In this document: piece after piece, positions 1 to 64,000 of the stretch
Layout: every line of letters starts with the position of its first letter
Numbering within the stretch: position 1 is the stretch's first letter
The notes under the pieces: model-generated
The model's database searches: none
The model's input: only the letters and a program-made list of their open reading frames with translations
Told to the model about the DNA's origin: nothing
Program-made: the position numbers and the translations under genes
Origin: Deltaproteobacteria bacterium
GTDB taxonomy: Bacteria; Myxococcota_A; Polyangia; Polyangiales; JADJMO01
DNA length: 64,000 nt
Assembly: GCA_025363655.1 (NCBI GenBank)
Contig: JANYDK010000051.1
Location: 1-64,000 of the forward strand
Reading direction: 5' to 3'

Positions 1-957
1 TCGCCTGTACCCATCGAGGCTCGGTTGACGAACTACTACGTCTACTGGACCAACTTCGGAAAGGCCGCCGCGCCCACCGTCGTCGGCAGCGTCGCCAGCG
101 TGCGCAAGGACGGCACTGGTTCCCTCTTCCTCATCGCCGACGGGCAGACCTCGTCATGGGGCATCGGCGTCACCAACTCCACCGTCTACTGGTCGATCTA
201 CTCCACCAGCAGCTACGTCGGCCAGAACGATGCCGACGCCTCGAAGACGTGGACGCAGCTCTATCCGTCGGGCACCGGCAAGCTGACGACGAAGCTCCGC
301 GGCGTCGCCGCCGACGGCACGTACATCTATTACGCAAACTACGACGGCAGCGAAATCTGTCGCATCACGCTGATCGGCGGCAAGGCCGACCTCATCGCCG
401 ATGGCACCATGCTCGTCGGCATCGTGCCTGCCGTCGCGCACCCCAACTCGATCGTCGTCGACGGAGACTCGGTCTTCTGGACCAACGAGGGCACGACCTC
501 GGGCAGCGGCGTCGGCGCCAACACCGGCAGCGTGATGCGCGTCTTGCGCACTGCCGCACCGAAGACGACGCCGACCGCGCTCGGCTCTGCGCGCAACCAC
601 CCGCGCGGGCTCGCGGTGAACGCCACTTACGTCATGTGGAGCGACACCGGGAGCTCGGCCACCGCGACCGACGGCGTGGTGATGCGCGCCGCCCGTGCCG
701 ACGGCGCGACGCCGGCCGCGCTCGCCACCGGCCTCACTGCGCCGCGAGAAATCGCCGCGGATCCGGCCTACGTCTATTGGACCGAGTACGGCGCGGGGTC
801 GGTGAAACGCACGCTCATCGCTGGCGGCGCGCCGGTGGTCGTCCTCGCGACCGGCCAGGCCTCACCGCTCGGCATCGGCGTCGACGACAAGTACGTCTTC
901 TGGACGAACTTCGGCGGCGGCAGCGACGGCACCATCAGCCGCATGGTGAAGCCGTAG
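1..957 (+). CDS. Beta-propeller repeat protein, 5' end missing
   Basis: The frame is already open at the first base, so the 5' end lies outside the window; the first possible start inside is a TTG at 25. The visible product has repeats built on Tyr-Val-x-Trp-Thr/Ser cores (YVYWTNFG, VYWS, VFWTNEG, YVMWSDTG, YVYWTEYG, YVFWTNFG) spaced about 40-50 residues apart. This is the pattern of YWTD/NHL-like beta-propeller blades. The same kind of blade occurs in the lipoprotein at 30778-32058. In related bacteria such proteins are secreted or lipid-anchored. I see no catalytic motif, and the ligand is unknown. A second gene on the same strand follows after 53 bp. Confidence 0.75.
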   Translation, partial: SPVPIEARLTNYYVYWTNFGKAAAPTVVGSVASVRKDGTGSLFLIADGQTSSWGIGVTNSTVYWSIYSTSSYVGQNDADASKTWTQLYPSGTGKLTTKLRGVAADGTYIYYANYDGSEICRITLIGGKADLIADGTMLVGIVPAVAHPNSIVVDGDSVFWTNEGTTSGSGVGANTGSVMRVLRTAAPKTTPTALGSARNHPRGLAVNATYVMWSDTGSSATATDGVVMRAARADGATPAALATGLTAPREIAADPAYVYWTEYGAGSVKRTLIAGGAPVVVLATGQASPLGIGVDDKYVFWTNFGGGSDGTISRMVKP

Positions 958-1010
958 GTCGTAGCCCGTGCGCGCGGCCGCATCCCCGACGCGGTGCTAG
1001 CCTTCCAAGC

Positions 1011-1505
1011 ATGCCGATGCGCGCGGCAACGCTCCTCGCCGCAATGATGCTCTTCGTGTCGTGCACGAGCGTCAACGACTCGCGCGATCCGAACGGCGTG
1101 CAGAGCTTTCGCTTCCGAGAAACGCACATAACGGTCGGGGAGTCCTTCGAGCTGCGGCGAGACTGCAGCGTGAGCGCGACGAAGCTGGCGCACGTCGCAC
1201 CGACGCCGATCGGGACGGGGAGCGTTTCGGCCGACGACTGCCTGGCCTTCAAGACGTACGTCACCTCGTCGTCGGTCATTCACGCGCTCATGGCGGATGG
1301 GGAGTTTTGCCCCCCTGGCACCGACGATCAGATCACCTACACGCTGACGATGACCGACGGCACCACGTACAACAACGTTGGGTGCCCTGGCGACATGCAG
1401 GCGGAGGTGTTCCGCACGCTGCGCGCGAAGATCGACACTCTCGAGCAGACTTACGTGACGTTTCCCGAGGCGGACGCGGGTACTGCCGATGCTGGGGGCG
1501 ACTGA
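1011..1505 (+). CDS. Small predicted lipoprotein, unknown function
   Basis: A 164-residue protein starting at ATG 1011. The N-terminus (MPMRAATLLAAMMLFVSC) is a lipoprotein signal with lipobox FVSC, so Cys18 should be lipidated after signal peptidase II cleavage. The mature part holds three more visible Cys residues, in the segments RRDCS, ADDCL and FCPPG/VGCPG, which could form disulfides. It ends in an Ala/Asp/Gly tail (EADAGTADAGGD). I do not recognise a domain. It lies 53 bp after the beta-propeller gene on the same strand and may be its transcriptional partner. Confidence 0.7.
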   Translation: MPMRAATLLAAMMLFVSCTSVNDSRDPNGVQSFRFRETHITVGESFELRRDCSVSATKLAHVAPTPIGTGSVSADDCLAFKTYVTSSSVIHALMADGEFCPPGTDDQITYTLTMTDGTTYNNVGCPGDMQAEVFRTLRAKIDTLEQTYVTFPEADAGTADAGGD

Positions 1506-1647
1506 CGTCATCGCTTCGGCTTGCGACGCGGTCCGGATGCCCTCCGACGCGTTCCGGAGGACCGTTCACACCGTCCGCCGGCGCATCGCAACTTTTCACC
1601 TCCTTTCGCTGGCGGCCGAGCTTCCGGACGACCATGGTCCGCGTCCC

Positions 1648-3015
1648 ATGAAGTGCGCCCTTTTGCTGGTTGGTTTCGCTGCTCTTGGTTGCGGCTCGGT
1701 TTCTTCGGCAGATCCGGCGCCAGACAGTGCGCCGGTGCACGAGGTGGGCGTCGACGTCGGGGCAGACACGGGAGCTCCCGCGGAGGCTGGAGACGCTGCC
1801 GAGGTCGGCGACACCGCCGTCGCGCCTTACCCCGCGTTCGCGCCGAATCCGCCGCAGGTGCAAAAGGGGGCGGGCAGCGTGGCTGCGGCGACGAAGATCG
1901 TCACCATCACGTTCCCGGGCGACCCCAACGCCGCGAAGTACGAGAGCTTCGGCGATGGGCTCGGGGGCAGTGACTATTGGAAGAAAGTCACCGGCGAGTA
2001 CGGCGTCGGCACGGCGATGGGCGGCGGGCACGTGCGGCTCGCCGACCCGATGTCGACGCCTTTGGCCGACTCGGAGTCCCTGCACGAGGTCAACGCTTGG
2101 CTCGACACGTTCTTCGCAGCGGCCGACAAGAACGGGCTCCCGGCGTACGACGCGGCGAACCTCTACGTCATCTACGTCGATCCGAAGGCAGCCCTCTCGT
2201 ATTACGGCCACCCGTGGTGCGACGCCAACCGCAATCGGTGGGCTTACGAGAGCGTGCGCAGCGTCGGCGGCGTCGAGTACTCGTACATCCTCGTGGGTCA
2301 GTGCGATTGGGGACGGGGCGTCCTCGACACGACGACGGCCAACGTCTCGGAGCTCATCGCCGCGGCTGCCATCAACCCGCCCGTGCCCCTCGACGCGAAG
2401 GGCGCGCGCACCAAACCCGACGCCTGGTATGGCCTCGATTCCGATCACTACGCCGACGCGGTCTTCCACGTCGGCAGAGTCGGGGCGGGCACCCTCTGCC
2501 AGCACTACCCGGAGGCGTTCGTGAAAAGCGCCGAGCCGGCGTTTCCGTACGCCGTGCTTCGTGGATGGTCCAACGCCAGCGCCGCCGCCGGCCACCACCC
2601 CTGCGTGCCGGACGCGACGGTTCCGTATTTCGACGTCGTCCCACTCGGCACCGAGACAGTGACCGTGAACGACGGCGTGACGTCGACGACGGTCAAGGGC
2701 TTCGCCGTCGCGCTCGGTGGCACCAAGACCTTTCAGGTCGGCTTCTTCAGCGACGCCAAAACCGATCCATGGACGCTGACGACGACCGAGAAGGATCAAT
2801 TGGATCTCCTCGGCTACTCCACGTGGCCGCCCACCAACAACCTCCAGGTGACGATCGATCGCACGACCGGGAAGAACGGTGACGTCGCGACAGTGAAGGT
2901 CAAGGTGCTGAGCTACGGGCGCCCCACGACCCCCACGCCGGCGCTCCTCACGTTCATCTCGACGCTTGGCGGCGAGAGTCACTACCGCTCGGTGCTCTTC
3001 GTCCCGCCGACGTAA
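1648..3015 (+). CDS. Predicted lipoprotein of unknown function (455 aa)
   Basis: The frame is open from 1489, but the lipoprotein signal MKCALLLVGFAALGC places the start at ATG 1648, with Cys15 as the lipid anchor. An Ala/Asp/Gly/Val-rich tether of about 40 residues follows. The body, from about residue 60, begins with KIVTITFPGDP and contains a WCDANRN segment and two YxVIYVDPK-like strands. It ends in a beta-rich part (TVTVNDGV..., ATVKVKVL). No family is recognised and no catalytic motif is evident. Such myxobacterial lipoproteins usually sit at the outer membrane, which is inference here. The gene converges on the next one with only 4 bp between the stops. Confidence 0.65.
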   Translation: MKCALLLVGFAALGCGSVSSADPAPDSAPVHEVGVDVGADTGAPAEAGDAAEVGDTAVAPYPAFAPNPPQVQKGAGSVAAATKIVTITFPGDPNAAKYESFGDGLGGSDYWKKVTGEYGVGTAMGGGHVRLADPMSTPLADSESLHEVNAWLDTFFAAADKNGLPAYDAANLYVIYVDPKAALSYYGHPWCDANRNRWAYESVRSVGGVEYSYILVGQCDWGRGVLDTTTANVSELIAAAAINPPVPLDAKGARTKPDAWYGLDSDHYADAVFHVGRVGAGTLCQHYPEAFVKSAEPAFPYAVLRGWSNASAAAGHHPCVPDATVPYFDVVPLGTETVTVNDGVTSTTVKGFAVALGGTKTFQVGFFSDAKTDPWTLTTTEKDQLDLLGYSTWPPTNNLQVTIDRTTGKNGDVATVKVKVLSYGRPTTPTPALLTFISTLGGESHYRSVLFVPPT

Positions 3016-3019
3016 GGGG

Positions 3020-4717
3020 CTACTTCACCGGCGGCGTCTTGAACAAGTCCCACGCCGGCGTGTGGTTGTCTTCATCCGGCTGGTTCCACAGGTAAATCGC
3101 CGCGTATCCGGTGCTGCTGCCGTCTTTGTGCACGACGTACGGCGTGAGGTAGAGCTTGCTCCGTCCCGTCCCATCACGCTTGCTGCTGAAGACGAGCCAG
3201 TACCAGCGATCACCCTTCGTGTCGGTCTGCGCGACGGGGGCCCACTTGGGAAAGCTGTTGGAGACGCCGGGGCTCTTCTTGCCCGAACAGGCGGGTGGGT
3301 CGTTGGCCTCGAGGCGCTTCGCCGTACCACCGGCCGCGGGGATCACCATGACCTCTTTGCTCTCGTTGAAGAGCATGTTGCCACCGGCGGGGACGCGCGC
3401 GAACGCGAGGTAGGCGTCGTCGGGGGCGTAGGCGGGATAGTTCTCTTCGAATTCGGCGGTCGAGGCGCCGGGCACCTTCGTCGCGGCGCCACCGGCCTTG
3501 CCGGCGAAGGGAATGCTGTAGAGATCGCCCGGGCCGAGATCGGCGCGCGCGTCGACGAGCTGTTTGCACGAGACGTAGGTGACCGTCTTGCCGTCGTGGC
3601 TCCAGGTGGGAAAAACCGGCGCGCCGGTGTCTCCCGTGCGCGCGAGCTTGCCGGTGGCGGCGGCGGCGGTGGCGGCCTCGAGATCGATCCACGTGAGGTC
3701 ACCGCTCGACGTCGGGTTGCCTCCGTTGAGCGCGGTGACGATCAAACGATCGCCAGTCGCCCAGTGCGCCTTGCTGAACGTGGGCGCGCCGCGAAGTGCG
3801 TTGAGAAGCACCGTCTTCGCGCCGGCGCCGAGCCACGGCGGTTCGCTGCCTGCCTCGCCGACCTTGATCGGCGTGACGAAATCGGCGTATTCCGTCGCGC
3901 GATCGGTGGAGGGAGACTCGAGCTTGGTCGAGGTGCCGATGAAGTCGCCGTCGGGGGACGAGGCGTGACAACCGACGCAATCGACGGTGCGACCCTTCAC
4001 TTGTGAAGGCGCGAGCACTTCTACGACCGACTCGTCGCCGATCTTGAAGCCCTTCAGTGACTTCGTCGTCGTCGTCCAGTAGACGATGCTGCCGGGAGCA
4101 TCGACGGGAGCGATGCGGAGCGGACCACTCGTCTTCGCCGTCACCGCCGTCACGCCGCCGGCGCCGGATTTTCCGCCGCGAATCGAGAGCTCGATGTCGA
4201 CGTCGGTGGAGTGCGTGGCGAGCGCGGTCCACATCGCGAGGGGCATCGTCCAGGTCGTCTTGTCGGTGACGACGACGAGATCGGTCGTCTGGTTGGCGAC
4301 GTGGAGGCGCAGCTCGAAGACGTTCTCGCCGCCCGGCGTGCTCCAGGAGAAGCGCGGACGAAGCCAGTTCTTCGGATAGACGGAGCCGAGCTCCGGTTCG
4401 GAGAAGCACGGTCCGTTGGAAGCGCCGGGAGCGCCGAAATCAGGCGCTTTGGTGACGCCGCCGTCGAGCACCGGCGCGCTCGGGAAGTCGCTGTAGGTGA
4501 CCGGCGCGGTGTCGAGCGGGCCGGTGTCGACGAGGAAGCCCGTCTCGTTCGCGGTGTCGCTGCCGCCCTCGACGCTCGCATCGGTACCGCCGTCGGTCAG
4601 CGGCGTGCCGCCCGAGTCGTCACCGGTCGAACAAGCCGCGAAGGCCGCGCCGACAGAGATGGCACAGAGGAGCGGCAGCGTCGAAGAGCGAACGGAGCGA
4701 ACGGACCATGTGCGCAT
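3020..4717 (-). CDS. PD40-type beta-propeller lipoprotein with one CxxCH heme motif
   Basis: The start is set at ATG (complement 4715-4717) because residues 1-29 (MRTWSVRSVR...AFAAC) form a lipoprotein signal with anchor Cys29. A long Asp/Gly/Thr tether follows. Residues about 100-210 are beta-rich (WSTPGGENVFELRL). A single c-type heme motif CVGCH lies at 247-251 and is followed by ASSPDGDFIG. The C-terminal half has WD40-like PD40 repeats of the TolB type (FPTWSHDGKTVTYVS, YPAYAPDDAYLAFAR, FPKWAPV...VFSSKRDG). It therefore looks like a surface or periplasmic beta-propeller able to bind one covalent heme. Whether heme is really attached cannot be judged from sequence. Total length is 565 residues. 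Confidence 0.75.
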   Translation of the reverse strand: MRTWSVRSVRSSTLPLLCAISVGAAFAACSTGDDSGGTPLTDGGTDASVEGGSDTANETGFLVDTGPLDTAPVTYSDFPSAPVLDGGVTKAPDFGAPGASNGPCFSEPELGSVYPKNWLRPRFSWSTPGGENVFELRLHVANQTTDLVVVTDKTTWTMPLAMWTALATHSTDVDIELSIRGGKSGAGGVTAVTAKTSGPLRIAPVDAPGSIVYWTTTTKSLKGFKIGDESVVEVLAPSQVKGRTVDCVGCHASSPDGDFIGTSTKLESPSTDRATEYADFVTPIKVGEAGSEPPWLGAGAKTVLLNALRGAPTFSKAHWATGDRLIVTALNGGNPTSSGDLTWIDLEAATAAAATGKLARTGDTGAPVFPTWSHDGKTVTYVSCKQLVDARADLGPGDLYSIPFAGKAGGAATKVPGASTAEFEENYPAYAPDDAYLAFARVPAGGNMLFNESKEVMVIPAAGGTAKRLEANDPPACSGKKSPGVSNSFPKWAPVAQTDTKGDRWYWLVFSSKRDGTGRSKLYLTPYVVHKDGSSTGYAAIYLWNQPDEDNHTPAWDLFKTPPVK

Positions 4718-4785
4718 GCCGAAATCGTAGCATGCAGCGGCGACTCGACCGCGAGCCCCGCGCCGCCCGCCCACGAGGGAAACGA

Positions 4786-5727
4786 TCAGTTGCCCTTGAA
4801 CTCGAGCGGCACGATCACGTCGACGATGCCGATCGGTTTCTCGCTGTAGGCGCCCGACATGGTCTCGCCGATGCAGGAGGTGAGCGAAGGACGATCGAAG
4901 GCGTCTCCGAGGATCGCGACGCCGCAGACGCTGCCGTCGGAGGCGATGCGCATCGAGATTTCGACCTTGCCTCCCTTGAGCGTCGGCGCCTCACCGGGCG
5001 CGGCCGGACGCTTGAAGCAGAAGGCAGCACGCGCGGCGCGATCTTTGAGGGCGCCACGGAGCGCGTCGGTCATTTCGGCGCCTTCGTCGACGCCGACAGG
5101 GCACGCCGAAACAGGCCGCACGGCATCGTCGGGGACGTCGCGATCGAAGGCGATGGGGACGAGGACCTCGAGCGGCGAAGGACCGACCGGACCTGCCGCG
5201 ATGCCGGCGAACGCATCTCGCGCACATGCACGGAGACGCGAGGAAATCTCATGGCTCGCCGCGACGGTGACCGAGACGACGCGGCCCGGCGCATCGATCT
5301 CCAAGCGCAAGTCCATGGAGCCGACGCCTTCGCCTTCCTTGGCGATCGCCTCGTCGTAGCAAGCTTGCACGGCCGGCCCGACGCCGAGGAGCGAGGCTTC
5401 GAGCGCCTTCGGAATGCCGCCCGCGCGGAGGGCCTGCGGACGACCGAGGTGCGCGATCGCAGGACGCGGCGGTTCGATCGTCGTCGTCGTCGTCGTCGCG
5501 CTGCTGCTGCTGCTCGTCGCCGGCGCTTCGTTCGACGCGCTCGCCGAAGGTGCAGGAACCGGATCCTTCTTTGGATCTTTCTTCGGATCTTTCTTCGAAT
5601 CCTTCTTCGGATCCTTCTTCACGTCGGCCTTCGCGGTGGCCTTCTTCGGCGCGCCCGACGCGGGCAGCGCGAGGCCGAGGCCGAGGACCAGCGGGAAAAG
5701 AGCCGAGAGCAAGGTCGAGCTTTTCAT
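4786..5727 (-). CDS. Secreted AgmX/PglI C-terminal-like repeat protein
   Basis: A signal peptide (MKSSTLLSALFPLVLGLGLALPASGA) is followed by a Lys/Asp/Pro repeat spacer (KKDPKKDS...), then a Ser/Thr-rich linker. Two copies of a domain follow that matches the AgmX/PglI C-terminal (TonB-like) pattern: a helix with one Cys (VQACYDEAIA; AAFCFKR), a strand, an S/H residue, a second Cys (LRACARDAF; LTSCIGETM), then a final strand (VLVPIAF; VIVPLEF). Proteins of this type occur in myxobacterial motility and envelope complexes; the specific partner here is unknown. The start could also be one of two in-frame codons upstream (5733 or 5751). It is transcribed divergently from the lipoprotein at 5809. 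Confidence 0.65.
   Translation of the reverse strand: MKSSTLLSALFPLVLGLGLALPASGAPKKATAKADVKKDPKKDSKKDPKKDPKKDPVPAPSASASNEAPATSSSSSATTTTTTIEPPRPAIAHLGRPQALRAGGIPKALEASLLGVGPAVQACYDEAIAKEGEGVGSMDLRLEIDAPGRVVSVTVAASHEISSRLRACARDAFAGIAAGPVGPSPLEVLVPIAFDRDVPDDAVRPVSACPVGVDEGAEMTDALRGALKDRAARAAFCFKRPAAPGEAPTLKGGKVEISMRIASDGSVCGVAILGDAFDRPSLTSCIGETMSGAYSEKPIGIVDVIVPLEFKGN
5561..5620. repeat. Five 12-bp tandem repeats (Lys-Lys-Asp-Pro/Ser spacer)
   Basis: Five imperfect copies of a 12-bp unit (consensus GGATCCTTCTTC on the + strand) lie inside the AgmX/PglI-like gene. They encode the KKDP/KKDS spacer between the signal peptide and the folded domains. The in-frame unit length means copy number can change without frameshift. 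Confidence 0.85.
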
Positions 5728-5808
5728 GGCCATCCGATGGTGTGCGCGCATTCTCGAAGAGGGCCAACAAACCTGCAGGGTCCTCGCAGTCGTGATAACG
5801 CCCAGGAG

Positions 5809-6534
5809 ATGGCCGATCTTTCACCGTGCGTTTGGGTGAGCCTTTCGCTCGCGATCTTGTCGGGCTGTTCGAGCTCCTCGGACGCTGGCGGCCAAGTCGA
5901 GGACGCTGGGCGCGACACCGACGCGGTATCGGCCGACGTGGCAGACGTGGCAGAGGTCGCCGACGGCGGAGGCGGCGACACGACGGTCGCGAGTGATGCC
6001 GCGGACACGTCGGCGGAGAGCGATGCGGGCGGGCTCCCACTCGATTGCGCGTGGGTGCGCGACGCGAAGAATTGCTATCGGACGTTCGTCGCCGCGGTCG
6101 ATGGCTGTCTCGGCAACACCGCGACGCCGTCGACCGATGTCGGCACCTTCGACACCGCCCGCGCGACGTGCACCTATGCGGGCGGACGATCCGTCGCCTT
6201 CGCCGTCCCCGCGAGCACTGCCGCCGATCCGGCAGATCGTGACTTCACGATCTCGTCCGGCGGAAAGAGCTGTTTGCGCTATGTCGAGAGCGCGACGAAG
6301 GGCGGTTTCACGATCACCGCGGCGGCCGGCACGCTGACGTTCACCTCGGTCGGCAACGCGCTCTCGGTCACCTGTCCCGACGGCGCTCGTTACGCGGGCG
6401 ATGCGCTCGCGATCAGCAAGCTGTGCGCGGGCGAGGTCACCACGGTGGCACCGGGTCGGCGCATCACCAGCGGGAGCCTGCAGCGCTTCGAGCTCGTCGG
6501 CATGAAGGACTGGGCCTACGCCTGTCAGCCTTGA
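5809..6534 (+). CDS. Predicted lipoprotein, unknown function (241 aa)
   Basis: Starts at ATG 5809, directly after AGGAG (5804-5808). That spacing is unusually short, so a GTG a few codons inside could also be used. The N-terminus MADLSPCVWVSLSLAILSGC carries a lipobox LSGC. A very acidic Asp/Ala/Val tether of about 50 residues follows (DTDAVSADVADVAEV). The folded part has Cys pairs (LDCAWVRDAKNC, DGCLG, ATCTY, KSCLRY, VTCPD, KLCAG, YACQ) and beta-rich segments. No family is recognised. It ends 4 bp before the DUF4340 gene and is probably co-transcribed with it. Confidence 0.65.
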   Translation: MADLSPCVWVSLSLAILSGCSSSSDAGGQVEDAGRDTDAVSADVADVAEVADGGGGDTTVASDAADTSAESDAGGLPLDCAWVRDAKNCYRTFVAAVDGCLGNTATPSTDVGTFDTARATCTYAGGRSVAFAVPASTAADPADRDFTISSGGKSCLRYVESATKGGFTITAAAGTLTFTSVGNALSVTCPDGARYAGDALAISKLCAGEVTTVAPGRRITSGSLQRFELVGMKDWAYACQP

Positions 6535-6538
6535 GTCC

Positions 6539-8875
6539 GTGGTAAAGAAGGCCGTGGCCAAGCGCTCCCACTACGTCACCTACGGGCTCCTCGCGACGAT
6601 GGGCGCAGCGGCGTTGGTCTGGGCGATCGACAAGGGAAGGCCCTCGACCGAAGAGCAGGTCGCGCGCGCGGGGATGCTCCTGCGCGTCTGGCGGGCCGAC
6701 GACATCACGCGCGTGACGGTGCAGCGGCAAGGGACGCGCATCGAGCTCGTGCGCGAGGGCGATGGTTGGCGGATGACGTCGCCTCGCGTCGCGCGCGCCG
6801 AGTTCCTGGCGGTCACCGCGCTCCTCAACGCCATCGGCGGCGCCCGCTCCGAGCGCGCCGTCGGGGCCCCGAGCGCGGCCGATCGCGCTACTTTCGGCCT
6901 TGATTCGCCGCGCGCGGTCGTCGAAGTGGCGATGAAGGGCGTCACCATCAAGGTCACCCTCGGCGCCTCGGTGACGGGCGGGGTCAACCAGACGACCGGC
7001 GCTCCCGACTACTACGTCGAGATCGCGCCCTACGCCGATCAGAAGGGCGGCGTCTACGTCGTCGGCGCCGACTTGAACGCGGCGATGGATCGCGGCCCCG
7101 ACGCGTACCGCGAGCCTTCGCTCCTCTCGTCGAGCGTGTCGACCGCGTGGCAGCGCATCGAGCTCGCGCACACGCGCGGCAAGCTCACCCTCGAACGCGG
7201 TCCGCATATGGAGTGGCGCATCACCGCGGGCGTCGACGGTGCGCCGGTGCGTGCCGACGCCGACGTGGCGGATGGCCTATTTGCCGCGCTCGGCGGGCTC
7301 CGTGCCGATCCCTTCGTCGACGACTCCAACCACCCCGACACCAAGCTCGGCGGAACGCTCGCGGTCACCACCAAGGACGGCGGCCACGTCGCGTTCGCGT
7401 TCGGCGGCCCCTGCCCGCTCGCGCTCGACGGTGGCCCGCCCACCACGTTGGTGCTGGCCCAGCTGACGGCGCCCGAGACGCTGACCGGCTGCGTCGCGCC
7501 AGTGGTCGTCGATCGTGTCGCCGTCGAATCGTCGAAGTACGTCGACACGCATGCGTTCGGCCTTCTCTTCGGCACCGAGAGCGCGAAGATTTCGGAGATC
7601 GAAGCGGTCAGCATCGAGACGATGGGGAGCGGCGGGAAGAAGGTCGTCGACCTCGAGCGACGCGACGGCGGCTTCCACCTCCGCGCTCCGAGCGACGAAC
7701 AGATCGACAAAGAGACGTCCGATCGCTTCCTCCGCGCGGTCGCTTCGGTGCGGGGCATCTGGATCTCTCCGCCGCCGCCGCTCGAAAAAATCGGCCTCGC
7801 CGCGCCCGCGACGAAGGTCATGCTGAGGCGTCGCGTCTCCGGGCTCACCATCGGCGAGAACGACGCGCAGGCGAGCACCACCGAGTGGTCACAGCTCCTC
7901 GAGGTCGGCACGCCGGTCGAAGAAGCAGGCGCGACAGCGGCGGCCCCGAAGGACAAATGGATCTACCTCCGTCGCCTCGACGACGGCGCCGTGATTCGCG
8001 TCACGCCGGAGGAAGCGCAGTCGCTCGGCGCGGCGGCGGCCCTCACCCTTCGTTCGCCCAACCTCGTCGATCTCGCGGCCGACAGCATCGATCGCGTCAG
8101 CACCATCTCGACCCTCCCCGGCGTCGTCCCCTACGAGCTCGATCGCAGCAAGCTCGTCGCGCCCGTCAACCTCGGCGCCGACGCCGCGTCGGTCGGCGAT
8201 CTCACGCGCAACCTCGCGACACTGACGTGTACGCGGTGGGCAGCCGATCGCGACGACGGAACGTTTGGCTTCGCGGCACCTTCGGCGACCATCGCGGTGC
8301 ATCGTTCGGTGGGAAAGCTCCCCGACGGCGGCGCGCCGGAAGAGTCGTTCGTCCTCGAGCTCGGCGGCGAGACGACCGACGGCGGCATCTACGCGCGCGT
8401 GAAGGGACGCGACGCCGTCTGCGTGCTCCCCTACGCCAAGGCGAAGGCCATCTTGCAGGTGCCCGTCTTCCGCGCGGTCATGGGGCTCGATCCGACCGAG
8501 ACGCCGCGCATCGTCGTCAGCCATCCGCCGGCGACGGGACACGCGCTCGCCTTCGACGGCAAGTCGTGGCGCGATGGAGGCGACGCCGGCACCGCTTCAG
8601 CCGATCTCGCCGCACGCAAGCTCGCCGATCTCGTCGTCGCCCTCCGCGCCGAACGACTGGTGCACCTCGGCAAGGCCGACGATGCCGAGGGCTTCGCGTC
8701 CCCCACGCTGATCATCGAAGGCCTCGATCTCGGCGGAAAATCGAAGAAACGCGTCGTCGTCGGCGCACCGAGCAAGCTCGATGGCGCCCTCGTCTACTAC
8801 GCCCGCGTCGACACCCTCGACGCCACGTACGTGATCTTGCGCGACGACGTCGACAAGATGCTGACGAGTCTCTGA
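6539..8875 (+). CDS. DUF4340 domain membrane-anchored protein
   Basis: Starts at GTG 6539, 4 bp after the preceding stop. Residues about 10-30 (YVTYGLLATMGAAALVWAI) form one N-terminal membrane anchor after a basic start. The remaining roughly 750 residues are predicted outside the membrane and repeat a DUF4340-like pattern: ITRVTVQRQGTRIELVREGDGWRMTSP, a short helix, then FGLDSPRAVVEV...KVTLG. DUF4340 proteins are usually encoded beside Gld-type ABC exporter genes (gldA/gldF/gldG). Here none is visible on either side, so the partner may lie elsewhere. Function is unknown; an extracytoplasmic auxiliary role is inference from the family. Confidence 0.75.
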   Translation: MVKKAVAKRSHYVTYGLLATMGAAALVWAIDKGRPSTEEQVARAGMLLRVWRADDITRVTVQRQGTRIELVREGDGWRMTSPRVARAEFLAVTALLNAIGGARSERAVGAPSAADRATFGLDSPRAVVEVAMKGVTIKVTLGASVTGGVNQTTGAPDYYVEIAPYADQKGGVYVVGADLNAAMDRGPDAYREPSLLSSSVSTAWQRIELAHTRGKLTLERGPHMEWRITAGVDGAPVRADADVADGLFAALGGLRADPFVDDSNHPDTKLGGTLAVTTKDGGHVAFAFGGPCPLALDGGPPTTLVLAQLTAPETLTGCVAPVVVDRVAVESSKYVDTHAFGLLFGTESAKISEIEAVSIETMGSGGKKVVDLERRDGGFHLRAPSDEQIDKETSDRFLRAVASVRGIWISPPPPLEKIGLAAPATKVMLRRRVSGLTIGENDAQASTTEWSQLLEVGTPVEEAGATAAAPKDKWIYLRRLDDGAVIRVTPEEAQSLGAAAALTLRSPNLVDLAADSIDRVSTISTLPGVVPYELDRSKLVAPVNLGADAASVGDLTRNLATLTCTRWAADRDDGTFGFAAPSATIAVHRSVGKLPDGGAPEESFVLELGGETTDGGIYARVKGRDAVCVLPYAKAKAILQVPVFRAVMGLDPTETPRIVVSHPPATGHALAFDGKSWRDGGDAGTASADLAARKLADLVVALRAERLVHLGKADDAEGFASPTLIIEGLDLGGKSKKRVVVGAPSKLDGALVYYARVDTLDATYVILRDDVDKMLTSL

Positions 8876-8886
8876 GCTCTAGGAGC

Positions 8887-9690
8887 TCACGGAGGCGGCG
8901 AACTCAGGCCGTGCGCCGTCGCTTCGGGGCAGCCGGAGACGACGTTGGTCGGCCCGTCGGTCGTGCGCATCAGCTTCAGCTCGACCCGACGATTGACCTT
9001 CCAGGCCTCGAGGGTGTGCGCGGGATCGACGGGGCAATACGAGCCGTATCCCATCGGCCGGAGGCGCGCGGGATCGATGCCGTCGGTGACCACCACCGCG
9101 ATCACTGCCTTCGCGCGGGCGAGCGACAGCTTGACGTTGGCGTCGAGCGCGCCGTGCTCGTCGGTGTGTCCGTCGACTTGCAGGAGCAGGATCTGCGGGT
9201 TGTCGCGGAGGACGCTCGCGATCGCGTGCATCACCGGCATCGACTCTTTGGCGAGCGTCGCCGTGCCGGGCTCGAAGCGAATCTGATCGAGGAGCGCCGG
9301 CGGGTTGGACGTGGCGATGATCACCTTGGCCTCGGGACAGCCATCGTCGTCCTGCACGCCGTTGTAGACCTCGGGCTCTTGCGGACACTTGTCGACGGCG
9401 TCGAGGATGCCGTCCTTGTCGTTGTCGGGATCGGGACAACCATCTTCGTCCTGGAAGCTGTCCTTGTCTTCGGCGTCGCTGGGGCAGAGATCGGCTGATC
9501 CGACGACGCCGTCCTTGTCGGCGTCATCGCTCGACACCGGAGGAGGCGAAGGAGGCGAAGGAGCGGCCGCGAGCTCCACGATCGGTCGCTCGGGAGGAAC
9601 GCGGGGCTCCGACGTGCAGCCGTGCGCGCCGACGATCGCGATCGCGATCACGAACGGCGCGCGCAGCTGCTTCTTTCGTGGCGGGGGCAC
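8887..9690 (-). CDS. OmpA-family lipoprotein with thrombospondin type-3 repeats
   Basis: Start set at GTG (complement 9688-9690), which gives a lipoprotein signal ending IVGAHGC and avoids overlap with the upstream gene. After a Pro/Ser linker come Ca-binding thrombospondin type-3 repeats (DADKDGVVGSADLCPSDAED, DPDNDKDGILDAVDKCP, DDDGCPE). The C-terminal domain is OmpA/MotB-like: a strand and helix (IRFEPGTATL), VDGHTDEHG with the Asp that binds diaminopimelate, a helix with KAVIAVVV, and NRRVELKL with the paired Arg. The role is to tether the outer membrane non-covalently to peptidoglycan. Length is 267 residues. The gene converges on the DUF4340 gene with 11 bp between. Confidence 0.85.
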   Translation of the reverse strand: MPPPRKKQLRAPFVIAIAIVGAHGCTSEPRVPPERPIVELAAAPSPPSPPPVSSDDADKDGVVGSADLCPSDAEDKDSFQDEDGCPDPDNDKDGILDAVDKCPQEPEVYNGVQDDDGCPEAKVIIATSNPPALLDQIRFEPGTATLAKESMPVMHAIASVLRDNPQILLLQVDGHTDEHGALDANVKLSLARAKAVIAVVVTDGIDPARLRPMGYGSYCPVDPAHTLEAWKVNRRVELKLMRTTDGPTNVVSGCPEATAHGLSSPPP

Positions 9691-9713
9691 GAACGACAGC
9701 GTAGCAGCGTCGA

Positions 9714-10793
9714 CTAGAAAGAGCCGCCGCCGCCCGCGCCGCAGCTCTTGCAGACCGGATCGCTGGTGCTCCTCGGATCTTTCGCGTCGTTGCAGTAGAG
9801 CGGACAATACTGCACACGGTTGAAGACCTTCTCGACGTGATCGCACTCGACGCTGGTGCCGACGACGGACATCTCACCGTACCCACCGCTGCTCGCGAAC
9901 TTGGCGGCGCAGGCGGCGTCGGTCGACTCCCACGCCGGGAGATCGCCCCACTTCTGCACGACGTTCGGCGTGACGTAGTCACCCTCGGCGCACTGCGTGG
10001 TGACCACGCAATCGGTCGCCAGCGGCTTCGTCGAGTCGCCCGCCTTGAGCGTGTAGCAGAGCTTGAAGTGACCGGAGCAGTCGACCTTCACCGAGGTGTG
10101 CGTCCACGCGACCGATGGCTTCTTCCCGTCGGTCGGGCACGCCGGCGCTGCCTTTCCCGAGGCGTCGTAGTTGGGGAGCGTCGAGACCGCGCTCTTCACC
10201 GCGCCGCCTGCACCGGAGATGAAGCAGGGCGAGAGGTTGTCGAGCGTCCATTGGCCACCGCTGAAGCAGACGCACGCTTCCTTGCCGGTGGCGCCGGTCG
10301 GCAATTGATAACCTTCGCATGGACCCCAACCGAGCGTCGTCTCCTTCACCTTCTTGCACGTCGTCGTGCCGTCGTGACAGACGCCGCGGTTTCGGTTCTT
10401 GCGGAAGCCCGGCCAACACGTGGCGGTGTCGCCTTCCTTCAAGCAGGGACAACCCTCGCGGTTCTTGTCGTCGGGGCACTCGGGCGTGCCGCCTGGCGTC
10501 TTCGGGACGACGCCCGAATCTCCGCACACGCCCGGCGGCGGATCGTCGGCAAAGAACGCGTCGGCACCGATGTCGGGGCCACCGCCGCCGATGTCGAGAC
10601 CGCCGTCGATGTTGAAGCCGGCATCGCTCGACGTGCCATCGAGGTATCCGCCCGCGTCACCGCTGCCTCCCGAGGTGTCCGATCCTGCGAGTGGATCGGT
10701 GCCGCCGCTCCCATCACCTCCTGCCGAGCAAGCGAGCACGAGCGAACCGATCGGAACGGCGAACAGCCAAGCGACGCGGCGAAACGGAATCAT
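9714..10793 (-). CDS. Cys-rich predicted lipoprotein
   Basis: Start ATG (complement 10791-10793) has a good Shine-Dalgarno GGAGG at complement 10799-10803, and gives the lipoprotein signal MIPFRRVAWLFAVPIGSLVLAC with anchor Cys22. A long Gly/Asp/Ser/Thr tether (TDPLAGSDTSGGSGDAGG) follows. The rest has many Cys residues (GVCGDSG, ECPDDKNREGCPC, TATCWPGF, GVCHDGTTTCKK) and ends YCPLYCNDAKDPRSTSDPVCKSC. The many Cys suggest a disulfide-stabilised extracellular fold. No enzyme motif is recognised. It lies 23 bp upstream of the OmpA-like gene on the same strand and is probably in its operon. Confidence 0.7.
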   Translation of the reverse strand: MIPFRRVAWLFAVPIGSLVLACSAGGDGSGGTDPLAGSDTSGGSGDAGGYLDGTSSDAGFNIDGGLDIGGGGPDIGADAFFADDPPPGVCGDSGVVPKTPGGTPECPDDKNREGCPCLKEGDTATCWPGFRKNRNRGVCHDGTTTCKKVKETTLGWGPCEGYQLPTGATGKEACVCFSGGQWTLDNLSPCFISGAGGAVKSAVSTLPNYDASGKAAPACPTDGKKPSVAWTHTSVKVDCSGHFKLCYTLKAGDSTKPLATDCVVTTQCAEGDYVTPNVVQKWGDLPAWESTDAACAAKFASSGGYGEMSVVGTSVECDHVEKVFNRVQYCPLYCNDAKDPRSTSDPVCKSCGAGGGGSF

Positions 10794-10965
10794 GGAAACC
10801 TCCAACTCGGAAAGCGGGGCGTGAGGCGTTGTAGCCAACCGCGATGCTCTTTGCCTCCTCGATGGCGCCGACTTCGCCCGCAACGAAGCAATGCAGCCGC
10901 ACGAAACGATTCGTTTGCGCGTCGGGCTCGCTCGGCGTGCGCGCTTCCAGTAGCCTGCGCGGGAA

Positions 10966-13119
10966 ATGGCCGCCAAAAAGAAGAGCGATCGTGACGTCGG
11001 CGTGCACACTCGCACGGGCCGGGCGCGCACCGAAACGTCACGGCCGCGTGACACCGTGGTCGCCGCCGTCCAGCTCGATCGCGCGGGGCTCCGGCTCGTC
11101 GACGGCACTCGCACGCAGGTCGTCCCGCTTCGCGCCGGCGCCGTGCACTACTGGCGCATCGATCGACGCGCGTTTCGTCCTGCGCTCACCGCGCTGAAGA
11201 CGATGGGCGTGACGATGGTCGAGACCTACGTGCCTTGGCAGGTGCACGAGCGCGGGGGTGACGATGTGCCCGTGCGCTACCTCTGGGACGATCATCTCGA
11301 CGTCGCCGCCTTCCTCCGGGAGGCACACGCGCTCGGTCTCTACGCGATCGTGCGACCCGGTCCGCACATCAACGCCGAGCTCACCGACTTCGGCCTGCCC
11401 GAGCGCATCGTCTGGGACTCGGCCTGTCAGGCGCGATCGCCGCGGCAGAATCCGGTGCTCTTGCCTGCGCCTCCGCGCGCGTTTCCGGTGCCGTCGTACG
11501 CGAGCAAGACGTTCCTCGCCGAGACCGCCAAGTGGTTTGCCGCCGTCGGTGAGCAGCTCCGCGAGCTCGTCTATCCAAAGGGGCCGATCGTCCTCGTGCA
11601 GGTCGACAACGAGGGCGCGCTCTACTTCCGCGATGGCGTCTTCGATCAGGACTATCATCCCGACGCCGTCGCTCGGTATCGACGCTTCCTCGCCGAGCGC
11701 TATCGATCGATCGAAGAGCTGCGCCGCGCCTACGACGTGCCCTTCGAAACCTTCGACGACGTCCCGCCGCCCATCCGTTACGACGCGCGCTCGGCGGAAG
11801 ATTTGCCGCGGCTCGTCGACTGGGCCGAAGCCCACGAGGTGATTCTCGCCGACGCCTTCGCCGACATGGGCCATGCGCTCGAGGAGGCTGGTTTTTCAGG
11901 CATTCCGCTCTTCCACAACTTCCCGATGGCCGAGTCGGCGACGCCGCTGGTTCCTTCGCGGGTGCGTCGCGACGCCGAAGGACGCGGCATCGATCTCGTC
12001 ACGCTCGACTACTACCACACGGCCGGTGACCATCGCGCGATCGCTCGGCGCACCACCGAGCTCGTCGTCAGCTGCGACGCCCTCGGCCATCCGCCCTTCG
12101 CCGCCGAGATGGGCGCCGGCGCGCCGCCGTTCTTTCCGCCGCTCGACGAGCGCGACGCCATCTTCACCTTGCTCTGCGCGATGGCCTATGGGCTTCGCGG
12201 CTACAACGTCTACATGGCGGTCGAGCGCGATCGCTGGCTCGGCTCGCCGATCGATCGCGACGGCGTGCTTCGGCCCTTCGCGGCCTTCTTCCGCAAGCTC
12301 GGCGCCGCGTGCGAGCGCGTGAAGTTCGCCGAGCTCCATCGCGAGATGCCGGTGCGCCTCGTCGTCCCGAGGCCGATGCGACGTCTCGCGCGGGTGATGC
12401 ACGCCTTCGGTCCGGTGTCGCAGTCAGCCTTCCGCGTCTTCGGCGGCGGCATGCTCGAGACGGTCATCGAGGACGGCGTCGACTTCGGCGATGGCGAACG
12501 CGAACCGCCGCCGATTCGTGCGGGTCGCATCCTCGTCGCCGCCGAACGTGCGCTCGACGAAGCCGGCGTTCCCTATGCATTCGTCGACGGCGGCGACGCC
12601 AAATTCGCGCTCGCCGGCGCCAAATTCGTCCTCGTCCCGACCGCGTGTGGGCTCGACGCCGAGCTACGAGAAGCGATCAGCGCGGCGCTCGAAGCCGGCG
12701 CACATGTCACCTACGCCCCCGCCGTGCCGACCCGCGACGGTTCGTTTCGAGCGTTCCCACCGAAGACGCCAAAGGGCGCGACCGGCGCGAACGGCGCGAA
12801 CACTCCGACGGTCCTCCTCGGCGACGAAGCCACCGACGCCGCGCTCGTGCGCCTCCACCTCGAGCGCTCCCTCCAGGGAGTCCCGCGGGTGAGTGCCAAG
12901 CCGGCGCCATGCGCAGCGACCGTTCACCTCGACGAGAAGGGCGTCCCCCGCGTCGTCTTCCTCATCAACCCGACGAAAACGAAACAGGTCGTGGAGGCAC
13001 AAATTCCAGGCGTTTCGCGGGTCACCGATCTGTTCGACGGCACCACGTCCCTGCTCGAGGACGGCGTGTCGGTGGACGCCGGGAGCGTGCGCTTCTGCGA
13101 AGTGATTCCCCCGGGGTGA
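10966..13119 (+). CDS. Glycoside hydrolase family 35-type beta-galactosidase
   Basis: A 717-residue cytoplasmic-looking protein (Lys/Arg-rich start, no signal peptide). It has the clan GH-A (beta/alpha)8 layout: substrate-site strand ETYVPWQVHE at about 86-95, IVRPGPHINAE (GH35-type IRPGPY/H) at 128-138, the acid/base Glu in VQVDNEG (Glu216), and a likely nucleophile in FAAEMGAG (Glu381). The HYWRI near residue 61 matches the GH35 start HYxR. The last ~150 residues are a separate beta-rich region. The expected reaction is release of terminal beta-galactosyl or similar residues; the substrate is not shown by sequence. It converges on a chitinase gene. Confidence 0.8.
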   Translation: MAAKKKSDRDVGVHTRTGRARTETSRPRDTVVAAVQLDRAGLRLVDGTRTQVVPLRAGAVHYWRIDRRAFRPALTALKTMGVTMVETYVPWQVHERGGDDVPVRYLWDDHLDVAAFLREAHALGLYAIVRPGPHINAELTDFGLPERIVWDSACQARSPRQNPVLLPAPPRAFPVPSYASKTFLAETAKWFAAVGEQLRELVYPKGPIVLVQVDNEGALYFRDGVFDQDYHPDAVARYRRFLAERYRSIEELRRAYDVPFETFDDVPPPIRYDARSAEDLPRLVDWAEAHEVILADAFADMGHALEEAGFSGIPLFHNFPMAESATPLVPSRVRRDAEGRGIDLVTLDYYHTAGDHRAIARRTTELVVSCDALGHPPFAAEMGAGAPPFFPPLDERDAIFTLLCAMAYGLRGYNVYMAVERDRWLGSPIDRDGVLRPFAAFFRKLGAACERVKFAELHREMPVRLVVPRPMRRLARVMHAFGPVSQSAFRVFGGGMLETVIEDGVDFGDGEREPPPIRAGRILVAAERALDEAGVPYAFVDGGDAKFALAGAKFVLVPTACGLDAELREAISAALEAGAHVTYAPAVPTRDGSFRAFPPKTPKGATGANGANTPTVLLGDEATDAALVRLHLERSLQGVPRVSAKPAPCAATVHLDEKGVPRVVFLINPTKTKQVVEAQIPGVSRVTDLFDGTTSLLEDGVSVDAGSVRFCEVIPPG

Positions 13120-13137
13120 GAGGCTCCAGCCCGGGGG
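13108..13137. terminator. GC-rich hairpin between convergent genes
   Basis: CCCCCGGG at 13108-13115 is matched by CCCGGGGG at 13130-13137 with a 14-nt loop holding the stop codon of the glycosidase gene. No T-run follows, so it is at best a weak bidirectional terminator. Confidence 0.3.
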
Positions 13138-13162
13138 TGATCACTCCATCGAATCGTCACTC

Positions 13163-13189
13163 GATCACGTGGATCACTTGGATCACTTG
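13163..13189. repeat. Three 9-bp tandem repeats across a stop codon
   Basis: GATCACGTG, GATCACTTG and GATCACTTG follow one another and cover the stop codon region of the chitinase gene. They probably arose by slippage; no function is evident. Confidence 0.7.
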
Positions 13190-14820
13190 ATCCCATCCGC
13201 GGCGAAGCGCTTGAGGAAGCCGTACGTTCCGGCGCCGCCCATCGAGTTGCACGTCGGCGAGGCGTAGCCGGCCGGGCAGTCGTTGTCGCGATCGTAGGAC
13301 CAGTAGTGGATGCCGGCGAGACCGTTGGCCTTGACGAAGGTGGCGATCGCGTCGGCGTCGGCGAGGGTGAAGATCTCGTCGGTGGCGTCGTTGCCGCCGA
13401 TCATCGGCGTGAGCTCGATGTTCGCGAAGGGGACGCCCCAGTGATCGTGGAGGTTGTAGGCCGCCTGGATCGCCGATTGTCCCATCTGGCAGCGGCCGCC
13501 GCTGACGACGCAGACGCCCGCGCTCGGCGCGCCGTAGTCCATGGTCATGAGGTTGACGACGAGGTAGCTCGGCCAGGAGCCGCCGAAGACGGCTTTGAGC
13601 GCCTTGAGCGTGTTGTCGCCATAGACGTTGAGGCTGTCGTCGAAGCCGCTGCCGAGCGACTTGGCGGTGCTGCCGCCGGAGTTGTTGGCGAGCGTGGCGA
13701 TGGTGAAGCTGAAGCGCAGCCCCGGATGCTTGGCGTGCGCGGCCGAGACGCGTTGCACGAGCGCGTTGATCGTCGCCTCCGATTGCCCCGCCTCGATGTC
13801 GAAGTCGACGCCGATGAGCCCGGTCGACGCCCAGCGCGAGAGGAAGGTTTCGAACCCGGCGTCGGAGCCGCAGGAGAAGCTGCCGGCCGCGCCGCCCGTC
13901 GCGAGGATGAACTTCACGCCCGCGCCGTCGAGGAGCGGCACGTTCGCCTTGCCCATCGCGTCGCCCGGCACGCCGCCCCAGTTCTCCGATCCGCACTCGC
14001 CCGTGCCGAACGCGAGGGTGATCGCCTTGCCGCCTTGGCTCGCGAGATCCTTCGCGACCGACGTGCGACTGCCCGAGAGCGTCGTCGAAGCGACGTTCGT
14101 CGTCCAATCCATGTTGATGCCAGTGTCCTTGTAGGGACTGAAGACGAAGCCCGCCGGCGTCGATCCGCCGATGCTTCCGCCACCGCCACCGGTGCTGCCG
14201 CCGCCGCCGGTGCCGCCGCCACCGCCGGAAGATCCACCGCCGCTGCTGCCGCCGCCGCCGCCAGAAGATCCACCGCCGCCGCTCGTGCCGCCGCCCGGAC
14301 AAGTGGTGCCACCGGGCGAGCAACCGACGCCCCAGCTGACGACCGTGCAGTGATAGCCCTGCCCGAGATTGGTCGAGGTCCAACCGCACGACTCACCGAC
14401 GTGTCCTGTGCACGCGTTGGCATCGGAGCCCATGTAGACCCACTTCGCCGGATCACACGTCGAGCTTCCGCCGCCGGTAGATCCGCCGCCGCCTCCACCT
14501 CCTGTCGACCCGCCGCCGCCGCCGGTCGATCCGCCACCGCCAGAAGAGCCGCTGCAGGTGACGGGAGACCAAAGCGCGGGCACTGCCTTCGGATTCCAAC
14601 CGGGCAAGCTCGTGTGCGGTTGGATGCACTCGTACGTCGTGTCCCCTTCGGTAACGAGGTTGCCCTTGCCGTATGCGACCCACTCGGCCCACGGCTTCGC
14701 GCCGTGGCAATCGACGACCGACAGCGAGCTCCGCGTCGACGGATCGTCGGAGGTCGCAGCGCAGGCCGAGACGATCGACGACACGGCGATGAGAGCGAGA
14801 AGCGGGACGCGGTTCGACAT
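13183..14820 (-). CDS. GH18 chitinase lipoprotein with chitin-binding-like module
   Basis: Start ATG (complement 14818-14820) gives a signal MSNRVPLLALIAVSSIVSAC with lipobox VSAC, so the enzyme may be lipid-anchored. Residues about 35-85 (AKPWAEWVAYGKGNLVTEGD, YECIQPHTS, NPKAVPALW) match the CBM5/12 chitin-binding pattern. Long Gly/Ser linkers then flank a second small Cys-rich module (CDPAKWVYMG...CGWTS). The GH18 domain runs from about 221 to the end, with the catalytic DxxDxDxE equivalent GVDFDIE at 337-343 (Glu343 as proton donor) and MDYG at 427-430. It should hydrolyse chitin or related N-acetylglucosamine polymers outside the cell. It converges on the GH35-like gene. Confidence 0.88.
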   Translation of the reverse strand: MSNRVPLLALIAVSSIVSACAATSDDPSTRSSLSVVDCHGAKPWAEWVAYGKGNLVTEGDTTYECIQPHTSLPGWNPKAVPALWSPVTCSGSSGGGGSTGGGGGSTGGGGGGGSTGGGSSTCDPAKWVYMGSDANACTGHVGESCGWTSTNLGQGYHCTVVSWGVGCSPGGTTCPGGGTSGGGGSSGGGGGSSGGGSSGGGGGTGGGGSTGGGGGSIGGSTPAGFVFSPYKDTGINMDWTTNVASTTLSGSRTSVAKDLASQGGKAITLAFGTGECGSENWGGVPGDAMGKANVPLLDGAGVKFILATGGAAGSFSCGSDAGFETFLSRWASTGLIGVDFDIEAGQSEATINALVQRVSAAHAKHPGLRFSFTIATLANNSGGSTAKSLGSGFDDSLNVYGDNTLKALKAVFGGSWPSYLVVNLMTMDYGAPSAGVCVVSGGRCQMGQSAIQAAYNLHDHWGVPFANIELTPMIGGNDATDEIFTLADADAIATFVKANGLAGIHYWSYDRDNDCPAGYASPTCNSMGGAGTYGFLKRFAADGIK

Positions 14821-15228
14821 GGCGGAGTTTCTTTCGCGGAGAGGTTCCAAATTTCGCGCTCGTGAACGCCGCCCTCGGCGACGTCTCTGCGAGCGTGCCG
14901 ACCGACATTGCCAACCAGGTGCCAACACGCGCCCCCTCACCCTGCGCCCCGTCACGTCGACGAGACGCCCGACGCGAAATCGCCCGAAAATCGCAGGGCG
15001 AACGTGAGCCTGGCGAACGCACTCGTGCACGGAGGCGGAGGTGGGGGAGTGAAGGGGAAGCTCGCGCGGGGGGACTCGATCGCCGGATGGGGGAATGGAG
15101 TCCCCGGGGTCGAGAGCGCGGGCGCGGGCGGACGGGGAGTCCATGAGGGGACGTGACGAGTGCACGAAGGCGCGCTCCTCCTCTCGTGCAAGTCTTCCCG
15201 AGGTAGCGAGCCCTGATAGCCTGCGTGG
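14821..15228. other. 408-bp non-coding stretch with inverted repeats
   Basis: No convincing gene is seen between the divergent chitinase and PAAR-like genes. The stretch holds GGACTC...GAGTCC arms with a long spacer near 15070-15105, and TCGTGCAC / GTGCACGA arms near 15022 and 15162. Promoters for both genes should lie here, but no clear -35/-10 pair can be assigned. Confidence 0.4.
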
Positions 15229-15618
15229 ATGCCCAAACTGGTCATCCAAGGCGCCAAGCTGAAGTGCAGCCAGGGGACGTCGCCGTCGAGCCTCAGTCTC
15301 CTTCCGGTGCCGACACCGGCGAAGGCCGACGAGCAGCAGGCGGCGACGATCATGGACTTCGCGCCGATGGTGAACATCGCCGCCTTCGGCATGTGCATCA
15401 CGCAGGCGAATCCGCAGGTCGCTGCCGCCACCGCCGCCGCGATGGGCGTCCTCACGCCACAGCCCTGCATCCCCGCAACCACCTCACCGTGGTCACCGGG
15501 CTCGTCGAAGGTCACGATCAGCGAGATGAAGGCGCTCACCAGCGACTCCAAGTGCAACTGCATGTGGACCGGGAGCATCGAGATCACCGACCCGGGGAGC
15601 GCGATCGAGACCGACTAG
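15229..15618 (+). CDS. PAAR-like protein (DUF4280/DUF4150 type)
   Basis: A 129-residue protein with no signal peptide. It shows the PAAR-like pattern of DUF4280: start VIQGAKLKCSQG, a hydrophilic loop, IMDFAPMVNIAAFGMC, an Ala-rich stretch, then PQPCIPATTSPW, and a final part with MKALTSDSKCNCMWTGSIEITDPG. PAAR proteins cap the VgrG spike of type VI secretion and contractile injection systems and often carry or recruit effectors. No VgrG, Hcp or sheath gene is visible around it, so this is an orphan copy. The start is ATG 15229. The gene after it is a TetR regulator 74 bp downstream, not obviously linked. Confidence 0.75.
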   Translation: MPKLVIQGAKLKCSQGTSPSSLSLLPVPTPAKADEQQAATIMDFAPMVNIAAFGMCITQANPQVAAATAAAMGVLTPQPCIPATTSPWSPGSSKVTISEMKALTSDSKCNCMWTGSIEITDPGSAIETD

Positions 15619-15692
15619 GTCTCATTTCGCAGGCGACTTCGCGCCGGCGGGTCGTTCTTGACTGGACGGTCCGGCATCCCCATCTTCATGGC

Positions 15693-16289
15693 ATGGCACG
15701 GCCCAAGGAGTTCGATCGCGAGCATGTGCTGGCGCGCGCGATGGAGCTGTTTTGGGCGCGCGGGTACGAAGCGACCTCTCTCGGCGATCTCGTCGACCAC
15801 CTCGGCATCGCGCGCCAGAGCCTCTACGACACCTTCGGCGACAAGCATCAGCTCTACCTCGAGGCGCTCGATCTCTACGGCAAGCGCTACGGCCGCGTGC
15901 CCGAGCTGCTCGCGGCTGATTTACCGATGCGGCGTGCGCTCCGGCTGCTCTTCGAGAACACCATCGACGTCGGGCAAGGGCGCGGGCCTGGGCAAAAGGG
16001 AAGCGACGCGCGCGGTTGCATGATGGTGTTCGCGACGGTCGAGCGCTGTCCGCGAGACAAGGACGTCCGCAAGCGCGCCGATTCGCACGTCGTCGCCCTC
16101 GAGCACGCCCTCCACCAGCGCCTCGTGCGCGCGCGGCGTGACGGCGAGCTCGGTCCGCATCACGAGCTTCGCGCCCTCGCTCGCTACCTCACGAACGGGC
16201 TCTTCGGCCTCAGCGTGCTCGCCAAGCTCGGACGCCCGCGCGAGGAGCTCGTCAGCATCGTCGACGTCACGTTGTCGGTTCTCGGCTGA
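15693..16289 (+). CDS. TetR/AcrR-family transcriptional regulator
   Basis: A 198-residue protein starting at ATG 15693 (MARPKEFDREHVLARAMELF). Residues about 10-55 are a TetR-type helix-turn-helix: the helix with FWARGYEATSLGDLVDHLGIA, then the recognition part RQSLYDTFGDKHQLY. The rest is an all-alpha ligand and dimerisation domain with an ARGCMMVFATVER segment typical of regulators next to oxidoreductase genes. The ligand is unknown. A short-chain dehydrogenase gene follows 162 bp downstream on the same strand. The gap holds repeats that look like operators, so repression of the dehydrogenase is the simplest guess. Confidence 0.9.
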   Translation: MARPKEFDREHVLARAMELFWARGYEATSLGDLVDHLGIARQSLYDTFGDKHQLYLEALDLYGKRYGRVPELLAADLPMRRALRLLFENTIDVGQGRGPGQKGSDARGCMMVFATVERCPRDKDVRKRADSHVVALEHALHQRLVRARRDGELGPHHELRALARYLTNGLFGLSVLAKLGRPREELVSIVDVTLSVLG

Positions 16290-16380
16290 GAGGGCCCCCG
16301 ACGACGGCCGGGGACGTGACCATCGAAAACGCGAAACCGCGAAACCGTTGCGCGAGGGCGGGCATCTCTCGCACAGGCGG

Positions 16381-16428
16381 TTCCGGACCAATCAGTCCAG
16401 AACATGCCGATTCCAGACCAATCGTTCC
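16381..16428. promoter_or_regulatory. Candidate TetR operator region
   Basis: Two copies of a TTCCxGACCAATxxxTCC element lie 30 bp apart (16381-16398 and 16411-16428), about three helical turns. The first is part of an imperfect inverted repeat, TTCCGGAC-6 nt-GTCCAGAA (7 of 8 arm positions match). They sit directly upstream of the dehydrogenase RBS. Confidence 0.45.
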
Positions 16429-16451
16429 GCATTTACGCCAAGGAGCTTCCC

Positions 16452-17204
16452 ATGACCCAATCCCTCGCCTCCAAGACCGCGCTCATCACTGGCGGGACGA
16501 CGGGCATCGGCCTCGCCACCGCCCGCCTCTTCCTCGCCGAGGGCGCCCGCGTCGCCGTCACCGGACAGAACCCCGACACGTTGACCGCCGTGCGCGCGGA
16601 GTTGCCGAAGGCGTTGGTGCTCCGCGCCGATGCTCGGAAGGTCGAAGACGCGGCCCGCGCAGTCGACGAGGTCGGCAAGGCCTTCGGCGGGCTCGACGTC
16701 CTCTTCCTCAACGCCGGCGTCGCCCGCTTCGCGCCGATCGATGGCTTCGACGAGGCGTTCTACGACGACATGATGAACGTCAACGTCAAGGGCGTGATCT
16801 TCACGCTGCAGAAGGCATTGCCGCTCCTCCGCAAGGGCGGCTCGGTGATCCTCAACACCTCCGTGGTCGCCAGCCGCGGCGTCGCCAACGCCAGCGTCTA
16901 TTCGGCGACCAAGGGCGCGCTCTCGGCGCTGACGAGGGCGCTCGCGACCGAGCTGGCACCGCGCGGCATCCGCGTGAACTCGGTGAGCCCTGGCCCGATC
17001 GCGACGCCGATCTACGGCAAGCTCGGCATGCCCTCCGAGGCCGTCTCGGCGTTCGAGACGAGCATGAAGAGCAAGGTGCCGCTCGCCCGCTTCGGTGAAG
17101 CCGACGAGGTGGCGCAGGCCGTCCTCTTCCTCGCGACGAGCACCGGCTCGTTCGTCAACGGCAGCGAAATCGCGGTCGACGGCGGCCTGGCCAGCAGCAC
17201 CTAG
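16452..17204 (+). CDS. Short-chain dehydrogenase/reductase (SDR)
   Basis: Start at ATG 16452, with Shine-Dalgarno AGGAG at 16441-16445; an upstream in-frame start at 16404 would run through the presumed operator. The 250-residue product is a classical SDR: cofactor motif TGGTTGIG near residue 13, NAG in LFLNAGVA, the catalytic Ser in NTSVVAS, YSATK with Tyr and Lys, and PG in SVSPGPIATP. It should oxidise or reduce a small alcohol/ketone with NAD(P). The substrate is not evident. The C-terminus FVNGSEIAVDGG is standard for the family. The stop overlaps the stop of the convergent TamA-like gene in a shared CTAG. Confidence 0.92.
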   Translation: MTQSLASKTALITGGTTGIGLATARLFLAEGARVAVTGQNPDTLTAVRAELPKALVLRADARKVEDAARAVDEVGKAFGGLDVLFLNAGVARFAPIDGFDEAFYDDMMNVNVKGVIFTLQKALPLLRKGGSVILNTSVVASRGVANASVYSATKGALSALTRALATELAPRGIRVNSVSPGPIATPIYGKLGMPSEAVSAFETSMKSKVPLARFGEADEVAQAVLFLATSTGSFVNGSEIAVDGGLASST

Positions 17205-20200
17205 AAGCGTCCGATCGAGAAATTGAAGGCGAACGCAGGCTCGTTGAAGAGCCCGTAGCGGTTGAGGTTGATGCCGAGATCGAGCGCGATCGGTCCGACC
17301 GGGGTGTCGATGGAGAGTCCCGGTCCGACCGAGTAGCGTAGGCGCAGCGGCTCGATGTGGCCCTCGCGGTTGCGGAGGAATTTCTCGCGCTTCAGCCAGC
17401 TGTTGGCGGCGTCGAGGAAGAGGACGAAGCCTCCCCAGTTGAAGGCCGGGATGCGGAGCTCGATGCGAGGGTTGATGTAGACGTTGCCGCCGCGCGGCGC
17501 GACCGCCGAGAGATCGCTGACGTTGCCGAGCGTGTGCTGCTCGTAGGCTTCGGTCAGCTCGTCGATCGAATCTTGCGCGAGCATTTGCCCGGTGAAAAAG
17601 CCGCGGTTGCTGTCGACGCCGCCGAGATAGAAGAGGCGATCGGGGTAGGTCTCGCAGTCGTTCACCACCTTGTCGTAGCCGCCCGAGGCCTGCCTCCCGA
17701 GCGGGTCGCGCACCAAGGTCGTCGAGTTCGACGCGCAGGAGAAGACGTTGACGTTCATGCCGCCTTTGAGCTCGAACGCGAGCACCGGCTTCTTCGGAAG
17801 TGCGCCGAGCTTGATGTAAACGCCGGTGGCGCCAGTGATGTGGAGGAAGTCTTGTCGGGCGCCCGTCGTCTGACCGTTGACCGTCGCGCCGAGGCCGTTT
17901 TGCACGCCGGTGGCGAAGGCGACGTCGCGCGGGCCCGGGCTGACGATGTTCTTCACGTACTCGTTGGTGAACGAGAGGTACCAGCCCTTCGTCGCGCCGA
18001 GACGGCTGTCGCGGAAGTCGAAGAGGAAGGTGGCGCGGGTGGCGGCGACGCCGGTGTCACCGTCGGGCACGCGGAGGAGCGTGGAGAAGCGCGGGTTCGT
18101 GGCGAGGAAATTGTTGATCGACTGTTTGTCGAAGAGGAGGAACTTGTTGTACTCGAGGTCGCCGGCGAAGGTGGCCGCGAACCAGCGAATCGGCTGGTAG
18201 GTGAACGTGAGGATGGGCGTGTAGCGATCGAGCTTGAAGTCGCGGAAGAGGTCGAGCGAGTTGACGAACTCGAGCGTGGTCCGCACCGGCGCCCCGAAGA
18301 TCGGCGAGTGCGGCAGCGTGAGACCGACCGAGATGCGGCGGCCGATGCGATCGAGGCCAGAGAGTTGGTTGTTCCAACGACGGACCACCAGCGGATCGTA
18401 GAAGGTCGTCTGGCCGCAGTCGTAGTTGGTCTCGCCGGTGAGGTGATCGACGCCCGATTTGCCGCAGCCGAGGAACGGTTGGTACGAGAGCTTGAGCTTG
18501 AAGTCGAACGAGACCGCGTAGCCGAAGAGGTTGGCGTAGCCGTACTCCGCGTAGTAGCGAAAACCTTCACCCGTCGAGTAACCAGGCCGCATCTCGATGT
18601 GGCTCGGCTTGCGTTCGACCAACGAAACGAGCACGTTTTTGTGCTTCGCGGGGATGGTCGGGTTGATGAGGCCGATCGACACGCTGGAGAAGACTCCGAG
18701 CTGACCGAGGCGCTCTTGGGAGATGCCGGCGAGCTTCTGCCGGTAGATGCCTCCCTCCTTGATCACCAACCGCGCGCGCACGAGCGACTCGAGGGTGAGC
18801 CGGTGCCCTTGAATCTGGATCTCGTCGATGATGACTTGCTCGCCCTCGGCGACGACGAAGCGCACGCGCGCGCGCGACTTGTCCGACGAATACTCGAGCG
18901 TGGCGCGCACCGAGGAGAACGCGTACCCCTCGTCGCGGTAGTAGGCGTTGATCGCGCGCCGAGCGTCCTCGATGTCTTTGAGCGAGAGCGGCTCGCCGAG
19001 GCGGAGGTAGTCGTATGCGACCTTCTCGCCGAGGGTCTTCGGTGAGATCGCCTTGGTGCCATCGAAGGCGACGTCCCAGAGGACCGACCGCGGGCCGGGG
19101 TTCACGGGGATGACGACGGTGACGAAGGGTGCGCACTCGATGCCGCGCGTGAGGTCGGGGACGCAGCTCACCGTCTTGGGGTAGGCCGCCGATTCGAGGG
19201 GCAGACCTTCGAGATCGGAGCGGCAGACGTCGGGCAAGGGCGGCGGCGCGATCACCTTGCAGGCGCCTGGCTTCGACCCGGCCGCGCAGGCGCCACGGAC
19301 GAGCGTCGGCGGGCTCACCTCGGCGAAAATGTAGCCCTCGCTGCGAAAGAGATCTTTCAGGTGCTCGATCGCGCGGTCGTAGGTGTCGGGGATGAAGACC
19401 TCGGGCGGGTCTTCGACGTCGGGATACGGCCGCGCACCCTTGCCCTTCGTCGCTTGATCGTCGAGCACGTCGTCGGCGCCGTTGGGGTTCACGTCGCCGA
19501 CGCCGCCGCTGCCCAGGGCCTCGTCGAGGTAGGAGTCGATCTCCTCGTCGAGACGATCGCCATCGAGCGCGCCGCGGAGGCAGGGATAGAGGCGCTTTTC
19601 GACCTTCACCAACGTCCCTTCGCGGACGGTGAAGCGCAGCGTGCGCTGCGAGTCGGTGGCCTCACCGAGGAGCTCGGGCGTGACGGTGACGTCGAGATAG
19701 CCGCGCTTGCGATAGGCATCGACGAGCTTGCTCGCGAGGTGCGATGGCGAACGGTCGGGCTCTTTTTCCAGGTCGAGGATGCGATCGAGGGCCTCGCGAT
19801 CGAAGACCATCGCGCCGTCGATGCGGGGGACGATCTTGGAGCCGGCAGAGATGTTGATGGTGATCTCGACGCCCGCTGCGGTGGGCGGGTCGACGGCGTG
19901 GGTGACGACCGCACCGACGTAGCCGGCCCCTCGCAGCGTCGTCGTCAGCGTGCGATCGCTGGCGTCGAGGGTCTCTTCGTCGACGCGATCACCGACGTGG
20001 ACGCCGAAGTCCTGGGCTGCCAGGAGCGCCGCCTCGTCAGCCTCGGGCAGCCCGGTGAAGACGCGCGCGCGCACCAGCGTCGGCTCACCGGGCTCGATCT
20101 TGAGGTCGACGATGACGACGAGCGGCTTGTCGGTCTCGATGGTCGCCGCCTCGACGGTTGCGCTGGGGAAGCCGCGTCGCGCGTAATAGGCCCGGATCGC

Positions 20201-20854
20201 CGTCGACGCCTCGTCGAGCGAGAGCTCGGTGACGTCGTGCACTTCGCCGAGGTTGGCGGCCCGCTTGACGTCATCCTCGGGCAGCACGTTTCCGTGCAAG
20301 GTGACGCGCTTCACCTGTCGCGACGGCACGAGGCGGAAGAGCACGTCGACACCACCTGCACCGGGGGCGACGTCGAGCGAGCCGGAGGCGAACCCGCCGG
20401 TCGCGAGGAGACGGTCCAGCTCCGCGTTGGCGACAGCCAGCGAGAATTTCTCTCCAGCCTTCGGATGGAGGATGACCGGCGGCTTGGTCCAGTTCACGCC
20501 TTCGAGCTTGGTCTTGACCGACGCGACCGCCTTGCCCTCGAAGGCCGAGGCGTCGGGGAGCGTGTCGGGGAGATCGGGGACCTCGGGGCCGACACCGGAC
20601 GAGGTCTTGTTGACCACGGCGCTGGCGATCGCGCCCATTTTCAAGCCTCCGGACGACGACGCGCTCGCGCTCGTGGAGGCTGTGCCCTCCGACGAGGCCG
20701 ACGACGCGCTCGCGGCTGCCTTCGCCTGTGCGCGCGCGCCTCGCGTGGTCGAGAGAGCGATCGGCATCAGCACCGCCATCGCGACGAGGAGCGGCGCGAG
20801 GAGACCGCGAAAACGGCTCACCTGGCCTCTCCTGTCCGCGGAAGCAGCTCGCAT
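17201..20854 (-). CDS. tamA: TamA-like Omp85 outer-membrane assembly protein
   Basis: A 1217-residue protein with a signal peptide (ATG at complement 20852-20854; a TTG 12 bp upstream is possible). It is about twice the length of enterobacterial TamA. The N-terminal two thirds hold several POTRA-like units (for example VKRVTLHGNVLPEDDVKRAA, AYYARRGFPSATVE, SEGYIFAEV, IDEIQIQGHRLTLE). A Cys-containing insertion lies near the middle (GACAAGSKPGACK). The C-terminal third is a beta-barrel with the Omp85 loop motif in GGVDSNRGFFTG and a terminal Phe (FNFSIGRF). It would assemble outer-membrane proteins or, with TamB, take part in lipid transport. It lies 19 bp downstream of the TamB-like gene. Confidence 0.85.
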   Translation of the reverse strand: MRAASADRRGQVSRFRGLLAPLLVAMAVLMPIALSTTRGARAQAKAAASASSASSEGTASTSASASSSGGLKMGAIASAVVNKTSSGVGPEVPDLPDTLPDASAFEGKAVASVKTKLEGVNWTKPPVILHPKAGEKFSLAVANAELDRLLATGGFASGSLDVAPGAGGVDVLFRLVPSRQVKRVTLHGNVLPEDDVKRAANLGEVHDVTELSLDEASTAIRAYYARRGFPSATVEAATIETDKPLVVIVDLKIEPGEPTLVRARVFTGLPEADEAALLAAQDFGVHVGDRVDEETLDASDRTLTTTLRGAGYVGAVVTHAVDPPTAAGVEITINISAGSKIVPRIDGAMVFDREALDRILDLEKEPDRSPSHLASKLVDAYRKRGYLDVTVTPELLGEATDSQRTLRFTVREGTLVKVEKRLYPCLRGALDGDRLDEEIDSYLDEALGSGGVGDVNPNGADDVLDDQATKGKGARPYPDVEDPPEVFIPDTYDRAIEHLKDLFRSEGYIFAEVSPPTLVRGACAAGSKPGACKVIAPPPLPDVCRSDLEGLPLESAAYPKTVSCVPDLTRGIECAPFVTVVIPVNPGPRSVLWDVAFDGTKAISPKTLGEKVAYDYLRLGEPLSLKDIEDARRAINAYYRDEGYAFSSVRATLEYSSDKSRARVRFVVAEGEQVIIDEIQIQGHRLTLESLVRARLVIKEGGIYRQKLAGISQERLGQLGVFSSVSIGLINPTIPAKHKNVLVSLVERKPSHIEMRPGYSTGEGFRYYAEYGYANLFGYAVSFDFKLKLSYQPFLGCGKSGVDHLTGETNYDCGQTTFYDPLVVRRWNNQLSGLDRIGRRISVGLTLPHSPIFGAPVRTTLEFVNSLDLFRDFKLDRYTPILTFTYQPIRWFAATFAGDLEYNKFLLFDKQSINNFLATNPRFSTLLRVPDGDTGVAATRATFLFDFRDSRLGATKGWYLSFTNEYVKNIVSPGPRDVAFATGVQNGLGATVNGQTTGARQDFLHITGATGVYIKLGALPKKPVLAFELKGGMNVNVFSCASNSTTLVRDPLGRQASGGYDKVVNDCETYPDRLFYLGGVDSNRGFFTGQMLAQDSIDELTEAYEQHTLGNVSDLSAVAPRGGNVYINPRIELRIPAFNWGGFVLFLDAANSWLKREKFLRNREGHIEPLRLRYSVGPGLSIDTPVGPIALDLGINLNRYGLFNEPAFAFNFSIGRF

Positions 20855-20873
20855 GAAGTCCTGCAAACGAACC

Positions 20874-23800
20874 TTAGTCGAACTCGATGCGGTACCGGAG
20901 ATCGATGCCGATGTTGCCCGTGGAGTTCGCGACGTCGCTGAGGTTGTCGTAAGAGCCTTGCAGCGAGAGCTCGCGCGAGAGGCGCCATTCGATGTTGCCG
21001 ATGACCTGGCGCTGCTCGCTGAGGCCGCTGGTGATGCTCGCGCGGAGCGAGTCGGTCAGCTTCTTTCCCAAGGTGATCTGCGCCTCGGTGCGACCGGTCT
21101 TCACCGAGTAGGCGGTGCCGACACGGAAGTCGTCGACGGGAATGGCCTGCTTCACCGTTTGATCGAAGCCAGTGAGGCCGGCGAGGAAATCGATGCCGCC
21201 CGCGGTCGCGCCGCCGAGAGCGTTGGCCTCGGCACGGGTCATTCCGATCGTCAGGAGGAGGATGGCGTCCTCCTGCGAAAGCGGTGGATCGCTGGTGATG
21301 TCCAGCGTGAGGTTCGAGGTGGTGCCGTAGGCGTGGAGCTTGAAGCGCCACTCGGAGGTGGAGACGTTCACCATCGCGGCACGGCGGAAATCGTCGGTCG
21401 CCACGACGTCGATGATCGGGTCGATCTTGGTCTCGTCGGCGAACTTGATCGAGCCCTCGCGAATCTCGAAGTCGTTGCGGCCGAGCCTGAAGATGCCGCC
21501 GGCGACGACGTAGACGTCACCGACGAGGCCGGGGCGTTGATTGCTTCCGACCACGCGGAGCCCGCCGTTGCCGATCTCCATCGTGGTGTCGACCAGGTTG
21601 TTGCGGACGCGCAGCCCGTGCTTGGAACGGAGCGCGATGTCGAACGTGACGAGGTCACGCAGAGGATCGTAGGCCTCGACGTCGGTGCGCTGCGCCGTTT
21701 GAATCGGGCTCACGTCGAAGAGTTTCACCGGCTTTTCGTAGAGGAACGAGTCGATGTCGACGACGCCCTCGAGCCGCGCCGGATCGGATGGTTCGCCCGG
21801 CTCTCCGGGTGACCAGGTGGCGTGGAGATCGGCGGTGACTCCCATCGACATCGATTCGCCGTATCGATAATGCACGTCCTTGGCGAGGATGCGCATGTCG
21901 ACGTCGCCGAGATCGAAGCCCTTCACCGCCGCGCCGCCGGAGACCTCGATGGTGCCGCCACCGACCTCGGCCTTGAGCGAGTCGATGCGGATGCCGGTGG
22001 TCGGATCGAACTTGATTTTGCCGTTCACGGCCGAGATCGGCACCGCGAAATTCTTGATCGCGAGACCGCCATTCTCGACCGCAACCTCTCCGCTCCAGGT
22101 CGGCGAGGCGATCGTCCCCTCGATGGCCAAGGTCGCGCGCATCGAACCCTCGGCACGTTCGAGCCGCGGAAAATAGGTCTCGAGCTTGGAGAGCGGGATG
22201 CTCGGGACGGTCACGCTCGCGTGCAGGCGCGGGCTGCCCGTGAGCGGATCGAGATCTTTGCGATCGATGTTTCCTTCGAGGACCACCGAAGCGTTGGCGT
22301 CGCCGAGGTTGACCGTGAGCGTCGTCTTCGGGAGCGTCGCCCCGTCGGCGCCGAAGGTGATGGTCGGCGTCGTCCCCGCGGTGGCGATGCCCTTGTCGCC
22401 GCTCTCGACGTCGAGGGTGAGGCCGGTGAGCGTCCCCTCGGAGTTCCACCACTCGTCGAGCGGATACTTCACGAGGTGAACGTCGGCGCTGGCGCGGCCG
22501 GTGAGGGTGAAGGTCGGCGGCGCCGGCTCGTACTTGTCGTCGAGCTCCGACTCGGCGGCGACCGGACGAAGGAGCGAGAGCGGCGCGAGATCGAGCCCGC
22601 GGATGACGATGTTGCCGCTCGCCACCTTCTTCTTCTGATCGGTGACGATGAAATCGCTGAGCTTGATCGCGCCGCCGAAGACGTCGCCGGAGACGACGTA
22701 CTCTCCCTCGAGCGGATCGCTGAAATACTTCAGCGGGTCGAAGGGCGGGAATTTGCGGCCGGTATAGCAACCGCGCACGTCGGGTTGTGGCGAGGGAGCG
22801 ACCGGTCCGCGCGGCCGTCGCAAGACGTGGAGGCGCGATCGATCGAGCGTCTGATCCCCGACGTGGAGCGGCGAGAGGGTGACGTCGGCGTCGACCACCA
22901 TGTCGTCGAAGGTGCCGCTGACGTCGGCGACCGCATCGATGTTGCCGTCGATGACGATCGTCGTGACCGGGACCGCGGCGAGCCCCTTCAGCGACACGCC
23001 TCCGGCCGAGACGTGGAGACCGAGCCGACCGCCGCGGGCGATTCGCCCCGAGGCGACGATGTCGCCGCCCCCCTTTTTGTGCAGCGTGGCCGCGCGCAGA
23101 TCGAGATCGAAGCCGAGCCCGCCGCCGCCCAGATCGAGCCAGTCGAGGGAGAGATCGGCGCTGCCACCGTCGAAGCGCTCGCCGAAGAGATCCATCGCCA
23201 GGAGCTTGGCGCGCGCGTCGAGTTGCAGGCGGCCGCTCTTGCACAGATCGTCGGGTCCGCCGACGACGAAGTGCGCGCGCGCGTCGAACCCGAGGTGCCC
23301 TTGATAGCCCTGCCAGCGCGGATCGCCCTCCATGTGGAAGACGCCGTAGAAGTCGTCGAGGCTCATGTTGGCGGACTTCGCCAAGGCGTCGACGTAGATC
23401 GGAGCGCCCACGCCCTTCCCGAGATCGACGCGCAGACTCGGCACCTCGTAGACCGATTCGCCCTTGCGTGAGCGCATCGCTTCGACGTCGATCATCACGC
23501 CGAGGCTGTGCACCGTCGCCGTCTCCATGTCGCCGAGCGCGAAGCCGTCGAAGGAGAAGCCGGCCACCGAAAGCGTGCCTTTTCCCTCGGGATTTCCCAT
23601 CGCGCCGCTCATCGTCCAATCGAGCTTGGCGAGGCCTTCGAGCGGAAAACTCACCAGCGGTGAGACCTCCGTGAGGTCGAGCGTCTCGCTCGTGGCGTGG
23701 ACGTCGAGCGAGTCGGCGAAACCGATGTACGCATCGGCGTCGAGCACCGAGCGACCGAACGTCAGGTGCGTGCGCTCGAAGCCGAGACGATCGGCGCGAA

Positions 23801-25433
23801 TGGCGACGTGCGTCGTGAGGTCGACCGGCGCCTTGATGCCGACGAGGTGACCGGGGTTGTTTCCTTCGACCTCGCGCTGTGCGCCCTCGAACGACTTGGT
23901 GTGGGCCGTCAGCTCACCATCGATCTGCAAGGGATCGAGGAAGCCGCTGAGCTTGGTCGTCGCCTGATCGATGTTCCAGCGCACGTGCGAGGCGCGCGAG
24001 ACGCCGAGCTCGCGCATGAGGCCGGGGAAGGTCACCCGATCGACGGCGAGGCTGACCTTGACGGGCATTCGTTTCTTGTCGAACGGACGCGGCGCAGCCT
24101 CGATTTTCAGGTCTTTCAGCGCGACGTGGCCGCTCGCGTAGGCGACGTCGATCTCGTTCGACGAGAGGACCAGCGGTGGCTTGAGCGTGACGTCACCGGC
24201 GATCGACTGACCGAAGCGATACTGCGCGAAGCGGAGCTCGTGACCTTCGATGCGCCCGGAAGCAGCGGCGTGGAGGACACCCGGCAGCGGGTCGCCGACG
24301 TCGATGTCGGCGGCGAGATCGAGATCGAGCGTGAGCGTGCCAGTGAGCGTCGGGAGCTGCACCCAACGCAGCGCCAGAAGCGCCGGCGCCGCGAGGTGGA
24401 GCTTCGCCGCCGGACCGATGCGCAAGTGCGGCGCGGCCGGCTTCCCCGCAGGCGACGCGGCGGTCTGCGGGAGCTTGGGGAGATCGATCGCGAACCGATC
24501 GAGGTGGAGGTGGAGCACCTGCTCGTCGTCGACGGCGTTCTCTTCGCACGTCGGCGCCGTCCCCATCGTCTCGTCGCCGTCGAGACGCGCATCGAGCTCG
24601 AATTTGCGGAGATCGAGCCCCGTCGAGGCCGGCCCGTCGCTCACCTGGATGTTGAACGACAGCCCGCAGATGCGATCTTCGTCCCACACCGGGTGCGGCG
24701 TGATCTTCGGCGTCAGGTGGAGGAAGCGATCGATCGGCGGGCCGTTGATCTGCGTGCGCGAGAGCCGCACCGTGCCCGCCGCCTTCTGCCAACGCGCGTT
24801 CAACGTCGTCGTGCCACCCTCGAGCGCGGCGTCGACGTCGAGATCGATGCCCGCGAGATCGACGCTCGCCGGACGATCGGGCGCCGCGAGCGTCATGTAG
24901 GTGACCTTGACGTGCGCGCCGGTGAGCGCGAGCGATCGGAACGGCGGATCGGCCGCCGGCGCAGCGTCGGCCTTCGGCGCGTGCGGCTTGAGGACCAAGG
25001 GGAGGTTGGTCGGGATGGTCACGCCTTCGCGCATCTCGGCGTCGACCGTGAGCCCGTCGACCTCGACCCCATCGACGACGACGTCGCCCGAGAGCAGGGA
25101 AAACGGACGCAACGTGACCCGCGCTTCGCGAATGTGGGCGAACGATTTCCCCGGCGTCTTCGAGCCGACGTCGACGTCGCGGACCACGAGGCCAGGCGGC
25201 CAGAGCGGCCGCTCGATGTGAAATCCCACCGTGAGACCGGTCTCGTCCTTCACCGCCGAGAGCGCCAGCTTCTCGACCCGCGCGCGGAGCCCCGGGATCT
25301 CGAGGACGAAGGGCGCGAGCACCGCAGCCGCTCCGACGACGACGAAGACGAAGAGCAGCAAGCACGCGAGGACGCGCCCGAAATCGACGCTCGCCCCGGG
25401 CGGGGCAGGTCCTTTCGCGCGTTTGCTGTTCAT
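20874..25433 (-). CDS. tamB: TamB-family (DUF490) AsmA-like envelope protein
   Basis: A 1519-residue protein starting at ATG (complement 25431-25433). One N-terminal membrane helix (VLACLLLFVFVVVGAAAVLAPF) anchors it in the inner membrane. A long beta-taco-like body of repeated short strands follows. The C-terminus has the DUF490/TamB signature: EWRFKLHAYGTTSNLTLDI, SDPPLSQEDAILLLTIGMTR, VGTAYSVKTGRTEAQITLGK, and the final IGIDLRYRIEFD. TamB proteins bridge the periplasm to TamA and are linked to anterograde phospholipid transport. The downstream TamA-like gene confirms the pairing. The first 170 residues include an AsmA-like start (FHIERPLWPPGLVVRDVDVG). Confidence 0.88.
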   Translation of the reverse strand: MNSKRAKGPAPPGASVDFGRVLACLLLFVFVVVGAAAVLAPFVLEIPGLRARVEKLALSAVKDETGLTVGFHIERPLWPPGLVVRDVDVGSKTPGKSFAHIREARVTLRPFSLLSGDVVVDGVEVDGLTVDAEMREGVTIPTNLPLVLKPHAPKADAAPAADPPFRSLALTGAHVKVTYMTLAAPDRPASVDLAGIDLDVDAALEGGTTTLNARWQKAAGTVRLSRTQINGPPIDRFLHLTPKITPHPVWDEDRICGLSFNIQVSDGPASTGLDLRKFELDARLDGDETMGTAPTCEENAVDDEQVLHLHLDRFAIDLPKLPQTAASPAGKPAAPHLRIGPAAKLHLAAPALLALRWVQLPTLTGTLTLDLDLAADIDVGDPLPGVLHAAASGRIEGHELRFAQYRFGQSIAGDVTLKPPLVLSSNEIDVAYASGHVALKDLKIEAAPRPFDKKRMPVKVSLAVDRVTFPGLMRELGVSRASHVRWNIDQATTKLSGFLDPLQIDGELTAHTKSFEGAQREVEGNNPGHLVGIKAPVDLTTHVAIRADRLGFERTHLTFGRSVLDADAYIGFADSLDVHATSETLDLTEVSPLVSFPLEGLAKLDWTMSGAMGNPEGKGTLSVAGFSFDGFALGDMETATVHSLGVMIDVEAMRSRKGESVYEVPSLRVDLGKGVGAPIYVDALAKSANMSLDDFYGVFHMEGDPRWQGYQGHLGFDARAHFVVGGPDDLCKSGRLQLDARAKLLAMDLFGERFDGGSADLSLDWLDLGGGGLGFDLDLRAATLHKKGGGDIVASGRIARGGRLGLHVSAGGVSLKGLAAVPVTTIVIDGNIDAVADVSGTFDDMVVDADVTLSPLHVGDQTLDRSRLHVLRRPRGPVAPSPQPDVRGCYTGRKFPPFDPLKYFSDPLEGEYVVSGDVFGGAIKLSDFIVTDQKKKVASGNIVIRGLDLAPLSLLRPVAAESELDDKYEPAPPTFTLTGRASADVHLVKYPLDEWWNSEGTLTGLTLDVESGDKGIATAGTTPTITFGADGATLPKTTLTVNLGDANASVVLEGNIDRKDLDPLTGSPRLHASVTVPSIPLSKLETYFPRLERAEGSMRATLAIEGTIASPTWSGEVAVENGGLAIKNFAVPISAVNGKIKFDPTTGIRIDSLKAEVGGGTIEVSGGAAVKGFDLGDVDMRILAKDVHYRYGESMSMGVTADLHATWSPGEPGEPSDPARLEGVVDIDSFLYEKPVKLFDVSPIQTAQRTDVEAYDPLRDLVTFDIALRSKHGLRVRNNLVDTTMEIGNGGLRVVGSNQRPGLVGDVYVVAGGIFRLGRNDFEIREGSIKFADETKIDPIIDVVATDDFRRAAMVNVSTSEWRFKLHAYGTTSNLTLDITSDPPLSQEDAILLLTIGMTRAEANALGGATAGGIDFLAGLTGFDQTVKQAIPVDDFRVGTAYSVKTGRTEAQITLGKKLTDSLRASITSGLSEQRQVIGNIEWRLSRELSLQGSYDNLSDVANSTGNIGIDLRYRIEFD

Positions 25434-25499
25434 CTCGCCGCTCGACCCATGATTTTCCAAGTATTTTCTAGCCCAGATCCCCCGACCAGGCACGATTTC
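25434..25499. promoter_or_regulatory. AT-rich divergent promoter region
   Basis: This 66-bp gap between divergent genes contains an AT-rich core (25451-25471) that stands out from the GC-rich surroundings. Both the TamB-TamA operon and the DUF2809 gene probably have promoters here; no exact hexamers are assigned. Confidence 0.35.
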
Positions 25500-25895
25500 A
25501 TGACGATTATTAACTCTGTCCCCATCCGGGCGGCCGCGCTCGCGGCGGTCGTCGCGCTCGGCCTCGTTTCACGGCGGCTCCACAGCGGCTTCTTGCTCTT
25601 CGACAAGAGCCTGGGGGACGCGCTGTACGCGGTGATGGTCTACCTGCTCGTCACGCTGGTGCGTCCGAAGTGGGCCGCGGAAAAGTCGGCGGCCTTGGCT
25701 CTCGCGATCTGCTTCGCGCTGGAGGCGTTCCAAGCGACGGGGATCCCGCTTCGCCACGCAGATTCACCGATCGTCCGTTGGGTGCTGGGGACGACCTTCG
25801 CGTGGCATGACGTCGTTTGCTACGTGGTCGGCATCGCCACCGTGCTCGCGCTCGAAGGCCTGCTCGCTTGGCGACGTGCGCGGGCGAGCGCATGA
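25500..25895 (+). CDS. DUF2809 integral membrane protein
   Basis: A 131-residue protein starting at ATG 25500 with about four hydrophobic helices (AAALAAVVALGLV, LGDALYAVMVYLLVTL, AALALAICFALEAF, VVCYVVGIATVLALEGLL). The features FLLFDKSLGDALYAVMVY, FALEAFQ and a late FAWHDVVCYVVG match the DUF2809 family, which is also seen next to VanZ-like proteins. Function is unknown. The C-terminus is basic (RRARASA), so it probably faces the cytoplasm. The next gene starts 7 bp after the stop and is likely co-transcribed. Confidence 0.75.
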   Translation: MTIINSVPIRAAALAAVVALGLVSRRLHSGFLLFDKSLGDALYAVMVYLLVTLVRPKWAAEKSAALALAICFALEAFQATGIPLRHADSPIVRWVLGTTFAWHDVVCYVVGIATVLALEGLLAWRRARASA

Positions 25896-25902
25896 TCGGC
25901 GC

Positions 25903-26973
25903 GTGCGTGTAATTCCCCTATTTTTTGAAGTGTTCAGCGTGCTCGCGCTCGTGGCGTGCAGCGGCAGCGATGCTGGGACCCCACCGAACGACGACGTCGG
26001 CATCACCGACACGCTGACCCACTCGGACGTCATGATCACGACCGACACGACCGACACGACCGACACGAGCGTCACGACCGACACCTCGAGCGATACGACG
26101 CTCTCGCCAGACACAACCGACGCGACCGACACGAAAGACGCCTCCCGCTTCGACGCCGCTCCGTCGGGATGCATCACCGACGTCAGCGCGGGAGCCCATG
26201 TTTTCCCGTGTGATGGACTCACCTACGACGTCGCCGTGCCGAGCGCATGCACCGGCTCGGCGTGTGGCCTCGTGCTCGACGTCCACGGCGCGACGATGAG
26301 CGGCAAGATGGAAGATCACAACACGGCGATGCGCGCGCTCGGTGCCAAGTATGGCTACGTGATCGTGCAGCCGAACGCCAACCCAGCGCCGCCGCTCTCG
26401 TCGTGGACGCCGGGCACCGACGACGACAAGGTCTTCGCCTTCCTCGGCGCCGCGCTCACGAGCTACGGCATCGATCGCAAACGCGTACACATGACCGGCT
26501 TTTCGCAGGGCGGGATGATGAGCTCGCGCTTCCTCTGCAAGCACGCCTCGACGTTCGGTTCGATCGCCCCCGGCGCCGGCACCGGCTGCACCTTCACCGC
26601 CGGCGACACGCCCTCGGAGGAGATCCCCGTGCTCTACATGCACGGCACCAAAGACTCGGTCGTCGCCTTCTCCTACGGCACCGCGCAACGCGACGCGCTC
26701 ATTTCCGCCTGGAAATTGGGTCCGAAAACCGTCGTCTCGAGCAGCGCCACGCACGAGTGGTCACGATTCGAGAACGCCGCCGGCACCGTCTTCGAGTTCA
26801 TCCAACACGACTACGAGGCGAGCTCGATCGCCCTCCACGGACACTGCTATCCCGGCAGCACCGACCCGAGCGGCGAGGCTGGCCAGCTCTTCTCGTTCGC
26901 TTGCACGGGGACATCGGCCTTCGTCTGGGGTGAGGCAGTCATGTCGTTCTTCGTCGCGCATCCTCGAAAGTGA
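25903..26973 (+). CDS. PHB-depolymerase/feruloyl-esterase-like lipoprotein
   Basis: GTG 25903 is chosen as start because it gives a lipoprotein signal VRVIPLFFEVFSVLALVAC. A Thr/Asp repeat tether follows (TDTTDTTDTSVTTD). The catalytic domain is an alpha/beta hydrolase of the LpqC/PHB depolymerase type: LVLDVHGATMSGK (oxyanion strand), the nucleophile elbow GFSQGG in HMTGFSQGGMMSS, LYMHGTKDSVV with the likely catalytic Asp, and a late His in ATHEWSRF. Cys pairs (CTGSACG) suggest disulfides. It would cleave esters of polyhydroxyalkanoate or plant-wall phenolics outside the cell; the true substrate is not shown by sequence. Length is 356 residues. Confidence 0.8.
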   Translation: MRVIPLFFEVFSVLALVACSGSDAGTPPNDDVGITDTLTHSDVMITTDTTDTTDTSVTTDTSSDTTLSPDTTDATDTKDASRFDAAPSGCITDVSAGAHVFPCDGLTYDVAVPSACTGSACGLVLDVHGATMSGKMEDHNTAMRALGAKYGYVIVQPNANPAPPLSSWTPGTDDDKVFAFLGAALTSYGIDRKRVHMTGFSQGGMMSSRFLCKHASTFGSIAPGAGTGCTFTAGDTPSEEIPVLYMHGTKDSVVAFSYGTAQRDALISAWKLGPKTVVSSSATHEWSRFENAAGTVFEFIQHDYEASSIALHGHCYPGSTDPSGEAGQLFSFACTGTSAFVWGEAVMSFFVAHPRK

Positions 26974-27034
26974 GCAAAGGAGGCGCGAATTCGAGACGTG
27001 TTGCAGGAACGTGCCGCGCCTGGGAACATCATCC

Positions 27035-27454
27035 ATGCGCAAGATCTCGCTGACGACGATGGTCTCGCTCTCGCTGATCTCGCTGATGGTCGCTGCGCTC
27101 GGCATGGTCGGCGGGACGGGGTGTCAGTTCGATTCGGGAAAGACGCCTTCGGCGGCGTCGCCTTCGTCGGAGTCCGAGGAAGTGGCCGAGCCGGTCAGCG
27201 CTGCACCTCCTGCGACCAGCGGCACCAAGGTCACCGCCGAGTCGCTCACCGAAGGGACTGAGCCGATCGCGACCACCAAGCCATCTGCGACGAGCAAGCC
27301 GCCGATGGCGCCGGTGTGCGATCCAGGCACGATTTCCTGTGGTACGGGCACCGGCGGCGCCTGCTGCAAGGCGAGCCAAATTTGCTGTCCAGGGGGCGTC
27401 GCGTACACGTATGGATGCCACGAGGGCAAAGGCCCTTGCCCGAAGATGCCCTGA
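27035..27454 (+). CDS. Small Cys-rich predicted lipoprotein
   Basis: ATG 27035 gives MRKISLTTMVSLSLISLMVAALGMVGGTGC, a long lipoprotein signal with lipobox GTGC. A Ser/Thr/Pro/Glu-rich linker of about 70 residues follows. The C-terminal 35 residues hold eight Cys (CDPGTISCGTGTGGACC, QICCPGG, YGCHEGKGPCP) in a granulin-like spacing with two CC pairs. This is a compact disulfide knot on a flexible tether. No function is known. The gene ends 24 bp before the convergent heparinase-like gene. Confidence 0.65.
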   Translation: MRKISLTTMVSLSLISLMVAALGMVGGTGCQFDSGKTPSAASPSSESEEVAEPVSAAPPATSGTKVTAESLTEGTEPIATTKPSATSKPPMAPVCDPGTISCGTGTGGACCKASQICCPGGVAYTYGCHEGKGPCPKMP

Positions 27455-27478
27455 CCTCGAAGCTCGAGATCCCGACAC

Positions 27479-29605
27479 TCACTTCATGAGCGGCAGCGCC
27501 TCGACGGCGACGGTGCGCGCGCCGGTGGTGATGGTGGTGCCATCGGCCTTCTTCCAATCGACGGTCGCGCCGGCGACGGTGTCACTGAAACGGATCGTCG
27601 CCGAGCCACCTCCCGTCAGCGTGATCTTCACGCCGTGTTGGCCGGCGACGTCGTCGGGCGTGACGCTCGCGACCACGCCATCGAGCGAAAGCACGTTGAG
27701 AAAGAGCGACGTATCCCCGGCGGCGTCGGCCGATTCGAAGCGGAATCCGCCGGACATGTCGCTGTCCTCGGCGGCCCAGGAGACGTTGCGCAACGTCGAG
27801 CCGAGAGGGAGCACCGCCTGCACGGTCAGCGTCGAGCCTGCGTTGGTGATGGTCGCCGTTCGTCCGGAAATGACCGGCGCGACGGGACTGTTGAGCTGCC
27901 AGACGCGGGTCACGCCCGAGCCGCTCGCCTTGGCGCGATCGAAGATGACGAACACGTTCGGCTTCAACCACACCATCTCGCGTCCGAGCGAAGCCACCCC
28001 GGTTTTTCCTGCGTAGGACGGGCTGAGGTCGGCGACGAGGTACGTCCAATCGGGCTCGTCCTGGAGGGCGACGAGGCTGTCGGTCTTGGTCTCGCTCTGG
28101 ACCTGTTCGATGGTCTTTCCGCCTTGATCGAAGCGAACGAGGTTGTGCGCGCGCGGCGTCGCGGCGAGGCCGGAGTGCGAGAGGATGTTCTCGTCGTACG
28201 CCAACCATCCGCGCTTGTAGATCATGAACGAGCCTTGATCTTGGTGGGCGTGCGACTCGGTGAAAGGGCCGGAGATGAGATGCGCCCAGGTCGCGTCCTT
28301 CGCCCAGGCGCTGCGCATGAAGACGTTGCCGGTGCCAGCCGCGTAATACACGGGGTAAACGTCGGTCGGTGCGACCTTGGTGAGCGCGGGGTTGGTATAG
28401 ATGAAATCGCTGTAGAGCATGAAGCCCTGCGACATCTTGGCGACGCTCGAGGCGTCGAAGACATAAGCGAGGCGCGCCGAGAGCGGATCGGACGGATAGA
28501 GCCACTCGAGCACGTTGGCGTAGTCACGGTGATAATCGAACAGCGACGCCGTGCTGTCGCGGGCATGATCGCCAATCGGAGCGATTCTGTCGTACGTGGG
28601 TACGATTTGATGGAGCATGAAGGCCAGTGACTGCTTCGTATGGGGCGTGAGATCGGCGATGCGCTGCGTCGTCGATTGCTCCCAAACATCGTAGAGCCGG
28701 AAGAGATCGCGCATCGAAATGCCATAGCCGGTGCCCTCGCGCGAGCCGCCGCCCGACAAGTCTTTGTCGAACGTGGGGACGAGCTGCGCTTGAATCTTGG
28801 CGTCACGGAACTTCGCGATCCAAGTCGGGCCTTGCGCGTCCTCGTGATACTCGACCAAGCCGAGCAGCACGGTCGCGCGAAGGAACGAGTAATAGTAATT
28901 GTCGACGGGATTGTCGATCGACCACCCGCTCCACGGAGTGACCTTCGAGCCCCATTTCGCGGTCTCGTAGTTCCAGACGTTGAACACGGCTTGATTGCCA
29001 TAGGCAAGCCAACGGGTGCGCTGCGCGGTGGTCACCGTGTCCCAACACCAGTCGAGCGTGAGGGCGACGTCGGCGAGGTCTTCACCGATGTAGAGATAAC
29101 TATCGCCCGCGATCTCGGGCGTCGTTCCCGCGGCGATTTTCGCCTCTTCGCCCGCGACGAAGGTGTCGACCTGGGCGATGGCGGCGATGCAGTGGGAAGC
29201 CGTGCCGGTGACCTGATACTTCAACGCCGAATACCAAGCGCGGTAATTGTAGGAGGTCGTCGACACCGCCACGAAGGCTTTGGCAGCCGGGTTGCCCGAG
29301 GTGACGAGGCTCGTCAGCCGCGCTTTCTGCGTCGGGTTGAGATAAATGCGCGGGTGACCGGTGGGGACTGCCCAGGGGCCGACGGTCGTGTCGGCGGGCG
29401 CATCGGGAGCATCGGAGGTGGTCGGCGTATCGGAGACGGGCGCATCCGACGGGGTCCCGTCGCCATTCGTCGCATCGCCGCCGCCACCTCCGTCTGGCGA
29501 GGCGTCGTCGTTCGCCGTGGCGGCGTCACCACCATCGTCGTTCGAGCTCGCCGAACAACCGAGGAGGAAAAACATCACCCAACTGCCTCTCACGATGGAA
29601 CGCAT
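27479..29605 (-). CDS. Heparinase II/III-like polysaccharide lyase lipoprotein
   Basis: ATG (complement 29603-29605) gives a signal MRSIVRGSWVMFFLLGC and an Asp/Thr/Gly tether of about 80 residues. Then comes an (alpha/alpha)n toroid: HPRIYLNPTQKARLTSLV, the Trp/Tyr-rich helices SYNYRAWYSALKY and NPVDNYYYSFLRA, and GDSYLYIGEDLADVALTLDWCWD. The second half is the heparinase II/III-like beta-sandwich (FMRSAWAKDATWAHLISGPF, SHAHQDQGSFMIYKRGWLA with the active-site His region). It would cleave uronic-acid polysaccharide by beta-elimination. The substrate (alginate, heparan-like or an exopolysaccharide) cannot be told. Length is 708 residues. Confidence 0.75.
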   Translation of the reverse strand: MRSIVRGSWVMFFLLGCSASSNDDGGDAATANDDASPDGGGGGDATNGDGTPSDAPVSDTPTTSDAPDAPADTTVGPWAVPTGHPRIYLNPTQKARLTSLVTSGNPAAKAFVAVSTTSYNYRAWYSALKYQVTGTASHCIAAIAQVDTFVAGEEAKIAAGTTPEIAGDSYLYIGEDLADVALTLDWCWDTVTTAQRTRWLAYGNQAVFNVWNYETAKWGSKVTPWSGWSIDNPVDNYYYSFLRATVLLGLVEYHEDAQGPTWIAKFRDAKIQAQLVPTFDKDLSGGGSREGTGYGISMRDLFRLYDVWEQSTTQRIADLTPHTKQSLAFMLHQIVPTYDRIAPIGDHARDSTASLFDYHRDYANVLEWLYPSDPLSARLAYVFDASSVAKMSQGFMLYSDFIYTNPALTKVAPTDVYPVYYAAGTGNVFMRSAWAKDATWAHLISGPFTESHAHQDQGSFMIYKRGWLAYDENILSHSGLAATPRAHNLVRFDQGGKTIEQVQSETKTDSLVALQDEPDWTYLVADLSPSYAGKTGVASLGREMVWLKPNVFVIFDRAKASGSGVTRVWQLNSPVAPVISGRTATITNAGSTLTVQAVLPLGSTLRNVSWAAEDSDMSGGFRFESADAAGDTSLFLNVLSLDGVVASVTPDDVAGQHGVKITLTGGGSATIRFSDTVAGATVDWKKADGTTITTGARTVAVEALPLMK

Positions 29606-29778
29606 GCCCGGCGCGGGTGCACCGTGCGTGCCGACGAGCAGCGGGCGAGCAACGGCGAAACAAGCGAAAAACTGGCCGATTCGAGCGGTAGGCAGGCGCC
29701 TTGTGACGAAACTCGTTGCGTAACAGTTCGCGCGTGAGGGTTGACAGCGAGGCCTCACGATCGCTCCCATGCCCATCG

Positions 29779-30180
29779 ATGAATCCCTACGCACCGCCCA
29801 CGGCTCCGATCGGCGCCGCCCTCGCCACCGAGCCTGCGTCCCAGGAGCGCATCGACGAGATCACGAGGCAGATCAAGAGCCTCAACGCGCGTAGCTTTCT
29901 CTTCGGCCTGCCGGGCATCGCCTTGCAGGTCTACGGCAACGGTCACCCGCCGGTCGAGGCGCTGCTCTTCGTCGGCGGCGGCTTGGTGCTCTTCGTGATC
30001 GGTCTGTATCACTACGCGAAGATGCGCGGCATGCATCCGGCGTTTTGCCTCGTCGGGCTCATCAGTTGCGTCGGAATGCTGGTGCTTTTCTTCCTGCCGA
30101 AGAAGTGCCTCAACTGCGCGACGTCGCACGGGTTCAATGCCAAGCAGTGTCGGCAATGTGGGTGTCCGTTGGGGTCGTGA
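29779..30180 (+). CDS. Two-helix membrane protein with C-terminal zinc-ribbon-like Cys motif
   Basis: Starts at ATG 29779 (MNPYAPPTAP) and is 133 residues long. A helix with ERIDEITRQIKSLNARS is followed by hydrophobic segments FLFGLPGIALQVYG, ALLFVGGGLVLFVIGLY, and FCLVGLISCVGMLVLFFL. The C-terminus has paired Cys motifs, CLNC ... CRQCGCP, that look like a zinc ribbon on the cytoplasmic side. No known family is assigned. It faces the divergent heparinase-like gene across a 173-bp gap. Confidence 0.65.
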   Translation: MNPYAPPTAPIGAALATEPASQERIDEITRQIKSLNARSFLFGLPGIALQVYGNGHPPVEALLFVGGGLVLFVIGLYHYAKMRGMHPAFCLVGLISCVGMLVLFFLPKKCLNCATSHGFNAKQCRQCGCPLGS

Positions 30181-30244
30181 CGACCGCATCGGCGGGACGG
30201 GGAATGCATTGCCGAGGACGCCGGTTGACCGCGCGGAGGTCCTC

Positions 30245-30721
30245 TTGCGCCCAGCGTCTGCGTCCGGCCGGTCACGGTACATACCCGGCGCGATCGGCGC
30301 TTTCCTCGCCGTGGGTACATGCATGGGCTGCATCGACGAAGCCGACGTCGCGCCGGCGCAGGACCCCTCGTCGTCGACGACCTATGGCCCCGCAACGGCT
30401 GTCTACAGGCCGAACGCAATCTCGTACGCCTCGATCCCGATGAGCGAGTCGACCGAGGTGGTCCCCGCGCCCGAGCTCCCGCTCCCCGCCGAGACGGCGA
30501 GCTTGCGGGTCTTCACCACGACGGATGTCGGCCGGCTCACCGAGGTCATCGGCGTGCTCGACATTCGCACCAGTGCAGACAGCGAAGACCGCGGGTTCGA
30601 TTTACTTCGCGTGCGTGCGCGTGAGCTCGGCGCCGATGCGGTGCTCGGCGCTCAGTTCGTGCAGGGGAAGGATGGCGCGCCGGCGCACTTGACGGGCTTG
30701 GCAGTGAAATATTTGCGGTAG
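30245..30721 (+). CDS. Predicted lipoprotein with YbjQ-like domain
   Basis: The start is uncertain. An ATG at 30137 lies inside the previous gene; TTG 30245 gives a plausible signal (SGRSRYIPGAIGAFLAVGT) ahead of Cys in CMGC. After an acidic/Pro linker, the last 80 residues (VFTTTDVGRLTEVIGVLDIR, then GFDLLRVRARELGADAVLGA and AVKYLR) recall the YbjQ heavy-metal-binding-like fold, with the LGADAVLG segment as main resemblance. This is a weak assignment. The gene may be co-transcribed with the preceding membrane protein. Confidence 0.5.
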   Translation: MRPASASGRSRYIPGAIGAFLAVGTCMGCIDEADVAPAQDPSSSTTYGPATAVYRPNAISYASIPMSESTEVVPAPELPLPAETASLRVFTTTDVGRLTEVIGVLDIRTSADSEDRGFDLLRVRARELGADAVLGAQFVQGKDGAPAHLTGLAVKYLR

Positions 30722-30777
30722 GAGCTCAACCGCCCGGCAGCCACCGCCCCCGTCATCGACTCCAGCGAACGCGCCGC

Positions 30778-32058
30778 TTACTTGAGAATCGAAAGCACCT
30801 TCGTCGGCGTGAGCCAATAGATGTGCGTCGCGTCGACAGCGACCGAACCGAATGTCTCGGTGCCAGCAACCAGCGTCTCGATGCAGCCCCCCGTGCGGAG
30901 CATGCGCCGCAAGACACCTTTGCCCGACGGATTCTCCGTCCAATAGAGATACGTGGAGTCGGCGGCCAAACCGCGGGCGTCGTCGGTGTCGGCCATGACC
31001 TTCGAAGCGGCAAGCGCCGGATCGGCTTCGAGAATTTGCGACGGGCCTACGTTGGTATCGATCCAATAGAGATCGGTGGTCATCGCTACCAAGTTGAAGG
31101 GTAGCCCCCACGGCACGCTGACGGACGTCGTCGTGCCACCCGCGATCGGTACGCGTCGAATGCTGCCGGGCGAGAAATAGATTCCCGCGTAGACGTAGCC
31201 GCCACTCACGGACAGCGATGCGGCGCCCAAGCTTCCGAAGCACGTGACGGGCCCGGCAACCGCACCGACGTCGGCAGAATCGAGCTTCGTCGACCAAAGC
31301 CACGAATTGTAGGCGATCGAACCGCAGGGCGCGCTGGAAGCCGAGAAATACAACCGGGTGGGGCCGACGGCGATGCTTTTGATCGCCACGGCCGGGCTCG
31401 CCAAAATCGAGGTCGCTCCGCCCACCTTCGCCACCGCGACGACGGCGAACGACGGCGAGGCCGTGCTCCAATAGACATTCGTCGTCCCGACCGCGGCGTT
31501 CGCCGGCGAGGACTGTCCAGAAGCCACCGTCGTCGGTGCCGTGGCGCCAACGCCGAACCAGGCGACGGTCCCTGCGTCGTCGGTCCATACCGCACCGGTG
31601 TCGTCCGCAGCTAGGCTCGTCGGCGATCCGGTGGCGAGGGTCGTCGGAACGTGGGGACTCGTCGACCCGCAGCCGCTGTCCGTCGAGCCATCGGCGTCGC
31701 TCGAGCTGGAGCCATCGGCGTCGCTCGGGCTGGAACCATCAGCGTCACTCGGACTGGAACCATCGGCGTCGCTCGGGCTGGAACCATCGGCGTCACTCGG
31801 ACTGGAGCCATCGGCGTCGCTCGAGCTCGGTGAATCGGTGTGAACATCGCCAATCGACGAATCGAGAGCGCACTCACACGCGGCGAAGCCGCTGCCGTCG
31901 GGGAGGCACACTTGGAATCCAGCACACGCCCCAGGTCCCGCACAGGCGATCGAGGTGCCAGGCACGCAGGGGGTGGCGGAGGGTGAACTGCTCGGCGAGC
32001 AGTTCGCGAGGCAGGCAAGGAGCGCCGACAGCGCAAACGAGAGCGTCGTCTTCATCAT
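30778..32058 (-). CDS. Beta-propeller lipoprotein with Ser/Asp repeat tether
   Basis: ATG at complement 32056-32058 (or the next codon) gives MMKTTLSFALSALLACLANC with lipobox LANC. A short Cys-rich piece (CVPGTSIACAGPGACAGFQVC) follows, then six copies of an eight-residue SSPSDADG-type repeat. The body is a beta-propeller with blade cores NVYWST, RLYFSA, YVYAGI, DLYWID, YLYWTE and IYWLTP, the same type as the gene at the window's left edge. It is presumably displayed on the cell surface through its flexible tether. No catalytic residues are visible. Length is 426 residues. Confidence 0.75.
   Translation of the reverse strand: MMKTTLSFALSALLACLANCSPSSSPSATPCVPGTSIACAGPGACAGFQVCLPDGSGFAACECALDSSIGDVHTDSPSSSDADGSSPSDADGSSPSDADGSSPSDADGSSPSDADGSSSSDADGSTDSGCGSTSPHVPTTLATGSPTSLAADDTGAVWTDDAGTVAWFGVGATAPTTVASGQSSPANAAVGTTNVYWSTASPSFAVVAVAKVGGATSILASPAVAIKSIAVGPTRLYFSASSAPCGSIAYNSWLWSTKLDSADVGAVAGPVTCFGSLGAASLSVSGGYVYAGIYFSPGSIRRVPIAGGTTTSVSVPWGLPFNLVAMTTDLYWIDTNVGPSQILEADPALAASKVMADTDDARGLAADSTYLYWTENPSGKGVLRRMLRTGGCIETLVAGTETFGSVAVDATHIYWLTPTKVLSILK
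31685..31828. repeat. Six 24-bp tandem repeats
   Basis: Six contiguous 24-bp units (GAGCCATCGGCGTC... on the + strand) with a few synonymous changes encode the SSPSDADG tether repeats of the lipoprotein at 30778-32058. The unit is a multiple of three, so expansion or loss keeps the frame. Confidence 0.9.
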
Positions 32059-32126
32059 GGATTCCAGCTTGGGTGTCTGTCGACACAGCTGCATTCACGA
32101 TGAAATGCAACAGAGCGCGCCCAACG

Positions 32127-33539
32127 TCACGGCGGCGCGAGCAGCCCCGCCTCCGGGCCCGGCCCATCCAATGCTTGCAAGAACGCCACGAGATCCCGCT
32201 CCTCCCGCGCGCTGAGCTCGATTGCACTCAACTCCCCATGCCCGAGATACCCCCCAGGGGCATCTCCCCCTTTCCGAAAGAACGCCACCACCTCGCTCAA
32301 TTGCGCAAAATGCCCCGTGTGCATGAAGCTCGGATGACTCGCCACGCACCGTAACGTGGGAGTCCGAAATGCCCCCAGCATCGAATCGGACACCGACGCC
32401 GGCAAACGACCATCGTCACCGTCGCTGTACATGCCTTTGACGTTGAGCGGATCGACGAGCGCACCCGCCAGCCCCGCCTTCGCACCCGGATCATCCTTGT
32501 CGACGAACGCGACGGCGACCACCTGAGGGCGAAGTCCGACGTTGTGAAAGCCTCCGTCAGTGAGGTTCGGCCCGGAGTGGCATTGTACGCACTTGGCCTT
32601 CCCGACGAAGAGCGCCGCTCCCCGCTCTTCGGCACGCGAGAGCGCGGAAGCATCTCCATCGAGCCAGGCGTCGAATCGTCCAGCGCCACAGCGGAGGAGT
32701 CGCACATAGGCGGCAATCGCCTTCGCGGTGTTGACCGTGACACGGGTGACCGCCTCTTGGTCGGCCGGCGTCATGGCGTCGTAATCGGCGTGATCGCCGG
32801 GTTTTCCACGGCAAACGTAGGTCGTGCCGGTCGCCACCGTCTTCTCGACGCAGCCCGCGTTCGAGGGCGCGAGCTGCGGAAAACGCTTCTCGTCGTCGAG
32901 CGGCGGCATCGGTCCGAAGATCGCTTCGTATTCGCTACGGTGGTATCGGTGGATTTGTTCGGCGACGAAGAGACGGCCGCTGTTGAGCTCGCGTTCGTTC
33001 TCCATCACGCCGATCGCCTGGCGCCACATCGAGTCGCGCTCGCCGCCCCAATTGAAGAGTTGGACGAATCCCGACTCGAGGAGCGTCGGCGCCTTGCGCG
33101 AGCCCCAGAGCGCGCCGAGCGAGATTTGTTTGCCGCGGCTACGTGTGTCGACGAATCCCCCCTGGGGGAGATGACACCCGGCGCAGCTCACCTTGCCCGC
33201 TTCGCCGTGCACGCCGAGCGAGCCGGTCGCTCCGTCGTTGTCGCCTTCGAGGAGCGGTCCCGAGAGCGAAGAATCGAAGAAGAGCTTCTGTCCGAACGCG
33301 CGCGCGAGGGGTACATCGCCGTAGGCGTTGCTGACGTCGGGCTTGGGCGGCGCGGGATCGTAACGCAACGACTTCAGCTTGGCTCGCTCTTCGTTGGTGA
33401 AGACGGGCGCCGGATCGTCGAGCGCGTCCGCCGAGCCTCCAGCATCCTCCACGCTTGGATTCGTGGATGATCCGGCGCTGGAGCAGGCGAAGCCGAGGAG
33501 AGAGGTCAGCGCGAGAAGCGTCGCGGTGACGAGCCGCAC
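32127..33539 (-). CDS. MauG/cytochrome c peroxidase-family diheme lipoprotein
   Basis: GTG (complement 33537-33539) follows the upstream stop by one base and gives a lipoprotein signal ending LLGFAC (anchor Cys20). Two heme motifs are present: CAGCH at 120-124 and CVQCH at 318-322. Other family features are LARAFGQKLFFDSSLSG, FVDTRSRGKQISLGALWGSRKAPTLL (in parts), GAFRTPTLRCV and MHTGHFAQLSEVVAFF. Such enzymes reduce peroxide or, in the MauG branch, oxidise protein side chains through high-valent heme. The exact branch cannot be decided by eye. The near-fused upstream gene suggests a dedicated partner or substrate protein. Length is 470 residues. Confidence 0.85.
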   Translation of the reverse strand: MRLVTATLLALTSLLGFACSSAGSSTNPSVEDAGGSADALDDPAPVFTNEERAKLKSLRYDPAPPKPDVSNAYGDVPLARAFGQKLFFDSSLSGPLLEGDNDGATGSLGVHGEAGKVSCAGCHLPQGGFVDTRSRGKQISLGALWGSRKAPTLLESGFVQLFNWGGERDSMWRQAIGVMENERELNSGRLFVAEQIHRYHRSEYEAIFGPMPPLDDEKRFPQLAPSNAGCVEKTVATGTTYVCRGKPGDHADYDAMTPADQEAVTRVTVNTAKAIAAYVRLLRCGAGRFDAWLDGDASALSRAEERGAALFVGKAKCVQCHSGPNLTDGGFHNVGLRPQVVAVAFVDKDDPGAKAGLAGALVDPLNVKGMYSDGDDGRLPASVSDSMLGAFRTPTLRCVASHPSFMHTGHFAQLSEVVAFFRKGGDAPGGYLGHGELSAIELSAREERDLVAFLQALDGPGPEAGLLAPP

Positions 33540-33540
33540 G

Positions 33541-35814
33541 TCACGGCCCCCACTCGGTGCCGCAGGGGAATCGCTTCTCGTCCCAGGCCGGCGCGGGCAC
33601 TCCCTGCGAGATGCCGAGCTCGTCGAAGCGCCGATCGGTGCGGAGGAAGCTGTAGCTACGGAGATACTTGTTGGGCGTGTCGGGATCGGCCGGATCGTCG
33701 ATGCCGAGGTGGTAGCCGACGGCGTGGAAGAAGACCGAGACCGGTCCAGCCGGCATGCGCCCCGGAGGGAGCGCTCCACACCCCGCGGGCTTGTCGTCCA
33801 TGAAGAGATACACGCGGTCGGTCGACACGTAGACGTCGAATTGCACCGGCCGATCGAAGCCGAAGAGTTGATGGAGCACCGGCTCGGGGAGCCACGGTTG
33901 ACCGTTGTTGGTCCAATGCGTCAGCGGCCCGTGGGTGTTGGCGCGTTTGCATTGCGCGCCGACGCCCCAACCGCGTTGATCGCAGAATTGGACCTGAAGA
34001 TCGTCGGAGACCGGTTGAATGAGAATCGTCGAGTATTTCCCGCCGGCGCCGTCGATGGGCCCGAGGCGAGCGTCGATGGGAATTTCCCATGGGTGATAAC
34101 CCTCGGTGCCGGGCGCGAGGTAGGGCGTGGTGGTGATGACGATGCCGGGATATCGACGTAGCGTCGAGGGCACCTCGACCGTCATCCGCGTATGGATGAA
34201 GGATCCCGAGTTGATCTTCCAATCGAATCCGCGCGGGAGAATTCCGATGCCGCAGGACGAGCCCCAATCGGTACAACCGATTTGCAATTCGCCGAGCACC
34301 GAGCCGAAGCTCTTGTTGGTGGTGCCGCCGATGTCGATGAACCACTTGTCGTTCTGGTACATCTCCATCAAGCCGGCGCTGCCGTCTTCGCCGACCTTCG
34401 GCGGCTGTGTCCAGGTCGAGCCAGCCCCGAACGATTCGTAGAAGTCGAACTTCGGCGGCTCTTGCGGCTTCACGTCGACGAACGAGCGCGCGATCGGCTT
34501 CGGTCGGTTGTTCGGGTCGTGCTGCCCATTCCAGAAGACCTCGCCCGAGCCGGCGAGCCGCGCCTCATCGAGGGTGATCGACGGGTGCGCGCTCGATTCG
34601 CCGGGATCGGCTGGTGCATGCGTGCCGCCGATGTAACCGCCGGGGAACGGACAACCGTCGTCGAGCGCCTCGATGACGAACGTCGTCTGCGCGGCGACAC
34701 CGGTGTATGCGAGCGACGTCATCGGCCTGTTGCCTTGATGAAGCACGCGCTGGAAGCGCTCTTCTCCGGCCGCGAGGACGTCGTGACGATCGTAGAGCAC
34801 GCGATGGAGCGGCACCGAGCCGGCCTCCTGCGTGGCGAAGATCTTGAACCGCAATCCCGACACGTCGACCGACGCCGGATCGTCGTTCTTCAGGCGAAAA
34901 TCGCGTTCGGCGCCGTCGGTGAAGAGCACCGTCGGGGGCGCCCAGGTCTTCGAGTTGTATTGCTCGTAGTAGACCGGCATCGTGCCGGCGTCGGGCGCGT
35001 AGAAGACGATGCCGTCGTCGCGTCCACCCTTGGCCACCGCGGCATCACGCGCGGCCGTGCCGAGCACGTAATCGGCGGCGTTGAAGTCGTTGCCGGGGAC
35101 GACCGCCCAATCGGCGTTCATGTAACCGCCCTTGCGGCTCGGATCGGCGATGCGATAGACCGCTTGTCGCCCGTCGCCCGGCGTGAGGAAGACGTAGCCG
35201 AGGACGGCTTCGCTCACCTTGCGTCGATATCCCGCGAGCGAGACGTCGAGCGTCGAAGTCTCGTGCCCGAGCGAGATGTCGTAACCCGAGGCTTTGTCCT
35301 TCTCGCGCTCTTGCAACACCACGTCGCCGCTGCAGCGGTAGATGGCATTCTTCACCTGCAGCTCACCGGCCTTGCCGACGAGGATGTCTTCCTTCTTCGG
35401 ATAGGCGTAAATGCGATAGTCGCGCGCGCCCTCCACCGGATCGAAGTCGACGATGGCCGTGTCACCGTGCACCGTCAGGCGGACGCCGGTCATCGCCGGG
35501 AGGGCCGGCATGTCGCCCGGGGTGACGCAGCCGCCGGCCGTACATTGATATCCGGCGCCGGAAATACAGGCCTTTCCGTCGCACATCGAATCGAGACAGT
35601 CGATTTGTCCGTTGCAGTCGCTGTCGATGCCGTCGGTGCAGTTGGACTCTTTCGCTTCGGTGGCGACGCACGCAGGAGCGGTGTCGGGCGTGCCGCTGGT
35701 ACCTCCGTCGACTCCGTCGGCGACGACGGGATAATTGGAGTGACCACAGGCGACGAAGGCCGTACCGAAGACCGCCACGATGACGCATCCAGAGAGGGCG
35801 TAGGCGCGCTTCAT
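33541..35814 (-). CDS. Large lipoprotein with Cys/Asp MopE-like motif
   Basis: ATG (complement 35812-35814) gives a signal MKRAYALSGCVIVAVFGTAFVAC. Near residue 60-85 there is a Cys/Asp motif (NCTDGIDSDCNGQIDCLD, then CDGKAC) like the tail of the putative metal-binding MopE motif common in myxobacteria. A fibronectin-like strand region follows (VRLTVHGDTAIVDFDPVEGA). The C-terminal half is beta-rich and Trp-containing (FDFYESFGAGSTWTQPP; FDVYVSTDRVYLFMDDKPAG), like a lectin/glucanase sandwich. No catalytic pair is identified. It ends one base before the diheme lipoprotein gene, so the two products are very likely made together. Length is 757 residues. Confidence 0.65.
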   Translation of the reverse strand: MKRAYALSGCVIVAVFGTAFVACGHSNYPVVADGVDGGTSGTPDTAPACVATEAKESNCTDGIDSDCNGQIDCLDSMCDGKACISGAGYQCTAGGCVTPGDMPALPAMTGVRLTVHGDTAIVDFDPVEGARDYRIYAYPKKEDILVGKAGELQVKNAIYRCSGDVVLQEREKDKASGYDISLGHETSTLDVSLAGYRRKVSEAVLGYVFLTPGDGRQAVYRIADPSRKGGYMNADWAVVPGNDFNAADYVLGTAARDAAVAKGGRDDGIVFYAPDAGTMPVYYEQYNSKTWAPPTVLFTDGAERDFRLKNDDPASVDVSGLRFKIFATQEAGSVPLHRVLYDRHDVLAAGEERFQRVLHQGNRPMTSLAYTGVAAQTTFVIEALDDGCPFPGGYIGGTHAPADPGESSAHPSITLDEARLAGSGEVFWNGQHDPNNRPKPIARSFVDVKPQEPPKFDFYESFGAGSTWTQPPKVGEDGSAGLMEMYQNDKWFIDIGGTTNKSFGSVLGELQIGCTDWGSSCGIGILPRGFDWKINSGSFIHTRMTVEVPSTLRRYPGIVITTTPYLAPGTEGYHPWEIPIDARLGPIDGAGGKYSTILIQPVSDDLQVQFCDQRGWGVGAQCKRANTHGPLTHWTNNGQPWLPEPVLHQLFGFDRPVQFDVYVSTDRVYLFMDDKPAGCGALPPGRMPAGPVSVFFHAVGYHLGIDDPADPDTPNKYLRSYSFLRTDRRFDELGISQGVPAPAWDEKRFPCGTEWGP

Positions 35815-35846
35815 GGTGGATGAGTGCCCGGCCGCGTGACGGTCCG

Positions 35847-36644
35847 TCACGGAGTTTTCGGCCCGCCGCACGATTCACGAATGCTCTTGGCGAAGGGTGA
35901 GTTGGGGTGCCATTTGAGAAAACGAACCGACTCGCCCTGCGCCTGTCCGACGCGGCCGAGCGCGCAGAGGGCGAAGATGCGCACCGCCGAGCGCTCTTCC
36001 GAGAGCACGCCGCTCGGAAACTTCTTCATGTGCTCGTCGAGGAGCCCGAGCGCGGCCGCGGCGTTGCCACCGTGAAGCGCCGCGTTGGCGTCGCGAATCA
36101 ACTTCGCCTCTTCGGCGACCGAGCCCGTCGGCTGTTTCGGTGCACCCTTGGGGGTGGCGACGATTTCCGAGAAGGGGACTGCGCTCTCGGCAGGCTCGGC
36201 AGTCGCGACGATCTCGGCGCTCGGTGCGGGGGATGGGGGAGGTGCGACTTCGATCGCCGTCGTCGCAGTCGTCATCGCGCTCGTGGGAGCCGTCGTCCTC
36301 GCCACTGCAACGGGCGGCGGAAGAGCGGTGCGCGCACGATAGATGGACGCACCACCGACGCCGATTCCGGCCAGCGCGACCATCGCGATCACCCATTTTC
36401 CCGTGCCGAAGAGCCCAACTGAGGCTCCGGCGACGGGACCGGCGGACATCGATGCGCCGGCGGCTCCCTTGGCCACCGAAGTCACTGCCGTCACGGCCAC
36501 TGCGCTGCCGACCGCGACGCCGAGACGCGCAGCGAGCGCCTTCTCGACGCGACGCCGATCGTCTTCGCGCGGCGCCAAATCACCACGCGCACGAGCGAAG
36601 AGGCCGCGTGCTTCCGGACCCAAATCGTCACCGAGGCTGCTCAT
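35847..36644 (-). CDS. Single-pass anti-sigma-factor-like protein with TPR-like C-terminus
   Basis: The ATG (complement 36642-36644) overlaps the stop of the sigma-factor gene in ATGA, a sign of translational coupling. The 265-residue product has a cytoplasmic N-terminal helix region (PEARGLFARARGDLAPREDDRRRVEKAL), a central hydrophobic segment (KWVIAMVALAGIGVGGASIY), a Thr/Pro/Ala linker, and a C-terminal helical part (KLIRDANAALHGGNAAAALGLLDEHMKKF) like one or two TPR units outside the membrane. It has no zinc-binding HxxxCxxC motif. The assignment as an anti-sigma factor is inference from position and topology. The next gene starts 32 bp downstream. Confidence 0.65.
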   Translation of the reverse strand: MSSLGDDLGPEARGLFARARGDLAPREDDRRRVEKALAARLGVAVGSAVAVTAVTSVAKGAAGASMSAGPVAGASVGLFGTGKWVIAMVALAGIGVGGASIYRARTALPPPVAVARTTAPTSAMTTATTAIEVAPPPSPAPSAEIVATAEPAESAVPFSEIVATPKGAPKQPTGSVAEEAKLIRDANAALHGGNAAAALGLLDEHMKKFPSGVLSEERSAVRIFALCALGRVGQAQGESVRFLKWHPNSPFAKSIRESCGGPKTP

Positions 36645-37225
36645 CGGGACCTCCGAGCAAGGATGCGCTCGAACTCCTGCCTCGCGAGGCGGAGGCGCGA
36701 GTACGCGGTGTTGAGCTTGAGCCCGAGCGCCTCGGCCGCCTCGGGGACGGTCAGCTCTTCCAACTCGATGAGCACGAGAATTTCCCGCTTCTCCTCGTCG
36801 AGCTCCATCAAGATGCGTTGCAAGAGTCGCGTCTCTTCGGCGTGCGCGGCGGCTTCGTAAGGATCGGCTCCCGCAGCCTGCAGCTCTTCGGGATCGGCCG
36901 GCTCGGCCTGACGCTCGTGCGGGCTCTTGCGCAGCGTCGTGCGTCGATGACGACGAACGGCGTTGAGGACGATGCCCATGATCCACGTACGAAGCGTCGA
37001 TCGACCTTCGAAGTCGGCGAGGCGTCGGTGGACGACGACGAAGATCTCCTGCGCCACGTCGTCGAGCGCCGAGAGAGGCACGCCGAGCGCACGCGCGCTT
37101 CCCCAGACGAACTCGAAGTGCGTCCGATAGACCTCGGCGAACGCCAGCGCCTCACGCCGGCCCGTTTCCGGGACGGGCACGGCGCCAGTCTCTGGCGAAT
37201 CGAGGGAGGGCACGGCGGTCACCAT
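36641..37225 (-). CDS. ECF-type RNA polymerase sigma factor
   Basis: ATG at complement 37223-37225; a GTG at 37273 is an alternative. Region 2 is seen in AEVYRTHFEFVWGSARALG, DDVAQEIFVVVHRRLADF and STLRTWIMGIVLNAVRRHRR. Region 4 is in LDEEKREILVLIELEELTVPE, AAEALGLKLNTAYSRLRLARQEF. The linker between is acidic (RQAEPADPEELQAAGADPYE). It directs RNA polymerase to a small regulon in response to an envelope signal. Its gene overlaps that of the membrane-spanning partner by 4 bp, the usual sigma/anti-sigma arrangement. Downstream genes encode the diheme pair, which may belong to its regulon. Confidence 0.9.
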   Translation of the reverse strand: MVTAVPSLDSPETGAVPVPETGRREALAFAEVYRTHFEFVWGSARALGVPLSALDDVAQEIFVVVHRRLADFEGRSTLRTWIMGIVLNAVRRHRRTTLRKSPHERQAEPADPEELQAAGADPYEAAAHAEETRLLQRILMELDEEKREILVLIELEELTVPEAAEALGLKLNTAYSRLRLARQEFERILARRSR

Positions 37226-37315
37226 GAGCAGTCTGCCATCGGGTGAGTGCCCGACGGGACCGAGATCCGTCACGACGGGCCGCCGATTCTCGAGTTTGCC
37301 TAGTTTTCAGACATT

Positions 37316-38362
37316 TCAGGGGATTCGAAGGACGAATCCGAGCGACCCGACGCCGACCACGCTCCCGACGTCGTGAATCGAGCTGGCGGCCGCCCCGCCG
37401 GGTGAGCCGCCGGGGCCTTGGTCGACGACCACGAACGACGAGCGCGCCGTCGGCACCTGCGCTTCGGCGGTGAGCCGCACCGAGAGGAAACGGGCGAACG
37501 AGGCTTCGAGGGCGAACCCGACGAGCGGCGCGATCCACGTCGCGTGCTGCTCGAAGGTCGCGGTCCCACCGAAGCCGTCGGCCGAGAGCCGCGCGACCGA
37601 AGCGCCGACGTAAGGCACGAATTGAAACACGCCGGCACGAAGCGCATAGCCGAGCCGCGCGCCGAGCGTCATCAAACGAAAGTGCGCGCCATCGCGGGGA
37701 AAGAGCGACGACGTCGCGTTCTGCGGTGACCAAACGCCGCCGACCAGCTCGACGCGCAACGGCCCCGGACTGACGCCGAGCGAGATCTGCACGCCGAGCG
37801 CGGACGACGGAAGCGTCCCGAAATCAGCCGCCAAAGCTGCCCCGAGCGAGACCAAGGGTTGCGCGGTCAACCGTCGTCCACTCGGCGACGGCGGCGGCTC
37901 TTCGGCGATCGGAGGTGATGCGGAGGGATCCGGAGTCGGTACCGGCGCCGGTTTCGGCTCCGGCTTCGGCGGCTCGATCTCCGCCATCGAAGCCAAGGGA
38001 TTGACCGCGATCGCCAACATCAATGCAGCGCCATCGGCCGCTGCGGCGCAGGTCTCGGCGTCGAACGCTCGCACACCCTTGGTCCCCTCGACGAGCGTCT
38101 CGACTCGTACATGCCACGCGCCGCTCGCGAGCTTGGTCACCTTCGCGTGGGCATCGACGCGTCGAAGGGTCTCTCCCGTCGCCCCGGTGAGAGCCATCCG
38201 CGCGACCTCGCGTCGCACGTCGTCACGCGAAGGGCATTCGGAAGGAGCGTTCCACTCCAGCTCGAGGGGCAGCTCGGGCTTGGTCTGCGCGTATGCCGAA
38301 GTCGGTAGCCACGCGAAGGCGACCACGGCCAGAACGGTCGCTGCGGCAATTCGTCCGCTCAT
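37316..38362 (-). CDS. Predicted outer-membrane beta-barrel protein
   Basis: ATG at complement 38360-38362 (a GTG lies two codons earlier). A Sec signal ends ...PTSAYA, and the mature N-terminus begins QTKPELPLELEWNAPSECPSRDDV. A Pro/Lys/Glu linker of about 40 residues separates this from a C-terminal half of alternating strands (LVSLGAALAADFG, LGVQISLGVSPGPLRVELVGG, FRLMTLGARLGYAL, FVPYVGASVARL, VGVGSLGFVLRI). The pattern of ~10-residue amphipathic strands suggests a small barrel. The family is common next to ECF sigma genes in Polyangia, which is recollection, not a checked search. Length is 348 residues. Confidence 0.65.
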   Translation of the reverse strand: MSGRIAAATVLAVVAFAWLPTSAYAQTKPELPLELEWNAPSECPSRDDVRREVARMALTGATGETLRRVDAHAKVTKLASGAWHVRVETLVEGTKGVRAFDAETCAAAADGAALMLAIAVNPLASMAEIEPPKPEPKPAPVPTPDPSASPPIAEEPPPSPSGRRLTAQPLVSLGAALAADFGTLPSSALGVQISLGVSPGPLRVELVGGVWSPQNATSSLFPRDGAHFRLMTLGARLGYALRAGVFQFVPYVGASVARLSADGFGGTATFEQHATWIAPLVGFALEASFARFLSVRLTAEAQVPTARSSFVVVDQGPGGSPGGAAASSIHDVGSVVGVGSLGFVLRIP

Positions 38363-38526
38363 CGACACGATCCGCTCGGCATCGCCCGTTGAATAGGGAA
38401 TGTCGACGCCGCCGTCGAGGCCGAGGCTCGCGCAATTGGCGCAACCCCTCGCACAGTCCTTCCCGCCATCAACACGAAATAGCGCTCATTTCCTCGCGTG
38501 GCGCGCGGTTTGCGACTCTACACACC

Positions 38527-40632
38527 GTGTTGCGCAAGCTGCCCATTTGGGCCTCCGTCGCCGCGGCCGTGATCGCGCTCGTCGTCCTCCTCGTGCGGGG
38601 TCGCGGCACGCAGGCGAAGACCGTCGGAGGTTCGACGAGCTCGACGACCACGACCTCCGCCAGCTCGATCGCACCGTCCAACCAAGACCCGCTCGAAGCC
38701 TTTCATCTCACGCGCGCTCGCTTCGACAGCGCGCGCCCCCTGCCCGCGAAACTCCAAGCCCCGATCGGCTACGTCGGCACGGCTGCGTGCGTCGGTTGTC
38801 ACAAGGACGAAGCCGCGAAGCTCGCGGCACGGCCGATGGGACACAGCGGCCTCCATCGACTCGAAGGACGGACCGCCGCGCTCGACGCGATGTTCGACGG
38901 CAAGCACATGGTCACGCACGTCGCTTCGGGATTCTCCTATCGACCCTTGCACGACGAGCATGGCTACTTCGTCGAAGAGCGGCTCGATGCGCCCGACGGC
39001 AAGCCGATGCACGTGCGTCGAGAGCCGGTGACGATTTCGTTCACCGCGGCTGCGCTCGGCACCGCCTTCGGCTTCGAGCGGGGCGGTCGCTTCTACCAAG
39101 TGCCGATCGATTGGTACCCGGCCACCAAGACCTGGGCGCTCGATCCTGGCTACGTACAAAACGGCCGTTTTTCTCGGGTGTTCGGCGCCTCGTGCGTCGG
39201 CTGTCACAGCGAGGTCCCGAGCCATGTCGGAGGAAACGACGACGTCATCGTCGGGCCTCTCTCGGAGGGCATCGGCTGCGAACGCTGTCATGGTCCGGGC
39301 GCGAAGCACGTGGAGACGACGCTGCGTGACGACATCGTCGACCCGGCGCGACTGTCACTCTCGGGGCAGCTCGACGTCTGCGCGAGCTGTCACCTCGAAG
39401 GCACCGCCGAAGTGAAAGGCGTGCACTGGGTGGAGAAGACGCCGCGCCCCGACGGCTTCACCTTGGTGAGCGCCGCCGATCGTCTGGTGCGCAGTCCCTG
39501 CTTCGTCAAATCGTCTGGAAAACTAGGCTGTACGTCGTGTCACGACGCGCACGCGAGCGATCACGACGTCGGCGGCGCGACACACATGCGGACCGCTTGT
39601 CTCGGGTGCCACGAGGAGCAGACGTCGAACGCGAATGCGAACGCGAAGACAGGGTGCAAGGCTCCCGAATCGGCGCGTGCCGAGCGCAAAGACGATTGTG
39701 CGAGCTGTCACATGGCGAAGGACACGCCGAGCGACTTTCGCGCCGAGGTGCCCGGCGTGCGACTCGAGATCACCGATCACTGGATTCAGAAATCACCCGC
39801 CGCGCCGCGTCCGCTCGGTCCCGGAGATGCGAAGACGAGCCCGTCGGTGGTGACGGCGATCGTGCCGTGGAAGCTGGTGGCGTTCCCGGCGAGTCCCCTC
39901 GACCTCGATCCGAGCGCGCTCTCGGCCAACCAAGCGATCGCCTCGGCGTGGACGATCGGCCTTGAAAACGAGGCGATTCCGCGTCTGGTCGGGATCGCCA
40001 AAAACCCGCCGGCGATGCCCGAGCTCTATCGGCTCCTCGGCGACGTCTACTCCACGCGACTCGACGGTGCGAGCGCGGATCCAGACGAACGACGTCATCT
40101 CGCCGAGCGTCTCTTCCTGGCACGCGCGATGGAGGCGGAGCTCTCCCCGGACGACGTCACGGTCCTCGTTCGCTACGCCGAAGCCGCGAGCACGCTCGGT
40201 GAGCTCGCCGGTCCCGCCGAAACCGCTGCCCGCGCCGACGCTGAGCTGGCCTTGCGACGAGCGCTCGCGATCTTGCCCGACGACGCGACCGCCCTCCTCG
40301 AGCTCGGTGGGCTCCTCTATCGCAGTGATCGCACGAGCGAGGCACTGCCACTCCTCGCCCGCGCCGCCGAGCTCGGCACCGACGCCCTCGAAGCTCACGT
40401 CGTCCTCGGCGTCGAAGCGAGAAAAAAGGGCGATTTGCGCGCCGCAGCGAAGCACTTCGGGAACGCCCGCGACGCGGCCCCACGCGATCGCTTCGTCCTC
40501 GAACAGCTGGCCTTCGTCTACGGCGCGTTGCACGAAGACAAGAGCGCCGCCGACGTCACGCACGCGCTCGCCTTCGTCCCGAAAGACGAGAGACCGCTCT
40601 CGCAACGAAGGGCGACGCGCTTTTTGCCGTGA
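38527..40632 (+). CDS. Seven-heme c-type cytochrome with TPR domain
   Basis: GTG 38527 gives a membrane anchor (VLRKLPIWASVAAAVIALVVLLV, residues 1-23). Seven CxxCH motifs are seen: CVGCH at 88, CVGCH at 223, CERCH at 251, CASCH at 285, CTSCH at 335, CLGCH at 358 and CASCH at 391. The middle resembles the multiheme family with GGRFYQVPIDWYPATKTWALDPGY between hemes 1 and 2. Residues about 500-690 are TPR-like helices (ALLELGGLLYRSDRTSEALPLL). It should be periplasmic and transfer electrons; substrate and partner are unknown. Divergent from the outer-membrane-like gene, and it converges on the acyl-CoA dehydrogenase gene with one base between. Confidence 0.88.
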   Translation: MLRKLPIWASVAAAVIALVVLLVRGRGTQAKTVGGSTSSTTTTSASSIAPSNQDPLEAFHLTRARFDSARPLPAKLQAPIGYVGTAACVGCHKDEAAKLAARPMGHSGLHRLEGRTAALDAMFDGKHMVTHVASGFSYRPLHDEHGYFVEERLDAPDGKPMHVRREPVTISFTAAALGTAFGFERGGRFYQVPIDWYPATKTWALDPGYVQNGRFSRVFGASCVGCHSEVPSHVGGNDDVIVGPLSEGIGCERCHGPGAKHVETTLRDDIVDPARLSLSGQLDVCASCHLEGTAEVKGVHWVEKTPRPDGFTLVSAADRLVRSPCFVKSSGKLGCTSCHDAHASDHDVGGATHMRTACLGCHEEQTSNANANAKTGCKAPESARAERKDDCASCHMAKDTPSDFRAEVPGVRLEITDHWIQKSPAAPRPLGPGDAKTSPSVVTAIVPWKLVAFPASPLDLDPSALSANQAIASAWTIGLENEAIPRLVGIAKNPPAMPELYRLLGDVYSTRLDGASADPDERRHLAERLFLARAMEAELSPDDVTVLVRYAEAASTLGELAGPAETAARADAELALRRALAILPDDATALLELGGLLYRSDRTSEALPLLARAAELGTDALEAHVVLGVEARKKGDLRAAAKHFGNARDAAPRDRFVLEQLAFVYGALHEDKSAADVTHALAFVPKDERPLSQRRATRFLP

Positions 40633-40633
40633 C

Positions 40634-41806
40634 CTACATCCCCATCAACTTCGCGACGTAGTAGCGCATGACCTCGCTCGTTCCGCCGCCGATGCGGAGC
40701 AGACGCTGGTCACGCCACGCACGCGCGACCCAGCCCTCTTCGATGTACCCCATGCCGCCGTGGAACTGGAGGCAGTCGTCGATGACGTGCGAGACCATTT
40801 CGCCGACGAAGATCTTGCACATCGAGATGAGCTTCACGGTCTCCATCGAGAGCGTCGTCTTCAGCTCGTATTTCTCGTGGTTGTAGGCCTCGACGGCCTT
40901 GTACGAGAGCGCCTTGCCGGCCTCGAGGTTGGTCGCGTGATCGACGAAGCGGTGCTGCCAAACCTCGCGCTTGATGATCGGCTTGCCCATCACCATGCGA
41001 TCGCGACCGAAGGCGAGCGAGCGTTCGAGCGCGTAGAAGCCGCTGGCACACGCCGAGGTGGCGGCGATGAGGCGTTCGCTCTGGAAGTTCTGCATGAGGT
41101 ACATGAACCCCATGTTCTCTTCGCCGAGCAGGTAGCGACGCGGGACGCGCATGTCCTCGAAGAAGAGCTCGGCGGTGTCGCTCGAGTGGTTGCCGATTTT
41201 CACCAGCTTCTTGCTGACGTTGAAGCCCTTCGTCTTCGTCGGCACGAGGAAGAACGAGCAGCCGTGCGAGCCCGACTCGGGGTTGGTCTTGACGAGGAGG
41301 GTGATGAAGTCGGCTTGGCAGCCGTTGGTGATGTACGTCTTGCTGCCGTTGATGATGTAGTCGTCACCATCACGCTTGGCCGTCGTCTTGATGCCGGCGA
41401 CGTCGCTGCCCGCCGCCGGTTCGCTGACGCCGAGCGCCGCCACCTTCTCACCGCGTAGCGCGGGGGCGAGGAACTCTTCGATTTGATCTTTGGTGCCGAG
41501 GTCGCCGATGACCGTCGTCGCCATGTCGCTTTGGACGAGGAGCGCCATCGTCACGCCGGCGAGGCCACTGCGCGGGAGCTCTTCGCTCTTGGCGACCGAG
41601 AACCAATAGTCGCCGCCGGCGCCGCCCTTCTCTTCGGGATAGTGCGCGCCGAGAATGCCGAGCTCGCCCGCTCGCTTGAAGACCTCGTGCGCGGGGAAGA
41701 TCTCCGCCTTCTCCCACTCGTCGACGTGAGGCAGCAGCTCCTTCTCCGCGAAGTTGCGGACCGTCTTCCGGAACTGCTCGTGTTGCTCGGTGAAGGGGCT
41801 GGGCAT
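40634..41806 (-). CDS. Acyl-CoA dehydrogenase, long-chain/isovaleryl-like
   Basis: A 390-residue FAD enzyme. Family features: N-terminal helices FTEQHEQFRKTVRNFAEKEL, the FAD-binding ALGVSEPAAGSDVAGIKTTA, YIINGSKTYITNG, and the C-terminal HGGMGYIEEGWVARAWRDQR. The usual medium-chain catalytic Glu motif (YEGT) is replaced by IGGGTSEVMR. Instead, Glu in QNFQSERLIAATSA takes the position used in isovaleryl and long-chain enzymes. It would oxidise an acyl-CoA to the 2-enoyl form and pass electrons to ETF. The gene starts 38 bp downstream of the Cys-motif protein at 41845. Confidence 0.92.
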   Translation of the reverse strand: MPSPFTEQHEQFRKTVRNFAEKELLPHVDEWEKAEIFPAHEVFKRAGELGILGAHYPEEKGGAGGDYWFSVAKSEELPRSGLAGVTMALLVQSDMATTVIGDLGTKDQIEEFLAPALRGEKVAALGVSEPAAGSDVAGIKTTAKRDGDDYIINGSKTYITNGCQADFITLLVKTNPESGSHGCSFFLVPTKTKGFNVSKKLVKIGNHSSDTAELFFEDMRVPRRYLLGEENMGFMYLMQNFQSERLIAATSACASGFYALERSLAFGRDRMVMGKPIIKREVWQHRFVDHATNLEAGKALSYKAVEAYNHEKYELKTTLSMETVKLISMCKIFVGEMVSHVIDDCLQFHGGMGYIEEGWVARAWRDQRLLRIGGGTSEVMRYYVAKLMGM

Positions 41807-41844
41807 GGCGATCTCTCCGGTCTCCTGAATGGCGATTCAGCCAA

Positions 41845-42534
41845 TCATTCGTACACGAAACATTTCCGTACGCAAGCCTCCGCCGCGAGAATCGCCGTCG
41901 CCGTGAGCTCGAAGTCCCTTCGCGGCGAGCCCTCCGGCTTCCAAGCGAAGCCGCGCCAGAGCACGAGCGTCGCCGCTCCCTCGGTACGCCCCTGCGCCCG
42001 CTCGAAGAGATCGCGCGCGTAGGCGACGTAGGAGAGTGAGGCTTTGAGCGAACGATCGCCCACCAGCTCGTTGGCGACCTCGTCGTCGAGCGTTCGTCCT
42101 TCGCCTCCGGCGAGCGCATGGAGCGCGGCGAGCATGAGCTTCCTCGCCCGCGCTCGATCGACCTTCGACACTTTTTTCGTCCGCAGGCGCGGCGCGTTCA
42201 CGAGCCAGCTGCACATCGGGCAGTAGCAATGCGCATCGGGCGAATGCAGCTGTTTTCCCGGCGATCTCACGATCTCGAAGGAGGTCTCGAGGTAGGTCGA
42301 GAAGAAGCGCGCGAAGTCGCCGAGCTCTTCGCGCGCAGGCCGAGCATTCACTGGCAAATCGGCGAAGTGACTGTCGAGCCAGGCATGGGCAGCCGCAGGG
42401 AGCGACGCGTAGTCGTGGGCTGCGTCGACGGAGATGAAGCCGCGATCGATCGCCTCGGCCATCCAACGGAGCAGGCGATGGCTCTTCGTCTGCAATTCGA
42501 CGACGCGCGCGAGGGCGACGGGATCGAGCACCAT
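41845..42534 (-). CDS. Conserved-looking protein of unknown function with CYCPMC motif
   Basis: ATG at complement 42532-42534 (a TTG lies two codons before). The 229-residue product is mainly helical, with RLLRWMAEAIDRGFI, AWLDSHFADLP, EELGDFARFFSTYLETSF and a central HCYCPMCSWLV, whose Cys residues could bind zinc or pair. A basic stretch RTKKVSKVDRARARKL follows. It ends WRGFAWKPEGSPRRDFELTAT and AEACVRKCF. No signal peptide. No family is recognised. It is probably co-transcribed with the acyl-CoA dehydrogenase gene; a link in metabolism is only a guess. Confidence 0.6.
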   Translation of the reverse strand: MVLDPVALARVVELQTKSHRLLRWMAEAIDRGFISVDAAHDYASLPAAAHAWLDSHFADLPVNARPAREELGDFARFFSTYLETSFEIVRSPGKQLHSPDAHCYCPMCSWLVNAPRLRTKKVSKVDRARARKLMLAALHALAGGEGRTLDDEVANELVGDRSLKASLSYVAYARDLFERAQGRTEGAATLVLWRGFAWKPEGSPRRDFELTATAILAAEACVRKCFVYE

Positions 42535-42560
42535 GGGCAACGTACGCTATCGTCACTGCG

Positions 42561-43574
42561 ATGCGACGCCTGCTCCCGACGCTGGCTTTCACGCTGGCTT
42601 TCGCGCTGGGATTGGGAGCGCATGGCTGCAAGCGCGGGCCGGTGATCGTGGCGGTGGGTGCCGAGAGAGACGCGAAGATCGACGCCGCGCCCGACGTCCC
42701 CCCGCCGATCGACAAGCTCGATACCGGGGAGAAAATCGAGCTCGGCCACGGCATGCTGATGATGGGCGCCGACGCGCAGGCTCTCTATTACCTGCTGCCC
42801 GATCCGCCGACGCTGATGGAGAAGCGTATTCGCTATCTCCCGTGGGAGAGGCCGCATGCGACCGGCGTGGCGAGGGCGCTCGGCATGTCGGTGCCGGAGT
42901 GGATCGAAATCGTCGACGCCGATCGCGTGGTCGGGCTCGATCGCTGGAGCGGTCCGGGCGGGCTCACCTACGTCGAGCGTCCCTCTGGGCACCCCGAGGT
43001 CGCGCTCTTCACCTCCAAGAGCAGCCACGTCGAGATGACCACCGCGGGCGTCGAGGGTGGCAAAGAGCTGTACGTCGCGATCACGGAGACGCCATCCGAT
43101 CCGGTCGGGCTCTACGTCTATCGATGGGGCCATGGTCTGCGCGCGTTGCCGTCGCTCCCTGCCGAAGCACATGCGCTCGCGATCGATGGAACCGATGCTT
43201 ATTTTCTCGTGGGAGACGAGCTTCGAAGGCAGAGCCTCGCGGGCGGCGCTTCGACCGCCGTGTGGAAGGCGAGCGCGTTCGTGGTCGCCAAAGGCAGGGT
43301 CACGGCGACCGACGGCGAATTCGTCTCCACCGGAGCGCACGGCAACGTCGACGTGAGGCTCGCCCACGAAGAAGGTCACGCGCTCGCCGGCGATGCGCTC
43401 GGGGCCGTGTGGCTCTCCGGTAAGGAGGGCGCACCTCTCCTTCGCGGTTCGTTCGGCACCACCGTCGTCACGTTGGGCCGCGCGCTCGCCGGAGTGACGC
43501 GTCTCGTGCTCACTCCCGACTGGGTCTACACGGTCGGCGGCGACGAGGTACGTCGCTTTCGCCGCAAAGACTGA
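42561..43574 (+). CDS. Beta-propeller-like predicted lipoprotein
   Basis: The signal MRRLLPTLAFTLAFALGLGAHGC ends in lipobox AHGC. The mature 310-odd residues are built of short strands with Tyr/Trp/Asp turns (ALYYLLPDPP, WIEIVDADRVVGLDRW, GLYVYRWGHG, DAYFLVGDELRRQ, LVLTPDWVYTVGGDEVRRF), like an irregular propeller. No catalytic residues are apparent. The gene is divergent from 41845-42534 with a 26-bp gap, so the two must share a very short regulatory region. A repeat-containing gap follows before the next lipoprotein. Confidence 0.65.
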   Translation: MRRLLPTLAFTLAFALGLGAHGCKRGPVIVAVGAERDAKIDAAPDVPPPIDKLDTGEKIELGHGMLMMGADAQALYYLLPDPPTLMEKRIRYLPWERPHATGVARALGMSVPEWIEIVDADRVVGLDRWSGPGGLTYVERPSGHPEVALFTSKSSHVEMTTAGVEGGKELYVAITETPSDPVGLYVYRWGHGLRALPSLPAEAHALAIDGTDAYFLVGDELRRQSLAGGASTAVWKASAFVVAKGRVTATDGEFVSTGAHGNVDVRLAHEEGHALAGDALGAVWLSGKEGAPLLRGSFGTTVVTLGRALAGVTRLVLTPDWVYTVGGDEVRRFRRKD

Positions 43575-43615
43575 TTCACCATCGTTTCCTCGCGCGGAAT
43601 TCTCTCGCCACCTTC

Positions 43616-43659
43616 GTTGCTGACCGAGCAACCGAGCAACCAGGCGACCGAGCAACCGA
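43616..43659. repeat. Small hairpin and 14-bp direct repeats
   Basis: GTTGCT-5 nt-AGCAAC forms a 6-bp hairpin at 43616-43632. GACCGAGCAACCGA occurs twice, at 43622 and 43646. It lies between two same-strand lipoprotein genes, just upstream of the second; it could be a weak terminator or simply a slippage product. Confidence 0.5.
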
Positions 43660-43682
43660 ACGAGACTGAAGCGAGGTGATGT

Positions 43683-44948
43683 ATGAAGACCCGCATCGTC
43701 GTGCCGATGGGCGCGTGCGTGCTCACGACGTGGATGCTCGCCGCGGGCTGCAACGCGCCGAGCCTGAGCCGAGAACAGACGTCGAACGCGAACGCGCCGA
43801 CCAGTGCGGAACAGCAGTTTTACGGCGATTTGGCGAGGCTCTATTGCCACGCCGAACAGCGCTGTTGCACTGCGAATGGCGAGGTGCCGGGAGCCTGCAG
43901 CGACGTCCCCGCGAAGACGCTGCCGGGAGCTTACTCGACCGATTGGGCGAGCCTCGGGCAGCACTTCGTCGAAGGGGAAGGGCCCGCGTGTCTCGCTGCG
44001 GTCGAGAAGAGGCTCGAAGACGATGCGCACTATTGCGACCGAGGCCTCGCCCAGACGCACGCCGAAAGCATCGGGGCCGCGTTCGACTTGAACGATCTCT
44101 GCCCTCAGCTCTACAGCGGCGGCAGCTATCACCAGACGCCTTCTGGCGAGCCTTGTCTCCACAGCGACGGCAACCAACAGGCCGCCGACGATGCACGTTG
44201 CAAACCTGCCGATGGAGGCTCCCCCCTCTGCGTCACCTGGACGACGTCGACGACGGGCGGAGGTAGCGCCTCGTGGGATGCGTGCGTCACCTTCATCGAG
44301 GTCGGCGGGCTCGGCGACGCCTGCGCGACCGCCTCGGACCTGACGCCCTATCGTCGAAGCATGCGCAAGGTTTCGACTTCACCGGCCGACACCTGGCGTG
44401 TCACCACACAGTGCGGCGACGGACTTCGTTGCCTCAGCGGACTCTGCGCGCCGCGCGCGAAGGTCGACGAGTCGTGCTTTTCGATCGACGATTGCAACGT
44501 CGGTCTCGTGTGCGACTACGGCCTTCACGTCTGCGCGACACCGCCAACGCCCGCAAAGATAGGCGAATCGTGCAACGCGCACCCTTGCGTGCCCGAGGCC
44601 TTCTGCGGCACGGGGATGATCTGCACGGCGCGCGTCGCCCACGGCGAGGCATGCACCACCAGCTACGACACCTGCCAGGCCGGCCTCCGTTGTCGCGGTC
44701 TTCGGTGCCTCTATCCACCGCAAGCGATTGGCCCTGGTGAGCCGTGCGACGATGTCGAGTACGTCTGCGCGGGCCGCAACACGTGCGATCCGACGACGCA
44801 GCTTTGCACCCCGCAGGGTGGCGCGGGGGCAGCCCGCCTCGGCGGGCGACAGTGCCTTTCGGCGCAGTGTCGGGACGGCAAATGCACCGCGCCCCCGGTC
44901 ACGCCACCGTACGATCCGACGATGAGCCCGCACGGCTGCGCGACGTGA
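43683..44948 (+). CDS. Cys-rich surface lipoprotein
   Basis: ATG 43683 with GAGG upstream (SD about 6-10 nt away). Signal: MKTRIVVPMGACVLTTWMLAAGC, lipobox AAGC. The first 150 residues have an alpha-helical part with CHAEQRCCTANGEVPGAC. The C-terminal half carries repeated Cys modules of the type CGDGLRC...GLC..., ESCFSIDDCNVGLVCDYGLHVC, ESCNAHPCVPEAFC, EACTTSYDTCQAGLRC, PCDDVEYVCAGRNTC. These resemble the Dickkopf/EB-like Cys repeats common in myxobacterial secreted proteins. It is presumably disulfide-bonded and surface-exposed. Function is unknown. The next gene, 48 bp downstream, has related Cys modules. Confidence 0.75.
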   Translation: MKTRIVVPMGACVLTTWMLAAGCNAPSLSREQTSNANAPTSAEQQFYGDLARLYCHAEQRCCTANGEVPGACSDVPAKTLPGAYSTDWASLGQHFVEGEGPACLAAVEKRLEDDAHYCDRGLAQTHAESIGAAFDLNDLCPQLYSGGSYHQTPSGEPCLHSDGNQQAADDARCKPADGGSPLCVTWTTSTTGGGSASWDACVTFIEVGGLGDACATASDLTPYRRSMRKVSTSPADTWRVTTQCGDGLRCLSGLCAPRAKVDESCFSIDDCNVGLVCDYGLHVCATPPTPAKIGESCNAHPCVPEAFCGTGMICTARVAHGEACTTSYDTCQAGLRCRGLRCLYPPQAIGPGEPCDDVEYVCAGRNTCDPTTQLCTPQGGAGAARLGGRQCLSAQCRDGKCTAPPVTPPYDPTMSPHGCAT

Positions 44949-44996
44949 GTCGGCGTCGGCCATGCAGCGGCCGAGGTTCCGGACTACGATCGCGCG

Positions 44997-47900
44997 ATGA
45001 AGAAGCTCGCGACGCTCGGCGTCCTCCTCGTCGCCTGTGCGCCCTCGTCGGCGCCCTCGCCCGAGCTGGCTCCCACTCCGTCGGGAACGACGTCGCCGAA
45101 GACGACGAACGAGCACGTGGCGCTCGACGTCGGCGGCCTGCACGTTCGTTCGCGCGTGGCGAAGATCGCCGAGGAGCGCGTCGAGACGCATGCCGGTTCG
45201 TCCGAGATTTCCTGGCGATTTCCCGTGCGTCCGGAGATCGCGGAGGTGGCCCTCGCGGTCGACGGCGCCGAGTTGCTCGGCGTAGACGGCCTCGGCGCCC
45301 TCGCGCGCAATGGCGACACGCTCATCCGCGTCGGCCACGGCACCTTCATCGACGCGACCGGCGCACGCACGAAAGTCCCTGCCACGAAACGCGCCGGCGA
45401 AATCGTCTACGTCCTCCCCGATGAGCTCCTCGCGCGATCGGCGTATCCGGCGGTGCTCGATCCGACGATCAGCGCGGGGACGCAGGTGTCGACGCCGGTC
45501 GACGTCGCGAGCGATGCCTCGACGTCGTTCGCCCGCTTCGACGGGACGAATTTCGTCGTCGCCTACCAGGCCGCGTGGACGCGCTTCGCTCGCGTCACCC
45601 CCAGCGGCACCATGCTCGATCCTTACGGCGTGACGGCGGGCGGCGCGCAGCTCCTCGGCATGGCCACGAGCGGCAGCGAATCGCTGGTGCTGACGCTCGA
45701 TCCCGCGATGGTGGTGCCCGGGCTGATCATCCCCGACGTCGACCCGCTCACCGCTGCCCGCGTCGGACTGGACGGGAAGGTGCTCGACATCACGCCCCTC
45801 GCCCTCGGGAGCGGCGCCGCCGGCGCGGTCGACTACGACGGGACGCAGTACGTCGTCGTCTGGAGCGATCGCAAGGACACACACCTCTCGCTCGTCTCCA
45901 AGGCGGGCTTGGTCACCGACGTCGGCAAGCTCGCGTTGCCGTCGCCGTTCGTCACGCCGCTCCGGGCGCCGCGGCTCGCCTGCAACGTCACCGGCACCTG
46001 CATCCTCGGCGACGGGTACGGCAGCACGGCGACGCGACTCGACGAAAAGGGCCTCGTCGGCGCGCCCTTCGACGCCTCGGGTGGAACCTTGGGTTCGCTG
46101 GCATTGGCGAGCGACGGCAACGACTTCCTCGTCGTTTCGGCACACACCAGCACGTTCGATCTGTTCCGGCTGACGGCGACCGGCTCGCTCTCGACGCCCA
46201 CGACGCTCGGCGCGCCGACCGACAACATCGGCGCGCTGGTGGTCGCGGGGAGCACGTCGTCGTTCTTCGTCGCCGAGCGAAACCAAGCCTACTGCGGCAC
46301 CAGTTCGTGCGGTCACATGCTCGGTGCGCGCGTCGCGAAGACTGGCCTCACCACGCCGACGTGGTACGCGTCGCTCGGACCGGAAGGCGAGCGTCCGAGC
46401 TCCAACACCTCGGTGGCGGTCGGTGGTTCCAAGGCGCTCGTCGGCTGGAGCTTCGGCTCGCCGAACACCTTCCAAGCGATGGTGCTCGACGCCACCGGCG
46501 CCCCGACGGCCGCCCTTCCCACCTTCGCCGTCGCCAAGAGTGCGAAGACGCAAGGCGCCACCGCCATCGCCTCCGATGGCACAGCGCTCCTCGTCACGTG
46601 GGAAGAGAGTTACGGTGCCGGTTGGACGTTGCGCGCGCGGCGCTTCGACGAGAAGGGTGCGCCCATCGACGCGAGTCCGCTCGACGTCGCGAGCGCGACC
46701 GGTAGCAACGCGCCCCGCGAGTACGCGGCGACCTGGGACGGCGCGGGCTACTTCCTCGCCTACCGTGAACGCAAGGAGACCGCGGGGGCGCCGCTCTATC
46801 GCGCGCGCGTCGGCTCAGGAGGGAAGCTCCTCGACGTTCCGCTCCTGCTCGAAGCGGGCGACTACACCTCGGGCAACCCAGTGGCCTCGAGCGGCGGCGG
46901 GCTCACCGTCGTGGCCTGGCTCGACGCCGGCGCCGTGTACCTGCAGCGTTTCGATGCGTCCGCCAAGGCCCTCGACGCGAGCCCGGTGCTGCTCGCTTCG
47001 GCGCTCAACTCGAGTGGGGGTGGCGAGAGCGTCGACTACCGCCCGAGCGTGACCTTCGACGGGAAGCGCTTTCTCCTGGTCTGGCCCGTGACGTCGGGCG
47101 CCAGCTCCAACCTCGTCGGAGCGTACGTCGACGGCGGCGCCCTCCCCACGACGAGCTTCCCCATCGCCACCGGCGGCGGCGAACAAGTCGATCCGAGCGC
47201 CGCCTTCGACGGCAAGGAGACGTTGGTCACGTGGATGGACGTCCAGCCCTCGGGCCGTCCGACGGTGCAGAGCGTCCGCATCGATCCGACCGGAAAGGTC
47301 CTCGACGCCGCGCCCCGCGTGCTCACCGACGACGCGCGACTGGGGACGATGTCGACGGTGGTGTTCGACGGCAATGCGTTCCTCGTCGGCGTGCGGCGAT
47401 GGAGCGGCGGCGTGGGCGTTCTGCGCGTGCGCACCGACGGCGTCGTCGCCGAGGAGGCTCCGCTCGTCGTCACGGATTCGGCTTCCGGGGGCGGCTTCAT
47501 CGCCGCCTACGGCCAGAAGCAAGTCGGCCTCGGGACCAACGGAAAGGGCGCATCGCTCGTCGCCGCCGCGGAACCGATCCCGGTGGCGCCGTACCAGGCC
47601 GCCCGCGTCCTCGTCCACGCCATCGCCGGCAAGATGCCGTTCGGCGGCACGTGCGGGGCGACGACCGATTGCGACGCCGGAACGTGCGTGGACGGGGTCT
47701 GCTGCGCGTCGCCCTGCACGGGCTCGTGCGAGGCATGTGACGTCGTAGGCGCGCTCGGCAAGTGCACGCCGGTCGTCGGCAAGCCCCACGCCGCTCGAAC
47801 CTGCGGAGGAAGGGGTGCGGCGGGCGATCTCTGCGCCGCGGGCGCGTGCGACGGCAAGAGCACGAGCTCGTGCGCCGTCTTCGCGCTCGACCCCGGCGGC

Positions 47901-50900
47901 GTCTGTGCCGCCGCGACCTGCACGGGCACGCAGTTCGTCGGCACCTCCACGTGCAGCGTGGCGCACTCGTGCGCGGCGCCGACGGCCAAGGAGTGCGCGC
48001 CCTATCGCTGCGCGACGTCGGACTGTCTCGCCACCTGCACCGGCGACGGCGACTGCGTGAAGGGAGCCACCTGCGTTTCGGGGAGCTGCGTGCCCCCCGC
48101 GAGCGGCGCGCGCTGCACCGAGGACAAGCTCTCCTCCATCGACGAGAGCGGCGCCACGACCAGCTGCGCGCCCTTTCGCTGCAACACCGACGGCAAGTGC
48201 CGACCCCAGTGCACCGCCTCCGACGACTGCATCGCCGGCTTCGTCTGCGATCCGGGCGCCGGCACGTGCAGCCCGGCCGACACCGGCGGCGGCTCGAGCG
48301 GCGGCTGCCAGGTCGGCCGCACGAGCCACGAGTGGGCGACGTTCCCGCTCCTCTTCCTCGGTGGGCTGGTGTTGCGACGACGTCGGCGATCACGCAGCGC
48401 GACCAAGACCGTCTCGATCGTCTCGATGCTCGTGACGGTCCTCGCGCTCCACGCGCTCGGCTGTCGGTCGTCGGCGGAGACGAACGACGTGCCGGTCGCG
48501 ACGAAGCGAGCCGACGCCCTCGAGGTCGCGCCGGAGTCGACGACGACGGACACGCTCGATGCAACGAGCGACGGTGCTCCGACGGGCATCGCCTGCAACG
48601 CCACGACTTGCCTCGTCGCACAGCTGCGCAGCGCCTGGCTCGTCGGGTTCCGCTTCGACGCCAGCGGCAAGCGCCTCGACGACCACGGCTTCGTCATCGG
48701 CAACGTGTCAACTGCCACCGACCCGCCGTCCGTCGCCACCGACGGCACGAATTTTCTCGTCGGAATCAGTCAGGGCTTCGTCGCCCCCCTCGTCTTTCGA
48801 GTCGGCAAGGACGGCGTCGTCGGCGATCGTCAATCGCTCGCTCTCTCCGGCACCTTCGCCGACACCCCGCTCCTCGGCTGGGACGGCAAGACCTACGTGG
48901 CGATTTGGAGCGAGCGCGCCGGGGCGACGTTGGTCACGCGCGTGGGCGCCGACGGCAAGCCTCTCTCGCTCTCCCGCAGTCAGATCCTCGACGTGCCCGC
49001 GCGAGCGCTCCTCTGCGACGGCGCCGGTTGCGTGGTGGGGGCGAGCAAGAGCGCGTACACCGGCGACGGCGTCCTCGCCGCCATCGTCGACGGGGCGCTC
49101 GTCGGCTCGCCGGTGACCACTGCGTTCCGACCGCTCGCGGCGGCGTGGAAGGGAACCGACCTCGTCGTCCTCGGACCCACCACGAGTCCGACGTTCACCG
49201 TCGCGACGTACGATCGAACGCTCGTGGCCAAGGGAGCGCCGACGACGCTCACCACCACGCGTGGAGCCTCGTCGGCGGCTCTCGCACGAGTCGGCACCGA
49301 GTACCTGGTGATCCTCGGCTTCGGCGAGATGCTTCGGCTCGACGCCTCCTTCGCCAAGCTCGATTCCACGGTCGTCTCGTTCGACCCCGGAATCTTCGGC
49401 ACGCCGACGCTCCTCGGGAGCACTTGGCAGTTGCCCACGCAATCCGGGCTCTTCGCCATCGGTACGGCGCCCCTGGGACTCACGCGCGTACCGGTCGAAC
49501 GAACGAGCGCGGCGCATCGCCTCGTCGGCGTCGCACGCGGCGGCACGCACGAAATCGTCGTATTTCTCCGCACGAACGGCACCGGAACGGACGTGATGGT
49601 GACCGCAGTGGACGGCGGAGCGTTGGCGACGGCGGCGGGCACGCTCGTCGCGCACGAGTCGAGGCCGATCGTCGAAGCCCACCTCGCGTGGGACGGCACC
49701 AACTACGTGGTCGCCTGGCTGACCGACGCGCGCGTCGCCTTCGCTCGCGTCGCCGGCGATGCGACCGTCCTCGACGCCGGCGGGCACGCGGTGACCACGG
49801 TCGACGCGTCGTTGCCCTGGCGGTGGTTGAAGGTCGCGCGTGGAACTGCCGGCGCCCTCGTCCTCGTGTCCAACGATCCCGGCAACCTCGGCGTGGTTCG
49901 ACTGACGAAGGCGGGCGGCGTCCTCGACGCGGCACCCGTCGCCTATGCGGGCTTCGGCTTCTACGGCCCCGTCACCGCCATCACCGCAACGAGCGCCGGG
50001 CCGTTCACCTCCGGGGGCTTGGGGATTCTGCGATTCGACGGCGACGGGAAGCCCATCGACGCGACGACGAAGGTGATGGTGGACAGTCGGACGAGCCTCA
50101 CCGGAGACTCGATGGTCACCGACGGCGCGCGGTGGTTCGCAGCGGCGACCACCACCAAGGCGCCGCTGCTCGGTGGTCAGAGCGTCGTCGCGGCGACGAT
50201 GCCGGTCGACTTCTCCAAGACGGCCACCACGACTACGTCCTCGCGCGACCCCGAGCAAGACCATGCCGCCATCGGCTACGACGCGGGGCGCATCGTCCTC
50301 GCCTGGGTCGAGCACGCCGACGCCGGCGACGAGCTCCGTGCCTCGTGGATCGACGCCACCACCATGAAGGTGCTCGTCGATTCGGCGAAGATCGACGTCT
50401 TCGGTGCGGGCGAGGTCGATCGTCTCCTCATCGCCTCCGTCAGCGGAAGCAAGGTCGAGCTCGTCTACCAGCGCCAGGTGCCCGATTCGAAAATCCTCGC
50501 CTCGCGGGTCGCCGCCCGCACGTTCACCTTCGACGGGCTCGGCGGAACCACCTGCAAGGCCGACGCGGATTGCGAAGTGGGCCCCTGCGTCGACGGCTAC
50601 TGCTGCAATCGCAAGTGCGATGGCACCTGTGAAGCATGCGACGTCGCCGGCGCGCTCGGCACCTGCACCACGGTCGGTGGCAAGCCACACGGCGCGCGCG
50701 CGTGCGCGGGTGGCAGCACCTGCGCCGAGGCGACCTGCGACGGGTTCGAACCGAAGTCCTGTCAGAAGTTCGCGCACGCCTTCGAGACCAAGTGCAGCGA
50801 GGCCAAGTGCGACGGCGCCATCTTCAGCTCACCGGCCTTCTGCGACGGCCGCGGCGCTTGCTCGACGCTGAAGCCGTCCTCGTGCGCGCCCTACGCCTGC

Positions 50901-51287
50901 GACGCGAAGGGCTGTCTCACGGCCTGCACGCCCAGCGCCGGCTGCGCCAGTGGCTTCACCTGCAAGGATGGTCGCTGCGTCGGACCGGACAACGCCGCGG
51001 CTTGCGTCAGCGACGGGCTCTCCTCGAAGGCCGCCGACGGTACGGTTCAAGACTGCTCGCCCTACCGCTGCGGCGACAAGGGAACGTGCTTTCCGCGATG
51101 CGACTCGGCCACGCAGTGCGCGCCCGGATTCAGCTGCGATCCGAGCGGTAACTGCGTCCCGCCGTCGGGCAACGACAGCGGTGGATGCGACGTGGGTGGA
51201 GGCTCGACGAACGCGCCGTCGCTGGCCTGGTCGATGCTCGTCTCGTTGCTCGGGGCCGCCATCCTCGCCCGTCGGGTGCGGCGGTGA
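44997..51287 (+). CDS. 2096-residue fusion of two paralogous propeller/Cys-module surface proteins
   Basis: A single frame without a stop. Residues 1-1143: lipoprotein signal (MKKLATLGVLLVAC), a long beta-propeller-like region (blades with YDGTQYVVVWSD-type cores), a Cys-rich module (CDAGTCVDGVCC ... GSCEACDVVGALGKC), and a MYXO-CTERM-like tail: GGCQVG, hydrophobic FPLLFLGGLVL, then five Arg. Residue 1144 onward (ATG 48426) starts again with a second lipoprotein signal (MLVTVLALHALGC), propeller, paralogous Cys module (VGPCVDGYCC ... GTCEACDVAGALGTC) and a second C-terminal Gly-Cys/hydrophobic/Arg tail (GGCDVG ... ARRVRR). It looks like two tandem genes joined in frame. Whether one or two products are made is open. 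Confidence 0.8.
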   Translation: MKKLATLGVLLVACAPSSAPSPELAPTPSGTTSPKTTNEHVALDVGGLHVRSRVAKIAEERVETHAGSSEISWRFPVRPEIAEVALAVDGAELLGVDGLGALARNGDTLIRVGHGTFIDATGARTKVPATKRAGEIVYVLPDELLARSAYPAVLDPTISAGTQVSTPVDVASDASTSFARFDGTNFVVAYQAAWTRFARVTPSGTMLDPYGVTAGGAQLLGMATSGSESLVLTLDPAMVVPGLIIPDVDPLTAARVGLDGKVLDITPLALGSGAAGAVDYDGTQYVVVWSDRKDTHLSLVSKAGLVTDVGKLALPSPFVTPLRAPRLACNVTGTCILGDGYGSTATRLDEKGLVGAPFDASGGTLGSLALASDGNDFLVVSAHTSTFDLFRLTATGSLSTPTTLGAPTDNIGALVVAGSTSSFFVAERNQAYCGTSSCGHMLGARVAKTGLTTPTWYASLGPEGERPSSNTSVAVGGSKALVGWSFGSPNTFQAMVLDATGAPTAALPTFAVAKSAKTQGATAIASDGTALLVTWEESYGAGWTLRARRFDEKGAPIDASPLDVASATGSNAPREYAATWDGAGYFLAYRERKETAGAPLYRARVGSGGKLLDVPLLLEAGDYTSGNPVASSGGGLTVVAWLDAGAVYLQRFDASAKALDASPVLLASALNSSGGGESVDYRPSVTFDGKRFLLVWPVTSGASSNLVGAYVDGGALPTTSFPIATGGGEQVDPSAAFDGKETLVTWMDVQPSGRPTVQSVRIDPTGKVLDAAPRVLTDDARLGTMSTVVFDGNAFLVGVRRWSGGVGVLRVRTDGVVAEEAPLVVTDSASGGGFIAAYGQKQVGLGTNGKGASLVAAAEPIPVAPYQAARVLVHAIAGKMPFGGTCGATTDCDAGTCVDGVCCASPCTGSCEACDVVGALGKCTPVVGKPHAARTCGGRGAAGDLCAAGACDGKSTSSCAVFALDPGGVCAAATCTGTQFVGTSTCSVAHSCAAPTAKECAPYRCATSDCLATCTGDGDCVKGATCVSGSCVPPASGARCTEDKLSSIDESGATTSCAPFRCNTDGKCRPQCTASDDCIAGFVCDPGAGTCSPADTGGGSSGGCQVGRTSHEWATFPLLFLGGLVLRRRRRSRSATKTVSIVSMLVTVLALHALGCRSSAETNDVPVATKRADALEVAPESTTTDTLDATSDGAPTGIACNATTCLVAQLRSAWLVGFRFDASGKRLDDHGFVIGNVSTATDPPSVATDGTNFLVGISQGFVAPLVFRVGKDGVVGDRQSLALSGTFADTPLLGWDGKTYVAIWSERAGATLVTRVGADGKPLSLSRSQILDVPARALLCDGAGCVVGASKSAYTGDGVLAAIVDGALVGSPVTTAFRPLAAAWKGTDLVVLGPTTSPTFTVATYDRTLVAKGAPTTLTTTRGASSAALARVGTEYLVILGFGEMLRLDASFAKLDSTVVSFDPGIFGTPTLLGSTWQLPTQSGLFAIGTAPLGLTRVPVERTSAAHRLVGVARGGTHEIVVFLRTNGTGTDVMVTAVDGGALATAAGTLVAHESRPIVEAHLAWDGTNYVVAWLTDARVAFARVAGDATVLDAGGHAVTTVDASLPWRWLKVARGTAGALVLVSNDPGNLGVVRLTKAGGVLDAAPVAYAGFGFYGPVTAITATSAGPFTSGGLGILRFDGDGKPIDATTKVMVDSRTSLTGDSMVTDGARWFAAATTTKAPLLGGQSVVAATMPVDFSKTATTTTSSRDPEQDHAAIGYDAGRIVLAWVEHADAGDELRASWIDATTMKVLVDSAKIDVFGAGEVDRLLIASVSGSKVELVYQRQVPDSKILASRVAARTFTFDGLGGTTCKADADCEVGPCVDGYCCNRKCDGTCEACDVAGALGTCTTVGGKPHGARACAGGSTCAEATCDGFEPKSCQKFAHAFETKCSEAKCDGAIFSSPAFCDGRGACSTLKPSSCAPYACDAKGCLTACTPSAGCASGFTCKDGRCVGPDNAAACVSDGLSSKAADGTVQDCSPYRCGDKGTCFPRCDSATQCAPGFSCDPSGNCVPPSGNDSGGCDVGGGSTNAPSLAWSMLVSLLGAAILARRVRR

Positions 51288-51290
51288 CGC

Positions 51291-52205
51291 TCACTTCGGC
51301 GGCTTCGTCGGCGCGCACGTGCTGACGCCGGCGCCGACGATGACGTAGCCGAGCCCCTTGCGCACCGTCTTGTCGGTGCCAGCGGCGTAGTCGAATTGAT
51401 CGACCTGCGAGGTGCCGCTCGGCGCGGTGAAGAGCCAGAACGAACCACCCCAGTGGGCGAAGGCCCAGCCCGATCCGACGGTGACCGCGCTCGGCTTGGT
51501 GCCGAGGACCTTGCTCGTCTTCGGATCGATCTCGGCGACGGTCGCCGGAGTCTGGCTGAAGAAGCCGAACATGCGCGCTTCGCCCGTCCCCGTGAGCTCG
51601 CCCGAACCCGGCTTGGCGCCGCCGAAGGTTCCCACCTCGGTGAGCTTGAGCGTGCTGGTGTCGATCTTGGCGATGCCTTGTCCTTCGTAGCCGGCGACGT
51701 AGAGCGTCTCGTCGGTCGACCCTGGCGAGTTGGAGACGAACGCCATTCCGAACGTCGTGTACCCGCTCTGCCCTGGCACGTAGCTCGTCTTCTTGCAGCT
51801 CGCGTCCTTGATGCTCACATGAAAGATGTTGCCGTCGTCGTAGAGCACCCACGCCGTTCCGTTGCGCTGCACCGCCATCGAGAAGGGATTGGCGAAGCCG
51901 CCGCTCGGGCAGCTGAGATCGCCGATCTTGACGAACGAGAGCGTCGCCGGCGCGAAGCTGTAGAGCTCGTTGCCCTGCGTGACGACGTAGACGAGCTTGA
52001 GCTCTTCCGGACAACTGTCGGTCGGCGGCAACCCATCGGGTGCCGAGCCGTCGAGGTTGAATCCCCCGTCGCCCAACGTCGTGCCGGTGTCGAAGGAGAA
52101 GCCTCCGCCGGTGTCGTCACCGCCGAGCGTGCCGCCACCACCGCCGTCTTTGGACGCTGAGCAGGCGAAGAGAAAGAGGGGGGCGAGGAGGAGGAGCCGG
52201 CGCAT
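51291..52205 (-). CDS. Predicted lipoprotein with propeller-like repeats
   Basis: ATG (complement 52203-52205) gives the short signal MRRLLLLAPLFLFAC. A Gly/Asp/Thr/Phe tether follows. The body has repeated short strands with Gly/Asp turns (VYVVTQGNELYSF, AWVLYDDGNIFHVS, TLYVAGYEGQGIAKID, ARMFGFFSQTPATVAEID, SFWLFTAPSG). It resembles a six-bladed propeller of the SMP-30/YncE type, but without recognisable ligand residues. An AT-rich stretch (TATACGTATA at 52218-52227) lies 12 bp upstream of the start. The stop is 3 bp from the convergent fusion gene. Length is 304 residues. Confidence 0.65.
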   Translation of the reverse strand: MRRLLLLAPLFLFACSASKDGGGGGTLGGDDTGGGFSFDTGTTLGDGGFNLDGSAPDGLPPTDSCPEELKLVYVVTQGNELYSFAPATLSFVKIGDLSCPSGGFANPFSMAVQRNGTAWVLYDDGNIFHVSIKDASCKKTSYVPGQSGYTTFGMAFVSNSPGSTDETLYVAGYEGQGIAKIDTSTLKLTEVGTFGGAKPGSGELTGTGEARMFGFFSQTPATVAEIDPKTSKVLGTKPSAVTVGSGWAFAHWGGSFWLFTAPSGTSQVDQFDYAAGTDKTVRKGLGYVIVGAGVSTCAPTKPPK

Positions 52206-52282
52206 GGGTGGCGATCGTATACGTATATAGGAAATCACAAAAGCCTACATGTGCGCGCACGCGCGCGAGCGCGGGCAGGCCG

Positions 52283-53026
52283 TTACCCCCCGAGCTCCTC
52301 CACCGGCATGTAGCGCGCGATCTCCTTCGCCAGCACGTCGTGCAATCGCCCGTGAAAGAGCGTCCCATTGTGACCGGTGTCGTGGAGCACGTAGCTCGGC
52401 GCGCCGGGAAGCATCGCGTGGTGACCGGGGAAGATCTGATCCTTCTCCGCCATCACCGAGAGGTGCGGCACGCGCGGGAGGTGACGCGCAGCTTCTTGCA
52501 CCAAGCGATCGAGCTGCGCCTTCGGAGGAAACACGAACGAGCGAATCACCTCGGGGATGTACTCGGCGACCTCGAGGCCTTGGAAGGGACTGGCGATGCT
52601 GATGGTCTGGACGACGCGTCGATCGTGGACGCGCTCTTGGACGTACCAACGCGCGGCGAGGCCTCCGAGCGAGTGGCCGATGAGGTGGATGCGACGTGGC
52701 TCGTCGAGGCGAGCGACGAGGGTGTGGATGCGATCGGCGATGTCGTCGAGCGACGAACCGGGGACGTAGGTGAACGAGTGCACGTCGATGCCGAGCTCGT
52801 TGTGAAGCGTGCGGACGAGCGGTGAGAACGCGCCGGCGGTGGCCATCAAGCCGTGCACGAGGACGACGGCGTCTTCGCGAGAGTGCGTGCCGAGGCGAGC
52901 GTGGCCGCGCCATCCAAGGCCGGCAGCGAGACCGACGCGCAACGTGGCGCTTACCTCTCGTGCGAAGAAGGCGACCGCGCCGACGGCGAGGGCTCGATTA
53001 CGCAACGGGCGATTGAGTCGGGACAT
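52283..53026 (-). CDS. Alpha/beta-hydrolase, lipase-like
   Basis: ATG at complement 53024-53026. The 247-residue product has the oxyanion strand VVLVHGLMATAGAF, the nucleophile elbow GHSLGG in RIHLIGHSLGGLAARWYV, a likely catalytic Asp in MAEKDQIFPG, and His in HDTGHNGTLFHG. The N-terminus has a modest hydrophobic helix (NRALAVGAVAFFAREVSATL), possibly a membrane anchor. It resembles class-I triacylglycerol lipases or lipase-like esterases. Substrate is unknown. The gene is divergent from the kinase gene across 134 bp. Confidence 0.8.
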   Translation of the reverse strand: MSRLNRPLRNRALAVGAVAFFAREVSATLRVGLAAGLGWRGHARLGTHSREDAVVLVHGLMATAGAFSPLVRTLHNELGIDVHSFTYVPGSSLDDIADRIHTLVARLDEPRRIHLIGHSLGGLAARWYVQERVHDRRVVQTISIASPFQGLEVAEYIPEVIRSFVFPPKAQLDRLVQEAARHLPRVPHLSVMAEKDQIFPGHHAMLPGAPSYVLHDTGHNGTLFHGRLHDVLAKEIARYMPVEELGG

Positions 53027-53160
53027 GGGGTGGGATAGGCGCACCCCCGCGCGCCGAAATGCTCATTCTAGCGCTGTTTCGTCGCTTCCGCGATGGGACC
53101 GGTCGACGCAGCGGCATTCCATCGTCGCAAAGGCTGCGAGCGCGCTACAATCGATGCCCA

Positions 53161-54543
53161 ATGGGCGCGCCTCAGCCCTCCGACGACGCCCTCATCGGAC
53201 GCTCGATCGGTGGGAAATACGAGATCGTTTCCTTCGTCGGGCGCGGCGGGATGGGTGCTGTCTTCAAGGCCAAGCAGGCTCACCTCAAGCGGCCGGTGGC
53301 GATCAAGGTGCTGCACCCGGAGCACTCGCGCGACGGGACGTATGCCGGTCGCTTTCGTCGGGAAGCCCAGTCGGCCTCGCGGCTCGATCACCCGAACCTG
53401 ATGCGCGTGCTCGACTTCGGGCAAGAGCCCGACGGACTGCTCTATCTCGCGATGGAGTTCCTCGACGGTCGCGATCTGCTGCAGGTGCTTCGCGAAGAAG
53501 GCGTGCTGCCATCCGAACGCATCGTCGACATCCTCAGCCAGACGATGAGCGCGCTCGCCGCCGCGCACGACGAGGGCATCGTCCATCGCGATCTCAAGCC
53601 CGAAAACATCATGATCGTCCGCGGCAAGGACGAAGACGGAAGCCCCGTAGACCTCGTCAAGGTCTGCGATTTCGGCATCGCGAAGACCGTGGAACCGGCG
53701 ACGCGCGATCCGGAGAACGGCGAATCGACGGCGATGCAGACGTACACCGCGACGCTGACCGCCACCGGCGCGCTCGTGGGAACGCCCGAATACATGTCGC
53801 CCGAGCAGGCCAAGGGCGAGAAGCTCGACTCTCGCAGTGACATCTACTCGATGGGGATCATCCTGTATTTGATGCTGACTGGGAAGCTGCCCTTCCAGTC
53901 GGCCAACAGCATGAAGGTCGTGCTCAAGCACGTCAGCGAGAAGCCGAAGCCGCCGAGCGAAGTGCGCAAGAACGTCGACCCGCACCTCGAGGGCGTGTGC
54001 TTGCGGGCGCTCGAGAAAGATCGCGACGACCGCTTCGCCAATGCGCGCGAGATGCGTGCTGCGCTCCGCGTCTCGCTCGGCATGCGCGACACCGGCGGCG
54101 CCAACGGACGCTACAGCGCCTCGACCATGCCGCCGCCGCCGGAGCGCACGAGCAGCTCGCCGCCCGAAGGTGAGCCGCGCCTCGGATCGAGCGATCCGCC
54201 GCCGCGCTTCGACAAGGACGCGAACACGCTCGTCGATCCGCCGTCGAACCCGAAGGCGTCGGCTGGCTCGACGGCGCCGAAAGATGCGCGCACCAGCTCG
54301 GTGAAGACCGCCGTCGCCGCGCCCCGCTCGTCGGGCAAGCTCGCCGCCGGCCACGCCTCCGAGAAGAAGCTCGACGTCTCCGGCAGCGCACCGACGATGC
54401 GTCCGGCCGCCTCGAAGACCGGCGCAGGCATGCCCGGCGCCGAAACCGAAGTCACCAAACAACGCAACATGATGCCGATCCTGCTCGCAGTGATCGCAGT
54501 GTTGCTCGCCATGGTGGTGGTGCTCTTGCTCCGCGGCCGCTGA
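53161..54543 (+). CDS. Hanks-type Ser/Thr protein kinase with C-terminal membrane anchor
   Basis: ATG 53161. The kinase domain spans residues about 20-290: glycine loop VGRGGMGAVFKA, Lys49 in VAIKVLHPE, the catalytic HRDLKPEN at 142-149, DFGIAK at 170-175, GTPEYMSPEQ (activation segment end), and SDIYSMGIILYLMLTGKLPF. An insertion of about 25 residues sits in the activation loop (RDPENGESTAMQTYTA). After a Ser/Pro/Ala-rich linker the protein ends in one hydrophobic helix (MMPILLAVIAVLLAMVVVLLL) and RGR, so the kinase faces the cytoplasm as a tail-anchored protein. The gene downstream encodes a single-pass protein with Ig-like repeats. Length is 460 residues. Confidence 0.92.
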   Translation: MGAPQPSDDALIGRSIGGKYEIVSFVGRGGMGAVFKAKQAHLKRPVAIKVLHPEHSRDGTYAGRFRREAQSASRLDHPNLMRVLDFGQEPDGLLYLAMEFLDGRDLLQVLREEGVLPSERIVDILSQTMSALAAAHDEGIVHRDLKPENIMIVRGKDEDGSPVDLVKVCDFGIAKTVEPATRDPENGESTAMQTYTATLTATGALVGTPEYMSPEQAKGEKLDSRSDIYSMGIILYLMLTGKLPFQSANSMKVVLKHVSEKPKPPSEVRKNVDPHLEGVCLRALEKDRDDRFANAREMRAALRVSLGMRDTGGANGRYSASTMPPPPERTSSSPPEGEPRLGSSDPPPRFDKDANTLVDPPSNPKASAGSTAPKDARTSSVKTAVAAPRSSGKLAAGHASEKKLDVSGSAPTMRPAASKTGAGMPGAETEVTKQRNMMPILLAVIAVLLAMVVVLLLRGR

Positions 54544-54635
54544 CCCCCCTGCTCCGTTGCTCCCCTGCTCCGTGTTCCTCTCGGCTCTCTCGCCGCGCGC
54601 TTGGACGGGCAACCCCCCCCTCCATTCATGAGCCC

Positions 54636-54652
54636 CTGCCGGATTTTGGCAG
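54636..54652 (+). terminator. Possible weak terminator hairpin
   Basis: CTGCC and GGCAG enclose a 7-nt loop and are followed by an A/T-rich stretch (AGATTTTA). It lies in the 174-bp gap after the kinase gene. The stem is short, so confidence is low. Confidence 0.3.
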
Positions 54653-54717
54653 AGATTTTACCCGACAGATCACGGTGAAACCTGGCGCGCTCCCTGCTGT
54701 CCATCTCGGGCACGCCG

Positions 54718-57594
54718 ATGATGAACGCACCGAGCTTCGCGCGATCCAAGCACTCCACGCCCCTTTCGCGCACTGGCACGCCAAGGCGCTCCGAGGAGAC
54801 GTGTCCGAAGAAGACCATGCCGCGTGGGTCGAGACACACGCATGGCTCCAAGCAAGTCGCGAAGTCCGGCGGCAAGCAGAAGTCGCCGAAGACGCCGTCC
54901 GGTGGACCGCCGAAGCGCGTCTGGAAGTTGGCGCTGGCAGCGCTCGCCGTCTTCGCGATCGCCCTCGCGGTCTGGCCGAAGCACGAAGACGACAAGTCGA
55001 AGAACGCGAAACAACTCGAGAAGCCGAGTGGTCCCTCGCGGCCGGCGTACCTCGGGGCGATGCCGATCGCGTTGCCGACGGCGCGCGTCGACGGATTGGT
55101 GACCGATCTCGCGACCGGGCAGCCGCTCGCCACCGCCAACGTCTGCATCGAACGCGACGCCATCGGGCTCACGTCGGAGGAGTCTCGGCAACCGCGCTGC
55201 ACGCTCGTGCGCGTCGATGGTCGCTATTCGTTCGAGGGCCTCGCGCCCGGTCGCTATTGGGTCGACATCAGCGCCGACGGATATCGGCCGGCGCTCTTCG
55301 CCGACGGCAAGGGGCACGACGCGCTCGATCTCGGCGCCGGCGAAGTGCGCGCGGGGATCGACGTCGCCCTGGAAAAAGGCGGCTTTCGTCTCGTCGGCAA
55401 GGTGCACGATGGGCGCGGCAACGCGCTCGAGGGCGTGACCATCAAGCTCGACGTCGGCGTCGTCGCCACCGTCGTCACCAGCGATTCACTCGGTGAGTTC
55501 TCGGCCTGGACGATGGGCGGCAGCGCCTTCCTCTCGGCGACGGCGCCGGGCTTCGCGGTGGTCGAGCGCTCGCTCAATCTCCCGAGCCCCAACGTCGTCG
55601 ACGTGACGCTCACGCCCGAGGCGACGCTCACCGGTCACGTCGTCGACGCGGCGACGAAGATCCCCATCGCCGGCGCGCTCGTGCACGCGCTCGCCGAAGG
55701 CGACGACGGCAGCGAGACCGTCGCGCGCACCGACGCGACCGGCGCCTTCCGACTCGCCGAGCTACGCCCAGGTGCCTATCGCCCGTGGACCGACGCGCTC
55801 GACGCCTATGGGCAAGCCTCGGCCACCGTTGTCCTCGCCGCCGGCGGCACCGAAGATTTGGTGATCGAGACGCGGCGCGCATTCCACGTCGTCGCGCAAA
55901 TTCAAGGCAAGGCGAAGTGCCTCGGCGGGAGCGCCACGCTCAACTCGCACGGCATCGGCAGCAGCTTCGACGCGCGCATCGACGAGACCGGCGCCGCGCT
56001 CTTCTCCGCGGTGCTCCCCGGCACCTACGACGTCAGCGTCGCGTGCGATGGCCGCTTCCTCAGCATCGGCGCCCCGCTCGTCGTCGAGCACGATCTCACG
56101 GGCGTTCCGCTGCCGATCGGCGACGAAGGGGTGACCGTCTCGGGCCTCGTCGTCGACGCCAGCGGGGCGCCGATGCCGAAGGTCGCGGTGATGATCAACG
56201 GCTGGTTCGGCGAGGGCGGCTCGACCCACGCGAACCTCATGACCAAGGCCGACGGCACCTTCGTCGTCGAGGGCCTCCTCGATGGCGAGTACGACCTGCA
56301 GGTCGACGACGAGCGCTTCCCGATGGCGGCGGAGCACGCCACCATCGAAGGCGGGAAAACGCCGGCCCCGATGCGTCTCGTCGTCGCCGCGAGCGGTCGC
56401 ATCGAAGGCGTCGTCGTCGACGAGCTCGGCCGCGCGATGCCGGGGATGATCATCACCTCCTACGTCGATCGCGGTCGCAGCGTCACCTCCGACGCGGGCG
56501 GCGCGTTCACCCTCCTCGGCCTCCCCGCTGGCGACGCCGCGCTCAGCATCTTCGACGGCGCCAACAACTACGTGAGCGGCGCCGACCTCGTCGTCAAGAT
56601 CACCATCGGCAAGACCGCTGCCGCGCGCTTCGTCCTCCCGCGACGGGACGCGATCATCTCCGGCCGTGTCGTCGATGGATCGGGCGCATCGGTCGCGTAC
56701 GCGCGCGTCGGCAGCGACGTCGCCGAGAACGGCGCCGGCCTGATGCCGAACCACTCGGCCGGCGTCCTCACCGATGCGCAGGGGCACTTCACCCTCAGCG
56801 GCCTCACCGTCGAGCCGCACTTCGTCCGCGCCACGGTTGCCGGTGTCGGCGAAGCCAACGCGGCCAACGTCTCGCCCGGCGCCTCGATCGAGCTGCGCGT
56901 CCGCGCCGGTGCACACCTCGACGGCACGATCACCCTCGGCGCCGGCGCGACGATGCCGACGTCCATCGAGGCCTACCTCTCGAGCGACTCCGCGAGCCGC
57001 GATCAAGTCTTCATCCACACCGACGGCCGCTTCGACTTCACCATGCTCCCGCCCGGGAAATATCGGGTCGACGTGCGATCCACCGACGGCCACGGCTTCG
57101 CCGACGTCGAGATCGGAGATGGCGCGCACGCGGTCGTCAATGTCACGCTCAGCGGGCTCGTGACCCTCGTCGGCACCATCAAAGATTCGAGCGGCCAGCC
57201 GATCGCCGGCGCGTTCGTCGCGGTCACCGATCCGGAAGAAGGTCGGCTCAGCACCGCCGCCGACGCAAGCGGACACTTCGAGCTCGTCGGCCTCAGCCCG
57301 CGCGCGGCCAAGCTGCTCGTCGAGGCCTATCCGCAAGGCGAAGGCGAAGGCGGCAGCATCCTCTTCGACGTGGTTGCCGGTAGCACCGGAAAGCTCGAGG
57401 TCGGCAGCGTCGTCCTCGGCGTCAACGTCGAGCCGCCTCCGGGCGGCGACGGTCCGAACCAGATCAACCCCATCGACGAGAACCAGCCGAAGCACGAAGA
57501 GCCGCCTGCGCCGCACCTCGAGAGTGGCCTCGAGCCTCCCGCTGCGCTGCCACCGCCGCCGCCCGCCGTCGTCGATCCCGCGAGCGACGGCTGA
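54718..57594 (+). CDS. Single-pass protein with repeated carboxypeptidase-regulatory-like domains
   Basis: Start at ATG 54718 (ATG 54817 also possible). The N-terminal ~65 residues are basic and cytoplasmic, then comes one membrane helix (RVWKLALAALAVFAIALAVW). Outside the membrane about nine repeats of a ~80-residue unit follow (for example GLVTDLATGQPLATANVCIE, VGKVHDGRGNALEGVTI, GHVVDAATKIPIAGALVHA, GLVVDASGAPMPKVAVMI, GRVVDGSGASVAYARV, GTIKDSSGQPIAGAFVAV). This is the carboxypeptidase regulatory-like/CarboxypepD_reg pattern. The C-terminus is Pro/Glu/His-rich. No enzyme domain is present. The gene follows the kinase; a sensory or scaffold role is possible but not shown. Length is 958 residues. 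Confidence 0.75.
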   Translation: MMNAPSFARSKHSTPLSRTGTPRRSEETCPKKTMPRGSRHTHGSKQVAKSGGKQKSPKTPSGGPPKRVWKLALAALAVFAIALAVWPKHEDDKSKNAKQLEKPSGPSRPAYLGAMPIALPTARVDGLVTDLATGQPLATANVCIERDAIGLTSEESRQPRCTLVRVDGRYSFEGLAPGRYWVDISADGYRPALFADGKGHDALDLGAGEVRAGIDVALEKGGFRLVGKVHDGRGNALEGVTIKLDVGVVATVVTSDSLGEFSAWTMGGSAFLSATAPGFAVVERSLNLPSPNVVDVTLTPEATLTGHVVDAATKIPIAGALVHALAEGDDGSETVARTDATGAFRLAELRPGAYRPWTDALDAYGQASATVVLAAGGTEDLVIETRRAFHVVAQIQGKAKCLGGSATLNSHGIGSSFDARIDETGAALFSAVLPGTYDVSVACDGRFLSIGAPLVVEHDLTGVPLPIGDEGVTVSGLVVDASGAPMPKVAVMINGWFGEGGSTHANLMTKADGTFVVEGLLDGEYDLQVDDERFPMAAEHATIEGGKTPAPMRLVVAASGRIEGVVVDELGRAMPGMIITSYVDRGRSVTSDAGGAFTLLGLPAGDAALSIFDGANNYVSGADLVVKITIGKTAAARFVLPRRDAIISGRVVDGSGASVAYARVGSDVAENGAGLMPNHSAGVLTDAQGHFTLSGLTVEPHFVRATVAGVGEANAANVSPGASIELRVRAGAHLDGTITLGAGATMPTSIEAYLSSDSASRDQVFIHTDGRFDFTMLPPGKYRVDVRSTDGHGFADVEIGDGAHAVVNVTLSGLVTLVGTIKDSSGQPIAGAFVAVTDPEEGRLSTAADASGHFELVGLSPRAAKLLVEAYPQGEGEGGSILFDVVAGSTGKLEVGSVVLGVNVEPPPGGDGPNQINPIDENQPKHEEPPAPHLESGLEPPAALPPPPPAVVDPASDG

Positions 57595-57609
57595 GCTCCA
57601 GCGTCGCGC

Positions 57610-57621
57610 ACTTATATAAGT
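57610..57621. promoter_or_regulatory. AT-rich 12-bp palindrome
   Basis: ACTTATATAAGT is a perfect palindrome in an otherwise GC-rich gap upstream of the YqjD/YqjE-like pair. It may be an operator or contain a -10 element. Confidence 0.35.
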
Positions 57622-57702
57622 ACTGCATGGAGTTCGCTCTCCGCTCGACCATCCCGTAGGATGAACGCCGAGGCTTCGCGCACGCGCGGCCGGGAGGGCG
57701 TC

Positions 57703-58134
57703 ATGGGAGCCAACGGGGCCAAAGAGCCGAGCGCCGAGCAGTGGAAGAGCGCGTTCGCCAAGGTGCGACCGCTGATCGTGCAAGAGTGGCCATCGCTCGA
57801 CGAGAAGGCCATCGACGCCGCGGCCAACGATCTCGACGCGCTCGCTGGCGTCATCGCCGAGAAGCTCGAGCGGACGCGGGTCGGCGCGAAGAAGAAGCTC
57901 TCGGAGCTGCACTCGATCGCCGTCGACGCGCAGGAAGATCGCGTCGACAAGATCAAGTCGATCATCGACCGACTCGAGGCGCGCACCGTGGAGATTCGCA
58001 AGCGGGTGCGCGAGGAGATGATCCCCAAGGCGCAGACCAAGATGAAGGAGAACCTCCTCGTCACCATCCTCGCCGCCATCGGTCTCGGGCTCCTCGTGGG
58101 CCTCTTGATGCGAGGAGGCCGACGTGGCGACTGA
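57703..58134 (+). CDS. YqjD/ElaB/DUF883-like tail-anchored protein
   Basis: ATG 57703 is preferred over the upstream ATG 57661 because GGGAGG lies at 57692-57697 with good spacing. The 143-residue product is nearly all helical (EQWKSAFAKVRPLIVQEW, AIDAAANDLDALAGVIAEKLE). It ends with a basic coiled stretch (RKRVREEMIPKAQTKMKENL) and one C-terminal membrane helix (LVTILAAIGLGLLVGLLMRGG). This is the topology of YqjD/ElaB, inner-membrane proteins associated with ribosomes in enterobacteria. It overlaps the next gene by 11 bp. Confidence 0.7.
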   Translation: MGANGAKEPSAEQWKSAFAKVRPLIVQEWPSLDEKAIDAAANDLDALAGVIAEKLERTRVGAKKKLSELHSIAVDAQEDRVDKIKSIIDRLEARTVEIRKRVREEMIPKAQTKMKENLLVTILAAIGLGLLVGLLMRGGRRGD

Positions 58135-58579
58135 CCGGCCCGACGACCGAGCAAAGCGAGATCGATCGGGCGGCCAGAGTTGCGAAGCAACCTCTGGCGA
58201 ATCGAGACGGCCCGAGAAAGAATCGAGCTTCTCGGCGCGCGTCTTCAAGGCGATCGGAATCCTCTTCGACGTCCACCTGCAGTTCGCGCAGCGCGAGGCG
58301 AAGAGCGACCTCGCGCGGGTGATGTCCGGCGTCGTCTTGCTCGTCGTCGGGCTCGTCTTCGTCGGCTTCGCGCTCGCGGTCGGACATGTCGGCGTCGTCA
58401 TGTGGCTGAACGCCCGTCGCGGCTTGCCCTTGGACAGCGCGGTCCTCGCTGTCCTCGCCGGCGATCTCGCACTCGCCACCCTCGCCCTCCTCATCGGTCG
58501 CGCTCGGCTGAGGCGGCCGTTTTTGAAGGAAACGCGCGGCCTCGTGCGCAAGACGGTGAGCGCGCTCACGGGCGCGTGA
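58124..58579 (+). CDS. YqjE/holin-X-like (DUF1469) membrane protein
   Basis: GTG 58124 has an AGGAGG Shine-Dalgarno five bases upstream, inside the preceding gene, so it is translationally linked to it. The 151-residue product has a cytoplasmic N-terminus, an amphipathic helix FDVHLQFAQREAKSDLARVM, and two hydrophobic helices (VVLLVVGLVFVGFALAVGHV; AVLAVLAGDLALATLALLIG) with a short loop. This matches the DUF1469/YqjE (Actinobacterial holin-X-like) family. It usually accompanies YqjD-type proteins, as here. The precise function is unknown; a membrane-shape or stress role is proposed in the literature for the family. Confidence 0.7.
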   Translation: MATDRPDDRAKRDRSGGQSCEATSGESRRPEKESSFSARVFKAIGILFDVHLQFAQREAKSDLARVMSGVVLLVVGLVFVGFALAVGHVGVVMWLNARRGLPLDSAVLAVLAGDLALATLALLIGRARLRRPFLKETRGLVRKTVSALTGA

Positions 58580-58666
58580 CGGCGGCTCGGCCGAAACCTC
58601 CCTTCGGACATGTTCGGGACGTCGCCCCTTAGGAGCGCACATCCTCCGGCCGTTCTCTCCGCCGCG

Positions 58667-59341
58667 ATGGTCGCGGTAGCGTTCTTCGATGTCACCTTCG
58701 ACGAGGACTTCGACTTCGGAGCCTTCGTCGTCGACGTCCTCGGGAGAAAGCGGAGCACGGGCGTCGACCCCTGGACCGATCACGAGCCCGTCGATGCGCT
58801 CGTCCGTGCCCACGCCGCCCTCGCCGGCACGGAGTTGACCAGGCCGCTCCGCGCCGCCATACGAGCCGCCCTCGGCAGCGGCGAGCTCGACGTGCGCGCG
58901 CAGGCCCTCGCCTTTCTCCTCGGCAGCGAGAGCTCTCCGCCCGACGTCGAAGAGCGCGCCGCAGTCATCGACGTCGCCCGCCGCGAAGTGCTGGCAGGTC
59001 GAGGAATGAAGCTGATTCGTCGCGTCGTCGCGGATGATCCCGCGTGGGGCGTCGAGAGCGCCCAGGCGATCGTCCGCGCCGATCCGCTGGTTTTTCCCGC
59101 GCTGCTCCTGGCGCTCAAAAAGCACGGCGGCGACGTGCTCGGGGTCATCGAGGCGCTCGCGCCGCTCGGCTTGGTGAGCAATACGCAGTTCGTCGACGCG
59201 ATCGAGAGCCACGTCCTCGACCCGGAGAGCTGGCGGCGAATTCGGCGGAGCATGCCGAACGAGGAGCCCGGGAGCCGGGAGATGCTGGCGCTGCGTGAGG
59301 ACCGCGGAGGCCCCGAGATTCGCGGGCGCGGCAACGCATAG
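58667..59341 (+). CDS. Helical protein of unknown function
   Basis: ATG 58667 (an ATG at 58610 would add 19 residues without support). The 224-residue product starts MVAVAFFDVTFDEDFDFGAF and is then a series of helices (LRAAIRAALGSGELDVRAQALAFLLG, AAVIDVARREVLAGRGMKLIRRVV, LVFPALLLALKKHGGDVLGVIEAL), somewhat like HEAT repeats. No signal peptide or membrane segment. No known family. It lies just before the tRNA promoter and is the last gene before the integrative element. Confidence 0.5.
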   Translation: MVAVAFFDVTFDEDFDFGAFVVDVLGRKRSTGVDPWTDHEPVDALVRAHAALAGTELTRPLRAAIRAALGSGELDVRAQALAFLLGSESSPPDVEERAAVIDVARREVLAGRGMKLIRRVVADDPAWGVESAQAIVRADPLVFPALLLALKKHGGDVLGVIEALAPLGLVSNTQFVDAIESHVLDPESWRRIRRSMPNEEPGSREMLALREDRGGPEIRGRGNA

Positions 59342-59362
59342 AATAATTATGGTTTTGCGCGG

Positions 59363-59390
59363 TTGACACGGCCAGTCGTGCGACTAGTGT
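59363..59390 (+). promoter_or_regulatory. Sigma70-type promoter of tRNA-Phe
   Basis: A perfect -35 box TTGACA (59363-59368) and a -10 like TAGTGT (59385-59390) are separated by 16 nt. Transcription would start about 15 nt upstream of the tRNA. Confidence 0.7.
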
Positions 59391-59412
59391 GCGTCGCCCC
59401 GGCAACGGGGAT

Positions 59413-59485
59413 GCCCAGGTAGCTCAGTTGGTAGAGCAGCGGATTGAAAATCCGCGTGTCGACGGTTCGATTCCGCCCCTGGGCA
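59413..59485 (+). tRNA. tRNA-Phe (anticodon GAA)
   Basis: A full cloverleaf: acceptor stem GCCCAGG (59413-59419) with CCTGGGC (59478-59484), D-arm GCTC...GAGC, anticodon stem GCGGA/TCCGC with loop TTGAAAA (anticodon GAA at 59446-59448), and T-arm with loop TTCGATT. The T-stem has one A/C mismatch (59462 and 59476). CCA is not encoded (A then CGA follows). The 3' part is shared with the integrase reading frame on the other strand. Confidence 0.95.
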
Positions 59486-60926
59486 CGAAAATAGGCTGTT
59501 TTCGTGCAGCAAGACGTCGTCCGGATGGTCCAAACCGTCCGGTCGAGTCCAGCTTGTCTGGTAGGGTTTTGGTAGACACGCGGATTTTCGGAGCCGGGTT
59601 CCGCGGCCTGGTCGCTGGGCGGGCGGAGAGGCGCATGCCTGAGGCCGTTTGCTTTGGCATCGCCTTCGAGGACCCAGCCCTGCCGGTCGCCTTCGCGGCG
59701 GAGCGCAGGTTGGTCGAGGGAGCCTTCCCCACCGAGCGCCGCATGAGGTTGCCGAGCTCGGCCGTCGTGAGCTGGCCGTAGACGAGCTCGACCATCTTGC
59801 TCGTACGGTGGCCCATCACCTTGGCGATGTGGTCGAGCGCGATGCCCTCGGCGCGGAGCCAGCTCCCGGCGGTGCGGCGCAGATCGTTGGGGGAGATGCG
59901 TGGGAGCAGCGGCTTGTTGGAGCCTTCGGCGACGTAGGCTTCGTTGATCTCGGCGACGGCATCGACGAGATCGCGGCGGATGTTCGACCATGGGCCGAAG
60001 AGGAGGCCTTCGGTGCCATCGGCATGCTGCATGGTGAAGCGCATGAGCGCGATCTGGTCGTCGGTGACGATGGGCACGTGGCGATCACGGGTCTCGCGCT
60101 TGGTGCCGCGGATGTGGACCTCGACGATCTGCTTCTTCGCGCCTCGAACGACGTCCTCGGGCCGGGCGCGAAGGAGCGCACCGAGCTCGCACGAGGTCGC
60201 GACGATGAACGTCACCTGCGCGGCGCGATTGGCGGGGAGACGCGCGATCAATTCGCCGAGCTGGTCACGGGTCAGCACGCGCTTGCGCGGGCGGTACTTC
60301 GGGTCGAAGTCGTCGGGGAGCGTGAAGAGGACATCAAGGTCCCCAGAGAACTCGCCGCGTCGTTTCGCCGCCTTGAGGCCGGCCCGAAGGACGGCGAGTT
60401 CCTTCTTGATCGACGTGTCGTCGACGCCGTCGTTGCGGCGCGTGTCAATGTAGCCGTCGATGTGGCTCGTCGTCAGGTCGGCAACGGCGAAGAGCCCCTC
60501 GTTGCGGTCGTCGTTGGCGTCTCGCTCGAAGAAGCCACGCAGGACGCCGGCTTTCTGCAGGTAGTAGCGAATCGTCGCCGCCGAGCGCTTGCCCTGCGTG
60601 ACGAGGGCGTCACGACCGGAGACGAAGCGGCTCAGGACGTCGCGGAGCGTCGTGGCTGCGGCACGATGATGGGGATCTCGAGCATCGGCCTCCCATTGCG
60701 CACGCAGGGCGAGCGCGCGGTCTGCGTCTTCGAGCCTGCAGCGCGTGGAGCGGCGTTGGCGGGCGCCGGCGGCGTCGTAAAAGACTGCGTACCAGTAGGG
60801 GGCACGCCATTCGAGACCGTCGGGGTTGGCGTCGGAGATGGCTGCTGAGGATGATGCGGCAGGGGCTCGCGCTGCGCCGGCAGCAGGGGCGGGCTTCCGA
60901 AGGTGCGGGCGGCGTACTGCTCCCAT
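59424..60926 (-). CDS. int: Tyrosine recombinase (integrase), C-terminus encoded across the tRNA
   Basis: A 500-residue frame from ATG (complement 60924-60926). The N-terminal arm-type region holds WRAPYWYAVFYDAAGARQRR; a SAM-like core-binding region follows (TLRDVLSRFVSGRDA). Catalytic domain: Lys276 in RGTKRETRDRHVP, NDLRRT at 347-352 (Asn in place of the first His of HxxR, Arg350 present), GHR at 372-374 (His373), and Tyr383 in VELVYGQL. The position of the first catalytic Arg is occupied by Glu247 (TSCELGALLRA). About 115 residues follow the Tyr, rich in basic residues, and the last ~28 are encoded opposite the tRNA-Phe 3' half. It would integrate and excise the element. Confidence 0.85.
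   Translation of the reverse strand: MGAVRRPHLRKPAPAAGAARAPAASSSAAISDANPDGLEWRAPYWYAVFYDAAGARQRRSTRCRLEDADRALALRAQWEADARDPHHRAAATTLRDVLSRFVSGRDALVTQGKRSAATIRYYLQKAGVLRGFFERDANDDRNEGLFAVADLTTSHIDGYIDTRRNDGVDDTSIKKELAVLRAGLKAAKRRGEFSGDLDVLFTLPDDFDPKYRPRKRVLTRDQLGELIARLPANRAAQVTFIVATSCELGALLRARPEDVVRGAKKQIVEVHIRGTKRETRDRHVPIVTDDQIALMRFTMQHADGTEGLLFGPWSNIRRDLVDAVAEINEAYVAEGSNKPLLPRISPNDLRRTAGSWLRAEGIALDHIAKVMGHRTSKMVELVYGQLTTAELGNLMRRSVGKAPSTNLRSAAKATGRAGSSKAMPKQTASGMRLSARPATRPRNPAPKIRVSTKTLPDKLDSTGRFGPSGRRLAARKQPIFVPRGGIEPSTRGFSIRCSTN
59483..59507. other. Perfect 9-bp inverted repeat at the tRNA 3' end
   Basis: GCACGAAAA (59483-59491) and TTTTCGTGC (59499-59507) enclose a 7-nt spacer. The left arm includes the last two acceptor-stem bases and the discriminator. 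It can act as a tRNA terminator, or form the integrase core-type binding site at the junction. Confidence 0.6.
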
Positions 60927-61168
60927 GTTGAAAGAGGTACGCGCAGGAGGCGCCGGTATTCAAGGGAGGCGGCGCTGCGGGCGGCGGCGCGGGCGAGGTG
61001 GACGTAGGCGAGGCTGCGGGAGCAGTGGAGGGCGTTCTGGACATCGCGGGCCGAGATCCAGGTGGTGAGGCCGGGAAATGGAGGGCGGAGCAGTTGATCA
61101 GCCGTCGGCGGGGCCGCAGCGGCGGTCGCTGGGCCAGCTCGGGGGTAACGGGGCGTTCTCGAGAACAC
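60632..61168 (-). CDS. Excisionase-like HTH protein, overlapping int
   Basis: A frame starting at GTG (complement 61166-61168) encodes PPFPGLTTWISARDVQNALH, CSRSLAYVHL, then RRLLRVPLSTWEQYAARTFG. This is the winged-HTH pattern of MerR/excisionase-type DNA-binding proteins (start-of-domain DV..AL, recognition CSRSLAY, wing LLRVPLSTWEQY). The last part, Pro/Thr-rich, overlaps the integrase start by up to 295 bp in another frame, so the true end may be earlier or the overlap may be genuine. Excisionases commonly sit directly upstream of int in such elements. Start and end are uncertain. Confidence 0.5.
   Translation of the reverse strand: MFSRTPRYPRAGPATAAAAPPTADQLLRPPFPGLTTWISARDVQNALHCSRSLAYVHLARAAARSAASLEYRRLLRVPLSTWEQYAARTFGSPPLLPAQREPLPHHPQQPSPTPTPTVSNGVPPTGTQSFTTPPAPANAAPRAAGSKTQTARSPCVRNGRPMLEIPIIVPQPRRSATS
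61155..61166. promoter_or_regulatory. 12-bp palindrome at start of HTH gene
   Basis: GTTCTCGAGAAC is a perfect palindrome touching the proposed start codon of the excisionase-like gene. Such sites near int/xis genes are often operators for the element's regulators. Confidence 0.4.
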
Positions 61169-61200
61169 GCCGGGAGTGTGGCGATTCGCCAAAATGAACG

Positions 61201-61217
61201 GTGCGCGTGGGGCGCAC
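61201..61217. promoter_or_regulatory. 6-bp inverted repeat (GTGCGC-5-GCGCAC)
   Basis: GTGCGC and GCGCAC with a 5-nt spacer lie between the portal fragment and the HTH gene, about 35 bp from the palindrome at 61155. No T-run follows, so an operator is more likely than a terminator. Confidence 0.35.
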
Positions 61218-61308
61218 AGTGATCCGAAGAACGAGCACGACTCGAAGAACGACGTAAGCCGCGCTCGCTGGGCGCGCGCTAGTCGCCCGAGCTCTCGACG
61301 GCGGGCCT

Positions 61309-61722
61309 TCACCTCTTCGGGGTCGGCTCGAGCTCCGCGTCGGGGGCAAGGTCGCCGCGCTCCTGGGCGGCGAGACGCTCGAGGTACATGCACTCGCCGA
61401 CAAGGCGGTCGTCGTCGGCGGCGTCGAACTCGATCTCTGGATCTAGGCGGTGGCCGAAACCATCGATGTTGGTGGCGTACGCGTCGACGTTCTGGCGGAG
61501 CGAGTTCGAGTGCTCGAAGAGCGCCTCGGGATCGTGCGGGGGCGCGAGCCCGCCAGCGATACCGAACAGGGCGCCGACGCCCTCGCCGCCGGTGGTGCTC
61601 GCGGGGTCGGGGACGCGGGCGCCGAGAACGAACGCCTTCAGGACTGCGTCCACGGCGGCGGCGCGCGTGTGCGCGCTCGCCACTCGCTCGGCCCCAGCCG
61701 GTCGATCCTCACGTGCATCCAC
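61309..61722 (-). pseudogene. N-terminal fragment of phage portal protein
   Basis: From GTG (complement 61720-61722), 137 residues. The part ALFEHSNSLRQNVDAYATNI, then FGHRLDPEIEF and DDRLVGECMYLERL match the N-terminal region of tailed-phage portal proteins, where a set of SN.LR.NVDA.VTNIDGFG residues is conserved. A full portal is 400-550 residues; here the frame ends after LAPDAELEPTPKR. No continuation is seen downstream, where the HTH and int genes follow. It is therefore a broken gene. The assignment rests on a recollected family pattern. Confidence 0.6.
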
Positions 61723-61778
61723 GTCACCGGCAAGGCAGGGTCGGCTCCGCAGAGGGACCGAACATCAGAGACTCGGGT

Positions 61779-62624
61779 TTACGTGAGCGACAGGATGGCG
61801 TGTTCGGCCCGAACCCAGTCCGACAGCTGATCGCCTGGGGGGCTCCCGCGAGCACGCCACATGAGATACGCTTCGCGCTCACGCACGCAGCGGAGCATGA
61901 ACGTCAGAACGTGTTCCGTCCGCGTCGCCACAATCGCTTGCTTCGCCTGGTCCCAACGGTGCGCGACGCCCAGGAGCTGACTGCCAGACGCTCTCCAACC
62001 CGCGGTCAGATCAGATCCCAATCCGTACACGGCACATCCGCTCATGCCGTCCGGCGGAGGAAGGGAGATCGGTCGTCCCTGCTCATCGAACTGCTGATGC
62101 TCCGGTGCTGGATATTCGATGGCGAAATGGAGGCGGGCGTCGAACCCGTCCCACCCGGTGCTATGCGAATACGTGATGTACGGCACCGAGTTCGAGACGA
62201 CGCCTCCTGCAAGTCCCGAAAAACGGCTCCGCAGCCGCGGGAAACCGTGAATGAATAGGTGGTGGACGTCGATATCGGCGTGCGTACCCGCGAAAGCGCA
62301 GAGGTCGAGCGCCGAGATCGAGGAATCAGTGCCGACGTATGCGGCTGCGAGGTCCAGCGCCTCGTCACTTCGGCTCCAAGCCCCAACCTCGACTGCGCCA
62401 TTCGGGCCTCGACGCGCGACGCGTCCGTAATCGGCTAGGCCCTTGTCGACGACGTGCGCGGCCGTGAGCAACCACAGAGACCCCCGGACTCGAATGTAGG
62501 TGGCCGATCCGACGAGCGCACCTTCGTCGTCGCTGATGATGCCATAGACCGCCGTCGTCCACGGCTCCGTCCAGGTCTTCGCGTCGACAGTCGCCTGTTG
62601 GAGGGCCTGCTTTGATGCGGGCAT
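61779..62624 (-). CDS. Trypsin-like serine protease (intact, cytoplasmic)
   Basis: ATG at complement 62622-62624 with AGGGG about 9 nt upstream. The 281-residue product has a full trypsin-type triad: His in WLLTAAHVVDKG, Asp in EALDLAAAYVG, and Ser in PDGMSGCAVYGLG. No signal peptide is seen, so it should act inside the cell. The N-terminus (EPWTTAVYGIISDDEGALVG) starts the first barrel; the C-terminal ~60 residues are helical (HVLTFMLRCVREREAYLMW). Visible GC is lower than that of chromosomal neighbours, as expected for acquired DNA. It lies between fragments of portal and terminase genes. Proteases of this kind also occur in phage-defence systems; that role is only a hypothesis here. Confidence 0.75.
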   Translation of the reverse strand: MPASKQALQQATVDAKTWTEPWTTAVYGIISDDEGALVGSATYIRVRGSLWLLTAAHVVDKGLADYGRVARRGPNGAVEVGAWSRSDEALDLAAAYVGTDSSISALDLCAFAGTHADIDVHHLFIHGFPRLRSRFSGLAGGVVSNSVPYITYSHSTGWDGFDARLHFAIEYPAPEHQQFDEQGRPISLPPPDGMSGCAVYGLGSDLTAGWRASGSQLLGVAHRWDQAKQAIVATRTEHVLTFMLRCVREREAYLMWRARGSPPGDQLSDWVRAEHAILSLT

Positions 62625-62679
62625 GACTTGCACCCCTGAAGGCTAGGTCTCCGAGCGGCGCTCGTATATCGCTAACCAA

Positions 62680-63174
62680 TCACGCGCACCCAATCTCCGT
62701 TCCGCCCCCCGCGCGGCCGCCGACACGCTCCTTCTGACACGGGAGCGCAATCGCCCAGAACTGGTCCGCGTGGCCACCACGCGCGGTGCGCTCCGCGTCG
62801 AACGCGACCTTCCCGCTTCCGAGCCCCCGCTTCTTGATCGAGGCCACCTGCGCGACGAGATCGCGGTCGCGCGGCAACACGACCTCCCGCTGCAGCAGGA
62901 TCTTGAAGTCCGTCGCCCACGGCTCCTTCGCCTCGTTCGTGAAGTTCTCCGCGACGACCTGCGGGAAGTCGCGCGCGAGGTTCTCGGCGAGGTTCATCGC
63001 GATGCCGCTCCGATCGATCGAGAGCCGCGCGACGGGCAACACCTCGAACAGCCGGAAAACCCAGTCGGTCTTGCCCGCGTCAAAGGAGTACGGACCGGGG
63101 TCCTCGGTCTCCTCCCAGCAGGCGCGGAGCAGCTTGTCGACAACACCGCCGGCCTTCGCGATCTTGTGCGGCAT
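62680..63174 (-). pseudogene. C-terminal (nuclease) part of a phage terminase large subunit
   Basis: The frame gives 164 residues beginning [87 protein letters not shown] match the C-terminal nuclease domain of Mu gp28-like terminases, with the conserved Asp residues at the start (IDRSG) and end (GHADQFW). The N-terminal ATPase (Walker A/B, about 300 residues) is absent, and the frame upstream (back to a TAG near 63289) shows nothing like it. It is probably a decayed gene. The order terminase, protease, portal fits the phage head-gene order with the protease inserted. Confidence 0.65.
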
Positions 63175-63273
63175 CTCGGGCGCCTCCTCGGAGCGCGTCG
63201 GCTCCGGGAAGGCAAAGCCTAGGGCTGCTGAGCATGGAACGCGGGGCCAGGCGCTCTCCGGTATTGCCCCGGC

Positions 63274-64000
63274 GTGGGCGCACAGAGACTATCTGGCGTG
63301 CCCCACTTTCATCCGCTCCGCTGGGAAATTGATTTGCGCCCTCACGCGTCAGGGGACCTGGATACCTCCGCCAGAGTTCAGGCCGTGTTCGTGCACGAGT
63401 ATGTGCATTATGTACAGACCCTCACGGGCACGATCGGGCGTCATATCATGCTGGAGTTGGCGCGGCTCGCGGTCTTCGCGGGCATCCTCCGAAAGCACGG
63501 ATGGCCCCCGGCGCCTGGTTACGACCAAGTGCATCTCCGTGAGGTGCTTGAAGGCGCGACCCGGGCGGAGTTTCAGAACTCCGACCCACGGGCACAATAC
63601 GGCGAGTTCTCGCGCGAGCTGTCCTTCGCGTTGGCGGATGATCCTACCGCGGCCCCGCAGGGCACGGTCGCCGGCGCCTTCGTGCGGGCGAGGCTGTCGG
63701 TGGGACCGCACGCGGTTGACGACTTTGTCCACGTTGCCGCGGCTCGCGGTGGAAACATCGTTCTGGTTCCGGTGACGGACCGGATCGTCTTCGAGAACAT
63801 GGCGCGCCAGGTCGAGCGCAACTATCTACTGTTCAACAACAACCTGGATGCGGGGGTTGTAGACGCTCAGCGCGGGCAACCGCACGGGGACATCACCTAC
63901 GTCTGCCTCCACGACGCCCTGAAGGTTCGCCTTCCTGACACCGAGGACTGCGCGAAATGGACGATCACGCTGTGCCAGACGGCGCTTCTTTGTAGGAACC
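63274..64000 (+). CDS. Putative HExxH metallopeptidase-like protein, 3' end missing
   Basis: A frame open from GTG 63274 (or GTG 63298) to the window end, about 240 residues so far. It starts [16 protein letters not shown]. The key motif is [15 protein letters not shown], a zinc-protease HExxH (His codons at 63394 and 63406), followed about 50 residues later by [12 protein letters not shown], whose Glu could be the third ligand as in gluzincins. No signal peptide is visible. Later parts ([47 protein letters not shown]) fit no family I know. It is transcribed divergently from the terminase fragment. The 3' end lies outside the window. Confidence 0.65.

Follow-up and report, generated by a model that had tools for sequence, protein, structure and literature searches.

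A predicted polyprotein of two paralogous surface lipoproteins joined by an internal MYXO-CTERM tail and a second lipoprotein signal in Myxococcota

We analyzed a window of 64,000 nucleotides (positions 1 to 64,000 of contig JANYDK010000051.1, assembly GCA_025363655.1, Deltaproteobacteria bacterium) in which one stop-free frame with an ATG start encodes a protein of 2096 amino acids (Table 1). A preliminary description of this DNA had proposed that the frame fuses two paralogous halves, and units 1 and 2 indeed share 27.7% identity over ∼1000 amino acids (E value of 4e-59). The protein begins with an export signal of the lipoprotein type, MKKLATLGVLLVAC, followed by a beta-rich domain, a Cys-rich module, and the junction SGGCQVGRTSHEWATFPLLFLGGLVLRRRRRSRSATKTVSIVSMLVTVLALHALGCRSS, behind which another beta-rich domain and another Cys-rich module lead up to a terminal tail. 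Pfam gave no match in the protein; the Cys-rich part of unit 1 has nearly 60 further matches elsewhere in the same genome. An AlphaFold model of unit 2 (m64f4c17c81c9, built with six sequences) is all-beta, with a pLDDT of 64.5 and a pTM of 0.52, and beta-propeller proteins dominate its Foldseek matches, one of which is the tandem propeller of EML1. The model is of moderate confidence, and we assign a beta-propeller fold to unit 2 tentatively. The model has very low confidence over the first 38 residues past C1156, as would be expected of a flexible lipoprotein tether. The gene just upstream (43683-44948) encodes a Cys-rich lipoprotein-like protein of 421 amino acids, MKTRIVVPMGACVLTTWMLAAGC.

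Table 1. Features of the twin gene, in positions of the window
Feature	Position	Strand	Basis or remark
Twin polyprotein gene (predicted)	44997..51287	+	2096 codons plus stop; full-length fused paralogues exist
N-terminal lipoprotein signal, lipobox LVA-C14	44997..45038	+	Sequence; both paralogues have a matching lipobox at residue 13
Predicted mature lipoprotein of unit 1, C14 to C1104	45036..48308	+	Beta-rich domain plus Cys-rich module
Internal MYXO-CTERM tail: Gly-Cys (C1104), hydrophobic stretch, R1127-1131	48297..48389	+	TIGR03901, 24.8 bits (cut-off 20)
Internal lipoprotein signal: hydrophobic stretch, lipobox ALG-C1156	48375..48464	+	Passes strict lipobox test; G1155-C1156-R1157 invariant in three paralogues
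Internal in-frame ATG	48426..48428	+	No equivalent start after Arg cluster in L003 or L214
Out-of-frame TGA, frame +1	48433..48435	+	Not conserved between copies
Predicted mature lipoprotein of unit 2, C1156 to C2064	48462..51188	+	Beta-rich, propeller-like domain plus Cys-rich module; AlphaFold and Foldseek
Terminal MYXO-CTERM-like tail	51177..51284	+	TIGR03901, 19.0 bits (just under cut-off 20)

The junction carries two processing signals in succession. The MYXO-CTERM-like tail that had been noticed at the end of the first half reached its TIGR03901 score in a six-frame scan; the score was 23.4 bits in a slice of 140 amino acids and 17.7 bits, below the cut-off, when the whole half was scanned. 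Unlike the terminal copy in unit 2, this tail is not C-terminal, with 965 residues following in frame. No stop separates it from the second lipoprotein signal, whose lipobox cysteine (48462-48464) lies 25 residues past the Arg cluster. A charged n-region, a hydrophobic stretch, and a lipobox cysteine are present at the internal ALGC1156 and likewise at the N-terminal LVAC14, and R1127-1131 of the tail is predicted to double as the positive n-region of the internal signal. The signal of a protein starting at the ATG at 48426 would lack a charged n-region, and this ATG is not conserved. The window junction thus has the layout of a polyprotein, with two products in one frame and processing signals between them. 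The genome also encodes the myxosortase MrtC (NF040594, 246 bits; cut-off, 195).

The window genome contains two further paralogues (C63 and C25) on other contigs, L002 (2170 amino acids) and L003 (2127 amino acids counted from its conserved ATG). Both are 42-43% identical to the window protein over the full length, and each lies in one frame. Their junctions are GSSGCATGPNESSSWGSLGACIVLAVGAVLRRRRRQALRSLSALAVIGLVALVGCRSN and GSGGCSVSRPGASGAAMAWLVAIGVVWGVRRRRAALVVAAAATLGGCRAN, respectively, and the Gly-Cys of the tail (G1103 and C1104 in the window protein), Arg residues (R1129-1131), and the GCR of the lipobox are invariant among the three proteins. In L003, the Arg cluster directly abuts the second hydrophobic stretch, so that one cluster must both close the tail on the cytoplasmic side and supply the n-region of the signal that follows. 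Homologues that always occur as two genes, which had been named beforehand as the observation that would speak against a genuine fusion, are not what we found: both homologues of the window family are single genes. In a tree of the halves of the three paralogues, the first halves form one clade and the second halves another, each with 100/100 support. The paired halves are therefore older than the triplication of the gene, and most simply, duplication and joining of the halves would have preceded its copying.

These paralogues bear on the idea that two ordinary genes were joined through an artifact of sequencing or assembly, or through a stop loss or frameshift of recent date. The preliminary description had suggested loss of one base, on the grounds that a TGA in another frame follows shortly after an internal ATG. 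Both triplets are present where it placed them, and apart from the TGA nothing speaks for such an error. The base arithmetic runs the other way: the TGA is in frame +1 and would require one base gained (or two lost), and frame +2, which loss of one base would imply, has no stop between 48250 and 48600. Moreover, the joint is alike in three diverged paralogues, each on a contig of its own, and off-frame stops vary between the copies, with none near the junction in L002. Coding periodicity is unbroken through the junction, with GC3 at 0.70-1.00 in windows of 20 codons and at 0.90 over codons 1051-1200. The same in-frame junction is found in several unrelated families and in many genomes, as described below. 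We ruled out the frameshift or base-loss model on the basis of the paralogues, the varying off-frame stops, the unbroken periodicity, and the reversed base arithmetic, and we give an accidental joining of any kind next to no credence.

A scan of the genome collection with the window protein as single query found no relative, and among the genomes searched (115 of the 183 in the order) the window family occurs in its own genome only. The case for wide conservation therefore depends on families other than this one that share its junction. We inspected roughly 60 MYXO-CTERM matches in the window genome, nearly all of which end 0-16 residues from a stop codon. Six matches with the Cys signature lie deep in a frame, and all six run into a lipobox: those of the three members of the window family, L075, L214, and L081. 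L075 is a twin of Kelch plus Cys-rich modules joined tail to head. L214 (2887-7587, minus strand) has a weak GH15-like match in its first half and an alpha-amylase domain (PF00128) in its second half, past the hairpin, and is possibly a pair of starch-acting surface enzymes. L081 (2101-6492, minus strand) is a protein of ∼1430 amino acids with an internal MYXO-CTERM tail plus lipobox and without a Pfam match.

We searched for L081-type proteins in the 183 genomes of the order with a profile of 314 positions spanning the junction. Matches were obtained in 122 genomes, and relatives (among L215-L302) are scattered over the phylum. By a hand count from the match table, the junction is read through in one open frame, typically of about 1400 amino acids, in about 100 of the 183 genomes, including single-contig assemblies (G116, G154, G164, G165, G175, G176, and G177). 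Members that belong to other classes of the phylum also have a hairpin of the order TM-Arg-TM-lipobox, for example L292, GCAVGGAGLGPLWLIGFALFFGRRRRFAALIAALFLGTVGC. In G017 and G129 (L260 and L261), the ∼1430-amino-acid protein is encoded by two genes that adjoin or overlap. The first gene closes with a MYXO-CTERM-like tail and a stop codon; the second is an open reading frame of its own, which has a clear lipobox start in G129. The family thus switches between fused and split forms, which would be expected of products that are separate in the end. An alignment scan returned mostly Cys-rich modules, together with Kelch-type twins in a groundwater MAG (L147 and L153) and in Polyangiaceae Prado144 (L184); in another Kelch-type protein of the groundwater MAG (L162), the frame stops early in the second half.

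When a strict lipobox test was applied, 49 of 53 junctions passed, compared with 12 chance matches among 67,303 control residues taken from these open reading frames. Because the junctions had been gathered by a search for the same tail-plus-lipobox pattern, 49 of 53 is not an unbiased rate. Elsewhere in these frames, lipobox-like segments occur at about 0.011 per 60 residues, a background so low that a lipobox 13-61 residues from the Arg cluster is not due to chance. Because proteins unrelated to one another show this in-frame join throughout the phylum, we take it for a conserved design rather than an error of sequencing.

A further unrelated fused type was seen in L219 and L228; L219 has a nidogen-like domain, the MYXO-CTERM/lipobox hairpin, and then MopE-type metal-binding repeats.

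The second half might instead be made from an internal start (TTG at 48372 or ATG at 48426), the locus being in effect two genes and the read-through of the fusion incidental. Possible in-frame starts do lie close to the junction in the window gene, L002, and L075. However, none of ATG, GTG, and TTG occurs between the Arg cluster and the lipobox cysteine of L003 or L214, so separate initiation cannot explain these two, and 35 of the 53 junctions lack a start codon in the interval that begins with the Arg cluster and stops 12 residues short of the cysteine. In addition, no stop closes the first half at any junction, and a fused product would therefore arise regardless of an internal start. The L003, L214, and 35 start-less junctions rule out an internal start as a general explanation, and we consider the two-gene reading improbable for the window gene.

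The chain could also stay uncut, or be cut once, with the hairpin acting as a lipidated membrane anchor in the middle of the protein. The name of the NF058595 family (invert_tail, lipo-invert putative C-terminal anchoring domain) hints at such a role, and this model describes a hydrophobic-Arg-hydrophobic stretch with a lipobox-like cysteine, as in our hairpin. The junctions match it below threshold (16.5 bits in the window protein, 21.3 in L002, 18.6 in L214, and 17.6 in L081), the window junction falling far short of the cut-off of 37. Only one genome match, L303, exceeds the cut-off (53 bits). L303 has the order TM-RRRR-TM-lipobox, followed by a Gly-rich run and only a short final strand; it lacks the MYXO-CTERM cysteine and is perhaps the same hairpin serving as a C-terminal anchor. 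NF058595 sits at the C-terminus of proteins, unlike the window hairpin. This model also had matches of 20-31 bits throughout the phylum; these resemble generic hydrophobic-Arg stretches, and we disregarded them. Several points weigh against an uncut anchor besides the missed cut-off: both cleavage signatures are conserved, the ∼1430-amino-acid family exists in split two-gene forms, and an uncut hairpin would retain at the inner membrane two large domains that are otherwise of a surface type. We regard this alternative as unlikely, if less so than the internal start.

We favor, with a probability of roughly 70%, the reading that the window gene specifies two paralogous surface lipoproteins as one polyprotein, its hairpin being cut once by myxosortase and once by LspA. 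Myxosortase cleaves MYXO-CTERM proteins in a Cys-dependent manner, and the cut is thought to fall behind the lipidated cysteine (PMC11980579). We infer that the window protein would be exported, lipidated, cut twice, and displayed on the surface in the following way. Sec would export unit 1 by means of the N-terminal lipoprotein signal, the hydrophobic stretch of the internal MYXO-CTERM tail would halt transfer and leave the Arg cluster in the cytoplasm, and the next hydrophobic stretch would restart transfer with the same Arg cluster as its n-region. Lipidation by Lgt and then cleavage by LspA before C1156 would free unit 2 as a lipoprotein, and cleavage behind C1104 by myxosortase, here MrtC, would free unit 1. 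At the end of unit 2, the terminal tail would be handled in the same way as the internal tail. The outcome would be two equimolar surface lipoproteins, each possibly lipidated at its N and C termini; the hairpin, about 50 residues long, would be discarded. The window genome is taken to encode Lgt and LspA, as diderm bacteria generally do. The preliminary description had foreseen either a hairpin in mid-protein or a protein cut into two; the hairpin is borne out as a conserved anatomy, and the split relatives of the ∼1430-amino-acid family are consistent with the predicted cut.

To our knowledge, bacteria rarely make polyproteins whose parts are released by membrane proteases, and a text search of the literature for bacterial polyproteins with signal peptidase found nothing. 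In Bradyrhizobium, the cytochrome b/c1 precursor FbcH is cut at an internal signal peptide into two proteins. The window gene resembles it in yielding, as we propose, two proteins from one bacterial precursor through an internal signal peptide; the FbcH products, however, are unrelated proteins that are not lipoproteins, and FbcH has no sorting tag. Another parallel is MXAN_5598 of Myxococcus xanthus, which likewise has a MYXO-CTERM motif within the open reading frame and for which a gene fusion and processing of the N-terminal part were proposed (Guo, Haft, Wall 2025, PMC11980579). The second part of MXAN_5598 is an outer-membrane beta-barrel with OmpA domains, whereas that of the window protein is a predicted paralogous lipoprotein, and MXAN_5598 as described has no mention of an internal lipobox. 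The window protein shares with the MYXO-CTERM/myxosortase system (TIGR03901 and TIGR03382; MrtX and MrtC) the Gly-Cys, hydrophobic stretch, and Arg cluster and the presence of an MrtC gene, but its tag is internal and leads straight into a second export signal. An internal MYXO-CTERM (MXAN_5598) and the lipo-invert hairpin were thus already known, and the combined junction and its breadth appear to be new. We did not find a MYXO-CTERM tail with a second lipoprotein signal in several families phylum-wide in the literature examined; earlier in silico work on myxosortase could mention it.

Beyond the window gene, we lean modestly towards the view that Myxococcota reuse the hairpin of tail and lipoprotein signal, with its one Arg cluster, as a general polyprotein linker that two membrane proteases cut to give equimolar pairs of surface lipoproteins, with one such polyprotein occurring phylum-wide. 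If this is true, the conserved two-signal hairpin shows that the MYXO-CTERM tag is able to work in mid-chain, and it offers a clean substrate for studying the order in which Lgt, LspA, and myxosortase act. The annotation of many long myxobacterial surface proteins would also change, since each of them may be two.
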